Shown here piece after piece: positions 1 to 64,000 of a stretch of DNA of 64,000 nt; position 1 is the stretch's first letter; each line of letters starts with the position of its first letter. The notes beneath the pieces were generated by a model. That model saw only the letters and a list, made by a program, of their open reading frames with translations, made no database searches and was not told the origin of the DNA. The stretch is from Liopterus haemorrhoidalis (lineage: Eukaryota > Arthropoda > Insecta > Coleoptera > Dytiscidae). A program made the translations under genes and the position numbers. The stretch spans positions 2,294,001-2,358,000 of the forward strand of contig OZ020611.1 in NCBI GenBank assembly GCA_963971575.1. The letters run 5' to 3'.

Positions 1-261
1 GACGTTAATACACATACCGGCAAATTTAAAGGAACAGATTAAAATTTATGTTTTTTTTTTTTAATTTTATTATTTTGTAGCCTATATCTAGATAGCTTTG
101 AATGCTCTACTAAACCGTAGGGAAAGATTGTATCGACGCCAAGGAGAACAAAATGCACCATTTAATTTTGCTACTAATGTAACTTTTTGGCTTTACTCCC
201 CTTAAACTATGATTTTTGTTGTTTGTTACTTGTCTTGTCTTTGTTACTTGTCTACAAATGT
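1..261. other. AT-rich sequence, nothing recognised
   Basis: No coding signature or repeat structure that I can support. Confidence 0.4.
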
Positions 262-430
262 TTTCGTTCTAATTTCGTTCTTATTGTTAATTAATTTTTT
301 CGTTCTAATTTCGTTCTTATTGTTAATTAATTTTTCGTTCTTATTGTTAATTAATTTTTCGTTCTTATTGTTAATTAATTGTTCGTTCTTATTTCGTTCT
401 TGTTATTAATTAATTTTTCGTTCCTTATTG
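262..430. repeat. minisatellite, about 25-37 bp units
   Basis: About five to six tandem units built on the words TTCGTTCTTATTG and TTAATTAATTTT. Some units carry an extra TTCGTTCTAA block. The open frame across it is low complexity and not a gene. Confidence 0.8.
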
Positions 431-1244
431 CTACTGACCTTTGTGAAAATAGTGAAAAGTAAAAAAAAATCGGTGAAAATGATTGTTTAAAAAATGTTTT
501 AAAAAATGTCTATCATGTGTATTTTATAAATGATTTTTATTTGTACTCGCACTTACAGTAAAATAATACATCCTCTATATAAAAAACTTTTTTAAAGAAT
601 TCCAACTGTTTTTAGATTAAATTGAAAAAATATAATCCAAACTTAATTTAGGGTAGAATAATAGTGAATAGAATGCATTTGTTATGTGTATATATATATA
701 GATATATTTGAATACGATGTTATGTTGGTTGACACATAGGGACAGGACCGGCTCGGGCGGGTATGGGCCGAATGGGGCAGGTTTTGTCCTGGGCCCGGGC
801 TGGTCGTCTTCGGCACATCGTTTAGTTATTTCTGTGATGACAAACAGGGCTCGCGTCATGCATTTGTTGGATGCAAAACTATGGTGCTTTCATCGAACGA
901 CACTCGCAATTGATTACACTATTTTTTAATTCAATTTGCTTCAGTTATAAATAAATAATAATTCCCAAAGCCTAAGTAGCGTTTGGCTTTGTTTCTAGAC
1001 CTAGGGTACTATATGAAAGTCACGTGGTCAGTAAGTTTTGACCCATCCATTCTTGGATTAATTGTCGCCTTCTAAGCGACACAGTATCGGAAAATACAAA
1101 TTCGAAATAAAAAGGATTAAGGTCTTACCCGATTATTAATTTCGTTATTATTTTAATAATCCCAACATCTACCATATGCACATTTAAAAAATTTCAAGGC
1201 TAGAAGTCTAGCGTCGGAATTTAAAATTGATATCTGAGGAAATA
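431..1244. other. noncoding interval with a short GC-rich island
   Basis: Mostly AT-rich. From about 715 to 870 the composition switches to GC-rich with runs such as GGGCCCGGGC. Frames on both strands cross the island without stops, but none has a recognisable domain. Confidence 0.4.
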
Positions 1245-1379
1245 GGCCGGTTTCTGAAAGATTAGTTAACAATAACCAAAGGGTGAAAAAATGGTTACTA
1301 TGGTTATTTATGAGATTGTTATATTGTAACCGAGTTTAACCAAATAGTTAAACTCGAATAAGCTCTCAGAAACCAGACC
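1245..1379. mobile_element. PIF/Harbinger-like MITE
   Basis: Short element with inverted ends GGCCGGTTTCTGA and TCAGAAACCAGACC. The flanking trinucleotides are ATA and TTA, an imperfect 3-bp target duplication. The inside repeats GTTAAC/GTTAAA words. A related diverged piece lies at about 51758-51905. Confidence 0.55.
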
Positions 1380-1903
1380 TTAGTGTTCTGAATTTTTTAA
1401 ACAAGCAGAATTTTGTGCATGCACCTTTCTATTATTTCTGTGTTTCCATAACGGTATACTTTAGGAGTATCCCAGCAAAATTTGGAGGAAATTCATGTTT
1501 CGCGCTCTTTTTAAAATTGTGGTATCAAAATAATGAGCAGCTAACGCATTAAATGTTCATAAAAACGTTCGTTCACAATATGTTAACCCAGCATTAGAAT
1601 AGGGGATACGCATAAAATTTATATTTCCTTAAAACTACATTTTTTTGAAATGTTAATGTTAGTTATGTCCCCTAACAAAACAAAAATCACATTTTAATTA
1701 AAATTACAGCCAAATTTTTTAATTAAAATATTGTAAATTTGAAATAAGCCGACCACAGCGCGAAGGTTGCCGAGTAAATACGACTGAGTATGACGTCAAA
1801 CCCCAGCAGCCCAGACTACAACATAATCTTTACGTGTGTATATTGTATTGTTCGAGAGTTTTGTATTTGTTTTTAAACAATTTTTCACGCATTTATTATT
1901 AAA

Positions 1904-2034
1904 ATGGCAGATAAAGATTTTGTTTGGGCTCAGAGTGATAATTTGCCCAACATTGATGCTTTTATGCTCATGGAATATATGAAAAATAATGAATGCTACA
2001 GTGCTGAAGAAATACGTGGTGTCAAAACAGACTT
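1904..2034 (+). CDS. possible first coding exon of an unknown gene or TE-derived gene
   Basis: The ATG has good context (AAAATGG) and opens 43 codons plus two bases, ending at a perfect donor-like GTAAGT. The peptide is acidic and begins MADKDFVWAQSDNLPNID, with EEIRGVKTD near the end. It reminds me of the N-terminal segment of SWIM/YqaJ-type repeat-associated arthropod proteins, but that is from memory and weak. No downstream exon is recognised within the window, so it may be an isolated or dead exon. Confidence 0.35.
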
Positions 2035-3399
2035 GTAAGTAAACCATTTATTCTATGTAAACAATAAACGCTGCAACTCTGTAAAATGTAAATATTTATG
2101 TAATTTAGATGTCAGAATTTTACTACATTGTTTACATGAAGTTACAAAACGTTAGAGGCATAATTGAAATACTGCAATATAGGCTATATATTTTAATATA
2201 AAATTTAATTCGGTAAACATGTATAAATTGTTTTTATAGAATTAAACTTTATTTTAATTAAAATCACTCTAACTTTACACAATTTATAAAAGTTATACAA
2301 GCAAATAAGTTCACTACAGACTTTGTGGGCTGTACGCTGTACACTGGGTAGGCTGTACGCAGTACACTTAAGTAGGGTTTTCGTGACGTCACACGTGTTT
2401 TCGCGCGCTACATACATTTATGATGTTTTTAAACCTTCAAATTAAAAAAAAAAAAAATGCAAAACTGTTTTTTATGTTTATATGCAACAAGAGGAATATA
2501 ATAAAAAAAAAATTAAATCATGCCTGTCCCCTATTGCGCGTATCACATTAGAACACACTAAGTGGCGATTGGCGATATTCATTGAGTCTAGATAATGCGT
2601 GATTAAGTTACTGTTTAGGCTGCAATTACAACAGCCATACGCCTAGCTTTATCCTCGGCAATACAGGTCATTTTTTTTTGTTTCTAAATTAACCAATTTA
2701 AAGATATCATAGATGGGATTTAGTATGACCTAGTTTCTTCGATTTTAAAGTCTAACTTAAGTGTTTTTTATATTTTGGGTCTATTTTGAAATGTTCAAAC
2801 TATTTTTTTGAGTTTATAACGTTGAGCAAAATGAAATTAAAAAATATCAATAATCCAACCAAGTGTCATTCCAGAAAAACACCATACATACATAATCATA
2901 AAAATACTCAAGGACTTGAAAAAAATATCCCTTTCAACAAAAATCAACAAAAAAAAAGAAGAAAAAAAACATAGGGTATCAACAGTACAATGACAATAAC
3001 ACACAGAATGACAGATAAGGAAAGTCCCCAAATAACGCGCTAAGTGCGCGTGCGTCGTTTGATGCGTGCGCGTGTTAACGAGAGTGAATAGCACCCACAA
3101 CACAAGCTCAAATATTCACGCATGCGCGAAGATTACACACCGATAAATGTAAGATGAACATGTCTAATACTTTTATTCTTAATATTTTTACACCGCCGTA
3201 AAAGCTAACATGCTAACATTCAGAATAGAGTTATAAATATGGACTAGAGAAGAATTTACTTAATTTTTTTTCGGTTACTGGACAATAGTCGTGGTTTTGA
3301 CATAATATGGAGATGACCATTAAAAAACAAATACTACATTTTAAAATGTATCTTCACTTTTAGGATAACGCTGTGCTTGATATTTTAAAATAGAGGATA
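2035..3399. other. noncoding AT-rich interval
   Basis: No recognisable exon. It contains poly-A/T tracts and a CpG-richer stretch at about 3030-3130 with alternating GCGCG words. The frames crossing it are short and low complexity. Confidence 0.4.
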
Positions 3400-3760
3400 A
3401 TATGTTTAAAAAATTTATGTGAAGTGAGAATTTTCACACATTTCAGGGTTTAGCAGATATCTAGTAAGTAAACGGGACTCAAAGATAATAAGAATACTAG
3501 ATGGGCATAATATTTGTGCGTGTTTTTTTTTCGGTGTAATCGCATCAAAATCAACAAATTTTCGAAAAATAATTTTCTTCTGACAATCTAAATATTAAGA
3601 GTTTTCATTAATAAAAAATAAGTTTCGAAAAAATAATCTCAGTAAAAATTTCGAATCACATCTATTCATTCAGATTCAGTGTGCATTATTATCTTTTTTT
3701 TTTTTGGCGGGACAATGTTTTTTTTGTCATAATTTTGGCAAAAATCTTGTAAAAAATATA
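3400..3760 (-). repeat. remnant of the DINE-1/Helentron-like family
   Basis: Starts with the family's 3' hairpin (GTGAAGTGAGAATTTTCACA) and the following CAGGGTTT block. Near 3710-3750 it shows the GGGACAAT and TTTTGGCAAAAATC words found inside the complete copies. The rest is badly decayed. Confidence 0.55.
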
Positions 3761-3884
3761 TATTATTATCATAGCCTTCTTAGAATACCGTTAATTACAA
3801 AACAAATTAATTATAAATTAACAGCTCTTAATTACATTTGCTAATATTTAAAAAATATATTTATATATTTTATATAATTCTAAA

Positions 3885-4403
3885 TAGCCCACTGCTGGGT
3901 AAAAGCCTCTCCCATTTTAAGTTTCTTCCGTAACTTCTAAAGTGGGAAACAGAATGCACCGAGTTCTACGACGCGTTAACGGCGTACGTACGGCACCATC
4001 TGTCAGAAGAAAGTTAAAACCAAGCTGTCGTACGCAAGTGCACAGAATGGACAACGTTCTACGCCGTTGATACTGAATGTTCGTCAACTTCCAACTTTTG
4101 ACGCTGTTGAACGTTGACGCAGAACACCTAACCTCAGTTTTTACTGAATAATAAAGTGTTTGTATGTATAAATAACTTGCATACAACATAAATAACATCA
4201 TTCACAAGTCTTCATCATCCATTATACTTTTAATAAAAGAAAGCGCACGTATAAATGCAGATATAGGTTGTCAAGTGACACTTGACGGCGTTAAAAATTA
4301 TTGCATTGTGTTCAGGCGAAATTTCTCAACGGCGCTACGCAACGCTGTCGCAAATGACGCCGCGCTGACGCTGTAGCGCGCTGTGCATTCTGTTCCAGGC
4401 TTA
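3885..4403. repeat. inverted-repeat rich dispersed element
   Basis: AACAGAATGCAC occurs near 3947 and, reversed, near 4385, with further partial copies inside around 4030-4130. The words GTTCTACG and GACGC recur in both orientations. This looks like a foldback or MITE-type element. Just left of it, about 3885-3915, is a segment resembling a common insect repeat (CCCACTGCTGGG). Confidence 0.45.
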
Positions 4404-5210
4404 ACTTCAGATAGTTCTAGTATGCCCCAATTTGTTTTCTGATATTGAGAAGTGACATTACCTATAGAGGCGCTGTTGTCGCTTACAAAATGGCGATTGG
4501 AATAGGATTTTTTGACATTTGCCATTTGATACACAACAATTCACATTGCAGTTAATTTTCTGTTGCGATTTTAAAGACATTTTATTAAAGTTTTCTTCAC
4601 TTTAACACATACAAACAATGCAATTAAATGAGCCACATCCAACAAAATTATAATCCGTTAAGTTCCTAAATATTCCGCTAGGTGTCACTTCAGTTATTGT
4701 CAGTTCTCAATACATTTCTTTGAATTAGATATATACATTTATACAAAAATCATATTTTGCCCGTGTTATTAAATACTCCGATCAAATTTACAAAAAATAT
4801 ATTTCAATATTGATATTTTAGCCTGTCAGGACTTTTTTTCACTAAAAATATTGTAATTTTGGAACCAAAACTGAGCAAAAATGAATCGATTTCCCATCTT
4901 AAAAAGTTTATGAATAAAAAATTTGGAATAATACTTATAGTTTGTCCAGTTTTTTACAATATCGCTTTTATATAACTATTCAAATTAAGTCTCCAAAAGT
5001 CACATCTTTTTACATCTGGTTTCAGCGAAAATCGACGCGTCTCAGATGAACGAAGCCAACCGCACTACTCAAGGTCAAAGTGTCACAGTTATGACCTAGT
5101 TATACTACTAGCTTTGCTAATAACACTATTGCCGAGTTAACTTTTTGTTGATATTCTACAGATTCGGAAGAGAGATATTTTGAATAAATAAAATGAAATT
5201 TTAGAAAAAT
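4404..5210. other. noncoding interval with a Helitron scrap
   Basis: No exon recognised. About 4870-4965 matches an internal part of the Helitron family seen at 61365-61440 (shared words AAAATGAATCG and CCCATCTTAAAAAGTT). Confidence 0.45.
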
Positions 5211-5216
5211 TATCAT

Positions 5217-5222
5217 TTTATT
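5217..5222 (-). terminator. poly(A) signal of the muscle LIM gene
   Basis: On the minus strand this reads AATAAA, about 155 bases after the TAA stop at 5379-5381. Another AATAAA-like word lies closer to the stop. Which is used cannot be told from sequence. Confidence 0.5.
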
Positions 5223-5378
5223 GCAGCGTTTCCGGTCATATTGTATATTTTATTTTAATATTTACGTAAAAGTGTTGATTTTGATTTGAATCATATTTGT
5301 AGTTTTTATTTAGCGTGGATGTTTGAGCTTGTGGTGCGGTAATAATGTAAACTAAAAGAAGAAAGAGGTTTGTGGTAC

Positions 5379-7510
5379 TTACTCGCCCCCGAGGTGGGAT
5401 CCGGTGTCCATGCTGAGGCATCCAGCGCCGCCGCCGAAACCGTATCCCTTAGGGCCGTATTTGCGGGCGTGGCAAACTTTGCAGAACAACTCACCCTCGT
5501 GTTCACTGCAGTTGGTGGAGTCCAACAATTTTCCGCACAGACCTAACAAATACAACAATCAATATAATTTTATTCATAAAAAACAACTTGTGTATACAAT
5601 AATAATAAATTTATGATTTGTTTGAAAGATATGAGTCACTGCTGATTCAGTGATGTTTTCGTGAGACAAGCCTTTATGTTATGCAATGTAATATTTAAGT
5701 GATTTGATGCCAAGTTTTATTAAATAGTTGCTATTTACAGGTGCAGGCTGTCTTCCGCGTTTATTTGCTATGATTACTCTCTGTGACTAATAACTAGCGC
5801 CCATGCTGTTGGCTCAACAATTTAATACATTTATATGTATACTAGCTGGAGTACCCGTACTTCGTACGGTTTTTGTAATGTATATTTTGCTGTAACGTTT
5901 ATGATAAGTGAGATATTTCAATTTCAAGTAGAACACAAAATAATCGTTTTTTTTTATTCTAAACCACTCTTTTGTATATATTTTCAGTATTAATTAAATA
6001 ACAAATGAGATACTTCGTTTATAGGTAGCTCTCCCCATAGCTACCCAAATATATATCTTATTTAAAACTGCATTAAACAGAGATGAATAGTTTCTTTTCT
6101 CATATTCATTTTTGTTGCTGAGTAAATGATAAGTGAGATATTTCAACCTTATGAGTAACACTCCCCGTGGGTTGAAAACTGGGTTGAAGAGAAAAATAAT
6201 CCTCATCAGTATACATTTTTGATATAAAGAAAATAATAAGTGGGATATTTAAAGATTTAAATTTTTGGGTGTCCCCCTGTAACTACCCAAATATTCATTC
6301 AATCGAAAAGTATATGCAACAAAAAAGATTTACTATCTTGTTATAAATATTTTTTCTTATTATCGTATATATAAATTTGCTCTTAAATAAAAAATAAGGG
6401 AAATATATGTAGATTTTAGTTTTACGGCGTCCCCTCCGTTACTCCCCAATATCCATTTAATTGACAAAATGCATTGAACGAAAAATATTTGTTTTATTAC
6501 CTACCATTAACAATTTTTGTTTTTTATATTTTTCTGTTAAGTCAATAATAAGGGAGGTATTTTAAATTTTTGAATAAACAATTTTTGCCCCCGAAACAAC
6601 CCCTTAGAATAAAAATTTTGAAACTGCTTATAGCCTATCATCGAATCCTGGTTCTACTCTATTATCATACCGACAGACAAAAATTGTTTTTTTTTGTGGA
6701 TATTGTCTTATAATCACCTGAAACGTGTAGAAACCAAAAATGAGATTAAAAAATATAAAAAATAAAAACATAGATTAATAAAATTGGATTTTATTAATTT
6801 AAATGGAAACTGTCAAATTTCTATTTGCAATCACTGTCTGTCTGTCTGTCTGTATAGACCAATGTATATGAGATTCGCGAAAAAACGGCAGCTAATATTT
6901 TCACATAAGTTGTTGTGGTGGTAGAGTAAAACGAGGATTAGAACATAGGATATAAGGAATCTCAAAATTTTTATTTTAGGGGTGTTTCGGGGTTAATACT
7001 TAAAATATATCCCTTTTTATTGATTTAACAGAAAAATATATTAAACAAAAATTGTTTATAATGATTAAATAAATCTTTTCTGTTCAATGCGTTTTTTCAA
7101 TTAAATGAATATTTGGGGATACCCTACAACTAAAATGTTAAAATATCTCACTTATTATTTACTTTAAATCAAAAATGTGTAACAAGAAACACTTTTCCTT
7201 CTTCTCTTCAATGCAGTACTTAATAAGATTATTTAGGGTGCAAGGGGAGTGTTACTTATAAGGTTGAAATATCTAATTTATCATTTACTTAACAACAAAA
7301 ATTAATATAAGAAAATGAACTATTGTTCAGAATGTATTATAATTTACATGGTGTTAAGTGAATATATGATACATCAAGATGATGTTGTTACTTACCGCAT
7401 TTGAAGCACATTTTGTGCCATTTGAGTCCACCGGCTACACGTTCTTCAGCGGCGTATACGGATTTGCCGCATTTGGGGCATTTTGGGTTTTCAACTGGCT
7501 TGAAAGGCAT
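5379..7510 (-). CDS. Mlp60A: muscle LIM protein, Mlp60A type; exons 7396-7510 and 5379-5542
   Basis: Joining the two minus-strand exons gives 92 codons and a TAA stop, the same length as I recall for insect Mlp60A. The intron has a GTAAG donor and a TTAG acceptor and splits one Gly codon in phase 1. The single LIM domain has ligands C11, C14, H32, C35, then C38, C41, C59, C62, in perfect LIM spacing. The glycine-rich tail [12 protein letters not shown] follows at 68-79. Family knowledge: CRP/MLP proteins bind actin, alpha-actinin and Z-disc partners and support muscle differentiation. The start is fixed by [15 protein letters not shown]. The TAA lies inside a GTAAGT donor-like word, so a longer splice form is conceivable. 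No further LIM exon is visible in the window. This is the only host gene I can identify. Confidence 0.93.
5841..7335. repeat. long inverted repeat inside the Mlp60A coding intron
   Basis: The left arm (about 6080-6690) and right arm (about 6905-7335) are diverged inverted copies. AGTAAATGATAA, GATATTTCAACCTTAT and AACACTCCCC on the left recur reversed on the right, as do CCGAAACA and AATAAAAATTTTGA. The left arm also carries an extra internal unit and is preceded by ACTAGCTGGAGTACCCG, a common insect repeat start. A GTCT tract (about 6836-6853) lies in the loop. The transcript could fold into a large intronic hairpin. Confidence 0.75.
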
Positions 7511-7528
7511 TTTGATTTATTAAATGGG

Positions 7529-8359
7529 CTGAAACAAAAAAACACATCATTAGACTTGCAACATCTCAGAGCTGACAAAAAAATATACACAATAAGTAAA
7601 CTAGATGTTAAATAAAGTACCATGTAGTTTTTTAATATTTATTTTTAATTTAACACGATTTTTGCCAAAAAGATGCTAAATAACTTTTGTGCCACACCAT
7701 GCACCCAGAGGAATGAACTAAAATTATTTTCTATATTAACGAATTTTTGTTTCGAACACCTTAATGTTGAGTCGAATATTTCCACATCATTTCCCGATAT
7801 TTCCCCAAACATACCCAAACGATATTGTTACCAGCAATGTCAGTTTATAATTACGACTTTTCTGATACGATAATTTATGTTTAAACAATACCATCTTTAT
7901 ATTATTTATATTAAAACCATAGATAACTATTATATGCGAATAAAAAATACACTATAAAAGTGAACATTGAAATAAAGTTAGGAATAAGCTTATACCTCCG
8001 ATAATCTAAATTAAGGCTACTAAATTTATATGTATAATAATGTATTAAAACTATATACACACACAATAATTCTTTGACTTATTGGTTTTCATCAAAAACC
8101 ACTTTATGCACACCTGACATGCACCTATGTTTACAATAGTACTGAGTCATCAGTTTCCTTGTATTAAAAAGTTGAGATAGCAATGTTGTTACAGATAATA
8201 AATAAACTGTCGTAAACTAAAATTGTCATTGATAAATAATCTCTTTAGTAATTACATATAACATGATGTAATTTTAAACAATTGAGATAGTATTTATTAA
8301 ATATTTATAAATAATAATGAAATGTGATCTGGATATAAATATAGAAATGTTTTATTTAC
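7529..8359 (-). other. 5' UTR intron of the Mlp60A-like gene
   Basis: On the minus strand the acceptor TTTGTTTCAG ends at 7529, 18 bases upstream of the ATG. A donor (GAG then GTAAAT) lies at 8359-8354. The intron is AT-rich with no other feature. Confidence 0.55.
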
Positions 8360-8398
8360 CTCGCGCTAGTTTTTTGTAACCTCAGGAATGTCTAATCT
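8360..8398 (-). other. 5' noncoding first exon of the Mlp60A-like gene
   Basis: It ends at the GTAAAT donor and begins about 25-30 bases below a TATA box. The exact start site is inferred from that spacing. Confidence 0.5.
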
Positions 8399-8419
8399 AA
8401 ATATTTGAACACTCCTCCA

Positions 8420-8427
8420 CTTTTATA
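8420..8427 (-). promoter_or_regulatory. TATA box of the Mlp60A-like gene
   Basis: Reads TATAAAAG on the minus strand, correctly placed for the noncoding exon ending at 8360. The upstream word TTAAAAATAT overlaps it and matches a MEF2 site at 9 of 10 positions. MEF2 control would fit a muscle gene, but that is inference. Confidence 0.6.
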
Positions 8428-8429
8428 TT

Positions 8430-9165
8430 TTTAAAACAAAATTAATTGGCAGAAAGATTAATTATAACTGGAGTAGATACATGTCATACTTTGAATTTTG
8501 TGGTCAATTTAATATGAGTGAAATGCCAAGAATATTACAATTATTCATAAAATATTAATCGGCAATTAAATGACGAGACGATGAAAATTCTGGCCAATCA
8601 GTTAGACGAGAAATTTGGTATGCATACTGTTGGAAAATCTAAATAACCACCAGTTCATGAATGTAATTTAAATTACTTTTTGAACAGAGCCAAAGAATAA
8701 TAATTCGTTTGCTGTAATGTAAAACAAATTTTATTTGATGAGGAAAACAATTCAGATGAAAAACAAGAAAATATTTTGGCAGAAGTAAATATGCAGAGAG
8801 TTCTGTTCCAAACATGGCTACAAATCAACTTAAAGTACATTTCCGCTTGTATCCAGAAAATTTTGAGAGTCTTTTGCAGAAAATGCACGATTGTAAAATA
8901 AAACATTATTAAAAAAGACAAGAACCAGTTCTTTTAGAGAAGGAAATAATGATCATGACGTCTGTACTATTTATTTGGCAAATGCTAGAGACATAAACCA
9001 TGATATCTTGATAGTTTTCACCCATTTTGTTTTGTAGAAAAAATAATAATTTATATTTTTACCGCGAAAAACACTATTGCACAGTTTACTGCACGCTTGG
9101 GATGAGTATGGTGGTTAATTAAACTCTGTACGCCTATGGTTTCGTCTGTTGTCGTCATAAACGCT
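8430..9165. other. noncoding interval with a possible transposase scrap
   Basis: Around 8810-8880 on the plus strand a short stretch reads like NQLKVHFRLYPENFESLLQ, reminiscent of PIF/Harbinger transposase N-termini. It is too short to be sure. Nothing else recognised. Confidence 0.3.
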
Positions 9166-9260
9166 CCCTTATCGTTCGGTTGCGCGTATTGGTAATACCA
9201 CTCGCTTTGTAAGTGTGAGATCGTGAATTCAATCCCCTGTACGGGCAAAGACTTTTCAAA
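9166..9260 (+). repeat. tRNA-like SINE piece
   Basis: Box A-like GTATTGGTAATACC is followed about 45 bases later by a box B-like GTGAATTCAATCC. It shares CTCGCTTTGT and TGTACGGGCAAA-type words with the piece at 41735-41810. It does not fold into a proper tRNA, so it is called tRNA-derived repeat. Confidence 0.5.
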
Positions 9261-9489
9261 AAAATTCTAGGCTGAAAAATCCGTAGGCCGTATTTAATTG
9301 CAAAGAAGTTATTTTATAATTTCTATTTTTCAACAGTCTTGTAAATCCTAAATAGAAATTAGTTTTATTGCGATTGTCATACGTATGTACTTGTTCCACA
9401 TTTTTATAATGCTCCTTATTTTTTTATCCGAAAATTAAACACTTGTATATATAAAGAGATGGCAAAGTCATACTGTTTAAACCTCTGAA

Positions 9490-10030
9490 AGCATGCTTAC
9501 AAATCCGCTCTGTAAGTTGTCCCAGAAATTATTCTAACAACTCGTCTTTGTAAGGCAAAAATTCGTTTTGATGAAGCACTATGCCCCCACATAAGCAAGG
9601 CGTAAGAGATATGAAACTGGAATAGTGTATAGCAGGACATTTCTAAAATATTGACAGATACACAGTCAACAAAATTTCGAATTAAATATATGGTTCTACA
9701 TAACTTAGTTGCTACATTTTGAACATGATGGTTCCAGGTCAACGTGGGGTCTATATGAACGCCTAGAAAATTTACTGAACCCAGATTAGTGCTTTAAAAT
9801 AATTAATTTATTTGTTTTGTCAATATTCAAGCATAGTTTGTAAGATGAAAACCAGATATGCGAATTATGAATTAACTAATTATTTAAAAAAAAAATATTG
9901 TTTTGAGATTTTGATCTGATCAACAACGTGGTATCATCAGCGTACATAAAATGGTAGTAGTCTGTAAAAATAAAAGAGGTCCTAAAATAGATTCTTGAGG
10001 AACTCCACAGGTAATAGGCAAGGGTGTTGA
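9490..10030 (-). pseudogene. non-LTR retrotransposon reverse transcriptase fragment
   Basis: Broken frames on the minus strand keep the RT blocks GVPQESILGPLLF, then MYADDTTLLIRS, then the C-terminal LLMWGHSASSKRIFALQRR region. Frameshifts separate them. Same family as the copies at 32425-39375 and 46937-48573 (jockey/CR1-like group). No endonuclease domain is seen. Confidence 0.8.
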
Positions 10031-10084
10031 TGAGTTTAAATGGGTACCTGTATATTTGAATTAATATTCGGGAATACGGGGCGT

Positions 10085-10220
10085 AATTCAGAGGGCACGT
10101 AAAGCCCACGGTCTCGGCTACTGTAAAAAGTAGTAGTTCGGTTATGCCAGAGTACGCTAGTTGCGACCTGAAGATCTCTGAAACCTAGGCATTATGCCAT
10201 ACGAAATAATAATAAAAAAA
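10085..10220 (+). repeat. dispersed repeat 3' end with AAT/A tail
   Basis: A GC-richer block (AAAGCCCACGGTCTCGGC and onward) ends in AATAATAAT plus A9. This looks like the 3' end of a LINE or SINE next to the LINE fragment. Family unknown. Confidence 0.4.
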
Positions 10221-11087
10221 AACGCTCGGTCGTTCTCTAGTTTCTGACACAGTGTACAGTTCTTTGGTCCGCATATAGGAAAAATACGAAGCAACATATC
10301 AGAAAAATATTTGTGAAAATTCACACTCTATATGAAGCGTTTAATTACTATAATTCTGTCTAAAATTGGTACGTAATACTACTTTGGCAATGATATAATT
10401 TAAGCCAAAAACATAATCCATTAATAGTTTAAGGGCTTTGCGCCAAAAATGTAAACTAATCAACAAAATGTTACCTAACAGACTTTTTTAAAAAACAAAT
10501 AATTATAGCTACATAAACATGAAGGGAGCAATGACATGCTAAATACATTGTCAGCCACAGTGAAGTGCAGGAAATTTTACCAATTTGCACGTTTACAGGT
10601 TTTTTTGAAAACTTTTACCATATTTTCATTGTATTAATGAGTGTATACCTAGTTTTACCATAAATATCCAGCCGAAAATATGGTATACATTACTTAAAAA
10701 AATGTAGGATTAACGAAAGTAATATTCAGATTAATTCTGTAAAAAGTTACTGTGTAATAATGTTACTACAACATAAAATATTATAAAAAATACAATAACC
10801 TTCATTCATGATAGTAACTGACCTTGCTCATAGTGACGAATTTAGTAACTATTATCATAGTAACAGAGTTACAGAATTGGTCTGATTATCTTGATCTTTT
10901 TTGTTTTTATTGCTAAATAAGTGGTTGCTAGGCAACTAATAAACAATTGGCGCGCAAATAGTTTTGCATATGACAAAAGTAATTCACAGAAAAAAACGCG
11001 TATTTTAAACAAATTAAAGTGACACCCACTGTTCTAACAAAATGACGAATTTTGATCAAAATTGTATTGAATTGGAAGAAGTTCCAA
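10221..11087. other. noncoding AT-rich interval
   Basis: No exon recognised. Around 10805-10880 there are repeated AGTAACT/ATAGTAAC words in both orientations, possibly a decayed MITE. Confidence 0.35.
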
Positions 11088-11573
11088 ATTGACTTAAATC
11101 ACAATCACCAAATAGTCCAGATTTTAATGTATTGGATCTTGGATATTTCAATTCTATACAATCCTTACAACATACAGCTTCACCAAATACAATCGACGAA
11201 CTGATTGAATGCGTACAAACTGCATTTATTGCATTAAACATACAAATCTTTGATAATGTTTTTCTAATATTGCAAACTTGTCTAGAACAATCATGTTAGC
11301 AAAAAGAGGGAATTCCTATAAGATTCCGCACATTAATAAGACAAAACTTAATCGTAAGGGACGGTTACAAACAACATTATCATGTTCCATACAAGCTGTG
11401 GAAACAGCCACGTCCTTATTAAATTAAAACTTTTTGTATGATTCTTTGTTTTACAAGATATTTCAAACTATTTCATAAATAAAATCATTCTAATTCATTA
11501 AAATTGTAAATGTATATCATATTTTTAAACAAGAAAAAAATCAAAATGTGTACATATTTTCGGATGGAGGGAG
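11088..11573 (+). pseudogene. plant-type mariner-like transposase C-terminus with right TIR
   Basis: The plus strand encodes QSPNSPDFNVLDLGYFN, the block around the third catalytic Asp in plant/oomycete-type mariner transposases. It continues to a TAG near 11299, then after a frameshift continues with KIPHINKTKLNRKGRLQTTL. About 150 bases later comes GGATGGAGGGAG followed by TA, the inverted terminal repeat CTCCCTCCATCC next to a TA target. The N-terminal two thirds are missing. Confidence 0.75.
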
Positions 11574-11599
11574 TATTCAGTTATTGAGCGATCAAATTT

Positions 11600-11730
11600 T
11601 AACAACAATTTGTTCTACAATTAAAAATAACCTATTAGATAGATTTCAATCCGGGGCAATATTGATGTGTATTTTTTACTAATTTTATTTCAGATTATTA
11701 TTTTATAAGAAACTTGTAATCTTTGGGGGT
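11600..11730 (+). repeat. dispersed repeat, copy 1
   Basis: Contains CCTATTAGATAGAT and TTTATTTCAGATTATTA words that recur at 20690-20800 (same orientation) and at 13370-13480 and 20045-20180 (reversed). Family unknown. Confidence 0.5.
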
Positions 11731-12548
11731 TATAGGGATTTGCAGCTAAGCACCCTACCATCTGGTGAGCGTTTCATGAACTTGTGTACATCAGATAACA
11801 TTTCGTTTTGTGTATTGGTTTTGTATGTTTGTTTTTAAAGTTTTATTATAATCATTGAAAAATGTATAATACATATTGTTGTGTGCCTATGTGCAATTCA
11901 TTGAAAAGAAGAAACCCGGAAATATCGTTTCATTTGTTTCCACTAATATCAGACACCGTACGGTTCGAAACAAAATTGGGAAAGCAAGAGGTTAGGAATC
12001 GACGCGATGTTTAGATAAACAATTTAAAAATTGGAAAAAAAGTGAGCCCTTATATCAAAGTTTGCTCATTACATTTTAATGATAGTGACTACAAAAAATA
12101 TTTTCAATTTTGTATTTATTATCGCATATCTTGAAAATTCCTGTTATTGTGTGTGGGTTTGTAATGCACAAGTTTGTAGGCATAATTCATAAATCTTTAT
12201 GAACTCTCTGTTTTTTTCAGTGACTCCACACAATATTATATGCCCAGCATTGTAGATTTCTACCCCTTGATAAACAACACGGGAATTATTATTTCCCCCA
12301 ATATAGTTAAAATAATCGACAATGGAAAACCGCCATAACTTAAAACCAGATCACAAAATATAGTATTTTAGATGTTTACAAGTAATGTCACTTCACAAAA
12401 TCAGAAAATCCCAAACAATTATTTATTTTTTGTCGTTTTTTGATACACTTTTCGCTATTATTTACTAGTAAATGTCAAGTGGTATCTGATTTAGAATGGT
12501 TTCAAAAAAATCCGCGTGGCGCTACGATCTTAAAATTTTTCCCCTATA
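11731..12548 (+). mobile_element. non-autonomous THAP-carrying element, copy 1
   Basis: 818 bp, bounded by TATAGGG and CCCCTATA as short inverted ends. Nearly identical to 13484-14268 and, reversed, to 43293-44109. No clear target duplication found. It carries the THAP exon relic at 11862 and an intron-like stretch ending TTTTTTTCAG near 12220. Confidence 0.8.
11862..12091 (+). pseudogene. THAP zinc-finger exon with in-frame stop
   Basis: Begins MYNTYCCVPMCNSLKRR, then FHLFPL, and later KVCSLHFNDSDY, matching the C2-CH plan of THAP domains, which bind DNA in P-element-like transposases and their domesticated relatives. A TAG interrupts the middle. The same TAG is present in the other two copies, so the family spread in this defective state. 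Confidence 0.75.
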
Positions 12549-13365
12549 TGTAGCGTCAACAACATTATTTCGTTAATGATAATCAACATCCAATCAGCAT
12601 CATTAGAAGAACAAAAACAAAAAATTTAAAACATAAGTTCCATCACGATGAATAATCAGTGTTACAAATTGTAATAATCTGGTGAATTCCAGCAAAAGTC
12701 ACTAAAATAACCTACAATACCTTATAGTAAGATGGCGCGATATATGTGGGCTGTTTCTGGCTCCATGCCAAAACAACAGCGCGCACCAAATTTGGATACG
12801 CACAGGTAGTAAGTAATCCGATACAATACTGCAAGAATGACTTCAATATTTTTATTTAATTATTAATTTATGTTGAATTAATTCATGGGGTATATGGTAG
12901 AGGTGGTTGTTGATTAAGTTCTAGAATTATTGTAGACGTAAGAGAGCATGTGACCAAGTTGAAGGAATGAGGAATAGATTTATTTTTGGATTAGTGCCGG
13001 TCTTAAAATAACTATTATCCAACAACTGTCACATTATTTTGCAGTTGTTTTATTTTGTTACTGTTTAATTCCACTCAATGGAATCACGATTTTTTCTAAT
13101 TGAACAAGAACATATTTTTATTTTTGTGTTCAACTTTCTTTTCTCTGTCTATGATAGTTAAAAAAATCAATGGACTGATAACAGTGAAAATAAAATTCTA
13201 TTAATAAAATATTTGTTAATACAGGATTCATAAAAACGTCACGGTAATCACGTGACTGTTAAATCGTGCTGAAACGATGTAAACAAAGGTTGTTTGTCTT
13301 ATGTATCTATTTTTTCATGATTTTCATGTCCGGCAGTGAAAATTTTATTAAAGTACCAACAATTA
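12549..13365. other. noncoding interval between THAP copies
   Basis: No exon or repeat boundary that I can support. Confidence 0.35.
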
Positions 13366-13483
13366 AGGCGGCACACAACCCTATAGTTCTCAATAGTGTC
13401 TTATAAAAAACTAATAATCGGAAATAAAATTAATAATAATCTATTTATCAATTTGCAGCGAATTTTTATCTATCTAATAGAGT
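13366..13483 (-). repeat. dispersed repeat, copy 2 (reversed)
   Basis: Reverse of the repeat seen at 20690-20810: shared words TTAAGGCGGC, AATAATCGGAAATAAAATTA and CTATCTAATAG. THAP copy 2 begins directly after it. Confidence 0.55.
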
Positions 13484-14268
13484 GAGCGTTTCATGAACTT
13501 GTGTACGTCATATAACATTTCGTTTTGTGTATTGGTTTTGTATGAAGTTTGTTTTTAAAGTTTTATTATAATCATTGAAAAATGTATAATACATATTGTT
13601 GTGTGCCTATGTGCAATTCATTGAAACGAAGAAACCCGGAAATATCGTTTCATTTGTTTCCACTAATATCAGACACCGTATGGTTCGAAACAAAATTGGG
13701 AAAGCAAGAGGTTAGGAATCGACGCGATGTTTAGATAAACAATTTAAAAATTGGAAAAAAAGTGAGCCCTTGTATCAAAGTTTGCTCATTACATTTTAAT
13801 GATAGTGACTACAAAAAATATTTTCAATTTTGTATTTATTATCGCATATCTTGAAAATTCCTGTTATTGTGTGTGGGTTTGTAATGCACAAGTTTGTAGG
13901 CATAATGCATAAATCTTTATGAACTCTCTGTTTTTTACAGTGACTCCACACAATATTATATGCCCAGCATTGTAGATTTCTACCCCTTGATAAACAACAC
14001 GGGAATTATTATTTCCCCCAATATAGTTAAAATAATCGGCAATGGAAAACCGCCATAACTTAAAACCAGATCACAAAATGTAGTATTTTAGATGTTTACA
14101 AGTAATGTCACTTCACAAAATCAGAAAATCCCAAACAATTATTTATTTTTTGTCGTTTTTTGATACACTTTTCGCTATTATTTACTAGTAAATGTCCAGT
14201 GGCATCTGATTTAGAATGGTTTCAAAAAAATCCGCGTGGCGCTACGATCTTAAAATTTTTCCCCTATT
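13484..14268 (+). mobile_element. non-autonomous THAP-carrying element, copy 2
   Basis: Same as copy 1 but lacking the first about 40 bp; starts at GAGCGTTTCATG and ends CCCCTATTA. The THAP relic starts at 13582 and has the same in-frame TAG. Differs from copy 1 by only scattered substitutions. Confidence 0.8.
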
Positions 14269-14674
14269 ATCTATAACTCATATTTAGTAGGGCCGAATGT
14301 AAATATTGCAGTTGTCTTAAGCTTCATATAAATAAACAATGATTATAATATGTAAACACTTACACATCAAAAGTGTTGAGTGATAAAAATCACATTCATG
14401 CGGTAACGTCAAAAAAATCATGCATTCATGATAGTTCCGCAGGACACAAGATAAAGGCTATAAGGCGTGATTTTCTCCCTGAGTAGTGTTAATAGTAACT
14501 AAATAATTAAGAATTGCCTTTATCATAAAAAATTCTCCATATTTTATATGAGAATTACAAAAAAACTAGAACTTGATATGAAATCAAGATTTGCCATTCT
14601 AAATCACCCCTTAAAAGTGGTGGACATTTTATTTTTTAGCAGCCCTGTATAAATCAAAACAGTTATAACCTAAA
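14269..14674. other. noncoding interval
   Basis: Nothing recognised. Confidence 0.35.
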
Positions 14675-15718
14675 AAAATTATGTGAAGTGTGAATTTTCA
14701 CACATTTCAGGATTTCGCAGGTATTTAGTAAGTGAATGATTATTTGGAATGCCAAAACAAATTTTATGTTAAAATATATTTTATTAATTTTAATTCGAAT
14801 GCCTAATATCATTATTTGGGTTTCTAAATATTTGCAGTATTTTTTTTTATATAGCAAGGTTCATTAATATTTTTAAAATTGCGCCTACGGCTTCCATTGG
14901 TTGATTAAGTCATAAACTCCGCCCCTTTGATTTCGTATACATTCAAACATAGAATTAAATTATAATTTCAACACTTCCCACTGGTTATTAAATTTACCCT
15001 TTTAAAAATTAAATGCAACATTTAATTTTAATCCAAAATATAACTAGAATTTTGACAAAATAATTTAAACAAAATAAAAATGCAAAAAGAAAACAGAAAA
15101 AATAAAAATTGACGGGATTCGAACAGTAGTTTCAACTTACGAAGCGACAACGTTACCACTGTACTACGCGGGTTCACTCGTTTACTGTGTTAAATAGCGG
15201 ATTAAATATTTTACATATTTTAGTTAAAAACATAAAAAATGCGTTATTTTCCGAAAACATAATCTGATCAAAAATTCCTGTTGTACTATTCACACCAATG
15301 TACATTACTTAATTTTTTCAGATTTTTAGTTTAAACCATCTGGGCTACAGGATGTGGGACAATTTTTTTTTGCACAATTTTGGCAAAAATCGCTTCAAAA
15401 TAATTTATTTTACAAAAATAAAATTTTGATCGTTAATCCACGTACCAAGGGCTTTCATTTGATACCCTACACAGAAGTATAAAAAAATATTTTTTTTTTC
15501 GATGAGCATATATTTGTTTATATTTTTAGGGGGATATGTTTTTTAGATGTTTTAGTATTTTTCCTATGTGCGGATCAAAAAGTTGTATAAGCATGCCAAA
15601 TTTCAACTCTTTAGGTTTAGCCGTTTGGCTACAATTTTTACCGAACAAACAGACAGACAGACATACGACAAAATGACGGTATAAGGGTATTTTGGTCATA
15701 CCTACAAAACCCTAAAAA
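14675..15718 (-). mobile_element. DINE-1/Helentron-like element, copy A (minus)
   Basis: Family plan, read on the minus strand: AGGGTTTTGTAGGTATGACC start, short GTCT tract (short here), CGGTAAAAATTGTAGCC block, about 400 bp conserved body, tRNA-like segment, second conserved body, then CCTGCGAAATCCTGAAATGTG and the hairpin GTGTGAAAATTCACAC near the 3' end. The tRNA-like segment has box A TAGTACAGTGG (15157-15167) and box B GTTCGAATCCC (15114-15124). No protein is encoded. Confidence 0.75.
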
Positions 15719-16022
15719 GAATCTGATATTTTAGGAAACAGTGTTTATCAATGTTTGTAGGTTAGAATAAACATTTTCAGTTCTTTCTGTTGGCATGTTT
15801 TTATAAAACTAAAATTCCATGTCATTTTGATCATGCGCATACATACATTCGTGGCAGTTTAAACTGAGGAGCCATTTCTTCCATTTTACTTCGTCAACAG
15901 AGATTTTGTCAATGTAGTAAGATAGGCTTGCGCAGTATAAAAGTATTAAATATATGTATTTTTAATATTTAATATTTATTTACAAAGGTAACATTTAAAT
16001 CAGAGGTTATCAATCTTTCTTA
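15719..16022. other. noncoding interval
   Basis: Nothing recognised. Confidence 0.35.
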
Positions 16023-16280
16023 GGCCCGGTCTTTCCACCTGCTGGTAAATCTCTAGGTAACTATCTGACAGATAAGGTTATCTGGAACTTCATCTGCTGA
16101 ATAAATTTCAATACCAATCAGTGAATTCAATACGTCAGTCTCATTATCCGTTAAATAACTATCCAATAGATAAATTTGTATTGAAAGACGGGTTGACATT
16201 TATTCAGCACATAAAGTATCACATAACCTTATCTGTCTGATAGTTACCTAGAGATTTACCTGAAGGTGATAGAATGGGCC
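16023..16280. mobile_element. PIF/Harbinger-type MITE
   Basis: 258 bp with long inverted ends: GGCCCGGTCTTTCCACC with TAAATCTCTAGGTAACTATC on the left, and the reverse on the right ending ATGGGCC. The flanks are TTA on both sides (16020-16022 and 16281-16283), the target duplication expected for PIF/Harbinger. Confidence 0.85.
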
Positions 16281-16283
16281 TTA

Positions 16284-16810
16284 GTCAGTCCCACATTTTT
16301 GAAGAATCATAAATCTGTTGTCACATCTAGTATAAGTGAAATATGAAAAGGTCTTTTTATGTACAGCAATATTCCTGTTATTGCAGTACTGATTATTGTG
16401 GTTTTCGAATTATCGTGGTTTACGCGTCTATAATAAAATGCGGTAAACTTTCCAAAACTGGAGAAATGTAGATTCTTCTAATGATATCACAAGGCCATGT
16501 TTAGGGGTCATGTACATCAAGGTTGCTGATGTTATGAAAAATATCAATTAGGGAATAAAAATATATAAATTCACATTTTTATAAAGTTAAACTGAATAAT
16601 TAGACTTTGTTGCAATCTTTCATCATGTGGAATGGCTTTCTTTAATCTCCAAATAGTTTATTTTTCCATCTGGCAACCGGCCAATGATATTATTTAACAT
16701 TATAACACAAACAACCAGGGGCGGGGTCTGTACATTCCGGAAGGGTCTTTTTTAAAACATGCGAGGCCAGAAAAAAGAATGTTAGTTTATGTAATTTTTA
16801 TAATCTGAAA
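16284..16810. other. noncoding interval
   Basis: Nothing recognised. Confidence 0.35.
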
Positions 16811-17290
16811 AACATAAAACTGGCAATAATGCGAAGTGTGTATTTATCATATTTCAGGATTTTGTAGGTATTTAATAACAGAGGGCTTGAATTACTTTTC
16901 GTCCATTAATCTAAGTACTGAGAACTTTCATTTAGTACCCTACAACTAATTTGAAAAAAAAAAATCAAAAAATTGTTTATCAGGGGTGGGCAAATCTTTC
17001 GGCTGTCGGGCCACATTACGGATGAAAATTTGAAGGCGGGCCGAAAAAAATTTTGATATTCCTTTTGATTAAAACAAAAATTTAAAAAAACAACTGTTTT
17101 ATTTATTGCACCAAAAAACAACAAAAGAGATGTAAATATCATAAAATTTTTCGGTTCCTTATATTTTACTGTTAAAGAGATTTTTTTAAAATGTCTATTT
17201 GATTCAGAAAGGTTCCTGAGTCGTCTAGATTCAGCTGTTTGGCCACAATTTCTACCGTACAGACAGATACATGAGTAAAGGTAAAGAGAC
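16811..17290 (-). repeat. decayed DINE-1-like copy with a hAT end inside
   Basis: The hairpin/CAGGATTTTGTAGG end is near 16830-16870 and the TTTGGCCACAATTTCTACCG plus ACAGACAG end near 17229-17270. At 16981 CAGGGGTGGGCAAA begins, a hAT-type terminus. Its partner end is not found. Confidence 0.5.
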
Positions 17291-17558
17291 TAGGAGTTAT
17301 ACATTTTAATTATAGTCAATAAAAAATTAACTGGCCATTTTGGTATTCACGAGCCACCATTTGTATATGGGTATATTAATAATGGTTGTTTAAATAAAAA
17401 TTCTGGTGTAATACTCGTCATAAAATTTATTATCAAATGATTAGAGACGTTTCGATTGGGCATCCAATCATCTTCAGTCTAATATAGAGTCAAGTTGTAA
17501 AAATATGATGTTTAAAAAATTTCACATTACAATGCATGGTTTGGACAGGAACGTCATT
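17291..17558. other. noncoding interval
   Basis: Nothing recognised. Confidence 0.3.
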
Positions 17559-17566
17559 GTCTAGCC

Positions 17567-17945
17567 CAGTGGTTCCCAACCTTTTTTTGTGGTGAGCACC
17601 CCTTTAAATGTGAAAATAAGCTCCCGCACCCCCATAAAAAATGTGTTCAAATTTTTTTAGTTGATATGTCAAATTGATCAAAATAAAAAGTGAAGAGCAA
17701 AAAAAAAAGAAATCGCATGAATATTTCTTTAAAATTGATCAAATTAATTGATGTAGCATTCAGCGGTTCTTAACCTTAATAAAATTAGAAAGAAAATATA
17801 CTTATTGAAAAATAATTTTTTATTATTATTTAAATAAACTAGATTTTTTATATAAATTTTATAAATTTCTATAAATCGTCTCGCACTTCTCAAAATGCTT
17901 TCCCGCACCCTTGGGGGTGCCGGCACGCCCGGTTGGGAACCACTG
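17567..17945. mobile_element. hAT MITE with 8-bp target duplication
   Basis: Inverted ends CAGTGGTTCCCAACC and GGTTGGGAACCACTG. It is flanked by GTCTAGCC on both sides (17559-17566, 17946-17953), the 8-bp duplication typical of hAT elements. 379 bp, no intact coding sequence. Confidence 0.92.
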
Positions 17946-17953
17946 GTCTAGCC

Positions 17954-19345
17954 GATGGCCTGTCCTACACCATATATATGGATATTGTTACGAATTATCT
18001 CAAAATCGCTTGAGTGAAAACAGAGTAATATCCTAAAAAGGATTGATATTTGACATCTAAAACGTTCAATATTTGTTATAATATACTTTTTTTGTGTCAT
18101 ATATGTATATGGAAAGTAACAATTACACCAGTATTAGCACACAAAAAAAAATCAAATCAATTTAAATAATTAGTTCATTGTAATTGTAATTTAATAATTG
18201 TAATGTGTTGGCCACATTAGACCTATTGTGTACATTTTTAAACAGTCAGCTTTACAGAAATCCTTCGATTTGCGCGGTTTCTTATTGCGTGATTGGGTAA
18301 TTACTACAAATATTTCAAAAAGCTCGACGACAATTGAATTGAGTTCCATAGTTAAAAAAGTTATAAATTATAAATTGTTTTTACTCATTATTTATTTATA
18401 TGCGTACAAATATTTATATTTATTGAAAACATATAAATTAATTGTTTAAAACTGCTCAACCATGATTTACATTACGTATATTCGTACTGTACTGTGTTTT
18501 CCGAAACGTAACCATCGCGTAAATCGAGGGATGACTGTATTTAAATTGATCGAATATCTGATTAATATTTGTTAAATTGTTTTTTAACTAAAAAAGTATT
18601 AGTATAGTTTAACTAATCAGTTAGTGAGTTTTGTTTGATAGAAAAAACATAATCCACATGCGTCTATTTCACAAATTATTTCTAAAAAATCACTCAGCAA
18701 GACAAACTTAATTTTAAAAAATCACAAGCAAATACTAAATATTCAGATATGAAGCACTATAATCTCACTTCAAAATATAGGATAGATATAAAAATGTTTA
18801 AAACCACAAGCAAAAAAATCCCTATTCCACTTAAAAAAGCACTAGATTTGTGTTAAGATAAGCACGTTCCACTTAGGCCGGTTAAATTCACTATCACTTA
18901 TTATCACTTGTCACTTGCTTACCTTGTCGTTTATCGTAAAGGTAGTCAGAGGTTGAGTTCTTGTCCAGTTGAAGGTAGGACTACCACTTATTCGAATGGC
19001 CAAGTGGTTGGGATGTCGCTCCTAGTCTATAGGACGGGCTTTGCACACGACACACACTGGAGGGGGGGACTCTTTTACTGTTAGTACACTAGGACAGATT
19101 TAGACCTTTGAGCAAGCTTCTAATTATAAAGTTGGGAGTCAGTTGCATGAGCGGACACACATTGTGACGTGTTTTGACGGACCAACTTTCTAATTATTTG
19201 TTTTGTTAATTAATGTATTAAACATATATACCGGCAGGTCTTCTACGATGGTTATACGAAAATGAATGATCCATATCTCCTCTTGGTGGCCTATGATTGC
19301 TACCCAACGCTGTGGTAGTTTTTGAATGATTCTCTACGACAGTTT
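17954..19345. other. noncoding AT-rich interval
   Basis: No exon recognised. Near 18997-19020 a tRNA box A-like GGCCAAGTGGTTGGG occurs without a matching box B. Confidence 0.35.
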
Positions 19346-19531
19346 ATCTAAAGCAATGATGTCCAACCGAAATCGTTTGTTGGGCTCAAAAAAATCTTAC
19401 TGGTCGATTGTGGACCTCATATATAAACAGAATAATAATCACACTACTCTATTTTATATCCTTTAATAATTTTATTTAATATCATCAATAAAATTAAAAA
19501 TCAAGCTTCAAATTAAATTTAAATGTGAAAC

Positions 19532-19726
19532 TTATGTTTTTATATAATTTGCTAATATTTTAATATCAACTGGTAATTTAGTCAATGCGCAACGCAATTG
19601 ATTCTTCATATTTTCATTCGTCAGCCTATATCGATTCTTCGATTTAACGATTTTAAGTTTCCAGAAGAAAGATTCACAGACATAGGTAATTCCTATTGCA
19701 GCTGTAATGCTAATTGCTAGTGGCAT
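19532..19726 (-). pseudogene. hAT transposase dimerisation-domain fragment
   Basis: The minus strand keeps GITYVCESFFWKLKIVKSK, then YRLTNENMKNQLRCALTKL, the C-terminal hATC dimerisation block of ZBED-like hAT transposases. About 65 codons remain. The flank near 19355 (CAATGATGTCCAACC) resembles a hAT terminus. Confidence 0.75.
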
Positions 19727-19734
19727 TAATATAT

Positions 19735-21005
19735 ATTGCTTCGACCATTTTGACTATTTAGAACTTTTGTTTGTCTGCCTGTCTATCTGTATGTCTGTCT
19801 CTGGGTCTATGTGTCCAATTAAAACCAAAAAACTACTAGTCGGATTTTAATGAAATTTTGTATATTGGTTATATTTCCACTTCTATGATAAGATACTTTT
19901 TACGGGCTTATCTCTGTTAACAAATTCCCGCTTTAACGAAATATTTTGAAAATCTGCTATTAAACAACCAATATCCATCTTTATGTCCGTCAGTGCATTT
20001 ATCTCTTATGCAAACCCCAATCGAGGTTACTTTTTACTGCCATACCTAGGTTAAGGCTGCGTATAACCCCCAGAGGTTACTAGTTTCTTATACCAAACTA
20101 ACAATCTGAAATAAAATTAGTATCAACCTATACATCAAATTTTGCACCGAATTTGTATTTATCTAATATGATAGTTTTAATTGTAGAAACATTTATAGTA
20201 AAAATATTATCGCTCAATAACTTAAAAATAGACATCAGCGATATTGTTCTGTAATTTTTTAAATCTATTTGTAGGTTTCGAATAACTTTTATATTTATAT
20301 AGTTTTGTGTAGAATTGTTTAAATAATACGTCAATTTTTTTTCGACTTGATTACTTATAGTTTAGAGCCTTCGTCGAAAAATATTATACTTAAAGATAAT
20401 AGAATGCCACTTAGTCCACGTATTCTTCACGAAAAATAAATCATTTTTACCCATAACACCAATTTTTAAAACTGCGGCAGATTCAAGAGGGCGGCAAAAA
20501 TAGATTACCAAGAACAATAACTATAAGTAATTTTCACAATACAGCAAAATAGCTACAATCATATTTATAGAATGAAGCTTTAGGTACAATTTGCCGCATC
20601 GTACGCAAATATGCGTCGATTGGTTTACAAGATGGCGTCTATAATGCAATTTGCTTATTTACAACTACCTAACAGTTTTTTCTACAATTAAAAATATCCT
20701 ATTAGATAGATAAAAATTCGCTGCAAATTTTGGTATATAGATTGTTATTAATTTTATTTCCGATTATTAGTTTTGTATAAGAAACTATTAAGGACTATAT
20801 GGTTGTGCGCCGCCTTAACTAATTCCCGCTTTAACGAAATATTTTGTAAATCTGCTATTAAACAACAAATATCTAGCTTTATGTCCGTCAGTCTGTTTCT
20901 CTCTTATTCTCCAATCGAGGATACTTTTAACGGGCGTATCTTGGTTAACGAATTCCCGCCTTAACGAAATATTTTGTAAATCTGCTATCAAACAACTTTT
21001 TTTCC
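19735..21005. repeat. dispersed and partly tandem repeat region
   Basis: The block TTCCCGCTTTAACGAAATAT with AAATCTGCTAT occurs at about 19925, 20822 and 20950. The words CCTATTAGATAGATAAAAAT and TTTATTTCCGATTATTAG (20697-20770) match the repeat at 11600 and, reversed, 13370 and 20050. Family unknown; no coding frame stands out. Confidence 0.55.
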
Positions 21006-21650
21006 CGTTTTTTCTGTTTGAAGAAGAAGAATTGAATATGGATCAACCATTCTGCCAGAGCATAGCATTTAAGTTCATACCATTAAATACAAAATATGAT
21101 AATTGCAAATTAAATATTTACATATTCATTGCCAGAATATTGTAGGTTCGCCTAAATAAAATAACATTCCAGTATTTCAGACTGGCCAGAATGGTCCACA
21201 GGGCCATTGGAATGAAATAAACACTACTGATCCACTACGCTGACCGGCCGGCTAGTTTTCGTTATTGTAAATGAATACGCCTAATGAAGGTCGAATTTCT
21301 ATTAATAAACTAAAAGCTATATTTTAATTGAATTACTTAATTTGAGAATGAATCTGCATTTGCTGATTTCTCTGGTTATTTTTGTTTTAGAAGAATGTAT
21401 TCTGATGACTAAGTGATCTAATTTTAATTCGCGCGTCACAACTTTTTCTTCTAAGAAAAAAAAAATCATAAATAACAATGTGTTTCACTAGACCTCTTAC
21501 GTAAACAGTACTTTTTTTTTAATTAACCATTGCACAATTTTTCTGCCAATTTTAACATTTAATAATAGTTAATTACATGTAATAAAGTAATTAAACCTGT
21601 TTGGAAATACATGCAAAAATCGTCATTTACCACTAAACATGTATTATATA
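21006..21650. other. noncoding AT-rich interval
   Basis: Nothing recognised. Confidence 0.35.
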
Positions 21651-22012
21651 GGTACCATATTTTTCGGACCATAAGAATTATGGTCCAAATGCGGTACCAT
21701 CCGGTGCCTGCGGTGCGGACAATAAGACGCACCCCAAATTTATGAAACAATTTTTAGAAAAATATTTATTATTACGATAACTTGTACCAGGAACATTCTG
21801 TTTATCTTCACTCTCTGTACTATCTCACCCGTCTCGTTAATGTCACTGTTCGTATTATTTTCGTCTGAACTATTGTAGTCAATCACTTCAAAACCCAAGT
21901 CATCTTCGATACTATCCAATGCGTTGCTTATACCGCATTTCTTAAAAGACTTTATAATCGTCTTTTCTTTTACAGCTTTCCATGAATTTTTTACCCAGGT
22001 ATTTCTGAAATT
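21651..22012 (-). pseudogene. pogo-like transposase C-terminal fragment with terminus
   Basis: The minus strand from 22010 down reads like WVKNSWKAVKEKTIIKSFKKCGISNALDSIEDD, shown here in parts: WVKNSWKAV, then SFKKCGISNALD. This is a conserved block of pogo/DDE transposases (CENP-B/Jerky kind). An end-like segment TACCATATTTTTCGGACC lies at 21652. The right side is cut by the DINE-1-like copy. Confidence 0.65.
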
Positions 22013-22048
22013 GTGGTAAAAATTGTAGCCAAACGGCTAAACCTAGAG

Positions 22049-22695
22049 CAGTGATGGCGAACCTATGACACGCGTGTCACGAGTGACACGTCAAGATATT
22101 TTGGGTGACACGCATCGTTTACGGACGGGCTTCAAGTGTTTGTCGAGGTCCAAGATTGAGAATCTGGAAAGAAATCGGTTGAAGAATGAAAAAAAGTGTC
22201 ACTATGAACAGGAAATTTGGAGCACTTGGAACTGATTACCAGACGCCTTTAGCACTTTGAAAAATCTAGCGACGGATTTATTCAAAATTTTTTCCTCTAC
22301 GTACTTTTGTGAGACCTTACTTTACGCGTTAAATAATATTAAACCCAATAAAAGAAACCGACTGATAGATGAAGTTAGTAGCGCTTGCTTGGGCTTGAAG
22401 TGCACGAAATACCAACCTTCAATTGAAGATTTAGCAAATGCAAATCAGCAACAAAAAAGTCACTAAGAGAATTATTTGTTTTACCTTTTTTAACAAATAA
22501 ATATATCAAAAATGTAACTATTTTTTTATTCGGGCTGCAAATATCACAAAATAATGGATATTTTTAGACGTGAGTTAATTAGTTACATTTTTTGGCGCAC
22601 AGCAACAGAGGCTATTTGCGCCTTTCTAGACGTGACACAAGATAATTTTTATTTCAAATTTTGACACACCGGGCTCAAAAGGTTCGCCATCACTG
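22049..22695 (+). mobile_element. hAT element with transposase fragment, 8-bp target duplication
   Basis: Ends CAGTGATGGCGAACC and GGTTCGCCATCACTG are inverted repeats. ACCTAGAG flanks both sides (22041-22048 and 22696-22703). 647 bp, so a deletion derivative. Confidence 0.93.
22257..22466 (+). pseudogene. hAT transposase C-terminal fragment
   Basis: The frame contains FSSTYFCETLLYALNNIK, RNRLIDEVSSACLGLKCT and YQPSIEDLA, the C-terminal dimerisation region of Charlie/ZBED5-like hAT transposases. It lies inside the hAT element and lacks the catalytic part. Confidence 0.8.
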
Positions 22696-23758
22696 ACCTA
22701 GAGAGTTGAAATCTGGCATGCTTATACAACTCTTTGACCCGCACATAGGTGAAATACTAAAACATCTAAAAGACATATCCCTCAAAAAATATAAACAAAT
22801 ATGTACTCATCGAAAAAAAATATATATTTTTTTAAATTCTGAGTAGGGTACCAAATGAAAGCCCTTAGTACGTGGATTAATGATCAAATTTTTATTTTTG
22901 CAAAATAAATTATTTTGATGCGATTTTTGCTAAAATTGTGCAAAAACAAATTTGTCCCACACCCTGTAGCCCAGATGGTTTAAACTAAAAATCTGAAAAA
23001 ATTCTAAGTAATGTACATTGGTGTGAACCGGAATAGTACAACAGGAATTTTTGATCAGATTATGTTTTTGAAAAATAACGCATTTTTTATGTTTTTTTGG
23101 TTGACGATGCACAAAAGTTATACTCATATAACACATTAAGTTATTAAGCTTATCGTGGTCTAGTGGCTACGTTGTGCGCTAACTACACAGATTTATTATT
23201 CACTACACAGGTTCGTTCCTTGCTTAAGGAGTCAATTTTTTTTTGTTTTTTTTTTTTTTATTTTGTTTAAATTAATTTGTTAAAATTCTAGTTATATTTC
23301 AGCAAATTTTGAATTTAATTTTTAAGAGCGTAAATTTAATAACCAATTGGAATTTATGGAAATATATTTATATTATTATTATTATATTCTATGTGTCATT
23401 TATACAAAACCAGAGGAGCGGAGCGTATGATTTAAGACAACCAATGAAAGCCATAGGCGCAATTTTCAAAATTTTAATGAACCTTGTTATATAAAAAAAA
23501 TACTGCACATATTTAGAAACCTTGATAATGGTATTAGGTATTCGAATTAAAATAAACAAAGAAATATTTTAACATAAAATTTGTTTTTAAAGTTCTTAGA
23601 TTAACAGACGATAAATTATTTTAAAAAGATCGTTCATTTTGCCGTGGTTACTACAACGCAAAATTTGTCCTACACACTCAGCATGCCGCCTTCACTTATT
23701 ATATACCTGCGAAACCCTGCAATGTGTGAAAATTCACACTTAACATCAATTTTTGATA

Positions 23759-24218
23759 AAGAAGTTCTAGAAAGTTGTATTGCCGGGGGGGGGGGGGGGT
23801 TGTTAGATGTACCTGTAGGACAGGTAGTGCGGATATATTTAGTGTTTTGTGTAAAATATTTGTGTTGGTGCCGTAGCCGATGCTCAACAATGAATCATTT
23901 GGCTGAGACATCCACAGCGAATATTGGCAAAACCACAACTCACTCGCACATCCAATTAAATAACACCCGTATAAATATGTTGGAAAAATACATAATTACT
24001 CATTTGACAACCGTTCACCTATTTACTAATGAGGTGACTCACCGCTTATAAAACGATCACACTAACAATTACAGGCAAGCTTTGATCGTAATTTGATTCT
24101 CTTCTACAATACCCTTGTATTAAACAATTCTTAATAAATAGAAGACAAAACACACACACTCTGATTAGACTGTCCCATAGTACCTATTTGTACACACATC
24201 GGAAAAGTCTAGGGATAT
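23759..24218. other. noncoding interval with a G-homopolymer
   Basis: A run of G bases at about 23784-23798 stands out. The open frame over it has no recognisable domain. Positions 24195-24217 share TCGGAAAAGTCTAGGGATAT with the reverse of 28745-28768. Confidence 0.4.
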
Positions 24219-24941
24219 TGTCACGCCTAGGTTGGTTTTGGGGGGTTTGTATGAATAAAAGAATATAAATTCTATATACTAATTTATTAATAGGAATAAA
24301 AGAATACAATTTATAATTACTACAATACTGGCCACGCCAGATTAAGGGTGTACTAATTAGATAACACCTTATTACAATACAAGTTGATACACAAATCGAT
24401 AAATCGTTGTCGTACAACAATGAAATTAAAGTATCGAGACTGAATTTATCACTCTGTATACCGACAAATTATAATGAACAATTCATAGCATAATAATAAT
24501 TAGTCCCTATCATTGGACAAACAATAATAACTTAAAATAAGGGCTCTAGGTAGGGCTTAGGTACAACCTAGTGACACAATAATTGAATTAACTAATTAAT
24601 TCCGGATCGTAAGAGTTTTACTTAAATGGAATAAATTCCATTAAAGTTGTGAGACACATCTGGAGCAAATACAAAAATATAATTTTAATCTGTACTTACA
24701 TAACCACGGCTTTGTAGGCCCATTGTTGGTAAATGCACAATTGGTAATAGTCACAAGAGTACTGATTACTAATTACTACTTCTTACTTAATTATTCTTTA
24801 AGAACTTTTAGTTCCTTATATATGAAATATATAAAAACAATCCGTGGAAGACTTTCATGACAAGAGTTACGTGTTAAAACACGGGTCAGTTTAGTGCATA
24901 GTAAGTTATTCCTAAGATGTGGATGCCCTGTGTTCGTGACA
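24219..24941 (+). mobile_element. possible solo LTR
   Basis: Starts TGTCACG and ends CGTGACA, the TG...CA form with inverted ends expected for an LTR. It contains TATATAAAAAC near 24828. The flanks ATAT (24215-24218) and ATCT (24942-24945) would be a 4-bp duplication with one change. No coding part. It could also be a TIR element. Confidence 0.45.
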
Positions 24942-25180
24942 ATCTGATAATATATAAATTAACTAAATTTGTAAATTAACAGAGTTGTATTTAGTTTAAT
25001 TTGTATTTAAATTCATTTATAATAATATTTAAATTATTTCATATATTTGACAATATAAAAAAATATATGAAAATAATTAGTGTATGGTTTCTTTTGCACG
25101 TTTATTGTATTCTGTCAATTAAAATACTCAATAAAGAATAGTTTACAATAAAATAAGCTAAATGTTATTTATAAAAATAA

Positions 25181-26314
25181 CACTGCCCAACAAAATAATT
25201 TTTTTATCTTGATGACGGAAAAGTAAGAACTGATTTTGGATATTTTTGATGTGTTGATTCCAAAAATACCTGACTTTTTTTCGTAGCAGCTCTAGTTTTT
25301 GAAATACAGACTAATTGATTTTAGTTTTTATCTAAAAACGGTAAACTTCCTCCTTGGACAGCAAACATCCATATACAAAATATCCTTGTTTTTTATTTCT
25401 TTGGGACAGCAGAGCTAAGGATCAGCACTGGGTTAACAGAAATTGGGTGATTTCCATTAAGAAATGTCATAATTCAAGAAAAACAAAACGTTGTCAACGA
25501 ACCTTTGGTTGCGAGGGAGAAAATTATGTTTCCACCCTTGCATATCAAGTTTGGGTTTATGTAGCAATTTTTGAAGGCTTTAAATCGAGATGGATTTTGT
25601 GTAGGTTACTTGACACGTAAATTTCCTGGGAATAACGCTGAAAAACTGAAAGCCAGAATATTTGATGGTCCTCAGATAAGGCAACCTACTGAAGATCCAC
25701 AATCCAACCGCATCAATGAACGAAATTGAATCTAATTCTTGGTGTTCATTTATTCAAGTAGTACAAAATTTTCTTGCAAATCATAAGGCAGAGAATTAGT
25801 GGAAAATATGCTTTCCAACTTTAATATTCTCGGTTGTATTATGACCACTTACCCAAAACCTAGGTGATTTTAGTGTAGAACCGGGGGAAAGATTCCATCA
25901 GGACATAAAACTATGGAAGATAGATATCAAGGAAGATAAGATATCCACATGATGGCCTACTACTGTTGGAATCTTCAGAAATACTGTTCTGGTAAATTCC
26001 ATGCTAGAAAGTCGTACAAAAGAACATTTTTAAGTGATAAGTGATGAATGTATATTTATATACTTTGTGAAATAAATACCTTACTTTGTCTCTTTTGTGT
26101 TTCTAACTGACAGTTGGAGCAAATAGTAACGGTAATAACGTGAAAAATACACAACTTAAGAAATAAAAAAAATTATTGTAAAAAAGGCCAATATAGAATA
26201 TCTCAAAAACTAGATCTGATAGACCAAATCTGACGGCTATTTTGGATTCTGTGCTTAAAAATTACCTAGAGACAGTTAAAAACTCGCAGGCACCAAAATG
26301 TCTGTTGGGCTGTA
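25181..26314 (+). mobile_element. CACTA/EnSpm-like element, copy 2 (decayed)
   Basis: Ends CACTGCCCAACAAAAT and, inverted, GTTGGGCTGTA, flanked by TAA on both sides (25178-25180, 26315-26317). The relic ORF inside is the same family as that at 29922-30644. CACTG ends with 3-bp target duplications are the CACTA/EnSpm pattern. Confidence 0.65.
25340..26045 (+). pseudogene. decayed copy of the conserved arthropod ORF (CACTA-like)
   Basis: Many frameshifts and stops, but the order of blocks is clear: FLLGQQ, WDSRAKDQHWVNRNW, GPQIRQPTEDP, QNFLANHKAEN, NLGDFSVEPGERFHQDIK and a final ARKSYKRTF. These match the better copy at 29922-30644 block for block. Confidence 0.75.
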
Positions 26315-26479
26315 TAATCAATATTTGAAAAAAACAATAATAATAATATGCAGATTTATGTACAGAATTGTAAAGAATGAAAAAACCAAAAAACAAATGC
26401 TAATAGAGAGTATGATCTACACGTTGGTTGATCGCAGCTCTACATCTGCTATTCATGGACAAAATAACATAGACGTCTT

Positions 26480-27190
26480 CTTGAGGTAACTGCCCATTCT
26501 GCTCTTAGAAGCTCTCCGAATCTAAAATTATCGTGGATGTTATCCATATGTGGAGTAATTCTCCTCTTAAGCATGTCCCAAACATGTTCAATCGGATTTA
26601 GATCCGGTGACTGTACTGGCCATGGTATCGCATCAATTCCTTCGTTATCCAGCCAGTTCGTTACAATTCACGCAACATGTGGCCAAGCATTATCCTGGGC
26701 AAGATGAAACTGAACATCAACAGCACCACGAAATGGACGCATAATAGGTTGAAGAATATTATCCAAATATTGCTGTGCTGTTAAAAATCCATTGGGAATA
26801 ACGAGATCAGTTCTACCGCCAATGTTTATCCCACTCCATGCCATAACAGTACCACCTCTGTAACTGTGAACTTCCTGGACGTGCCTCAAACATTCCAAAT
26901 TACCGGATCTTCTCCATACCATTTTTCGACGAGAATCTGGATGAATTCCAAATCTGGATCAGTAAACAAAACTGTAGCCCATTCATTATCACACCAATAT
27001 TGAAAATTGTGACACCAAACTAATCTTGCTCTGCGATTGCGTCTAGAGAGGGGTTTACATCTGATTGGTCGTCGAGATAGAATATTAGCTTCATGAAGAC
27101 GATTTTTTACAGTATCGCGACTAACGGTTAAGTTATGCGCTCGCTGTAACTCCCTTAATAATTCGGATGCTGTAATAATACATGTACATG
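26480..27190 (-). pseudogene. Tc1-like transposase pseudogene
   Basis: Minus-strand frames give an N-terminal segment RDTVKNRLHEANILSRRP, a stretch LVWCHNFQYWC, then VMAWSGINIGGRTDLVIPNG, LAQDNAWPHVA around the second Asp, and SPDLNPIEHVWDMLKRR around the third acidic residue. Frameshifts break it near 26930 and 26670. Terminal repeats were not found. Confidence 0.85.
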
Positions 27191-27373
27191 TACACTTAAC
27201 GGTCTAAACAAGTAGGAAGATTAAAAAATGTCCGCTAAATTGAAACATATTCAATGTTGTATTTTAACTATTGATTTTATTTTTTTAACTATTTATCTAT
27301 TTATTTTTTAACTATTTATCTATTTATTTTTTTAACATTTTATTAACAATTTTTATATACTTTTTATATTTTA

Positions 27374-27907
27374 AAAATTGATGTGAAGTGTGAATATTCA
27401 CACATTTCAGGGTTTCGCAGGTATATAATAAGTGAAGGCGGTATGCTGAGTGTGTAGGACAAATTTTACTTTGTAGTAATCACGGCAAAATGAACGATAT
27501 TTTTAATATAATTTATAGTCTGTTAATCATATAATAAGACTGGTTATTAAATTTACGCTCATAAAAATTAAATACAACATTTGTCAAAATATAACTAGAA
27601 TTTTGACAAAATAATTTCAACATTATAAAAATGCAAAAAAAAAATTGATGTGAAGTGTGAATATTCACACATTTCAGGGTTTCGCAGGTATATAATAAGT
27701 GAAGGCGGTATGCTGAGTGTGTAGGACAAATTTTACTTTGTAGTAATCACGGCAAAATGAACGATATTTTTAAAATAATTTATCGTCTGTTAATCATATA
27801 ATAAGACTGGTTATTAAATTTACGCTCATAAAAATTAAATACAACATTTGTCAAAATATAACTAGAATTTTGACAAAATAATTTCAACATTATAAAAATG
27901 CAAAAAA
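27374..27907. repeat. tandem duplication of 267 bp at the element's 3' end
   Basis: The two units begin AAAATTGATGTGAAGTGTG and are nearly identical over their length, including CACGGCAAAATGAACGATAT. The duplication is therefore recent. Confidence 0.9.
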
Positions 27908-28481
27908 AAAACAGAAAAAATAAAATTCACTCCGTACTCGAACTCGAAACCCTTCGTTTTCCAGCCAGTTTAAGAGTGCTCTAACGCATGTAGCCATCGC
28001 ACGCCATGCATGTGAGTGTCTTACATTGGTATAACTTTTGTACTTTGTGAACCAAAAACCACAAAAAATGCGTTATTTTCCAAAATCATAATCTGATCAA
28101 AAATTCCTGTTGTATTATTTCGGTTCACACCAATATACATTACTTAGAATTTTTTTAGATTTTTAGTTTAAACCATCTGGGCTACAGGGTGTGGGACAAA
28201 ATTTTTTTTGCACATTTTTGGCAAAAATCGCGTCAAAATAATTTATTTTGCAAAAATAAAAATTTTATCGTTAATCCACGTACTAAGGGCTTTCATTTGA
28301 TACCCTACTCAGAATTTAAAAAATATATTTTTGTTTTCGATGAGCACATATTTGTTTATATTTTTAGGGGGTATGTTTTTTAGATGTTTTAGTATTTTTC
28401 CTATGTGCGGGTCAAGGAGTTGTATAAGCATGCCAAATTTCAACTCTCTAGGTTTAGCCGTTCGGCTACAATTTTTACCGA

Positions 28482-28512
<31 letters not shown>

Positions 28513-28567
28513 GTCGACAAAATGACGGTATAAGGGTTTTTTGGTCATACCTACAAAACCCTAAAAA
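27374..28567 (-). mobile_element. DINE-1/Helentron-like element, copy C (minus, with duplicated end)
   Basis: The minus-strand start AGGGTTTTGTAGG lies at about 28567, followed by a (GTCT)n tract at about 28486-28511 and the conserved body. The tRNA-like segment (about 27925-28010) includes a box B-like GGTTTCGAGTTCGAG. The 3' end with its hairpin is present twice in tandem, 27374-27640 and 27641-27907. Confidence 0.78.
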
Positions 28568-29595
28568 TGATTCAGAGAAGAATCGAAACTAGTAAGCAAA
28601 TAAATATGTTTTAACTATTTGACAAGAAAACGTAGTTTTATTAGACCGATACCCCAAAAAATTAATACTTATCCAAACCATTTAATACGGTCAAAGAATC
28701 TATTTATACAAATTAAATGTATAATAACCCATATATTTTCATATTTTTTGCAATATCCCTAGACTTTTCCGATATGTTTATTAATAAATTTGAAACCAAA
28801 TTTGAGATTTCATTGGAGGAAGACGCAATAAAAGCAACAAAATGTTAAAAAGCAATAGTTTCTTTGGTTGAATGCTTTATTTTATACAGCAAATGACTTC
28901 CATATGTTTTCCATTTGGTTTGATGTATTTATAATCGGAAGATTCCATTATTATTCATCGCTTTACTTCATATTGGTTTTCGAATACGATAATTATAGAC
29001 GCGATCAGTGGCGGAACACTGTCTCAAATATTCCAGAATATCGCTTCTCTAAATATATAAAAGGGAACGTCTGTCTGTCTGTATATTACCCAAAACTCGA
29101 AAACGGCTTAACCAAATTTGTTGCGAATTTCTCCAGCATATTGAAGATTTATCTAGAAACATTTTAAGCTATATATAATCGATAAGACGGTTATCTACGG
29201 AGCACAGTAATACGGGATAAATAAATAAAATGTTGCTATTTTCGATTCCATTCTTTAAATAATTTCGGTTAACATCCTTATTTCGTTTTCGCTTTGTTCT
29301 CAGTCCGTGTCCAAATCACTTTATTATCGCATTATCTGTGAAGCGCATAAATGTTGCAGTTGGTCGAACTATGCCCTAGTTAATTGGGTGGGTCTTGTGT
29401 TAAGTGCCTGGATTTGAGCCACATAAACAGTGAGGGCTATACTTAGAACTACTTAACACTGTCGATGGATCACTAAATCACTTATATGTATGTCGCATTT
29501 TAACGCACCATCAACTCGCGCATTTAAATACCTGCCTCTCTCAGCCAACTCTTGCAATTCACATTCATTTCCGTGCCATTTTAAATGGGGAAATA
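28568..29595. other. noncoding interval
   Basis: No recognisable exon. A 99-codon frame at 28868-29167 has no domain and crosses repeat-like sequence (GTCTGTCTGTCTG). Positions 28745-28768 share a short repeat with 24195-24217. Confidence 0.35.
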
Positions 29596-29598
29596 TTA

Positions 29599-30937
29599 AA
29601 CTGGTCAACACAATTTTTGCTGACTTACATCTAAGACTTGTTTCTTACTAATTTGGTGCTGCTGAACTCAAATATCACATCAGTTTTTGCGTATCACATC
29701 AGATTTTTGCTCTACAACAAATACATATTTTCGGCCAAATAATGCTTCTATCGTTTAATTTTAGACGTCGATACTGTAATTGGTACAATTTTAGCGAACA
29801 ATAAGGACTAAATAATTAGAAAATATTCTTAAAATTTTATTTATAGTTAAAGAAAGAAAATGAGAACAGTTTTAATTACATTTTAATGCATTGGAGTGTT
29901 AAAATAAAAATACAAAATAATTTAAGGATTAAATGGTCGTTTGTAAGATCTTCTGGAGTGCACCATTCCCGATAAGTCTCTTTCAATACTCCAACAGTAG
30001 TCAGCCATCATGTGAGTATCCCACCTTTCTTGATAACTTTTCTCCATCTCTTTTAAATCCTGATGGAAAAGTTCACCCTGTTCATCACGAACATCTCCAA
30101 GATTGACAAGAAATTTGTCAAGATGACTGTTTAAAAAATGAAGTTTCACGCTCATGTTGCACCCAAGATGATGATAATTTTCAATCAAATTTTCAACGAC
30201 CACCACATAGTTTTCGGCTTTTTTATTCCCAAGAAAATTTTTGATGAGCGCCACGAAAGACTGCCATGCATTCTTCTCCATACCATCCATATGTACAGTG
30301 AAATATGGATCATTCACTAGTTTTCTAATTTGTGGTCCGTCAAAAATGCCAGCTTTTAGTTTCTCATTACTGAGACTTTGAAATGTTTCAGATATATATT
30401 TGAAACAGTCACCATTTTTGTTCAACGCTTTTACAAACTGCTTCATTAGACCCAGTTTAATATGAAGAGCGGGGAAAATGATTTTTGTTCGCTCCACCAA
30501 AGGTTCGTGTATTATGTTTGGGTCTCCAACATTTAAATCTATTCTCACCGGACAATTTTTTTGAGGCCAATGCTTATCTCTTGCTTGGCTGTCCCACAAA
30601 CACAAAAAAACATGGATATTTTGTAAATCCAGCTTGTTGGCCAAGTAAAAAGTTTACCTGTTTAAGTTTTTAAGTTATAAAACTCTATAACAAGTACCTG
30701 CATGTAAGGCGTTCCTACGAAATATATTGGACAACAAGAACGAAATTGAAATTAAAGTAGACGTATATCAGAACGTGAAAAGGTGAAAAAAGTCAAAATA
30801 CCATAGAACAAAAATATGACGTGATAAGCAGTAACTGTTAACATTTTTGATAAAAAAAATGTTAAAATTAGTTAAAAACAAGTATCAGAGCTAAGTCAGC
30901 AAAAAAAAAAATAAATAAATAAATTTGTTGACCAGTG
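29599..30937 (-). mobile_element. CACTA/EnSpm-like element, copy 1
   Basis: Ends AACTGGTCAACA on the left and TGTTGACCAGTG on the right are inverted repeats. TGCTGACTTA inside the left end is matched by TAAGTCAGCA on the right. TTA flanks both sides (29596-29598, 30938-30940). 1339 bp; carries the 240-codon ORF. Confidence 0.72.
29922..30644 (-). CDS. conserved arthropod repeat protein, C-terminal half (CACTA-like transposase part)
   Basis: 240 codons open from the first ATG. Blocks in order: LCLWDSQARDKHW (13-25), PALHIKLGLMKQFVKALN, GIFDGPQIRKLVNDPYF, AWQSFVALIKNFLGNKKAENY, HFLNSHLDKFLVNLGDVRDE, GELFHQDLKEMEKSYQERWD, MMADYCWSIERD, and a basic end. I recall this protein from many arthropod genomes as an uncharacterised repeat family; no function is established. 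The first dozen codons are out of frame: a one-base change in an A run near 30601-30607 hides FLLGQQAGFTKYPC just upstream, which fits the family and the second copy. A GD...KYPC..C arrangement in the family recalls CACTA (TNP2-like) transposases; that link is inference, supported by the TIRs. It is an incomplete, probably inactive copy. Confidence 0.7.
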   Translation of the reverse strand: MANKLDLQNIHVFLCLWDSQARDKHWPQKNCPVRIDLNVGDPNIIHEPLVERTKIIFPALHIKLGLMKQFVKALNKNGDCFKYISETFQSLSNEKLKAGIFDGPQIRKLVNDPYFTVHMDGMEKNAWQSFVALIKNFLGNKKAENYVVVVENLIENYHHLGCNMSVKLHFLNSHLDKFLVNLGDVRDEQGELFHQDLKEMEKSYQERWDTHMMADYCWSIERDLSGMVHSRRSYKRPFNP

Positions 30938-31014
30938 TTACTTAACGAAATATTTTAGGAAAATATTTCCCACTTCTGTAAAACCTTTAATTACTTTGGA
31001 GTATATAATAGACT

Positions 31015-31800
31015 ACTTCTCTTGAAAACTGATGAAACTTGAAATATGACAAGTATAGTCAGCATTATACATTTCTCGTGAAAACTGATATAAGTTGAAA
31101 TATGACATGTTTGGTTAGCATTATAAATTTCTCGTGAAAACTGATGAAAGTTGAGATGACATGTTTAGTCAGCATTATAATTTTCTCGTGAAAACTGATG
31201 CAAGTTGAAATGACATGTTTGGAAAGCATTATACATTTCTCGTGAATACTGATGAAAGTTGAAATATGACATGTTTGATCGGTATTATAAATTTCTCGTA
31301 AAAACTGATGATAGTTAATAATAATAATAATAATAAAACACTTTATTAGTTATTTATAAGAAAATACAAACAAATATTTTTTTTTTTTTACAAATTGAAA
31401 TATGAAATGTTTAGACAACATACATTTCTCGTGAAAACTGATGAAAGTTGAAATATGACATGTTCGGTCGGCATCAGGGGCGCACACAAGGGGGGTCCAA
31501 GGGGTTCGGACCCCCCCTCGTACCCTGAGAAAGGAGAACTTTTTTATTGCTCTTTATTTAAAATTTAAAAGAGAGGACCTTTTTTTTGCTCTTCACTTAC
31601 AATTTAGAAGGGAGAATCTTTTTTTTGCTCTTCACTTGAAATTGAAATTTTGTCCTGTGTTTATAAAAATTATGTGTTATTGGACCCCCCCCCAAGCAAA
31701 ATACTGTGTGCGCCCCTGGTCGGCATTATAAATTTCTCGTGAAAACTGATTTAACTTGAAATATGCCATGTTTGCTCAGCATTTTAAATTTTTCTTAAAG
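31015..31800. repeat. minisatellite, about 57-bp units
   Basis: About ten units with TTTCTCGTGAAAACTGATG, AAGTTGAAATATGACATG and AGCATTATA. The array is broken by an (ATA)n LINE-tail-like piece with TTATTTATAAGAAAATACAA at 31317-31395 and by a hAT MITE at 31475-31718. Confidence 0.85.
31475..31718. mobile_element. hAT-type MITE inside the minisatellite
   Basis: Ends CAGGGGCGCACACA and TGTGTGCGCCCCTG, flanked by GTCGGCAT on both sides (31467-31474, 31719-31726). 244 bp. The inside holds repeats of a GAGAAC/CTTTTTTTGCTCTTCAC block. Confidence 0.92.
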
Positions 31801-32424
31801 TTGAAAAGAGTTCATTTTATATTAGAAATGTCACGTGTTCCTACAAAATCCTGAAATTTGTGAAAATTCACATTTCTCCTCAACTTTTACGGTAAAGGTC
31901 AACGAAAATAGTTAAATAAACTATAAAAGTTTAAAGAAAAACTTTGATATTACAAAAACTAAATAAAAATAAAATTGTGTAATGGGAGCAAAACAATATT
32001 TTACGAAATGAAATATAAACGTATAAATTAGTGTCTGTGTGTCTGTGTGTCTGTGTGTTGTGTGTCTGTGTGTGTTGTGTACGCTTTGATTTGGTGTCTA
32101 AAAATGTTGCCAAATATTATAAACGTAGGCGAGTTATGGATATTTTGAGACACTAGTACTCATGTATATTTGAATGCTACATAGTTTTTCAGTGTTATTT
32201 ATCAACTGTATCTCATCATATTCTTAGAATTTTTGTCATCTGAAAACTTTATTTTTAAACTCATTTCGTTTGGCCTTTAAAATCATGATTTGCAAAATAT
32301 AATTTTGCAATTGTGTTATATTTTGTAAAGTTCTTTTTAAAAAAATGGTTTGCAAAATAATTACAACATTGGATGGTGACTAGTACGCCCATCAGAAACT
32401 ATAATCGCCAACTTCTCATTTTTG
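31801..32424. other. noncoding interval with TG-rich simple repeat
   Basis: GTGTCTGTGTG repeats at about 32031-32078. The DINE-1-like end word TGTGAAAATTCACAT occurs at 31860-31874. No gene. Confidence 0.45.
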
Positions 32425-33215
32425 TGTGTAATACTTAGCTTCAATAATATAAAATCTGATCCTCTTCCAGTAAATATCGGTGTTCCTCAAGATTCCGTTC
32501 TAGGCCCGTTATTATTTCTAATTTTTAATAATGATTTTCCCTTATCAATAAAGATCGAAAGATCGAAAGCTGATGATACTACATTAATTGTTAGATCTAA
32601 TGACCTAGAGTAAGCACTGTCTAGTAGTAACGAATTTATAAGTCAAGCTAAAATGTGGTTCAATGCCAATGGACTATTACTAAATGAAAATAAAACTCAG
32701 CAGCTAGTAACAAATTTTAAACATCATATATTCAATAACTCACTTTCCTTTAAATTCTTAGGTATCCATGTTGATCCGACTCTCTAATGGGATCAGCATG
32801 ATACCCATCTCTAAAATAAATTATGCAGTATCATATATTTATTTCGAAATTTAGCGAATTCGGTATCGGAGCATGTTATGCGAGTAGCTTATTTCTCACT
32901 TTTCTAGTCTCAGATCGCTTATGCACTATTAGCATGGAGACATTCGCCCGCTGCAGAAAGAGTTTTCTCCTTGCTACGCAGAGCGCTCAGAATCATTGCT
33001 GGTTTATCCTATAGAGCCTTTACTAAATACTTTACTAAATTAAAAATCATGACTTTACCCTCACTTTATATATATTATTGCTTCTTGTTAGCTTATAAAA
33101 ACTTATGCGATACTTTTGAACAAATTCATAATTTTAATACAAGGAATAAAAATAAGATTCATCCACCATTTTTAAGATTAACTAAATATAAAAATAGCAC
33201 CAACTATTATTCTTA
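32425..33215 (+). pseudogene. LINE reverse transcriptase, left part (split by the LTR element)
   Basis: Plus-strand frames keep GVPQDSVLGPLLFLIFNND, KADDTTLIVRS (first residue of the usual YADD changed), FLGIHVDPTL and the C-terminal LRRALRIIAGLSYR region. Several frameshifts. The piece continues after the LTR element at 39073. Endonuclease and 5' RT are missing. Confidence 0.85.
33212..33215. repeat. target site duplication CTTA, left
   Basis: CTTA here and at 39069-39072 exactly flank the LTR element; 4-bp duplications are usual for Ty3/gypsy integrases. Confidence 0.88.
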
Positions 33216-33451
33216 TGTAGCGAACGGACTTTTTGTAGAGACTGTACGTCTATGTGTCTGTGGTAAGGGAGACGGACATACGGGCGTGGGGGAAGTATAC
33301 GTGTGTGTACTGCGAACATTAGTTAGTTGTTCGTCGGCAGCGGTTATGGACTGTGTTATTGTGACTATAGACTGTTAACGTGACTCTGTTATGTAATGAT
33401 AAATTGTTATATACCTGTAATTACTTAAATTGAATAATAAAATACGCTACA
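33216..33451 (+). repeat. 5' LTR (236 bp)
   Basis: TGTAGCG...CGCTACA, so it has 5-7 base inverted ends. TTATATA lies at about 33398 and AATAAA at 33436-33441. Reads as identical to 38833-39068. Confidence 0.95.
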
Positions 33452-33452
33452 T

Positions 33453-33470
33453 TGGTGGCGGCGGTGAGAT
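33453..33470 (+). promoter_or_regulatory. putative primer binding site
   Basis: TGGTGGCGGCGGTGAGAT begins one base after the LTR. TGG pairs with the CCA end of a tRNA. I cannot match the rest to a known tRNA 3' end from memory. Confidence 0.5.
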
Positions 33471-33538
33471 AACTGCCGTAAGTTCAGTGTGTTTTTGTAA
33501 CTGAAGTTTGTTTCGTAAGTGAAGTTTGTACCGGAAAG

Positions 33539-34330
33539 ATGGCGGATGTCATAACATGTGCGAAGTTTTCAACTGGTAACTGGGACGAATGGGCACAAAG
33601 TTTTGAGGCATTCGCCTTGTTAAAAGACTGGGATGATGTTAAAAAGGTAATAGCATTACCACTATTCGTAGATGGCCCAGCTAAACAGGCATTTCAAGGT
33701 CTGAGTCAAGAACAAAAAGCTACATGGGCCACGTTACGCGACTCATTGTCCTGTGTATTCCGTCGCGAGGAGGGGGACTTTGAGAAAGAGTTCCTGGCGC
33801 GCCGTCAGATTGCAGGAGAAACTATCGCTACGTTTGCCGCGGCTTTAAAATATTTAGGCGAACTAGCCTTTCCCGAGCACAGTACAGCTACTAGGGAAAA
33901 ATTGCTACTAAAGCAATTTCTGTCGGGCATTGATGTGCAAGTAGCGGAGGAAGCGGCGCGACACAATCCTATCTCCCTTAGTGTCGCCGTTGAAAAGGCT
34001 CAAGCAGCGATAAAAGTACAGCGAACTATAGCGGAGATCCGCAAGTCTCAACAGGGGAACGTCGTCCAAACAGTAGCCCTGGCCGCAGTGACTGAAGATT
34101 CGCAACGGATGGATCGACTGGAGAAATCTGTCGGTGATCTGGCAGCGTCTATAGAGAAACTTAGAGTAGCTGGACAAGACCAGACTGCCGACAATAGTCG
34201 AGATAACAATCGCGTCCGGTGGCGCTCTCCTTCCCCACGACGGGAAGAAGCACGGTGTTACTTGTGTAAGAGGCGCGGACATTTTAAGAATAACTGTCCA
34301 GATGCTCGGGCTAAGAGGTCGGGAAACTAA
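33539..34330 (+). CDS. gag: gag polyprotein of the Ty3/gypsy element
   Basis: 263 residues. The first about 160 residues form a helical capsid-like part (begins FSTGNWDEWAQSFEAFAL; SFEAF/W-rich retrotransposon Gag type). An alanine-rich possible coiled coil follows (145-205), then a basic RVRWRSPSPRR stretch and one CCHC zinc knuckle, C240-x2-C243-x4-H248-x4-C253, for binding genomic RNA. The ATG lies 87 bases after the LTR. The stop TAA overlaps the pol ATG by one base (TAATG). Gag would assemble the particle and package RNA and the Pol products. Confidence 0.93.
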   Translation: MADVITCAKFSTGNWDEWAQSFEAFALLKDWDDVKKVIALPLFVDGPAKQAFQGLSQEQKATWATLRDSLSCVFRREEGDFEKEFLARRQIAGETIATFAAALKYLGELAFPEHSTATREKLLLKQFLSGIDVQVAEEAARHNPISLSVAVEKAQAAIKVQRTIAEIRKSQQGNVVQTVALAAVTEDSQRMDRLEKSVGDLAASIEKLRVAGQDQTADNSRDNNRVRWRSPSPRREEARCYLCKRRGHFKNNCPDARAKRSGN

Positions 34331-37300
34331 TGAAGGCATCGACCTGTCCTGCATCGATGTCGGATAATAAGTCGGGGCGAAAGCAAGACGCTGCGTTAGT
34401 GCGTGTTCGTTGTCATGTCAATAACTTTCCGACAGTGTGTCTCATAGATACAGGTGCGTCGCGATGTTTTGTGAGTCGAGGATTCTGGGAGCGTGTGGGG
34501 AACACACTATTGCGAAAAAGCGACGTGCGGGTGTCGCAAGCTGATAAAAAGCCTCTATGCACACGGGGTATAGGAACTGTGACTGTAAAACTGGCTAATG
34601 TGTCGACTAAAGTAGAAGTGACGGTGTGTGAGGACTTGATTGATGACTGTGTGCTCGGTTGTAACTTTATCCGCGATCAAAAGTGCATAGTAAATCCCGC
34701 AGAGAACTGTGTAATGATAAAAGGACAACGAGTCGACGAGTATCCAATTATGCCGGCCGCTGTAGTGTTGTGTGAATCGATGGTGATACCTCCGCGAACT
34801 GAGGTAATCGGTCGCGTTAAAGTGACGGGTGAAGAGGTTCGTGTTGCGCGCTTGCTGGAACCCTCCACGCGTTGTTGGGAAAGATACGGTTGTATGGTAA
34901 GCCGTAGTTTAATCACGGATACGGAGGGATCGGTGCTGTTGCGTAACCCGACCCAGGAATGTATAACAGTGCGGAAAAATGTATGTCTTGGCTCAGCGGT
35001 GGCGTGTACTTTAGTGGAGGAACATGAACGGGTGGAAACTAACCCGCCTCATTTGGAATTTGACTGGCAGGAGGCAGAACGTCATTTAACACCGAATCAG
35101 TTAAAACGCGCCAAGGAGTGTATAGATACGCATGGTCAAGTAGTGTCGCGTAACAAGAACGACACCGGGCGTACGAGCGTTTTAAAGCATAAGATAGACA
35201 CTGGTACTTCGCAACCCATACGTCTCGCCCCTAGAAGATTACCGCTGGCACGTCGATCTGAAGCTCAGCAAGAGGTACAGCGCATGTTGAAGGCCGGTGT
35301 TATTCGCCCTTCTTCGTCACCATGGTGTTTTCCAGCAGTCCTGATACGCAAAAAGGATGGCACTATGAGGTTTTGCGTAGACTTCCGCAAGTTGAATGAA
35401 GTAACAGTGAAGGATAGCTACCCCTTGCCACGGATAGATGACGTGTTAGACTCGTTGTCTGGCGCTACTTTGTTCTCAGCGTTAGATCTACAATCAGGCT
35501 ACTGGCAATGCGAGGTGGATAAGGAAGATCGTCCGAAAACGGCCTTTTCTATCGGTTCTGGTTTGTACGAGTTCAACGTCCTACCATTTGGTGTCTGCAA
35601 TGGACCAGCCACGTTCCAACGGCTTATGGACCTCATCTTGGAAGGTTTAAACTGGGAGGCGGCGTTGGTATATCTCGATGATGTGATTGTATTCGGTAAA
35701 ACGTTTGAGGAACACCTGGAACGACTAATAATGGTTCTGGATCGATTACAGTCTGCCGGGTTAAAGGTGAACCCTAGAAAATGTCGGCTTTTTCATCGAG
35801 AAGTCGAGTTTTTAGGACACATCGTGAGTCATGATGGTATTGCTACAGATCCCGAGAAGTTGCGAGCCGTAGATCACTGGCCGGTGCCTAGAAATTTGAC
35901 AGAGTTAAGGTCATTTCTTGGTCTGGCATCGTATTACCGCCGGTTCGTGTTGGGTTTTGCATCGATTGCCGAACCACTTCATCGATTACTGAATAAAGGC
36001 GAAAGATTCGTCTGGAGCGAGGATTGCGATTGCGCTTTTAAAAAACTAAAGCGTTGTCTAATGACATCCCCTATTTTAGCATACCCGAATCCTCAGATGC
36101 CGTTCCTTATCGATGTGGACGCTAGTGGCACAGGCATAGGAGGAGTATTAAGCCAGGTTCAGGACGGCGAAGAACGCGTGGTCGCGTATTACAGCCGATC
36201 ATTAACCAAAGTAGAGAGAAGATACTGCGTTACACGCAGGGAAATGTTAGCCCTCGTAGCAGTGTGTCGACAGTTTAAAGGCTATTTATTGGGTGCTCGT
36301 TTCACAGCTAGAACAGACCACAACTGTCTGCGCTGGCTGCGAGGATTTCGTGAACCAGAAGGGCAGGTTGCAAGATGGCTGGAGATTCTATCCGAATACC
36401 ACATTGAGGTAGAGCACCGACCGGGGAAGAAACACGGCAACGCTGATGGATTGTCACGACGGCCATGTTCGCAGTGCGGCATGAACGAAGGAGAGGAGCA
36501 AATGGCTAGTATATGCGCCCTGGATGATCCTGTTGTAGATACCCCTGTGTTAGTGATGGAACAACGAAAAGACGAGTGTTGTGGCCCCGTGGTGCGAGTG
36601 ATAAACGGGGAAATAACCGAATCTGTTTTGGACAAATCGGCTCACAAACTTTATATGTTGAAGCCTGAACTGAAAGATCAAGTGCTGTGTATCGTGGACA
36701 GAACGGGTCGGTTACCTGAATACCGGGCGGTGGTACCTGCGTCAATGGTATCGGAGATCATGCGAGTGTACCACGGAAACGCTTCGGCAGGAGCGCATAT
36801 GGGTGTGACCAGAACTCTATCGCGGTTGCGTGAGCGGTTCTTTTGGTTTAATATGCAGCGCGATGTTGCGGATTGGTGTCGTAAGTGTGAAGACTGTAGC
36901 CGTCGTAAAACACCCATACCTTCAGCCAAGTCGCCGTTACTCACACATTTAGTAGAGCGTCCTCTTCAGCGCGTTGCATTAGACATTTTAGGACCACTGC
37001 CTACGACCGAACGCGGTTGCAAGTATATTATGGTTGTGAGTGATTATTTCACGAAATGGACGGAAGCATACGCGTTACCTAATCAAACAGCTGAATCGTG
37101 CGCGCGCGTTTTCGTCGACGAATTCGTTTGCCGCTATGGCGCCCCTGAGATTCTGCATTCTGATCAAGGCCGACAATTTGAGTCTCAATTATTTCAAGAG
37201 ATGTGCCGCCTGTTAGACATCGAGAAAACGCGCACCACACCATTTCGGCCTCAGTCTGACGGCATGGTGGAGCGATTTAACAGGACGCTCCTGAATATGC

Positions 37301-38817
37301 TGAGCCACTGGGCAGGCGAACATCAACGGACCTGGGACACTAAGTTGCCTCAAGTGATGCTGGCTTATCGTGCTAGTCGGCATGATAGTACCCGATACAC
37401 ACCCTTTACCATGATGTTTGGTAGAGAGATACGGTTACCGGCCGATGCACAGTACGGACTACCCCCAGATACATCGTGCCGATCGGATCAAGAGTTTGTT
37501 CGTAATTTGAGAGCATCCTTAGACCAAGCACACGAGGCTGCCCGTGAGCATTTAGGGGTGGCTCATCGCCGACAGAAAGAATATTATGACCGTAATGCGA
37601 AACCTCGATCATATCAAGTTGGCGATGTTGTGTGGGTCCATCAACCTACCCCACGTATTGGGGAGACTAGTAAACTACATCGTCCCTGGACGGGTCCGTA
37701 TCGGGTAATCAAGGATATCGGAATGCATACTTTCCGTGTGCAGCATTGCGCTTTAAAACACAAGCGCTTGGTAATACATCAAGATCGTCTGAAACCGTGT
37801 GCTGAGGTGCCAGCACCCGACACCGCGATGCGAGAAGAACGAGCGAGGAGACGCCCTGGACGACCCCGACGCAGCGCAGTGGGTGGCCATCAATCAGATG
37901 CCGACACCCATTGTTGGGAAGAGGTAGCCGGTGATGTGTTTGATTCCCCTGCAGAATATGGTTTAGCTCATTGTGTAGCTGAGGACCTGAAAATGGGCGC
38001 TGGAATAGCTGTGGAATTCAAAAAGAGATTCCAGGGTATAGATCAGTTAAGGGATCAGAATCTTCGAACAGGGGACGTGGGGATGTTGCGATCCCCCGGA
38101 CGGTACGTCTTTTATTTAGTGACTAAGAAATGTAGTCACCAACGGCCAACCTATGATTCTCTGCATCAAGCTCTATGTTGTTTGAGAGATCGCGCCGTGA
38201 CTCATGGAGTTGATAAGATAGCCATGCCTATGATAGGATGTGGACTGGATGGATTAAATGAACACCGAGTAAAACAACTGATCAATCAGGTGTTCCAAGG
38301 ACAGGGCATCCAGATTCGTATTTATAAAGACCAGAAGGCTCGGAGAGTCACTCGTCCAACAACCGTACAAACTCCTGGGGGCGCGATTAGTGATTCTAGT
38401 CGTTGTTCAACACCATTGTCATGGCCTAGCCCCGGGCGTGAATCACTTGCCCCCGATATCTGCCCAGAAACGGTTTCTGATGTTGGCGACTCTTCGATAC
38501 AGAATCGGAGCATCGAAACACCAGATGAGCTCTCCGAAACAGAGGAGGAGACTGACTACGTCATGGCTGAGGGCGATAATATCCCGAATATTGGAACCGG
38601 AGAGACTGCCGGTAAAGAGGAGCGACCCCCGGAGGACCCATCAGAGCCTGTTGTGGAGGACGGTGTGCTTGTTGAGGACGTTAGTGCTGACCCAGTGGCC
38701 CCGAATGAGGGCGGCGAAGTATCCGAAAACCAGGAACCCAGACGCGTATTGCCGCCTCGAGTTTCGCGTGATGTTGCCAGAAGTCGTATTCTGGACACTT
38801 TCGGGAGAAAGTGCTGA
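34330..38817 (+). CDS. pol: pol polyprotein: protease, RT, RNase H, integrase, GPY/F, TARG1-type macrodomain
   Basis: 1495 residues in one open frame. Protease: LIDTGAS with D40. Reverse transcriptase: about 280-480, with D386 in SALDLQSGYW and YLDD at 448-451. RNase H: about 590-705, D597, E638, D663. Integrase: zinc ligands H815, H823, C853, C856; catalytic D885, D945, E981 (D-x59-D-x35-E). GPY/F module: WTGPYRV at 1120-1126. Then an AT-hook-like RPGRPRR (1175-1181). The macrodomain spans about 1196-1333 with KMGAGIAVEFKKRF, FYLVTKK (K1266) and MIGCGLDGL (D1307). An acidic tail follows to 1495. The macrodomain is closest, from memory, to TARG1/OARD1, which removes ADP-ribose from acidic residues; its catalytic K84 and D125 have the same 41-residue spacing. 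No chromodomain and no env. Pol is in the -1 frame to gag; the TAATG overlap suggests termination-reinitiation. Confidence 0.95.
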   Translation: MKASTCPASMSDNKSGRKQDAALVRVRCHVNNFPTVCLIDTGASRCFVSRGFWERVGNTLLRKSDVRVSQADKKPLCTRGIGTVTVKLANVSTKVEVTVCEDLIDDCVLGCNFIRDQKCIVNPAENCVMIKGQRVDEYPIMPAAVVLCESMVIPPRTEVIGRVKVTGEEVRVARLLEPSTRCWERYGCMVSRSLITDTEGSVLLRNPTQECITVRKNVCLGSAVACTLVEEHERVETNPPHLEFDWQEAERHLTPNQLKRAKECIDTHGQVVSRNKNDTGRTSVLKHKIDTGTSQPIRLAPRRLPLARRSEAQQEVQRMLKAGVIRPSSSPWCFPAVLIRKKDGTMRFCVDFRKLNEVTVKDSYPLPRIDDVLDSLSGATLFSALDLQSGYWQCEVDKEDRPKTAFSIGSGLYEFNVLPFGVCNGPATFQRLMDLILEGLNWEAALVYLDDVIVFGKTFEEHLERLIMVLDRLQSAGLKVNPRKCRLFHREVEFLGHIVSHDGIATDPEKLRAVDHWPVPRNLTELRSFLGLASYYRRFVLGFASIAEPLHRLLNKGERFVWSEDCDCAFKKLKRCLMTSPILAYPNPQMPFLIDVDASGTGIGGVLSQVQDGEERVVAYYSRSLTKVERRYCVTRREMLALVAVCRQFKGYLLGARFTARTDHNCLRWLRGFREPEGQVARWLEILSEYHIEVEHRPGKKHGNADGLSRRPCSQCGMNEGEEQMASICALDDPVVDTPVLVMEQRKDECCGPVVRVINGEITESVLDKSAHKLYMLKPELKDQVLCIVDRTGRLPEYRAVVPASMVSEIMRVYHGNASAGAHMGVTRTLSRLRERFFWFNMQRDVADWCRKCEDCSRRKTPIPSAKSPLLTHLVERPLQRVALDILGPLPTTERGCKYIMVVSDYFTKWTEAYALPNQTAESCARVFVDEFVCRYGAPEILHSDQGRQFESQLFQEMCRLLDIEKTRTTPFRPQSDGMVERFNRTLLNMLSHWAGEHQRTWDTKLPQVMLAYRASRHDSTRYTPFTMMFGREIRLPADAQYGLPPDTSCRSDQEFVRNLRASLDQAHEAAREHLGVAHRRQKEYYDRNAKPRSYQVGDVVWVHQPTPRIGETSKLHRPWTGPYRVIKDIGMHTFRVQHCALKHKRLVIHQDRLKPCAEVPAPDTAMREERARRRPGRPRRSAVGGHQSDADTHCWEEVAGDVFDSPAEYGLAHCVAEDLKMGAGIAVEFKKRFQGIDQLRDQNLRTGDVGMLRSPGRYVFYLVTKKCSHQRPTYDSLHQALCCLRDRAVTHGVDKIAMPMIGCGLDGLNEHRVKQLINQVFQGQGIQIRIYKDQKARRVTRPTTVQTPGGAISDSSRCSTPLSWPSPGRESLAPDICPETVSDVGDSSIQNRSIETPDELSETEEETDYVMAEGDNIPNIGTGETAGKEERPPEDPSEPVVEDGVLVEDVSADPVAPNEGGEVSENQEPRRVLPPRVSRDVARSRILDTFGRKC
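37915..38328 (+). other. macrodomain-coding segment within pol (TARG1/OARD1 type)
   Basis: Codes residues 1196-1333 of Pol. It contains the ligand-binding loop KMGAGIA (1221-1227), the GD pair (1201-1202) before the first strand, the K1266 lysine and the GCGLD loop with D1307. The order and spacing agree with TARG1, which is about the same size (roughly 150 residues). No stop or frameshift, so the enzyme is predicted intact. Expected activity: hydrolysis of ADP-ribose esters and O-acetyl-ADP-ribose. Confidence 0.9.
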
Positions 38818-38823
38818 CTTAGT

Positions 38824-38832
38824 AGGGAAGAG
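38824..38832 (+). promoter_or_regulatory. polypurine tract
   Basis: AGGGAAGAG directly before the 3' LTR; expected plus-strand primer for reverse transcription. Confidence 0.75.
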
Positions 38833-39068
38833 TGTAGCGAACGGACTTTTTGTAGAGACTGTACGTCTATGTGTCTGTGGTAAGGGAGACGGACATACGG
38901 GCGTGGGGGAAGTATACGTGTGTGTACTGCGAACATTAGTTAGTTGTTCGTCGGCAGCGGTTATGGACTGTGTTATTGTGACTATAGACTGTTAACGTGA
39001 CTCTGTTATGTAATGATAAATTGTTATATACCTGTAATTACTTAAATTGAATAATAAAATACGCTACA
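38833..39068 (+). repeat. 3' LTR (236 bp)
   Basis: Same sequence as the 5' LTR on reading. It is followed by the CTTA duplication. Confidence 0.95.
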
Positions 39069-39072
39069 CTTA

Positions 39073-39375
39073 TAAATTTATTAACATATTGCCAGATTCC
39101 TTCAAATCCAATAGTTTTAACACTTTTAAAAATACCATAAAAATTTTCCTTATCAACCATGCTTTTTATTGTATAAATGAATTTTTACAACATAAATTCT
39201 GAATAATTGTTATTGCATTTAAAATTGTAGTTGATACTATTTTGCATTATTTTATCTAATTCTCTATTTTATTTCATTCTCTAAGAATATTATTGAATAT
39301 TATATTTACGATTGTACTGACTGACTTAAAACATATTATTGTAATTTAGTCAATAAATAATTATTATTATTAAAT
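39073..39375 (+). pseudogene. LINE, right part after the LTR element
   Basis: After removal of the LTR element and one CTTA, the frame of the left part resumes with FINILPDSFKS and ends at a TGA near 39201. A short 3' UTR ends TAGTCAATAAATAA followed by ATT repeats, as in the copy at 46937. So the LTR element landed in an existing LINE. Confidence 0.85.
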
Positions 39376-39589
39376 ATTGCTGCGGTTACAAAACTGCTCG
39401 ACGAATTACATACAGGCAGATAGAGAAGTATTTGTACAAAAATGCACCAGCTATCCAATTCTTTGCTACCATCTGGAAGATAGGAAAGTTAGCACGTTAT
39501 TAGTACCCCACATACTGACTTTTATTGCTGACAAACAGCAATAAAAGTAGAATGGTGTCGTAAAATTTTTTAAAAATTTGAAATATGAC

Positions 39590-39835
39590 ACTCAAAAGAT
39601 GTGAACTCCAATGGGGCAGGGGACGAAACATGGCTTTATTATTATGATGTGCCATCAAATACAAGAAACAAGATATGGCTCTTTGAAGACGAAGAAACTC
39701 CAACCGTGGTAAAACAATCCAGATCTGTGAAAAAGAAAATGATTGTAGTATTCTTCGATAAGCGAGGGATTATTACGGGAATTGTTCTAAAAGAGCAAAA
39801 AACAATTACGGCCAAGTGATACGTTGAGTTTTGTT
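39590..39835 (+). pseudogene. mariner-like transposase fragment
   Basis: The frame keeps AGDETWLYYYDVP (block with the first catalytic Asp), NKIWLFEDEETPTVVKQSR and KKKMIVVFFDKRGI. It breaks just after AK at about 39819 and continues out of frame. Distinct from the mariner at 50006. Confidence 0.8.
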
Positions 39836-40283
39836 CGCCTCAGTTGGATCAGTCACTTCTAAACTTGCCACATTCACGCCTTAATACTTGAAACTTGTAA
39901 GTTGATAACGCACCACGTGGTTTATACTTATAAGGAAGTGTATTTAACGTGATGGAAAGTATTTTGAAAATTTTTAAAAAGTAAACCCGTATTTCAAAAC
40001 CTTCCTAGCGCCCTACGTACATCTAGTACACTCATACCTCGGTTTACGGCCTAGATACATTCCGGGAAAGTTGGTCGCAAAGCGAAAAGCCGTATAACGC
40101 ATCAATTATTTTCATATAAACCCATATAAATTCAATAGGATCGGTTCCTACGTTAGTTTTTTATAAAATAACGTAGTTTTTAGTTTAAAATGCATTTTTT
40201 TCTTTATATGTATTTCATTTAAAAATGCTTGCATATAAAATAAAAATACATAACAAGTATGTACATATAATAATAAACTGAAA

Positions 40284-40389
40284 CTAAAAAACTATACTGT
40301 CATCATCACTTTCCGCTGTTGTGGATTGACCTGGTTTAAAAAATTTGTCCAGCGTTGTTTGTCTTGCTTTATTTATTTATTTATTTATT

Positions 40390-40477
<88 letters not shown>

Positions 40478-41111
40478 AGTATTTTACAATTTATAATTTT
40501 ACAATCAAATGATTGAAGAATAAAGTGAATGATGGTAATTATACATTTTATTTTCTATATACACAATTCTATCACCAAAGATGTCAAAATTCTCGATATT
40601 TGTGTAGTGGTTTATGGTTGAAGGAATTCTTATAAATGAACTATTATTGAATAGATTAGTTCTAGAGTATAGTCGGTATAGTATATCTTATATGGTATAT
40701 CTTTTTGCAGTTCTTTATAACAACTAATGGTTAGTTAATTCCTAGAGAAACTTAAGCGCTGCGTTCTACGTCGGGATTATTTTGAAGAAGGATGTTTATT
40801 CCTTGTTCGAAATAAGAAAGCGCATTCGATAAGTTCTTTGATGTTAGCTGTTTGCATACATGCTTATCAAGTGCTCGTTCTGCTTCTAATTGGATCAGTT
40901 CCTCGTGTGAAAGGGGTTCTCTATCAGCATCTCGTAAATCAAGCACATCACCTTCTTCCATATCCTCAAAACCAAGATCATTTGCTAGCTCCAATACGGT
41001 GTGTAGAATTTCAAAAAGAGAATCAACTTCAGGATCATTAGTTTTTATGCATTCTGGCCATATTTTTTCACATTTTTTTTTTTTGCCGTTTAACGAAGCC
41101 TTTTGGGCCAT
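40284..41111 (-). pseudogene. Tigger/pogo transposase C-terminal part
   Basis: The minus strand opens 119 codons with CEKIWPECIK, VLELANDLGFEDMEEGD and HEELIQLEAERAL, the acidic C-terminal domain of Tigger-type proteins. After a low-complexity interruption the end RQTTLDKFFKPGQS and an acidic tail stop at 40284-40286. QTTLDKFF fits a PCNA-binding PIP box, as reported for pogo transposase. Catalytic and DNA-binding domains are absent. Confidence 0.75.
40369..40474. repeat. (TTTA)n and (TA)n microsatellite
   Basis: TTTA repeats followed by about 40 TA units, lying inside the Tigger/pogo relic. Confidence 0.95.
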
Positions 41112-41192
41112 AAACCGAAAAGTGCCATAATTAAAGAAAACCGTTATAGGGACAAGCCGTATAAACCGCGACCGTACAGCGAGGTATGAGGT

Positions 41193-41730
41193 TTATTTCA
41201 ACCCTATATCGTATCCACATGTTCCACCTAGAGCGCCAAGTCAATTTATTGTATCATTAAGTTTTTGTTTCTTTACCATTTTTCTGTGAATCTATTTTTG
41301 TAAAAGGAAATGATGTTTCAAATTAAAAAAAATATGTTAACAATTTGTATTTTATTTATCGCGATGTGCTGCTGGTTTGGTGGAGATGTAGTGAAGGTGT
41401 TGGAATGGTCTGTGGTGGAGTGTGGAGTGTTGAGAGGAGTGAGACAACGTCAGAAGCAGCGAGCGTGTAACTCGATGACTCCAGGTTATTTTCTCTAAAT
41501 ATAACTGGAGTGAGGTTATAAATTTGTCTCCAGAATACAGCACGTGCGGACCGCGCATCGTCGACTGTGAGTTTAGAAACGACATAATCTCACAAATATG
41601 CACAGTTTTATAATAGGAATGAGGAGATTTCTGTCCCATTTGAGCCTCTCGCATTTTATTATTGATGGATTTTCTTAGGATTTTAGTTAGCACGGAATAT
41701 TATGACGTATCATAACATGGCCAGTGTTGA
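41193..41730. other. noncoding interval
   Basis: Frames on both strands (up to 113 codons at 41352-41693) show no recognisable domain. About 41390-41620 is less AT-rich than the surroundings and could be an unknown repeat. Confidence 0.35.
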
Positions 41731-41734
41731 AGTT

Positions 41735-41815
41735 GCAGTAGCGTAGTGGTTAGCTCACTCGCTTTGTGTAGGATCGATCCTCAGTACAGGCAAAAAGAAT
41801 TTTCTAAACTTTATT
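41735..41815 (+). repeat. tRNA-like SINE piece
   Basis: A strong box A TAGCGTAGTGGTTAGC is followed by a box B-like GGATCGATCC. It shares CTCGCTTTGT and GTACAGGCAAA with 9166-9260. The acceptor arms do not pair, so it is not a functional tRNA. Confidence 0.55.
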
Positions 41816-41987
41816 GACCTTAGGACCCAGTTCCGGATTTATATATAAGCCCAGCAGGCTTGGACTTAAGACCCCACGATTTTAAGGCCCCGGTTTGCTT
41901 GGTTTTTCTTTTTAATTTTGTTTTTGCGCATTGCACTTCGGTTTGACATCCTTTTGGGACCATGAAGGAACAGAACTTTCTTTTATT

Positions 41988-42034
41988 AGGGTTTTGTAGG
42001 TATGACCAAAAAACCCTTATACCGTCATTTGGTC

Positions 42035-42084
<50 letters not shown>

Positions 42085-43095
42085 ATGTCTGTCTGTCTGT
42101 CTGTCTGTTCGGTAAAAATTGTAGCGAAACGGCTAAACCTAGAGAGTTGAAATTTGGCATGCCTGTACAACTTTTTGACCCACATATAGGAAAAATACTA
42201 AAACATCTAAAAACATATCCCCCTAAAAATATAAACAAATATGTGCTCATCGAAACAAAAAATATTTTTTTAAAATTCTGAGTAGAGTGTCAAATGAAAG
42301 CCCTCAGTACGTGGATTAACGATCAAAATTTTATTTTTGCAAAATAAATTATTTTGACGCGATTTTTGCCAAATTGTGCAAAAATTTTTTTGTCGCACAC
42401 CCTATAGCCCAGATGGTTTAAACTAAAAATCTGAAAAAAATCTAAGTAATGTATGTTGGTGTGAACCGGTATAGTACATCAGGAATTTTTGATTAGATTA
42501 TGTTTTCGGAAAATAATGCATTTTTTGTGTTTTTAACCAAAATATGTTAAATATTTAATTCGCTATGTAACCAAGTTGATACGTCAGCGCTCATAGCGAT
42601 GTGCGTTTAGTCATTGGTTTTCTAATTTGTCAAACAGGTAACTTGCAAACAAGAGTTCGAATCCAGTCAATTTTAATTTTTTTGTTTTTTTTTGCAGTTT
42701 TCTTTTGTTTAAATTATTTTGTCAAAATTCTAGTTATATTTTGGTAAATGTTGCATTTAATTTTTAAAAGCGTAAATTTAATAACCAGTGGGAAATGTTG
42801 AAATTATAATTTAATTCTGTTTGATGTATACGAAATCAGAGGGTGGGACTAATGATTTAAGCAACCAATAGAAGCCATAGGCGCAATTTTCAAAATCTTA
42901 ATGAATCTTGCTATGTAAAAAAATACTGCACATATTTAGAAACTTAAATAATGGTATTATTCGAATTAAAATTCATAAAAAAATATTTTGACATAAAATT
43001 TGTTTTGGCATCCCAAATAATCATCATTCAGTTATTAAATACCTGCAAAACCCTGAAATGTGTGAAAATTCACACTTCACATCAATTTTTTTTGC
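41988..43095 (+). mobile_element. DINE-1/Helentron-like element, copy D
   Basis: Full plan: AGGGTTTTGTAGGTATG start, long (GTCT)n tract 42035-42107, conserved body, tRNA-like segment with box B AGTTCGAATCC near 42653-42663, second body, then ATACCTGCAAAACCCT and the hairpin GTGTGAAAATTCACAC. The start block and the ATACCTGCAAAACCCT block are subterminal inverted repeats. Confidence 0.82.
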
Positions 43096-43292
43096 TCATC
43101 ATTTCGATTTACGGGTCTGTTCTATCCATTCAACCTAAGGGCCCAAAAAAACCTTAATCCGGTACTAGTAGGGCCACTTAGTTTTCCCTAAAATTAATTG
43201 CTGCTTCATCCACTTTTTTGTAAATTCTTTATTGCTGGTTCAACATAAATACAATGTCATTCACAGCATTGCTAAGGTACATAAATTTAATC

Positions 43293-44109
43293 TATAGGGG
43301 AAAAATTTTAAGATCGTAGCGCCACGCGGATTTTTTTGAAACCATTCTAAATCAGATACCACTTGACATTTACTAGTAAATAATAGCGAAAAGTGTATCA
43401 AAAAACGACAAAAAATAAATAATTGTTTGGGATTTTCTGATTTTGTGAAGTGACATTACTTGTAAACATCTAAAATACTACATTTTGTGATCTGGTTTTA
43501 AGTTATGGCGGTTTTCCATTGTCGATTATTTTAACTATATTGGGGGAAATAATAATTCCCGTGTTGTTTACCAAGGGGTAGAAATCTACAATGCTAGGCA
43601 TATAATATTGTGTGGAGTCACTGAAAAAAACAGAGAGTTCATAAAGATTTATGCATTATGCCTACAAACTTGTGCATTACAAACCCACACACAATAACAG
43701 GAATTTTCAAGATATGCGATAATAAATACAAAATTGAAAATATTTTTTGTAGTCACTATCATTAAAATGTAATGAGCAAACTTTGATACAAGGGCTCACT
43801 TTTTTTCCAATTTTTAAATTGTTTATCTAAACATCGCGTCGATTCCTAACCTCTTGCTTTCCCAATTTTGTTTCGATCCATACGGTGCCTGATATTAGTG
43901 GAAACAAATGAAACGATATTTCCGGGTTTCTTCTTTTCAATGAATTGCACATAGGCACACAACAATATGTATTATACATTTTTCAATAATTATAATAAAA
44001 CTTTAAAAACAAACTTCATACAAAATACACAAAACGAAATGTTATATGATGTACACAAGTTCATGAAACGCTCACCAGATGGTAGGGTGCTTAGCTGCAA
44101 ATCCCTATA
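43293..44109 (-). mobile_element. non-autonomous THAP-carrying element, copy 3 (minus)
   Basis: 817 bp, bounded by TATAGGGG and CCCTATA. Very close to the copies at 11731 and 13484, in reverse orientation, with the THAP relic (about 43752-43978) and the same in-frame TAG. Confidence 0.82.
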
Positions 44110-44690
44110 TCATAATTTATATCATAGGTAGTGTTAGGACGTATTTAGGCTCTGAACGAAATTTAATATGTCTTCATAGACGTTCTTTTTAAGTATCAAA
44201 TTTGGCATCCTTAAATTCTTTATAATTAATTTTAAAAAAAATACATTCAATCGACAACGACATTGGTTAAATTAATAATACGAAATTAATTAACGTACTC
44301 TTTAAAAATTTATCTCTGCATAGGTTCAACCAATTAATAAAGCTTTCAAGACAGTTACTATTTTGGACAATAGGACTGGCGAGCGACTTTTTAATTTATT
44401 TTCTATATTCAACAGCTTTTAAGCACATTGGTATATTAAATTTTATAAATTTCGTTTTGATTTTGAGAAAAAATTTCGCACAAAAATAAATCATTTATGT
44501 AAAAAAATATATTTTTGTAGTAATTTTTTAGAATTTATTTTTATTTTGCGCAATTAAAATCTAATTTGTATTGAAATTTTCAAACGGGACTATAGTGAAT
44601 CCGGACTGATGGAAGCCGGACTATGCGAGGACTATTTCGAAACAGGTCAGTTAGATCTAGTTTTAGCTAGATCATTATTTCGTCGTTTAT
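44110..44690. other. noncoding AT-rich interval
   Basis: No exon. About 44590-44640 carries repeated GAATCCGGACT/AAGCCGGACTAT words, possibly a transposon end. Confidence 0.35.
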
Positions 44691-44695
44691 TTTGA

Positions 44696-45715
44696 GTCGT
44701 TTATTTTGATTTCGCCAAGGCTTTTGATAGAGTAGCGTTTCAAAGGTTATTCGCTAAACTGGAACACAATGGCATCCGCGGACAAATTCTGCAGTGGATC
44801 TCCGCATATCTCTCCAATAGAACCTTCAACGTGCGTATAAGGAAGGCTTGTTCAAGACACTACCCGATTACGAGCGGCGTACCTCAAGGCAGCGTAATAG
44901 GCCCTATCCTGTTTCTACTATTCGTCTCTGACTTGGTAGTCCATCTAATATCCCAGCACCAGATGTTTGCAGACGACTTAAAAATTTACAATAAGTCAGA
45001 AAACCAAGTCGATATACAAGCCGATATCAACAGGATTCAAGAATGGTGTAGCAGGTGGCTTCTACCATTAAACACGTCCAAATGCAATATTTTGCACCTG
45101 GGGTCTACCAACCCAAGGCACACATACTGCATCGCGGGACACGCAATCCAACATGTCGATCGTGTAGTAGATCTTGGACTTACTGTGACAACTACACTAG
45201 ACTGGTCACCGCACGTAGTCACGGTAGCAAGAAAAGCAAACAAAATCCTCTATCTGATTTTTAAATCCTTTCCTCACTTAACTTCTACCTTATTCCGCAC
45301 AATCTACCTATCGTATATCCGTCCCCTTCTTGAATTTGCATTTGTAGTTTGGTCGCCTTACTTACAAAAGGACATTCAACTTCTGGAGGGGGTTCAGAGA
45401 CGCGCCACCAGATTGCCAAGAGGTCTCCGCCGTATGCCGTATGAAGAGCGCTTAAGAATTCTCGACATTCAACCTCTGTCAGAGCTCCGAAAACGTAGAG
45501 ACTTAATCCAAATATATAGGATTGTAACGGGCAAGTTCTTTACCGATATGTCGTCACTTTTCCACCTTAATTCCGACCAGAGGCTACGTGGCCACCACCT
45601 GAAGTTGAAGCACGAAAAGTTTAAACGACAGCCAAGGCAGTTTTTCGTCACCAACCGTGTCTTCAACCTGTGGAATTCTCTCTCCCGGAAGAAGCTGTGT
45701 CTGCCCCTAGCATAA
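44696..45715 (+). CDS. CR1-like LINE reverse transcriptase, 5' truncated but open
   Basis: Continuous open frame to a TAA at 45713-45715 (about 339 codons), without an obvious native start. RT blocks: FDFAKAFDRV, TSGVPQGSVIGPILFLLF, QMFADDLKIY (FADD for YADD), WLLPLNTSKC, and the C-terminal thumb/knuckle part WSPYLQKDIQLLEGVQRRAT. The style is CR1/L2-like. The endonuclease and first RT blocks are missing, so this is a 5'-truncated insertion. Followed by about 200 bp of 3' UTR and a (TAA)n tail ending near 45950. Confidence 0.88.
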   Translation, partial: VVYFDFAKAFDRVAFQRLFAKLEHNGIRGQILQWISAYLSNRTFNVRIRKACSRHYPITSGVPQGSVIGPILFLLFVSDLVVHLISQHQMFADDLKIYNKSENQVDIQADINRIQEWCSRWLLPLNTSKCNILHLGSTNPRHTYCIAGHAIQHVDRVVDLGLTVTTTLDWSPHVVTVARKANKILYLIFKSFPHLTSTLFRTIYLSYIRPLLEFAFVVWSPYLQKDIQLLEGVQRRATRLPRGLRRMPYEERLRILDIQPLSELRKRRDLIQIYRIVTGKFFTDMSSLFHLNSDQRLRGHHLKLKHEKFKRQPRQFFVTNRVFNLWNSLSRKKLCLPLA

Positions 45716-45955
45716 ACACCTTTAAAGCCAGAATAAGTCATTTATTTCCCCGAGCAATGTAATTTTAGTTCTATATTTAATTTAATTGTAAAATCTTCAT
45801 TTCTTAATTTAAGTAATTATGTAATTATTTGTTTATATTAGTATATCATGTAACTAGTTTGTAAGTACAAAATGTATGGTTCAATTGAGCATAACAAGCC
45901 CTGGGCTTCTGCTCTGATTGTAATAATAATAATAATTATTATTATTTATGTCTGC
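45716..45955 (+). repeat. LINE 3' UTR and (TAA)n/(ATT)n tail
   Basis: Follows the stop of the CR1-like ORF and ends in TAATAATAATAATAATTATT. It marks the 3' end of that element. Confidence 0.7.
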
Positions 45956-46320
45956 AGACTGTACAACACTTCCTCACTATACCATTTAAAGGCAAAGCTA
46001 TTACGAGTCTAATAACAAATCTAACATGATTCTACCTTTATATTATTTATTAAATATTTGCAGCTGCAATATCAAGATGTTGGAACACTAATTTATATTA
46101 GTGTGAGGAATGTTTAATGCAGTCTTCTTCAATTGCCGACAGCTTTATTGCTGCCTGTCAAATGTGTTGCACTTGCACCAGGATTTATTTACATCAACAT
46201 CCTTATTTATTATTATGAATAATTGAATTGCAACATTACTGGACACTTTGATACTACGTAAACAATTTTTCTACAACTGAAGCTAGAAGGCACATTTAGA
46301 TCTGAACTGTCTTAAGACAT
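45956..46320. other. noncoding interval
   Basis: Nothing recognised. Confidence 0.35.
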
Positions 46321-46325
46321 TTTGT

Positions 46326-46816
<491 letters not shown>

Positions 46817-46935
46817 TCGCCAGGGTTTGGGATGCAGTCGTGTGTATTTAGCTCCACTAGTCTCTAGTATGACGCGGCTCAAAAGGTTGCTGAAGTTTGA
46901 GATTAGTGGACGCTTGTCAAGACCTGACAAACCCC

Positions 46936-46936
<1 letters not shown>
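46817..46936 (-). repeat. RTE-like LINE 3' terminal segment
   Basis: On the minus strand it begins GGGGTTTGTCAGGTCTTGAC, includes GACTAGTGGAGCTAAATAC and ends in the shared (ATT)n array. This resembles the 3' end of an insect RTE-type LINE. Confidence 0.5.
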
Positions 46937-46974
<38 letters not shown>

Positions 46975-48573
46975 TTTATTGACTAAATACTATTATATGG
47001 TAACGTTACTAGTCAGTCATTTACATAAAAATATAAGTTATTTAAAACTAAAGTTCTCGAACTCATCAAAGCTATACATGGGGTTTACAGTAAGAATAGC
47101 TTTGATTTTTTCGTGGAAATTTTTGGGTGGTAATTCTCTAATTTCCACAGGTATAAGGTTAAAAAAATTATTTGAACAATAATTGATGGAGTTCCTCAAT
47201 TTGTTAAGGCGTAAGAAGTTACCACGAATATTGTTTTTTAACCGAGTATTATGGTAGTAGGTTTTACTGCAAGTTGGGAAATTTTTTAGATTTTGGTGAA
47301 TATGGAGTACGCAGTAAAAGTTGAAAAGGGAAGGTAGGGACATTATATTGAGTTTTACAAAAAGATCACGACAGCGGGCTTGAAAAGTAGCAGAAGCAAT
47401 AATTCTTACAACCTTACGCTGTAGGGCAAAAATTCTTTTGGCAGCTGGTGAATGTCCCCAGATTAATAAACCATAGCTTAACTGGGAGTGGAAAAGGGAA
47501 AAGTAAGCTTTTAGAACCACATCTATACTCACCTCTAGTTTTAGATTTCTAATTAGATATATGGTAGACCTTAGTTTACGGCTCAGAAACTGTATGTTGG
47601 TCCCATCTTAGATGGGGATCTACATGTATACCAAGGAAACTTACATACGGAGGATTGCCATGTGTCCTTGTGGTTATGAGTAAGTTTTGGGACTTGGTAG
47701 TGTTCAAGGATAGTTTATTGCTGGTGAACCAGGAATTAGCTTTGTCAAGTAGTGAGAGATTTTCAGATTGAAGTATGTTCAAATTAGAGTTTGTAGTTAA
47801 TATGGTTGTATCATCCGCATAAAGTATTGATTTAGAATCCATGAAGGAGGAGAAGTCATTAATATATATTAAAAATAGTAATGGGCCAAGTACAGAGCCT
47901 TGGGGAACGCCGAGAAGAAGAGGAAGGGATTTAGATTTGTTACTGCCAATTTGGGTAAACTGCTGTCGATTTGATAAAAAGGATGTAAGCAAGGCACAGC
48001 TATTGACATCAAAACCATAAAAGGGAAGTTTGTCTAGTAGAATGTTGTGAGAAATAGAATCAAAGGCTTTGCTTAGGTCAAGAAAAGTACTGAGACAATA
48101 TTCGCCCGATTCGAGTGCGTCAGATGTACAGTTAATGAATTCTAAAATTGCATGGGTTGTGCTTAGGTTGCTTCTGAAACCATATTGACTATTGGAAAAT
48201 AAATTATGATTCGTGAAGTGTTGAGTTATTTATTTATAGAGATTTTTTAAAAATTTTTGGAAAAGATAGGAAGTATAGATATGGGTCTGTAGTTGATGAG
48301 GTTGTCAGTGTCACCTTTCTTACAAATAGGCAGGACTTTTGCCAATTTTAGTGTGTCGGGAAAGCAACTATGTTTGATACAGGTGTTAAATACCTTTGTT
48401 AGAACAGGAATTAGGGGATCTTTGACTACTTTTATAATTTTTACCGAGAGCTCATAAGCATCACGGGTATCGCTATTTTTTAAAGACGTGATAATATCTC
48501 GAAGTGAAATTAGCTTTGTAACTCCCACTATCCTGCAAAATTCTGAAATGTGTGAGAATTCAAGACGCAGCAA
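46937..48573 (-). pseudogene. jockey/CR1-like LINE, 5' truncated
   Basis: Minus-strand frames in order: LAKVLPICKKGDTDNLINYR, then FLDLSKAFDSISHN, GVPQGSVLGPLLFLIYINDF, SILYADDTTIL, FLGIHVDPHLRWDQH, then LLIWGHSPAAKRIFALQRK and a long C-terminal part ending at 47038. The 3' UTR ends TAGTCAATAAATA plus ATT repeats (46937-46977). Frameshifts near 48240 and 47575. Same family as the LINE split by the LTR element. The left-hand neighbour at 48530-48590 is a DINE-1-like 3' end. Confidence 0.88.
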
Positions 48574-48599
48574 TTTTTAAATTATTAAAAAGAGTATTT

Positions 48600-48950
48600 T
48601 GATAAATTGAATGACAAAAATATGATTTATAAATATTTAAAATATACATGTTATACTATTAATAATAAATATGAAACATATGTAAAACATGTCACCTTGC
48701 TTTTGGTATCATCTTCACTTTTCAATTTAACCTACATTTTGACATTTACTTAAAGATTCAGTTAATTTTGACAAAATTTCGAACAGGATTTCTTGCATAC
48801 TTATGCAGGTTTGACTTGGTTTACTCCGCAGTTACGTTCTTGAGAGATCCGACATAAAATGAAGCAAAAATATAATGGACACATATGTAAAGAAATAAAA
48901 TTCAAATAAAAGTTAATTTTGAAATACACGTTAAATTATAGGTCTCGTTT
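48600..48950. other. noncoding AT-rich interval
   Basis: Nothing recognised. Confidence 0.35.
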
Positions 48951-48952
48951 TT

Positions 48953-50005
48953 AGGGTTTTGTAGGTATGACCAAAAAACCCTTATACCGTCATTTTGTCG
49001 TCTGTCTGTCTGTCTGTCTGTCTGTTCGGTAAAAATTGTAGCCAAACGGCAAAACCTAGAGAGTTGAAATTTGGCATGCTTATACAACTCTTTGACCCGC
49101 ACATAGGAAAAATACTAAAACATCTAAAAAACATATCCCCCTAAAAATATAAACAAATATGTGCTCATCGAAAAAAAAAAAATATATATATTTTTTTATA
49201 ATTCTGAGTAGGGTATCAAATGAAAGCCCTTGGTACGTGGATTAACGATCAAATTTTTATTTTTGCAAAATAAATTATTTTGAAGCGATTTTTGCCAAAA
49301 TTGTGAAAAAAATGTGTCCCACACCCTGTAGACCAGATGGTTTAAACTAAAAATCTGAAAAAATTCTAAGTAATGTACATTGGTTTGAACCGGAATAGTA
49401 CAACAGGAATTTTTGATCAGATTATGTTTTTTATGATTTTTGGCTAATAATGTACGCAAGTTATAGCTTTGAAACACGGTACACTGGAACGTGTATGCTG
49501 GTGTAGTGGTTTTTGGCGCTGGTTTTTCACCCAAGTAACTCGATCCGAAAGGGATCGAACCCTGCGAGAAGAGACAATATTATTTTGTATGTTTTTTTTT
49601 GTTTAATTTTTATATTGTTTAAATTATTTTTTCAAAATTCTAGTTATATTTTGGCAAATGTTGCATTTAATTTTTAAAAGCGTAAATTTAATAACCAGTG
49701 GAAATTGTTTAAATTATAATTTAATTCTGTTTCAATGTACACGAAATCAGAGGGGCGGAACTTATAACAACCAATGGAAGCCATAGGCGCAATTTTTAAA
49801 ATTCTTAATGAACCTTGCTATATAAAAAAAATACTGCACATATTTAGAAACCTAAATAATGGTATTAGGCGTTCGAATTAAAATTAACAAAAAAAATATT
49901 TTAATATAAAATTTGTTTTCGCATTCAAAATAATCATCATTCACTTACTAAATACCTTCAAAACCCTGAAATGTGTGAAAATTCACACTTCACATCAATT
50001 TTTTG
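48953..50005 (+). mobile_element. DINE-1/Helentron-like element, copy E
   Basis: Same plan as copy D with a shorter (GTCT)n tract (49000-49026). Its tRNA-like segment differs from the other copies: box A TGGTGTAGTGG at 49499-49509 and a box B-like GGGATCGAACCC at 49551-49562. Ends with the GTGTGAAAATTCACAC hairpin. Confidence 0.82.
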
Positions 50006-51190
50006 TGTGATACTCACAACACTCACTACACGTATACCGGGTGAATTATTTAAGGAGCAACATACATGTTTCACATATAATGTTAATGTAGTGAGTTATT
50101 TCATTTGCAACATAGCAAATTATGAAAACAAGCTCATATCCATGGCAACAGATATGCAATGGTGATTAGATATAATAGTTATTTGACATGATAAAGTTCC
50201 TAGACGGCTAAAAAATAGGAAATTAGAAACAATAAATGAATTTTTATTAGTTTGTTTATATTTACATACAAACAAAAATAATAGTGTCCTTAGAAGTCCA
50301 AAAAATACTTAAAAAAATAATATTTTGTCTTTTCTATGGATACGATAAGCATTTGTTTTATTGCTATGTTACTTTTGAAATAACTCACTTCATTAACATT
50401 ATATGTGAAACATGTATGTTGCTCCTTAAATAATTCACCCGGTATGTAACGTGCGAAATTATCGTGAGGCATCCTTTGGCATATCGCAGGCTGCAATACA
50501 TTCGATTTTGCATGAACATTTAGCTGTGAAAAAGATCTGTTCCCGATGGATTCCGCATAATTTGACCGAAGCTCAAAAAAGGCTAGTGTTGATTACAGGT
50601 GACGAAACTTGGATTTATTCATATGAACCGGAAACTAAGCAACAATCCACTGTTTGGGTCTTCCAAGATGAACCGAAACCCACAAAACTTGTTCGTTAAC
50701 GAAACACTTCCAAAAAAATGTTCGCTTGTTTCTTCGGTTGTACTGGACATGTCGCAACCATTCCTTTAGAGGATCGGAGAACAGTTAATGCTGGATGGTA
50801 TACAACAATTTGTTTGCCAGAAATCATCGACAAAATCAGGAAAAATAACCAAAAACGTCGCAGCATTCTTCATGATGACAATGCAAACTCCCACACAGCA
50901 CGTCAAACAATTATTTGAAGGAGAAAATCATCGAATTAATGTCTCATTGCCCGTATTCACTTGATTTATCCCCCAACGACTTTTTTTTGTTCCCCAATGT
51001 CAAACAAAAAATGCGTAGACACCGATTTTCATCACCTTAAGCTGTTGAAGCCTTCGAAAACCATGTTTTTGGATACCAGAGTGGAAAAAATGTTTCAAGA
51101 AATTATTTTGAACGCATGCAAATGTATATAAATCTTAAAGGCGAATATTTTGAAAAGCAATAAAACAGTTTGTTCAAAAAAAAAAAAAAA
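50006..51190 (+). pseudogene. mariner transposase, N-terminally truncated, with a MITE inserted
   Basis: After the inserted MITE the frame reads FGISQAAIHSILHEHLAVKK (helix-turn-helix end), then TEAQKR, LVLITGDETWIYSYEPETK (first Asp), after a stop FACFFGCTGH, ILHDDNANSHTARQ (second Asp), then broken frames with a PNDFFLF-like block (third Asp region, DD34D type) and FENHVFGYQSGKN. Ends near AAGCAATAAAACAG. At least three breaks; the N-terminus is cut off at the DINE-1-like copy. Confidence 0.88.
50037..50442. mobile_element. MITE with long inverted ends, TA target
   Basis: 406 bp. CCGGGTGAATTATTTAAGG with a further about 65 bp at the left is repeated, reversed, at the right end. TA flanks on both sides. 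It lies inside the mariner relic. A Tc1/mariner-type MITE by its target. Confidence 0.85.
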
Positions 51191-51757
51191 TCTTAGTTTT
51201 TGTAAAAACTTCAAGGTAGCCCTCATACCACCATTCGATTATTTCAGTTCAACTTTGGTCATAATATTTTTTCCCAATTTGCTCACATCGAATTTTAAGC
51301 CGTATTCAGACCTCTTTAAATAAACAAGTTATAGACTGTTCGTTGTTACGCTCTGACTTATGTTTTAATGCATTCTTTTAAGAGGCGAATGTAGCCACCT
51401 CCAAAGTCCATCGTTGCACGCGGGGTGCGGTGGCGAGAAGTCTTATTACGTCATTGGGGGAGTGACCAAAGTCGAAGTAGCTTATAGGGAGAGGGAAAAG
51501 TGCTAATATTTATAAATCAACCTGTATTTTTGGGAATCATAAAATATAGACTAAATATATTCGAATCAATTTGATTTTTTTTTTTTTAATTTAAAGATAT
51601 AAAAGAAAATATCAAAATTTTAATAAGTAAATAAGTAAATAAATTTTAATAAAAAATAAAGTAAATAAATTAAATATTTTAATAAGTATAAATTTGTATT
51701 TTGATTTATTTTTAATTTTCAATTTTACAGCGCTATACTTTTTTCAATTTCACATAA
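51191..51757. other. noncoding interval
   Basis: Nothing recognised. About 51395-51480 is GC-richer than its neighbours. Confidence 0.35.
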
Positions 51758-51905
51758 CTGTTACTCAATCCTGAGTAATCGTAATCTAATGTAATCGACT
51801 TTAACCATTTGGTTAAACTCGATTACAGTATAACAATCCCATACGTTACCATAGCAACCATGTTCTGACCATTTGGTTATAGTTAACTAAGCTTTCACAA
51901 GCCGG
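51758..51905. repeat. diverged MITE related to 1245-1379
   Basis: Shares GGTTAAACTCGATTAC-type, AACCATTTGGTT and, reversed, GGCCGGCTTGTGAAAGCTTA words with the MITE at 1245. The left end is unclear. Confidence 0.45.
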
Positions 51906-53567
51906 CCATAATTATTTAAACAGGTAAATTTGACGTCACAAACTGTTTTATTCCAAAGATCTTCAGTTACCCATTTCAACCGAATTCAAAAATATGTGTA
52001 GGAAATGAAGGCGGAGCTTAAGACTCCCTCTACTATGATTAGATTAGTTTAAAACCACGCTACCAGATGGATACATCTCTCGATGCTTGTAAATGCCATA
52101 TTTCATATAAATAGTGTGTCGGTGTGGGCCAAAGAATTGGTGCTAAATATTAATTAATTTTCATAAATAAGGGCTCATTTTAAAGATAAAAGTACAATCT
52201 ATAGGATTCTAGCTGTGGAATTTGCAATTGTTATTGATTTACGGAGTAACAGTGATGTGAAGTTAGACAAAGTTTAGGACATTGTAAAACTGAAAATTAA
52301 AAATAAAACCAAATTTTAACTCTTAAATCCAACGGAGCCAATCTTTATCTTCAAATTTAAAAAAAATCAAATTGATCCGACAACATTTGGTTCAAATTCT
52401 TTGGCCCTTCCAAATGCACGTTTCCGTTGCGCGTAACTCAGGTACATTACGCTCTTAACCATGTACCGTTCACATCTGTTATAAATTAGTACGTTACGAA
52501 TAGCCCTCCATCTGTGAATTTTGAAACCAACTATTTAGCTTCGTAAAATATTTTATATATATTATCGTTCTTATAATTCTGTTGTCTTAGATTTGAACTA
52601 CCTAATTACCTAAATTGATCATATTTACTGTCAGTCTTGGTAATTTTGAACAAGATTTGTTAATGATGACATTATGTTGGGTTATGTAAAGGCATACGAT
52701 AACTACGGTGTCACTGATAGAATGCGATAGCCAATGTGTTTATATGCCTGTCTCATCAAAACATCTCAATAACTACAAAGTTTAGAAAATTATGCACAAT
52801 CCACAACAAACAGCGTATTAAATTTGGAGGTCTGAACGGTTTCTCGTCTTATTATATGACAAACTTACTGGTGACAGTGAACAGTCCATAAGCTACAGTG
52901 CATAAGCTACTGATTTAAAAGCTCTGAATGCGGCTTCAGAGAAAAATCGTCTTCCGTCTATCTTGATAGACCCCGTATATTAACAGTATCTGGATTACAA
53001 AATCTTCCAAACTGGCAATTTAGTAGATTAAATATATTCCTTTTTGATTTTAAAGATGCGCATAACATTATAATAAGAATTAAATAAGAAGTATTTGAAG
53101 CCAAGATTTAGTGTGATTCTATTTCGAAAGCGCATTGGTTGTGCTCCACGCACTTTTCATCTTATTTATAGATTCTTTTTTGTTGCTATGCGGTGATTTT
53201 CAAATTTCGTGGGCATCTCTAAAACAGATTTCAAGGAAACACAAACTTAACATACTTTCAGAATAACTAAAGAAACAAATACGGACATAAAATGCCGATA
53301 ATAAGATCGTACTTGTTACTTTGCACAGTCAATTTATTTTTCCAACAGGGTTCATTTTCATTTGTCCACTATTACTATCTCTAGAACTATATGACCTGAT
53401 GATTAAATTAGATAACAATTATCATTTCAAGAGAGACTATCCTGAGGGAAGCAATTTTTAGGCCGACCAGTGGTTATTTTGAGAACCAGTAATGATTTAT
53501 TGTTTCGAAATGGTTTTCACAAAATAATATTCTTTTTTCTGGATAATTGTGTGATGTCACCGCTTCT
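51906..53567. other. noncoding interval, no recognised content
   Basis: No exon, domain or repeat boundary that I can support in this 1.6-kb stretch. Confidence 0.4.
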
Positions 53568-53880
53568 TTGATAGCCACATTATTGTCATTTTCGAGTGAG
53601 ACTGGCTACTACAAATTCAATACTTTTTTCCTAATTTAATTTTTGTCAGTAAAATTATTTCAATCATTTCTCCGGCTACTCAAGTGCAGCCCGTAGGTTC
53701 CTCGTTTGTTTAGGGACTCAAGAGGAGAGGTTGGTGGTGGTTTATTCCTCCTTAATCACATTGTAGGCCTCGCCGTTTCAACCTATATGCTCCGAGGGCG
53801 AACCAGTTCCAACTTGTGTAAGTCTTCGAGAGCAACCCCTCGAAGTGAGGTACGTCTCTACCTACCTGTCTTCCTTTTTA
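53568..53880 (+). repeat. direct repeat, left copy
   Basis: About 310 bp nearly identical to 54957-55265 (for example GGCTACTCAAGTGCAGCCC, CCTCGCCGTTTCAACC, GAGAGCAACCCCTCGAAGTG). The two copies flank a DINE-1-like element. Confidence 0.9.
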
Positions 53881-53926
53881 CGATTTTGTAGGTATGACCA
53901 AAAAAACCTTATACCGTCATTTTGTC

Positions 53927-53964
<38 letters not shown>

Positions 53965-54952
53965 TCGGTAAAAATTGTAGCCAAACGGCTAAACCTACAG
54001 AAAATTGGCATGCTTGTACAACTTTTTGACCCGCACATAGGAAAAATACTAAAACATATAAAAAACATATCCCCCAAAAAATATAAACAAATATGTGCTC
54101 ATCGAAAAAAAAAAATATTTTTTTAAAATTCTGAGTAGGGTATCAAATGAAAGCCCTTAGTACGTGGATTAACGATCAAAATTTAATTTTTGCAAAATAA
54201 ATTATTTTGAGGCGATTTTTGCCAAAATTGTGCAAAAAAATTTTTGTCCCACACCCTGCAGCCCAGATGGTTTAAACTAAAAATGAGAAAAAATTCTAAG
54301 TAATGTATATTGGTGTGAACCGGAATAGTATAACAGGAATTTTTGATCAGATTATGTTTTCGGAAAATAATGCATTTTTTGTGTTTTTAACTAAAATATG
54401 TTAAATATTTAATTCGCTATGTAACCAATTTAATACGTCAGCGCTCATAGCGATGTGCGTTTAGTCATTGGTTTTCTAATTTGCTAAACAGTTAACTTGC
54501 AAACTAGAGTTCGAATCCTGTCAATTTTAATTTTTTTGTTTTTTTTTTGCAAATTTCTTTTGTTTAAATTATTTTGTTAAAATTCTAGTTATATTTTGGT
54601 AAATGTTGCATTTAATTTTTAAAATCGTAAATTTAATAACCAGTGGGAAGTTTTGAAATTATAATTTAATGCTATGTTTGATGTATACGAAATCAGAGGG
54701 CGGGGCTAATGATTTAAGCAACCAATAGAAGCCATAGGCGCAATTTCCAAAATCTTAATGAACCTTGCTATGTAAAAAAAATACTGCACATATTTAGAAA
54801 CTTAAATAATGGTATTAGGCATTCGAATTAAAATTCATAAAAAAATATTTTGACATAAAATTTGTTTTGGCATCCCAAATAATCATCATTCAGTTATTAA
54901 ATACCTGCAAAACCCTGAAATGTGTGAAAATTCACACTTCACATCAATTTTT
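53880..54952 (+). mobile_element. DINE-1/Helentron-like element, copy F
   Basis: Full plan with (GTCT)n at 53927-53962. The tRNA-like segment is almost the same as that of copy D (box B AGTTCGAATCC near 54507-54517). Ends with the hairpin GTGTGAAAATTCACAC. It lies between two direct repeats of host or LINE sequence. Confidence 0.82.
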
Positions 54953-54956
54953 TTGT

Positions 54957-55404
54957 TGCTATATTATTGTCATTTTCGAGTGAGACTGGCTACTACAAAT
55001 TCAATACTTTTTTCCTAATTTAATTTTTGTCAGTAAAATTATTTCAATCATTTCTCCGGCTACTCAAGTGCAGCCCTTAGGTTCCTTGTTTGTTTAGGGA
55101 TTCAAGAGGAGAGGTTGGTGGTCGTTTATTCCTCCTTAATCACACTGTGGGCCTCGCCGTTTCAACCTATATGTTCTGAGGGCGAACCAGTTCCAACTTG
55201 TGTAAGTTTTCGAGAGCAACCCCTCGAAGTGAAGTACGTCTCTACCTACCTGTCTTCCTTTTTTGTGTTCGCGATCTGCACTGGAGTAACTCGCCTGTTT
55301 TTAGCCAGCTCTCTCATCAGTCTGAGGTCGTTCGGTGCGTCTACAGGCACCTTACGCCCCCTGTACATTTATTTTATTCCCGTCACGTGCGGTGGGTCAC
55401 ACGA
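54957..55404 (+). repeat. direct repeat, right copy, with unique continuation
   Basis: Repeats 53568-53880 and then continues to 55404 into a GC-richer stretch ending at an AAT tract. The continuation is missing in the left copy because the DINE-1-like element starts there. The repeat may itself belong to a LINE. Confidence 0.75.
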
Positions 55405-56290
55405 ATAATAATAATAATAATAATATTTATTGTTCAGTCGATCTTACAGCTGTAGACATAGATCAAGTCAATACAATACAATACAGTCAGTGCAATATTT
55501 AAATTAGATGTATAAAAACATGCATAAGAACTTATAAAATAAAATGAAGAATACATTTTTCTTATATTTTAAGGGTTTTTAATGATGCAGATAGTAGTTG
55601 GGGAACATTCAGTGTTAATTAAGGTATTCGCTAATCTCATAGTAGCATTTTTCCTTTAAAAATTGTTTTAGTGTAGTTTTAAAATTGATGAGAGTTGATA
55701 TTTTTTTGATGGTTTCAGGGAGCTTATTAAATAGTTTTATGGCCATATAGTCCGGACTCTTCTCGTACAGACTTAATCTGTGACGAGGAACAGTCAATAA
55801 TGTGTGGCCATGACTCGTTTTATATCCGTTATTGTGCCCTAATAGATTAAAGTGGCTTTTGTTTTTAAAAGCATATAATAACGTTTCATATATATGGTAG
55901 TGGGAGTATTTCTAAGTCTTTAAATATGGGTTTACAAGAAGTTCTTTGTGGTTTACCCTTTAAAATGCGAACTGCGAACTTTTGCAACTTGAATATACGT
56001 GTAGCGTCCGAGGAGATGCCCCAACAAATGATGCCGTACGAGAGAATCGAATGTATATTTGAAAAATAATATATTTTACCGGTGTTTCCGCTTGTAATGT
56101 TTACTAGTTTTCTAAGACAGAAACATGCTTTTGAAATTTTTGTGCTTATCATATCTATGTGATAATTCCATTTTAATTTGTTGTCAATGATAATACCTAA
56201 GAACTTTGTGTGATTGACATTTTCAAGCTGTGGGACAATGCTGTTCGATATGTTAGTTGTTTCTACTTCATCAGTATTAAGTGTCATTAT
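55405..56290 (-). pseudogene. LINE C-terminal reverse transcriptase fragment
   Basis: Minus strand: VNHTKFLGIIIDNKLKWNYH, then YGIICWGISSDATRIFKLQK and RILKGKPQRTSCKPIF, a break, and YMAIKLFNKLPETIKK near the end. The 3' end is marked by (AAT)n at 55406-55424. Jockey/CR1-like, a family different from the copy at 46937. Confidence 0.82.
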
Positions 56291-56668
56291 TTTATCTTTT
56301 AGTTGCTCTTGTTGACGTCCGGCACCTTTCTTATTCGAACCGGAACGGTGCGTGCGCCACAGTATTGTTTATTATAGTTTTGTTGTTTCGAAATGTGTGG
56401 GTAGAAAATAACTTATGGATACTCAAATAAATAAACTATTTATACTAGTATAGAATTTAAACTGTTTATTTCTGTTACTCGAACTGTCCACCTGATGTTA
56501 TTGTTTCAGTCAACAAATGTCATCACAAATGATTCTTTCAATTTTGACTCTTGATGACAAATGACGATCAAGTACATTTTATTAATGTCTATATTTGTTT
56601 TCAGTGCTTTACGTTTGATAAGTCAGTGACTATCAACTATGGGAATAGTTTGCTTGTTTTACCAGACA
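56291..56668. other. noncoding interval
   Basis: Nothing recognised. Confidence 0.35.
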
Positions 56669-56873
56669 TTATTATTATTATTATTATTACAATATTAATT
56701 AGAAAAATTACAATATTTCACATTGTTGTGATACAGGAAAGTTGAAAGAAACAAAACAATTTGATAAACAACTAAAATCAAACAATAACAAATATGAAAA
56801 GTGTACAAAACAGAAAATTTCAGTTTATGGGGATAGTAGCAACTGATTGTAAAGGTCCAGTCTATTTTTAAAA
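56669..56873 (-). pseudogene. CR1-like LINE, 3' part after the Helitron
   Basis: On the minus strand the sequence after the Helitron continues with the FKNRLD-like C-terminal word (one base out of frame) and ends in ATT repeats (56669-56688). It is the other side of the LINE at 58746-59285. Confidence 0.6.
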
Positions 56874-58745
56874 CTAGTGCACCCGTTGCCAACTGTGTTG
56901 GCAAACAAATCATTACCTTAATGTGGAACTTGCTCGACACCTCAGACTTCTTTCTCTAGCCATACGCCTAACTTCATCCAATTCAAATTGAATCAACTCC
57001 TCGCCCATTATTAAAAACTGGACAAATAATGAGCATTAATCCGAATTATTAATTCATTAACTTTTTAAGATGGGAAAACGATTAATTTTCACTCAGTGCA
57101 TTATATTTATAATGTTAAAACTAAAAATGATTTGAGACGTTAAATTTAAAATATATTTATTAAAATTAATTTTCCATTTTCTTATATAATATAAAAATAC
57201 GCACACGGAAAAAACGCACACGGATTAATACGCACACGGAAAAAAGCACAAATGAAAAAATACACACACGGCAAAAAGGGCACACGGAAAAAAGCGTACT
57301 TACACTATATCTCAAATCAGGGGGTAGATTTACAATATCCCACTGAACACTGCGCATGCGTCACACACACGTCATTTGTTCAATATACAGAGATTCTAAA
57401 CAGGTGGGACTGTGCAGAACTTTTAAAACAATTTTTAGGTGGTTTATAAAAAAAAATAAAATAAACAGTTATCAACCATAACCTAAGATAGTGCTTTTAA
57501 GGTGAATCACTGTCCCTGGCCCTGCACAGAACAGTTAAAATACAATTTATTTTTAGGTGGTTTATAAAAAAAAAATAAACAGTTATCAACCATAACCTAA
57601 AATGTGCTTTTAAGGTGAATCACTGTCCCTAGCCCTGCACAGAACAGTTAAAATACAATTTATTTTTAGGTGGTTTATAAAAAAAAAAAAAAACAGTTAT
57701 CAACCATAACCTAAGATAGTGCTTTTAAGGTGAATCTAACCTAAACTAAAAGGTAAATGATATTTTAATGTGATAAATAAACAGAAACCATTGTTTTAGA
57801 GCCACTGATAATTCTTGAATTATTTAGTGTAGTCGTTATGTGCTGCCATCTGTATAGAGTTTGCAGTGGGATATTGTAAATCTTGTCCTATAAATCGTAA
57901 AAATAAAAAAATAATAAAGCATTGAAAAAATAATAATAAAGAAAAAAAAGTCACATTTTTCTTACTTTCATCAAAACCAAATATTTTTTAAAATAATTAT
58001 TTTTCTGCTAATAATAATTTTAATCAAAAATGTCGGCCAATGTTTACAATATCCCCCTTCAAACTTTATACAGATGGCAGCACATAACGACTACACTAAA
58101 TAATTCAAGAATTGTCAGTGGCTCTAAAACAATGGTTTCTAGAAGCGAGCTAACCATCTTTTAGTTTAATGACAAAACACTATCTTAGGTTAGGTTAGGT
58201 TAGTTAGTGTTTGGTTAGAAGAAGCCGAGCGAAGCGAGCTACCCATCTTCTAGTTTAATGACATAAATAAAAGTTCTGCACAGGGTCACTTGTTTAGAAT
58301 CTCTGTATATTAAACAAATGACATGTATTTGACGCATGCGCAAGTGTGAAGTGGGATGTTGTAAACACTTACCAAATTAATAATTGTGAAGTGATTTTTT
58401 AATGAAAAACACAACTGTCATTTTTACTAATTTATTGTCAACACTCAAAACAAAAATCACAGCACACTACTGTCCAATACATAAACAATAATTTCTTACA
58501 ATTCTATCAATTATTATAAAAAGTGTTCGTAGAATATTCACTATTATTGTATCTTATAATAATTATAAAAAGTGTTCGTAGAAAATTCACTATTATTGCA
58601 TCAACAATATATTTTAAACAATTTTGACATAAATAATTAACATATGCGCGCCTCTATCGGGGAATGAAGAAACGACCGGTCGAACATACAAACATGTGTC
58701 CGGTCGAACATACGAACATACAAACAAGCGTATTATATTATAGGA
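56874..58745 (-). mobile_element. non-autonomous Helitron, copy 1 (minus)
   Basis: Read on the minus strand it starts TCCTATAATATAATACGC after an A and ends with the hairpin TTGCCAAC-ACA-GTTGGCAA, about 8-10 bases, then CTAG before a T. These are the classical Helitron ends with A|T insertion and no target duplication. No Rep/helicase ORF. Inside: CACACGGAAAAAA repeats (57200-57290), a tandem array (57417-57745) and an inverted pair (57780-57890 with 58050-58141). Confidence 0.88.
57417..57745. repeat. three tandem units of about 110 bp inside the Helitron
   Basis: Units carry TTTTTAGGTGGTTTATAAA, AACAGTTATCAACCATAACC and GCTTTTAAGGTGAATCACTG. The other two Helitron copies have only one unit. 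Confidence 0.88.
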
Positions 58746-59285
58746 TTGTTTACACTTGGGGCAGACACTACACTTCCAGGTAGATTGTTCCAGTCATTAA
58801 ACACTCGGTTTGAAAGAAACTTGGCCCGAACGTTCTTACGGAACTTTTCGTGACATAACTTTAACGAATGTCCACGTAAACGAGAGTCTACATTAAGTAC
58901 AAACAAACCAGTAAGATCAGCATCAAAATTCCGATGAAGTACACGGTAGGTAGTTATAAGATCACCACGACTTCTGTGGTTTTCCAGTTTGGGCAAATTT
59001 AAGTCTTCGAAGTCTCTCATCATAGGGAAGTCTGTTGAAACTAAATGGTAAGCACGTAGCATATCTCTGGACTCTTTCCATAATGTCAATATCTTTTCTA
59101 AGACTTGGTGACCAAACAGAAACGGCGAATTCTAGATGTGGGCGAATATATGTGGTGAAAATTTTGCGTACTAATACAGGAGACGGCCTAGCAAATGCTC
59201 TAGAGATAAGGTACAATACACTATTTGCTTTCTTAACACACTTGATCCCATGTGTAGACCATTGATACTTAATATGAAAGTACAC
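58746..59285 (-). pseudogene. CR1-like LINE C-terminal fragment
   Basis: Minus strand: KCVKKANSVLYLISRAFARP, TYIRPHLEFAVSVWSPSLRK, MERVQRYATCLP, then after a frameshift HRSRGDLITTYRVLHRN and SNRVFNDWNNLPGSVVSAPS. It is cut by the Helitron at 58745. Related to, but diverged from, the CR1-like ORF at 44696. Confidence 0.87.
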
Positions 59286-59797
59286 TGCTGAGGGCCATTT
59301 ATTTCTATATGATATAATTTTTTCATACTATTCCGTTTGGGAATTTTGAAATCTTAAAGCTCTTGACAATAACATTTAAAAATTTTCACGTACAGATGCA
59401 GAACATTTGGGTTCAAAGGTGAATACACCTTGTTGTGGAGGAATGTGGCCTGTTGCTCAGAATGTGATCGAGTGGTGGAAGGTAAAGCGTGTAAGGCGTC
59501 GGTAGGCGTACAAGTGGCTCACGGCGTCGACTCACCCGCTAAATTTGGACGCACGCTCTCTTATGTCAACTTGACGTTGCCACCATTACTTAGCTTACGT
59601 GAACGTATTGAATTACATATACACATTCTCTTCTTTTTTCTTTACTCATGCAGAAAGATTTCCAGAAAACATTCCACAACTATGTTGAATAATTCTTCTG
59701 TCATTAAATATGGGCGTTATATGTTTAAAACAACTAATATAAGCAGTGGCGGAGCCGGTTTTTTTTTAGCCGATTATTGGCGGAGCCGGTTACCCTG
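59286..59797. other. noncoding interval
   Basis: A 126-codon frame at 59430-59810 has no recognised domain. About 59420-59600 is GC-richer and may be an unknown repeat or old exon. Confidence 0.35.
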
Positions 59798-59885
59798 GTG
59801 TAATTGTTAATAGACTGGCGTGTTGACTGTTAGACCAAAGTGGCTCGGATTCGAATCCCGGTGATGGCATGAATCTTGTATTTGT
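59798..59885 (+). repeat. tRNA-like SINE piece
   Basis: Box A-like TGGTGTAATTGTTAATA and a perfect box B GGATTCGAATCCCGG, about 45 bases apart. The acceptor stem does not pair. Confidence 0.55.
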
Positions 59886-60080
59886 ATTTGTAGTTTTAAA
59901 GTTTAAAATTATATAATTTAATAAAAATGTATCCTGATTAATGGCCATAGTTGCTAAGAACAAATATATAGTAAAAAAAAAAAAAAATCTCTAGCGGGGG
60001 GCGGGGGGACGAGATTTGCACCCTTCTCATGTGTTTATTTAAGTGCGTAAGTCATTACTGACATGGCTATTTTGGTAACC

Positions 60081-60222
60081 AGACAACTGGGGCCGTAAGA
60101 CAATTCGGGCCGTTCACAATTGGGGTTTTTCACAACTGGGGCCATTAACAACTGGGGCGATGCACAATTCGGGCCGTTCACAATTGGGGCTTTTGACAAC
60201 TGGGGCCATAACTATAAGGGCT
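60081..60222. repeat. minisatellite, about 17-bp units
   Basis: About eight units alternating ACAACTGGGGCC and ACAATTCGGGCCGTT forms, just upstream of Helitron copy 2. Confidence 0.88.
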
Positions 60223-60243
60223 AGAGTCTTCTTTTATTTTAAA

Positions 60244-61580
60244 TCCTATAATATAATACGCCTGTTTGTATGTTCGTATGTTCGACTGGACGCCTGTTTG
60301 TATGTTCGACCGGTCGTTTCTTCATTCCCCGATAGAGGCGCGCATATGTTAATTATTTATGTCAAAATTGTTTAAAATATATTGTTGATGCAATAATAGT
60401 GAATTTTCTACGAACACTTTTTATAATAATTGATAGAATTGTAAGAAATTATTGTTTATGTATTGGACAGTAGTGTGCTGTGATTTTTGTTTTGAGTGTT
60501 GACAATAAATTAGTAAAAATGACAGTTGTGTTTTTCATTAAAAAATCACTTCACAATTATTAATTTAGTTGTGAAATACACGGATCGGTTTTTTTACGAA
60601 ACAAAACACAGAAAAACGTTATCCTTCCGTGATATTCGACATTTTTGATTAAAATTATTATTAGCAGAAAAATATTAATTTTAAATAATATTTGGTTTTG
60701 ATGAAAGTAAGAAAAATGAGACTTTTTTTTTCTTTATTATTATTTTTTCAATGCTTTATTATTTTTTTATTTTTACGATTTATAGGACAAGATTTACAAT
60801 ATCCCACTGCAAACTCTATACAGATGGCAGCACATAACGACTATACTAAATAATTCAAGAATTATCAGTGGCTCTAAAACAATGGTTTCTGTTTATTTAT
60901 CACATTAAAATATCATTTACCTTTTAGTTTAGGTTAGATTCACCTTAAAAGCACTATCTTAGGTTATGGTTGATAACTGTTTATTTTTTTTTATTTTTTT
61001 ATAAACCACCTAAAAATAAATTGTGTTTTAAAAGTTCTGCACAGTCCCACCTGTTTAGAATCTCTGTATATTGAACAAATGACGTGTGTGTGACGCATAC
61101 GCAGTGTTCAGTGGGATATTGTAAATCTACCCCCTGATTTGAGATATAGTGTAAGTACGCTTTTTTCCGTGTGCTCTTTTTGCCGTGTGTGTATTTTTTC
61201 ATGTGTGCTTTTTTCCGTGTGCGTATTAATCCGTGTGCGTTTTTTCCGTGTGCGTATTTTTATATTATATAAGAAAATGGAAAATTAATTTTAATAAATA
61301 TATTTTAAATTTAACGTCTCAAATCATTTTTAGTTTTAACATTATAAATATAATGCAATGAGTGAAAATGAATCGTTTTCCCATCTTAAAAAGTTAATGA
61401 ATTAATAATTCGGATTAATGCTCATTATTTGTCCAGCTTTTAATAATGGGCGAAGAGTTGATTCAATTTGAATTGGATGAAGTTAGGCGTATGGCTAGAG
61501 AAAGAAGTCTGAGGTGTCGAGCAAGTTCCACATTAAGGTAATGATTTGTTTGCCAACACAGTTGGCAACGGGTGCACTAG
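60244..61580 (+). mobile_element. non-autonomous Helitron, copy 2 (plus)
   Basis: Starts TCCTATAATATAATACGC after an A, ends with the same hairpin and CTAG before a T. 1337 bp, no ORF. It is the reverse of copy 1 with one tandem unit. Confidence 0.9.
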
Positions 61581-63309
61581 TTAAAAGTAATTATTTTATA
61601 AGTTGGCATAAATTAAATTGCGTGTTCTTTTGAAAAAAAATAAATGTTTTAATGGTTTAATTAAGAACATTTTGGTGGGAATTAGAATAAATAAAAAAAT
61701 TGTATTTTAAGGGTTGGCTTAAGAAAATTTTCGTGATAATTTGATTAAAAAGAAATTGTATTTTAAGAGTTATGTTAAGTAAAATTTGATGCTCTTTTGA
61801 CTGTCCTCCTAACAGGAGGCCTTATCTCACCTCGGGCTGTCGAGCCAATGATGATGATGAATTTTTGCAAACATTATTGTATTATGTATTGTATGGTTTT
61901 TGTATTATCGAGCTTACAATATTTGTCTGACTGACTAGAGAACTGGGTAGCTATAGCTGTGTTTTGATGCGAGCGCACCTCGTAATTAAGTACACTTGTA
62001 AGTCACTAGATGGAAGCACGTGGATGATTCTTTCAAAAATTATAGAAATTTATTTTTTTTAATATAAGGCGATTATAAATTAAAGGCGTGACGCCAGAGA
62101 ATTCACTGTGCCACCAAACATTATTTTATAAAATAGCCTAATGTAAAAATTTACTTGTGCCATCTGTTGAAGAAAAGTTGAACTATTGAACTTTTTTAAA
62201 AACATATATTCTCATTGTATTGTTTGTAAATATTTTTGTGTCGATCTTGTTTTTGTCTCTATTTTTTTTTTTTACTATTTTTATAAATATAACCTTATTT
62301 TTAGTTTACGGTATTGTTATTGATTTATTTTTGGTAAGTTACAGATTACTTTTTTAAACATATTTATTTCATATAATCATAAAATTTTTATTTCACATTT
62401 TTAGTTCTTTAATGACAATACAAAAAATTTATTTAAACTTAGTTCCAATATTACGAAAATTACATTATTTTTGTACAACTTACCTAATCTTAATTTTTTT
62501 TCCTCGCAGTTCAGTTGGTCCTTTCTTTGTCAACAGAATGCTCTACAAGTTATGAATTAGAAATTTTACAGATTTTAAAGAACGGCATAGGCATTATAAA
62601 ATCTCTGACCTCGGCTTCATTTATATATTTTATAATCGTGCTCACAATTTGTATGAAAATTCACACTTCACATAATTTGTTTTATTAAAAAAAGAAATAA
62701 CGAATAAAACATAAGAAGATTAAAGACAAAAAATAATAAGATTTATTCTGCAGAATTTGATTTTTTTCAGGAGGCCGCACAAATGGCATAAGAGGCCGCA
62801 TCCATGCCCTAGGTTAAGATTCTAAAAAAAGTAAACCGCTTTAGTAGTGGTCAATTATAGTATTTTCGCAAACAACTCATTAATTTATTTTTTTCACCCG
62901 CAATTTTGTAACCTTTGCCAAAATAAAAATTACACTAACCTATTTTTATCCAAAACAAACAAATAACATTATTTATAATTTCACCATAAAAATTAAACAA
63001 AATATTTATTTATTAGATGTGATATGTTAACGACAGTTAGAATATTTTAAATAAAAAAATATTTAAAAAATAATAAGATAAATAAAAGACATGGACCTTA
63101 ATTATTTTTGTTTTTGTAGGTAGGAGTTAAAACAGATGTTGGTTTTGAAAAAATCAAGAGCAGCTGCCGTCAGTGAATCAACACAAAAAAAGAGATATAT
63201 TTAGAGTTAGAGGATATAGTTAAACTCAAAATAGACTGGAAAAATATATTTGGAATGTATAGTTTTCTGTCGATTTGGATATATTTGTCTTCTCGAACGT
63301 TATTACAAA
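61581..63309. other. noncoding AT-rich interval
   Basis: No exon recognised. About 61800-61862 (CCTCCTAACAGGAGGCC and a GATGATGATGA tail) looks like a LINE/SINE 3' end. A DINE-1-like end word (GAAAATTCACACTTCACAT) occurs at 62656-62674. Confidence 0.4.
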
Positions 63310-64000
63310 CTAGTGGACCCATTGCCAACTGTGTTGGCAAACAAATCATTACCTTAATGTGGAACTTGCTCGACGATGATTTGAGACGTTAAATTTAAAA
63401 TATATTTATTAAAATTAATGTTCCATTTTCTTATATAATATAAAAATACGCACACGGAAAAAACGCACACGGATTAATACACACACGGAAAAAAGCACAC
63501 ATGAAAAAACACACACACGGAATAAAGCGTACTTACACTATATCTCAAATCAGTTTGAAATAAATCGTGAGAAACTATTGAACAGTAAAATTTAATTGTT
63601 TGCCCACTTTAATATATTGCGTTCATATTTGGCGGTAGATTTACAATATACCACTGAACACTGCGCATGCGTCACACACACGTCATTTGTTCAATATACA
63701 GAGATTCTAAACAGGTGGGACTGTGCCGAACTTTTAAAACACAATTTATTTTTAGGTGGTTTATAAAAAAATAAAAATAAAGTTATCAACCATAACCTAA
63801 GATAGAGCTTTTAAGGTGAATTTAACCTAAACTAAAAGGTAAATGATATTTTAATGTGATAAATAAACAGAAACCATTGTTTTAGAGCCACTGATAACTC
63901 TTTAGTGTAGTCGTTATGTGCTGCCATCTGTATAGAGTTTGCAGTGGGATATTGTAAATCTTGTCCTAGAAATCGTAGAAACAGGGCCGGCTCAGAGGTC
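63310..64000 (-). mobile_element. non-autonomous Helitron, copy 3 (minus, runs off the window)
   Basis: The 3' end CTAG with the CCAAC/GTTGG hairpin is at 63310-63345, followed by the family body in minus orientation. A short unique insertion lies at about 63553-63640. The 5' end is beyond the window. Confidence 0.85.

What the first reader, a model, noticed from the sequence alone, without database searches (positions are those of the whole stretch)
37915..38328. Ty3/gypsy retrotransposon with a TARG1-type macrodomain fused in frame to Pol
Seen: one uninterrupted 1495-codon pol frame runs from protease through integrase and GPY/F into a stretch with KMGAGIAVEFKKRF, FYLVTKK and MIGCGLDGL. Known: these are hallmarks of the OARD1/TARG1 macrodomain, an ADP-ribose hydrolase acting on acidic-residue ADP-ribosylation, with catalytic K84 and D125. 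Here K1266 and D1307 are 41 residues apart, the same spacing. Inference: the element captured a host gene, and its product may strip ADP-ribose from integration complexes or nucleic acid, opposing host PARP activity or easing repair of integration sites. I know of no well-described retrotransposon with this architecture.
Basis: partly seen in the sequence, partly recalled or inferred. Interest (0 to 1): 0.96.

Follow-up and report, generated by a model that had tools for sequence, protein, structure and literature searches.

The report
TARG1-type enzyme fused to retrotransposon Pol
A jumping gene in what is likely an insect genome carries, fused to its replication protein, a relative of the human enzyme TARG1, and other jumping-gene families of the same genome carry the same domain at different places, so it likely helps them erase ADP-ribose marks that would otherwise hold them back.

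Summary
Window 33216-39068 is a Ty3/gypsy-type LTR retrotransposon: identical 236-bp LTRs, a CTTA target duplication, gag, and one uninterrupted 1495-codon pol ending in a TARG1/OARD1-type macrodomain (E 2e-37 to solved TARG1; predicted structure 0.7 A from it; K84 and D125 kept as K1266 and D1307). It is no one-off: the family has 18 loci, ten with an open frame of 1500 codons.

On an RT+RNase H tree the carriers are not one clade (AU p 8e-7) and several sit beside carrier-free sisters, so the domain was probably inserted three or four times or more. Three families that lost RT and RNase H still keep it. The catalytic lysine is present in 118 of 118 fetched loci, the aspartate in 114. Sister-family dN/dS is 0.07-0.11.

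Likely role (untested): a particle-borne ADP-ribose hydrolase that erases host marks. Fresh host capture each time, against transfer between elements, is unresolved. Nearest precedent seen: fish endogenous retroviruses with macro-domain ORFs.

The parts
33212..33215 (.). target-site duplication CTTA, left copy
   Evidence: read
33216..33451 (+). 5' LTR, TGTAGCG...CGCTACA, 236 bp
   Evidence: identical to 3' LTR
33539..34330 (+). gag ORF, 263 aa, with a CCHC knuckle (Pfam zf-CCHC 18 bits, below the cut-off of 20.8)
34330..38817 (+). pol ORF, 1495 aa; its ATG overlaps the gag stop by one base (TAATG)
34405..34674 (+). aspartic protease (PF13975)
   Evidence: 7.1e-11
35344..35826 (+). reverse transcriptase (RVT_1)
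   Evidence: 2.3e-36
36013..36399 (+). RNase H (PF17919/PF17917)
36733..36912 (+). integrase H2C2 zinc-binding domain
   Evidence: 2.9e-19
36955..37251 (+). integrase core (rve)
   Evidence: 6.2e-14
37693..37797 (+). Integrase_p58_C (GPY/F position)
   Evidence: 1.2e-8
37924..38325 (+). TARG1/OARD1-type macrodomain
38125..38127 (+). codon of K1266, equivalent of TARG1 K84
   Evidence: lysine in 118 of 118 fetched loci
38248..38250 (+). codon of D1307, equivalent of TARG1 D125
   Evidence: aspartate in 114 of 118 fetched loci, asparagine in 4
38326..38814 (+). C-terminal tail without a Pfam match
38833..39068 (+). 3' LTR, 236 bp
39069..39072 (.). target-site duplication CTTA, right copy
   Evidence: read

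Best explanation
The window holds a Ty3/gypsy-type LTR retrotransposon whose Pol protein ends in a TARG1-type macrodomain with both catalytic residues in place, which is predicted to be an active ADP-ribose hydrolase that likely rides in the element's particle and strips host-added ADP-ribose from its proteins or nucleic acid. Shown by sequence: the intact fusion, its copies, the same domain at three positions of Pol in different families, the kept catalytic pair, and purifying selection between sister families. Inferred: at least three or four separate insertions into Pol. Predicted, not tested: hydrolase activity. Inferred from repeated gain and from retention in families that lost RT and RNase H: a counter-defence or maintenance role bound to the particle rather than to reverse transcription. 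The exact substrate (Asp/Glu of element or host proteins, or phosphate ends of RNA or cDNA) is open.
Against: No activity, expression or particle data. Four F3 loci have N for the catalytic D, one (L053) in an open frame of 1455. Within F1 the pooled dN/dS (0.455) does not set the domain apart from integrase (0.575); F6 versus F8 gives 0.37 and the F6 pair 1.27 on six changes. The macrodomain tree does not reject one origin of all element domains (AU p 0.077 with 36 rows, 0.054 with 25). The domain changes faster than RT (67% against 92% to P0002), which could also mean looser constraint. Outside this genome only 3 of 13 hits were Pol fusions, and two further protein searches added none.
Confidence: 0.6

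Rival explanations
1. ADP-ribose reader and targeting module: the domain binds ADP-ribose at PARP-marked chromatin or breaks and steers integration, as the C-terminal chromodomain of chromoviruses is thought to do. Hydrolysis is incidental.
For: In F1 and F3 it follows GPY/F, the place where chromoviruses carry a chromodomain (recalled, no call). Four F3 loci have lost the catalytic D.
Against: Catalytic K in 118 of 118 and D in 114 of 118 fetched loci; a pure reader would not need the pair. In F2 and P0006 it lies far from integrase. F5 keeps it without any detected integrase.
Confidence: 0.17
2. One ancient gain, later losses and moves: the domain entered Pol once in an ancestor and was lost in several lineages and shuffled to new positions by recombination between elements.
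For: Macrodomain tree with all element domains held together is not rejected (p 0.077 and 0.054). P0006 (protease-RT) and F1 (C-terminal) domains are near kin (85/78 to 87/81), which fits transfer between elements.
Against: Three positions; carriers not a clade on RT+RNase H (p 8e-7) and carrier-free sisters beside F3, F2 and P0006. In the best macrodomain trees element domains interleave with host-type proteins. F2+P0006 as one clade is rejected with 36 rows (p 0.014) but not with 25 rows (p 0.092).
Confidence: 0.25
3. Passenger: a captured host fragment without a use for the element, kept only because it does not hurt.
For: Within F1 dN/dS is moderate (0.455) and the tail after the domain is looser (0.693).
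Against: dN/dS 0.07-0.11 between sister families over long divergence; fold and catalytic pair kept at 33-47% identity; found in several separate lineages; retained when RT and RNase H are lost.
Confidence: 0.05

Closest known systems
Human TARG1/OARD1/C6orf130 and the ALC1-like macrodomain class
   Same: Fold (0.7 A), about 44% identity, K84 and D125 equivalents kept
   Different: A free cellular enzyme there; here a domain of Pol in a mobile element
Fish endogenous retroviruses with macro-domain or CNPase ORFs (Basta et al. 2009, J Virol)
   Same: A retroelement that carries a cellular macro-domain gene
   Different: Known only through a passage of PMC4977317 that calls them additional open reading frames in Epsilon-like sequences of ray-finned fish; the paper is not held, so macrodomain class, fusion and catalytic residues were not compared. 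Here: Ty3/gypsy elements, in-frame, three positions, repeated
Orchid Ty3/gypsy elements with an AlkB-type m6A demethylase ORF (PMC9289625)
   Same: Gypsy elements that acquired a host eraser enzyme with cofactor residues kept
   Different: An additional ORF in one plant lineage, with activity shown in the paper (passages); here a different eraser, within Pol, in several lineages
Errantivirus-like (env-bearing) insect Ty3/gypsy elements
   Same: F6 and F8 carry a Baculo_F-type envelope gene
   Different: The window's own element has no gene between pol and the 3' LTR (15 bases); no macrodomain in errantiviruses was found in the papers searched (0 papers)
Macro domains of arthropod viruses (Kadipiro virus, thrips flavi-like and virga-like viruses, an isopod iridescent virus)
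   Same: Predicted structures match the window's domain, up to 44% identity
   Different: RNA or large DNA viruses, other protein contexts; named from the listing only, no sequence fetched
Chromoviruses (chromodomain Ty3/gypsy)
   Same: An extra domain C-terminal to integrase (recalled)
   Different: No chromodomain was listed by Pfam in the window's Pol

Membership tests
Ty3/gypsy LTR retrotransposon | LTR pair with target-site duplication | tested here: met
   identical 236-bp LTRs, CTTA on both sides
Ty3/gypsy LTR retrotransposon | Pol order protease-RT-RNase H-integrase | tested here: met
   Pfam order
Ty3/gypsy LTR retrotransposon | Gag with CCHC knuckle | tested here: inconclusive
   zf-CCHC 18 bits, under the cut-off of 20.8
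Ty3/gypsy LTR retrotransposon | tRNA primer-binding site after the 5' LTR | not tested
   TTGGTGGCGG... follows the LTR; no tRNA was matched
TARG1/OARD1 (ALC1-like) macrodomain | macrodomain fold closest to TARG1 | tested here: met
   F8 domain
TARG1/OARD1 (ALC1-like) macrodomain | catalytic pair K84 and acidic residue 125 | tested here: met
TARG1/OARD1 (ALC1-like) macrodomain | ADP-ribose hydrolase activity | not testable with these tools
   needs an assay
Pfam PF01661 Macro | score above the curated cut-off | tested here: not met
   21.5 against 22.0 bits for the window; met for the F2 domain L031 (33.4) and for P0013 (23.9)
Errantivirus | envelope gene (window element) | tested here: not met
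   15 bases between the pol stop and the 3' LTR
Errantivirus | envelope gene (RNase H-integrase families F4, F6, F8) | tested here: inconclusive
   Baculo_F in F6 (5.5e-51) and F8 (9.4e-18); the 568-aa ORF of F4 has no Pfam match
Chromovirus | C-terminal chromodomain | tested here: not met
   none among the Pfam matches of the last 488 residues
Fish ERVs with macro-domain ORFs | retroviral pol and macro-domain ORF as in Basta et al. 2009 | not tested
   paper not held

The most novel reading that the evidence does not exclude
ADP-ribosylation is an unrecognised front in the war between insects and their retroelements: TARG1-type hydrolase domains have been captured again and again by Ty3/gypsy elements and env-bearing endogenous retroviruses, at three places in Pol, kept even by derivatives that gave up reverse transcriptase, as a particle-borne eraser against a host PARP-type defence that also drove arthropod RNA and DNA viruses to acquire the same domain.
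Probability: 0.42. Interest if true: 0.93.

Novelty: new variant of a known kind. Interest (0 to 1): 0.82.

Why it matters
Retroelements seldom keep captured enzymes. Here one enzyme class appears to have been taken into Pol several times, at three positions, with its catalytic pair kept. If it is active, it points to host ADP-ribosylation as a pressure on retroelements in insects, a link otherwise seen here only as mammalian work such as SIRT6 ribosylating KAP1 to silence L1 (PMC4695847, passages). Because the same genome holds carriers and carrier-free sisters side by side (F3/F12, F2/F15), it offers a natural comparison.

Tried and rejected
Chimera or assembly artefact: rejected, 18 loci. 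MacroD or viral-type macrodomain: rejected, TARG1 is best by sequence and by fold. Close relatives in IMG/VR: none (one stretch matched a pattern, none confirmed). Wider Pol fusions: a search with the F4 domain gave none of 157 candidates, and one with P0013 gave only itself of 312, so the spread outside this genome is thinly sampled. 'Insect' rests on named relatives (Adelges, Acyrthosiphon, Rhopalosiphum, Thrips, Frankliniella, Athalia) and was not tested. Donor gene: unresolved. A macrodomain in F12, F13, F15 or F16: none found in one representative of each (best E over the ORFs of L119-L123 was 0.62). A search for further divergent families with the F8 domain did not complete. Only 150 of 375 macro candidates and 150 of 3560 RT candidates were scored, so all genome counts are lower bounds.

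Literature: ten searches of open-licence PubMed Central papers; no Ty3/gypsy Pol-macrodomain fusion appeared in the listings. Several of these matched hundreds to thousands of papers with only 10-25 listed, so this is weak evidence of absence; the narrow ones gave 9, 1, 7, 1 and 0 papers. Seen as passages only: PMC9289625, PMC4977317, PMC4695847, PMC11642819, PMC8672886, PMC7599744, PMC6582358, PMC7050489. Not held: PMC2748043.

Full report
WHAT IS THERE. Window 33216-39068 is an LTR retrotransposon. Its 236-bp LTRs are identical and CTTA flanks both ends. Gag is 263 aa and pol 1495 aa; the pol ATG overlaps the gag stop (TAATG), which would suit termination-reinitiation (inference). Pfam gives protease, RT, RNase H, H2C2, rve and Integrase_p58_C in Ty3/gypsy order, then a Macro match just below the cut-off. 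No gene lies between pol and the 3' LTR.

THE DOMAIN IS TARG1-TYPE. phmmer against solved structures ranks the five human C6orf130/TARG1 sequences first (E about 2e-37), far ahead of the next, a bacterial Appr-1-p protein (2.4e-6). The AlphaFold model (24 sequences, pLDDT 86.6, pTM 0.83) matches TARG1 4j5s_C with TM 0.98 by target and rmsd 0.7, then DarG. K1266 and D1307 align with TARG1 K84 and D125. A review describes Lys84 with an acidic residue at 125 (printed there as Glu125) as a catalytic dyad, and TARG1 acting on Asp/Glu esters, O-acetyl-ADP-ribose and nucleic-acid ends (PMC7050489, passages).

COPIES. The genome search scored 150 of 375 candidates; by my count of its table 48 of the 150 rows lie in open frames of at least 1300 aa without a stop. 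The window's family (F1) has 18 loci, ten with an open frame of 1500; three other loci, on contigs C3, C9 and C14, differ from the window by 0 or 1 of 2448 bases. A relative in a public assembly (P0002) has RT 92% and macrodomain 67% identical.

THREE POSITIONS. Comparing the window's domains with other loci: after GPY/F in F1 and F3; between protease and RT in F2 and in public P0006; between RNase H and the integrase zinc domain in F4, F6, F8 and in Athalia rosae P0013. F3 also has a CCCH zinc finger behind the macrodomain. F6 and F8 carry a Baculo_F envelope gene; F4 has an ORF of the same length as F8's (568 codons) without a Pfam match. The LTRs of F4 and F8 are identical where compared (230 and 296 bp), and F6 is 99.4% over a 159-bp stretch cut by the locus end.

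FAMILIES WITHOUT RT. F7 (968-codon frame: protease-macro-H2C2-rve) and F9 (same order) have no RT or RNase H; their LTRs are 99.6% identical. F5 has gag, a 474-codon frame with a weak protease match and the macrodomain, envelope-like pieces, and no RT, RNase H or integrase found; its 221-bp LTRs are identical. By the macrodomain tree F7 goes with F4 and F5 with F9, all within the RNase H-integrase group. RT can be supplied in trans; that these derivatives keep the macrodomain at dN/dS 0.07-0.11 (F4/F7, F5/F9) suggests it acts in cis or with Gag and protease (inference).

HOW OFTEN WAS IT GAINED? On RT+RNase H (13 representatives, 406 columns): F3 pairs with carrier-free F12 (98/97), F2 with carrier-free F15 (96/94), P0006 with carrier-free F13 (100/100), and F4, F6, F8 and P0013 form one group (100/99). 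Holding all nine carriers together costs 276 log-likelihood units (p 8e-7); holding F2 with P0006 costs 83; holding F1, P0002 and F3 together without F12 gives p 0.014. Presence/absence needs at least four changes and position at least five. On the macrodomain itself (141 columns) element domains interleave with host-type proteins in the best trees, but one common clade is not rejected (p 0.077 with 36 rows, 0.054 with 25); F2+P0006 gives 0.014 and 0.092, and the C-terminal set 0.056 and 0.029 in the two sets. So several insertions into Pol are well supported; whether each came fresh from a host gene is not settled. The rows were chosen by me as representatives: 22 of 118 loci, 13 public proteins and human TARG1; one locus per family.

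MECHANISM. Three facts point to an eraser used by the particle: it is part of Gag-Pol wherever it sits, the catalytic pair is kept, and it outlives RT in derivatives. The writer side exists: PARP-family matches at about six places in this genome (eight matches). Published work seen here shows TARG1 reversing ADP-ribosylation of RNA ends (PMC6582358, abstract and passages), and a review speculates that RNA ADP-ribosylation may mark transposon-derived or viral RNA (PMC7050489, passage). The domain also matches predicted structures from arthropod viruses of several kinds. I therefore favour removal of host-added ADP-ribose from element proteins or nucleic acid. A reader or targeting role is the main rival for the C-terminal families.

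NOVELTY. A passage in PMC4977317 reports macro-domain ORFs in fish endogenous retroviruses after Basta et al. 2009 (that paper is not held), so a macro domain in a retroelement is not new. New relative to what I could see: the TARG1 class, in-frame in Ty3/gypsy Pol, at three positions, in several lineages of one genome, and in derivatives without RT.

Noticed in passing
L032 (F3), pol residues 1382-1406: A CCCH zinc finger (PF00642, above the cut-off) follows the macrodomain in F3.
   Followed up: no
P0008, 1220 aa, residues 1084-1218: A protein with a Glyco_transf_90 domain ends in a TARG1-like domain 52% identical to the window's; its source is unnamed.
   Followed up: no
P0003-P0005, P0007, P0009-P0012, P0014: Proteins of 737-803 aa, the named ones from aphids, adelgids and thrips, carry a TARG1-like domain outside any retroelement.
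   Followed up: partly
L019; L041 and L044: Three TARG1-like loci of this genome group together (98/95); L019 has no protease or RT match within 3.4 kb, so they are likely host genes. The context of L041 and L044 was not read.
   Followed up: partly
G000 C8, 18.57-19.30 Mb: Eight macro-bearing F4-type hits lie close together, a possible local duplication.
   Followed up: no
L001 against P0002 and L061: The macrodomain changes faster than RT: 67% against 92% to P0002; 47% against 81% for an older copy on C16, the RT taken as its own by position.
   Followed up: partly
window 44831-45715: An ORF of 294 aa with an RVT_1 match, from another retroelement.
   Followed up: no
window 31011-31782: A family of 55-nt repeats, seven copies, partly in tandem.
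   Followed up: no
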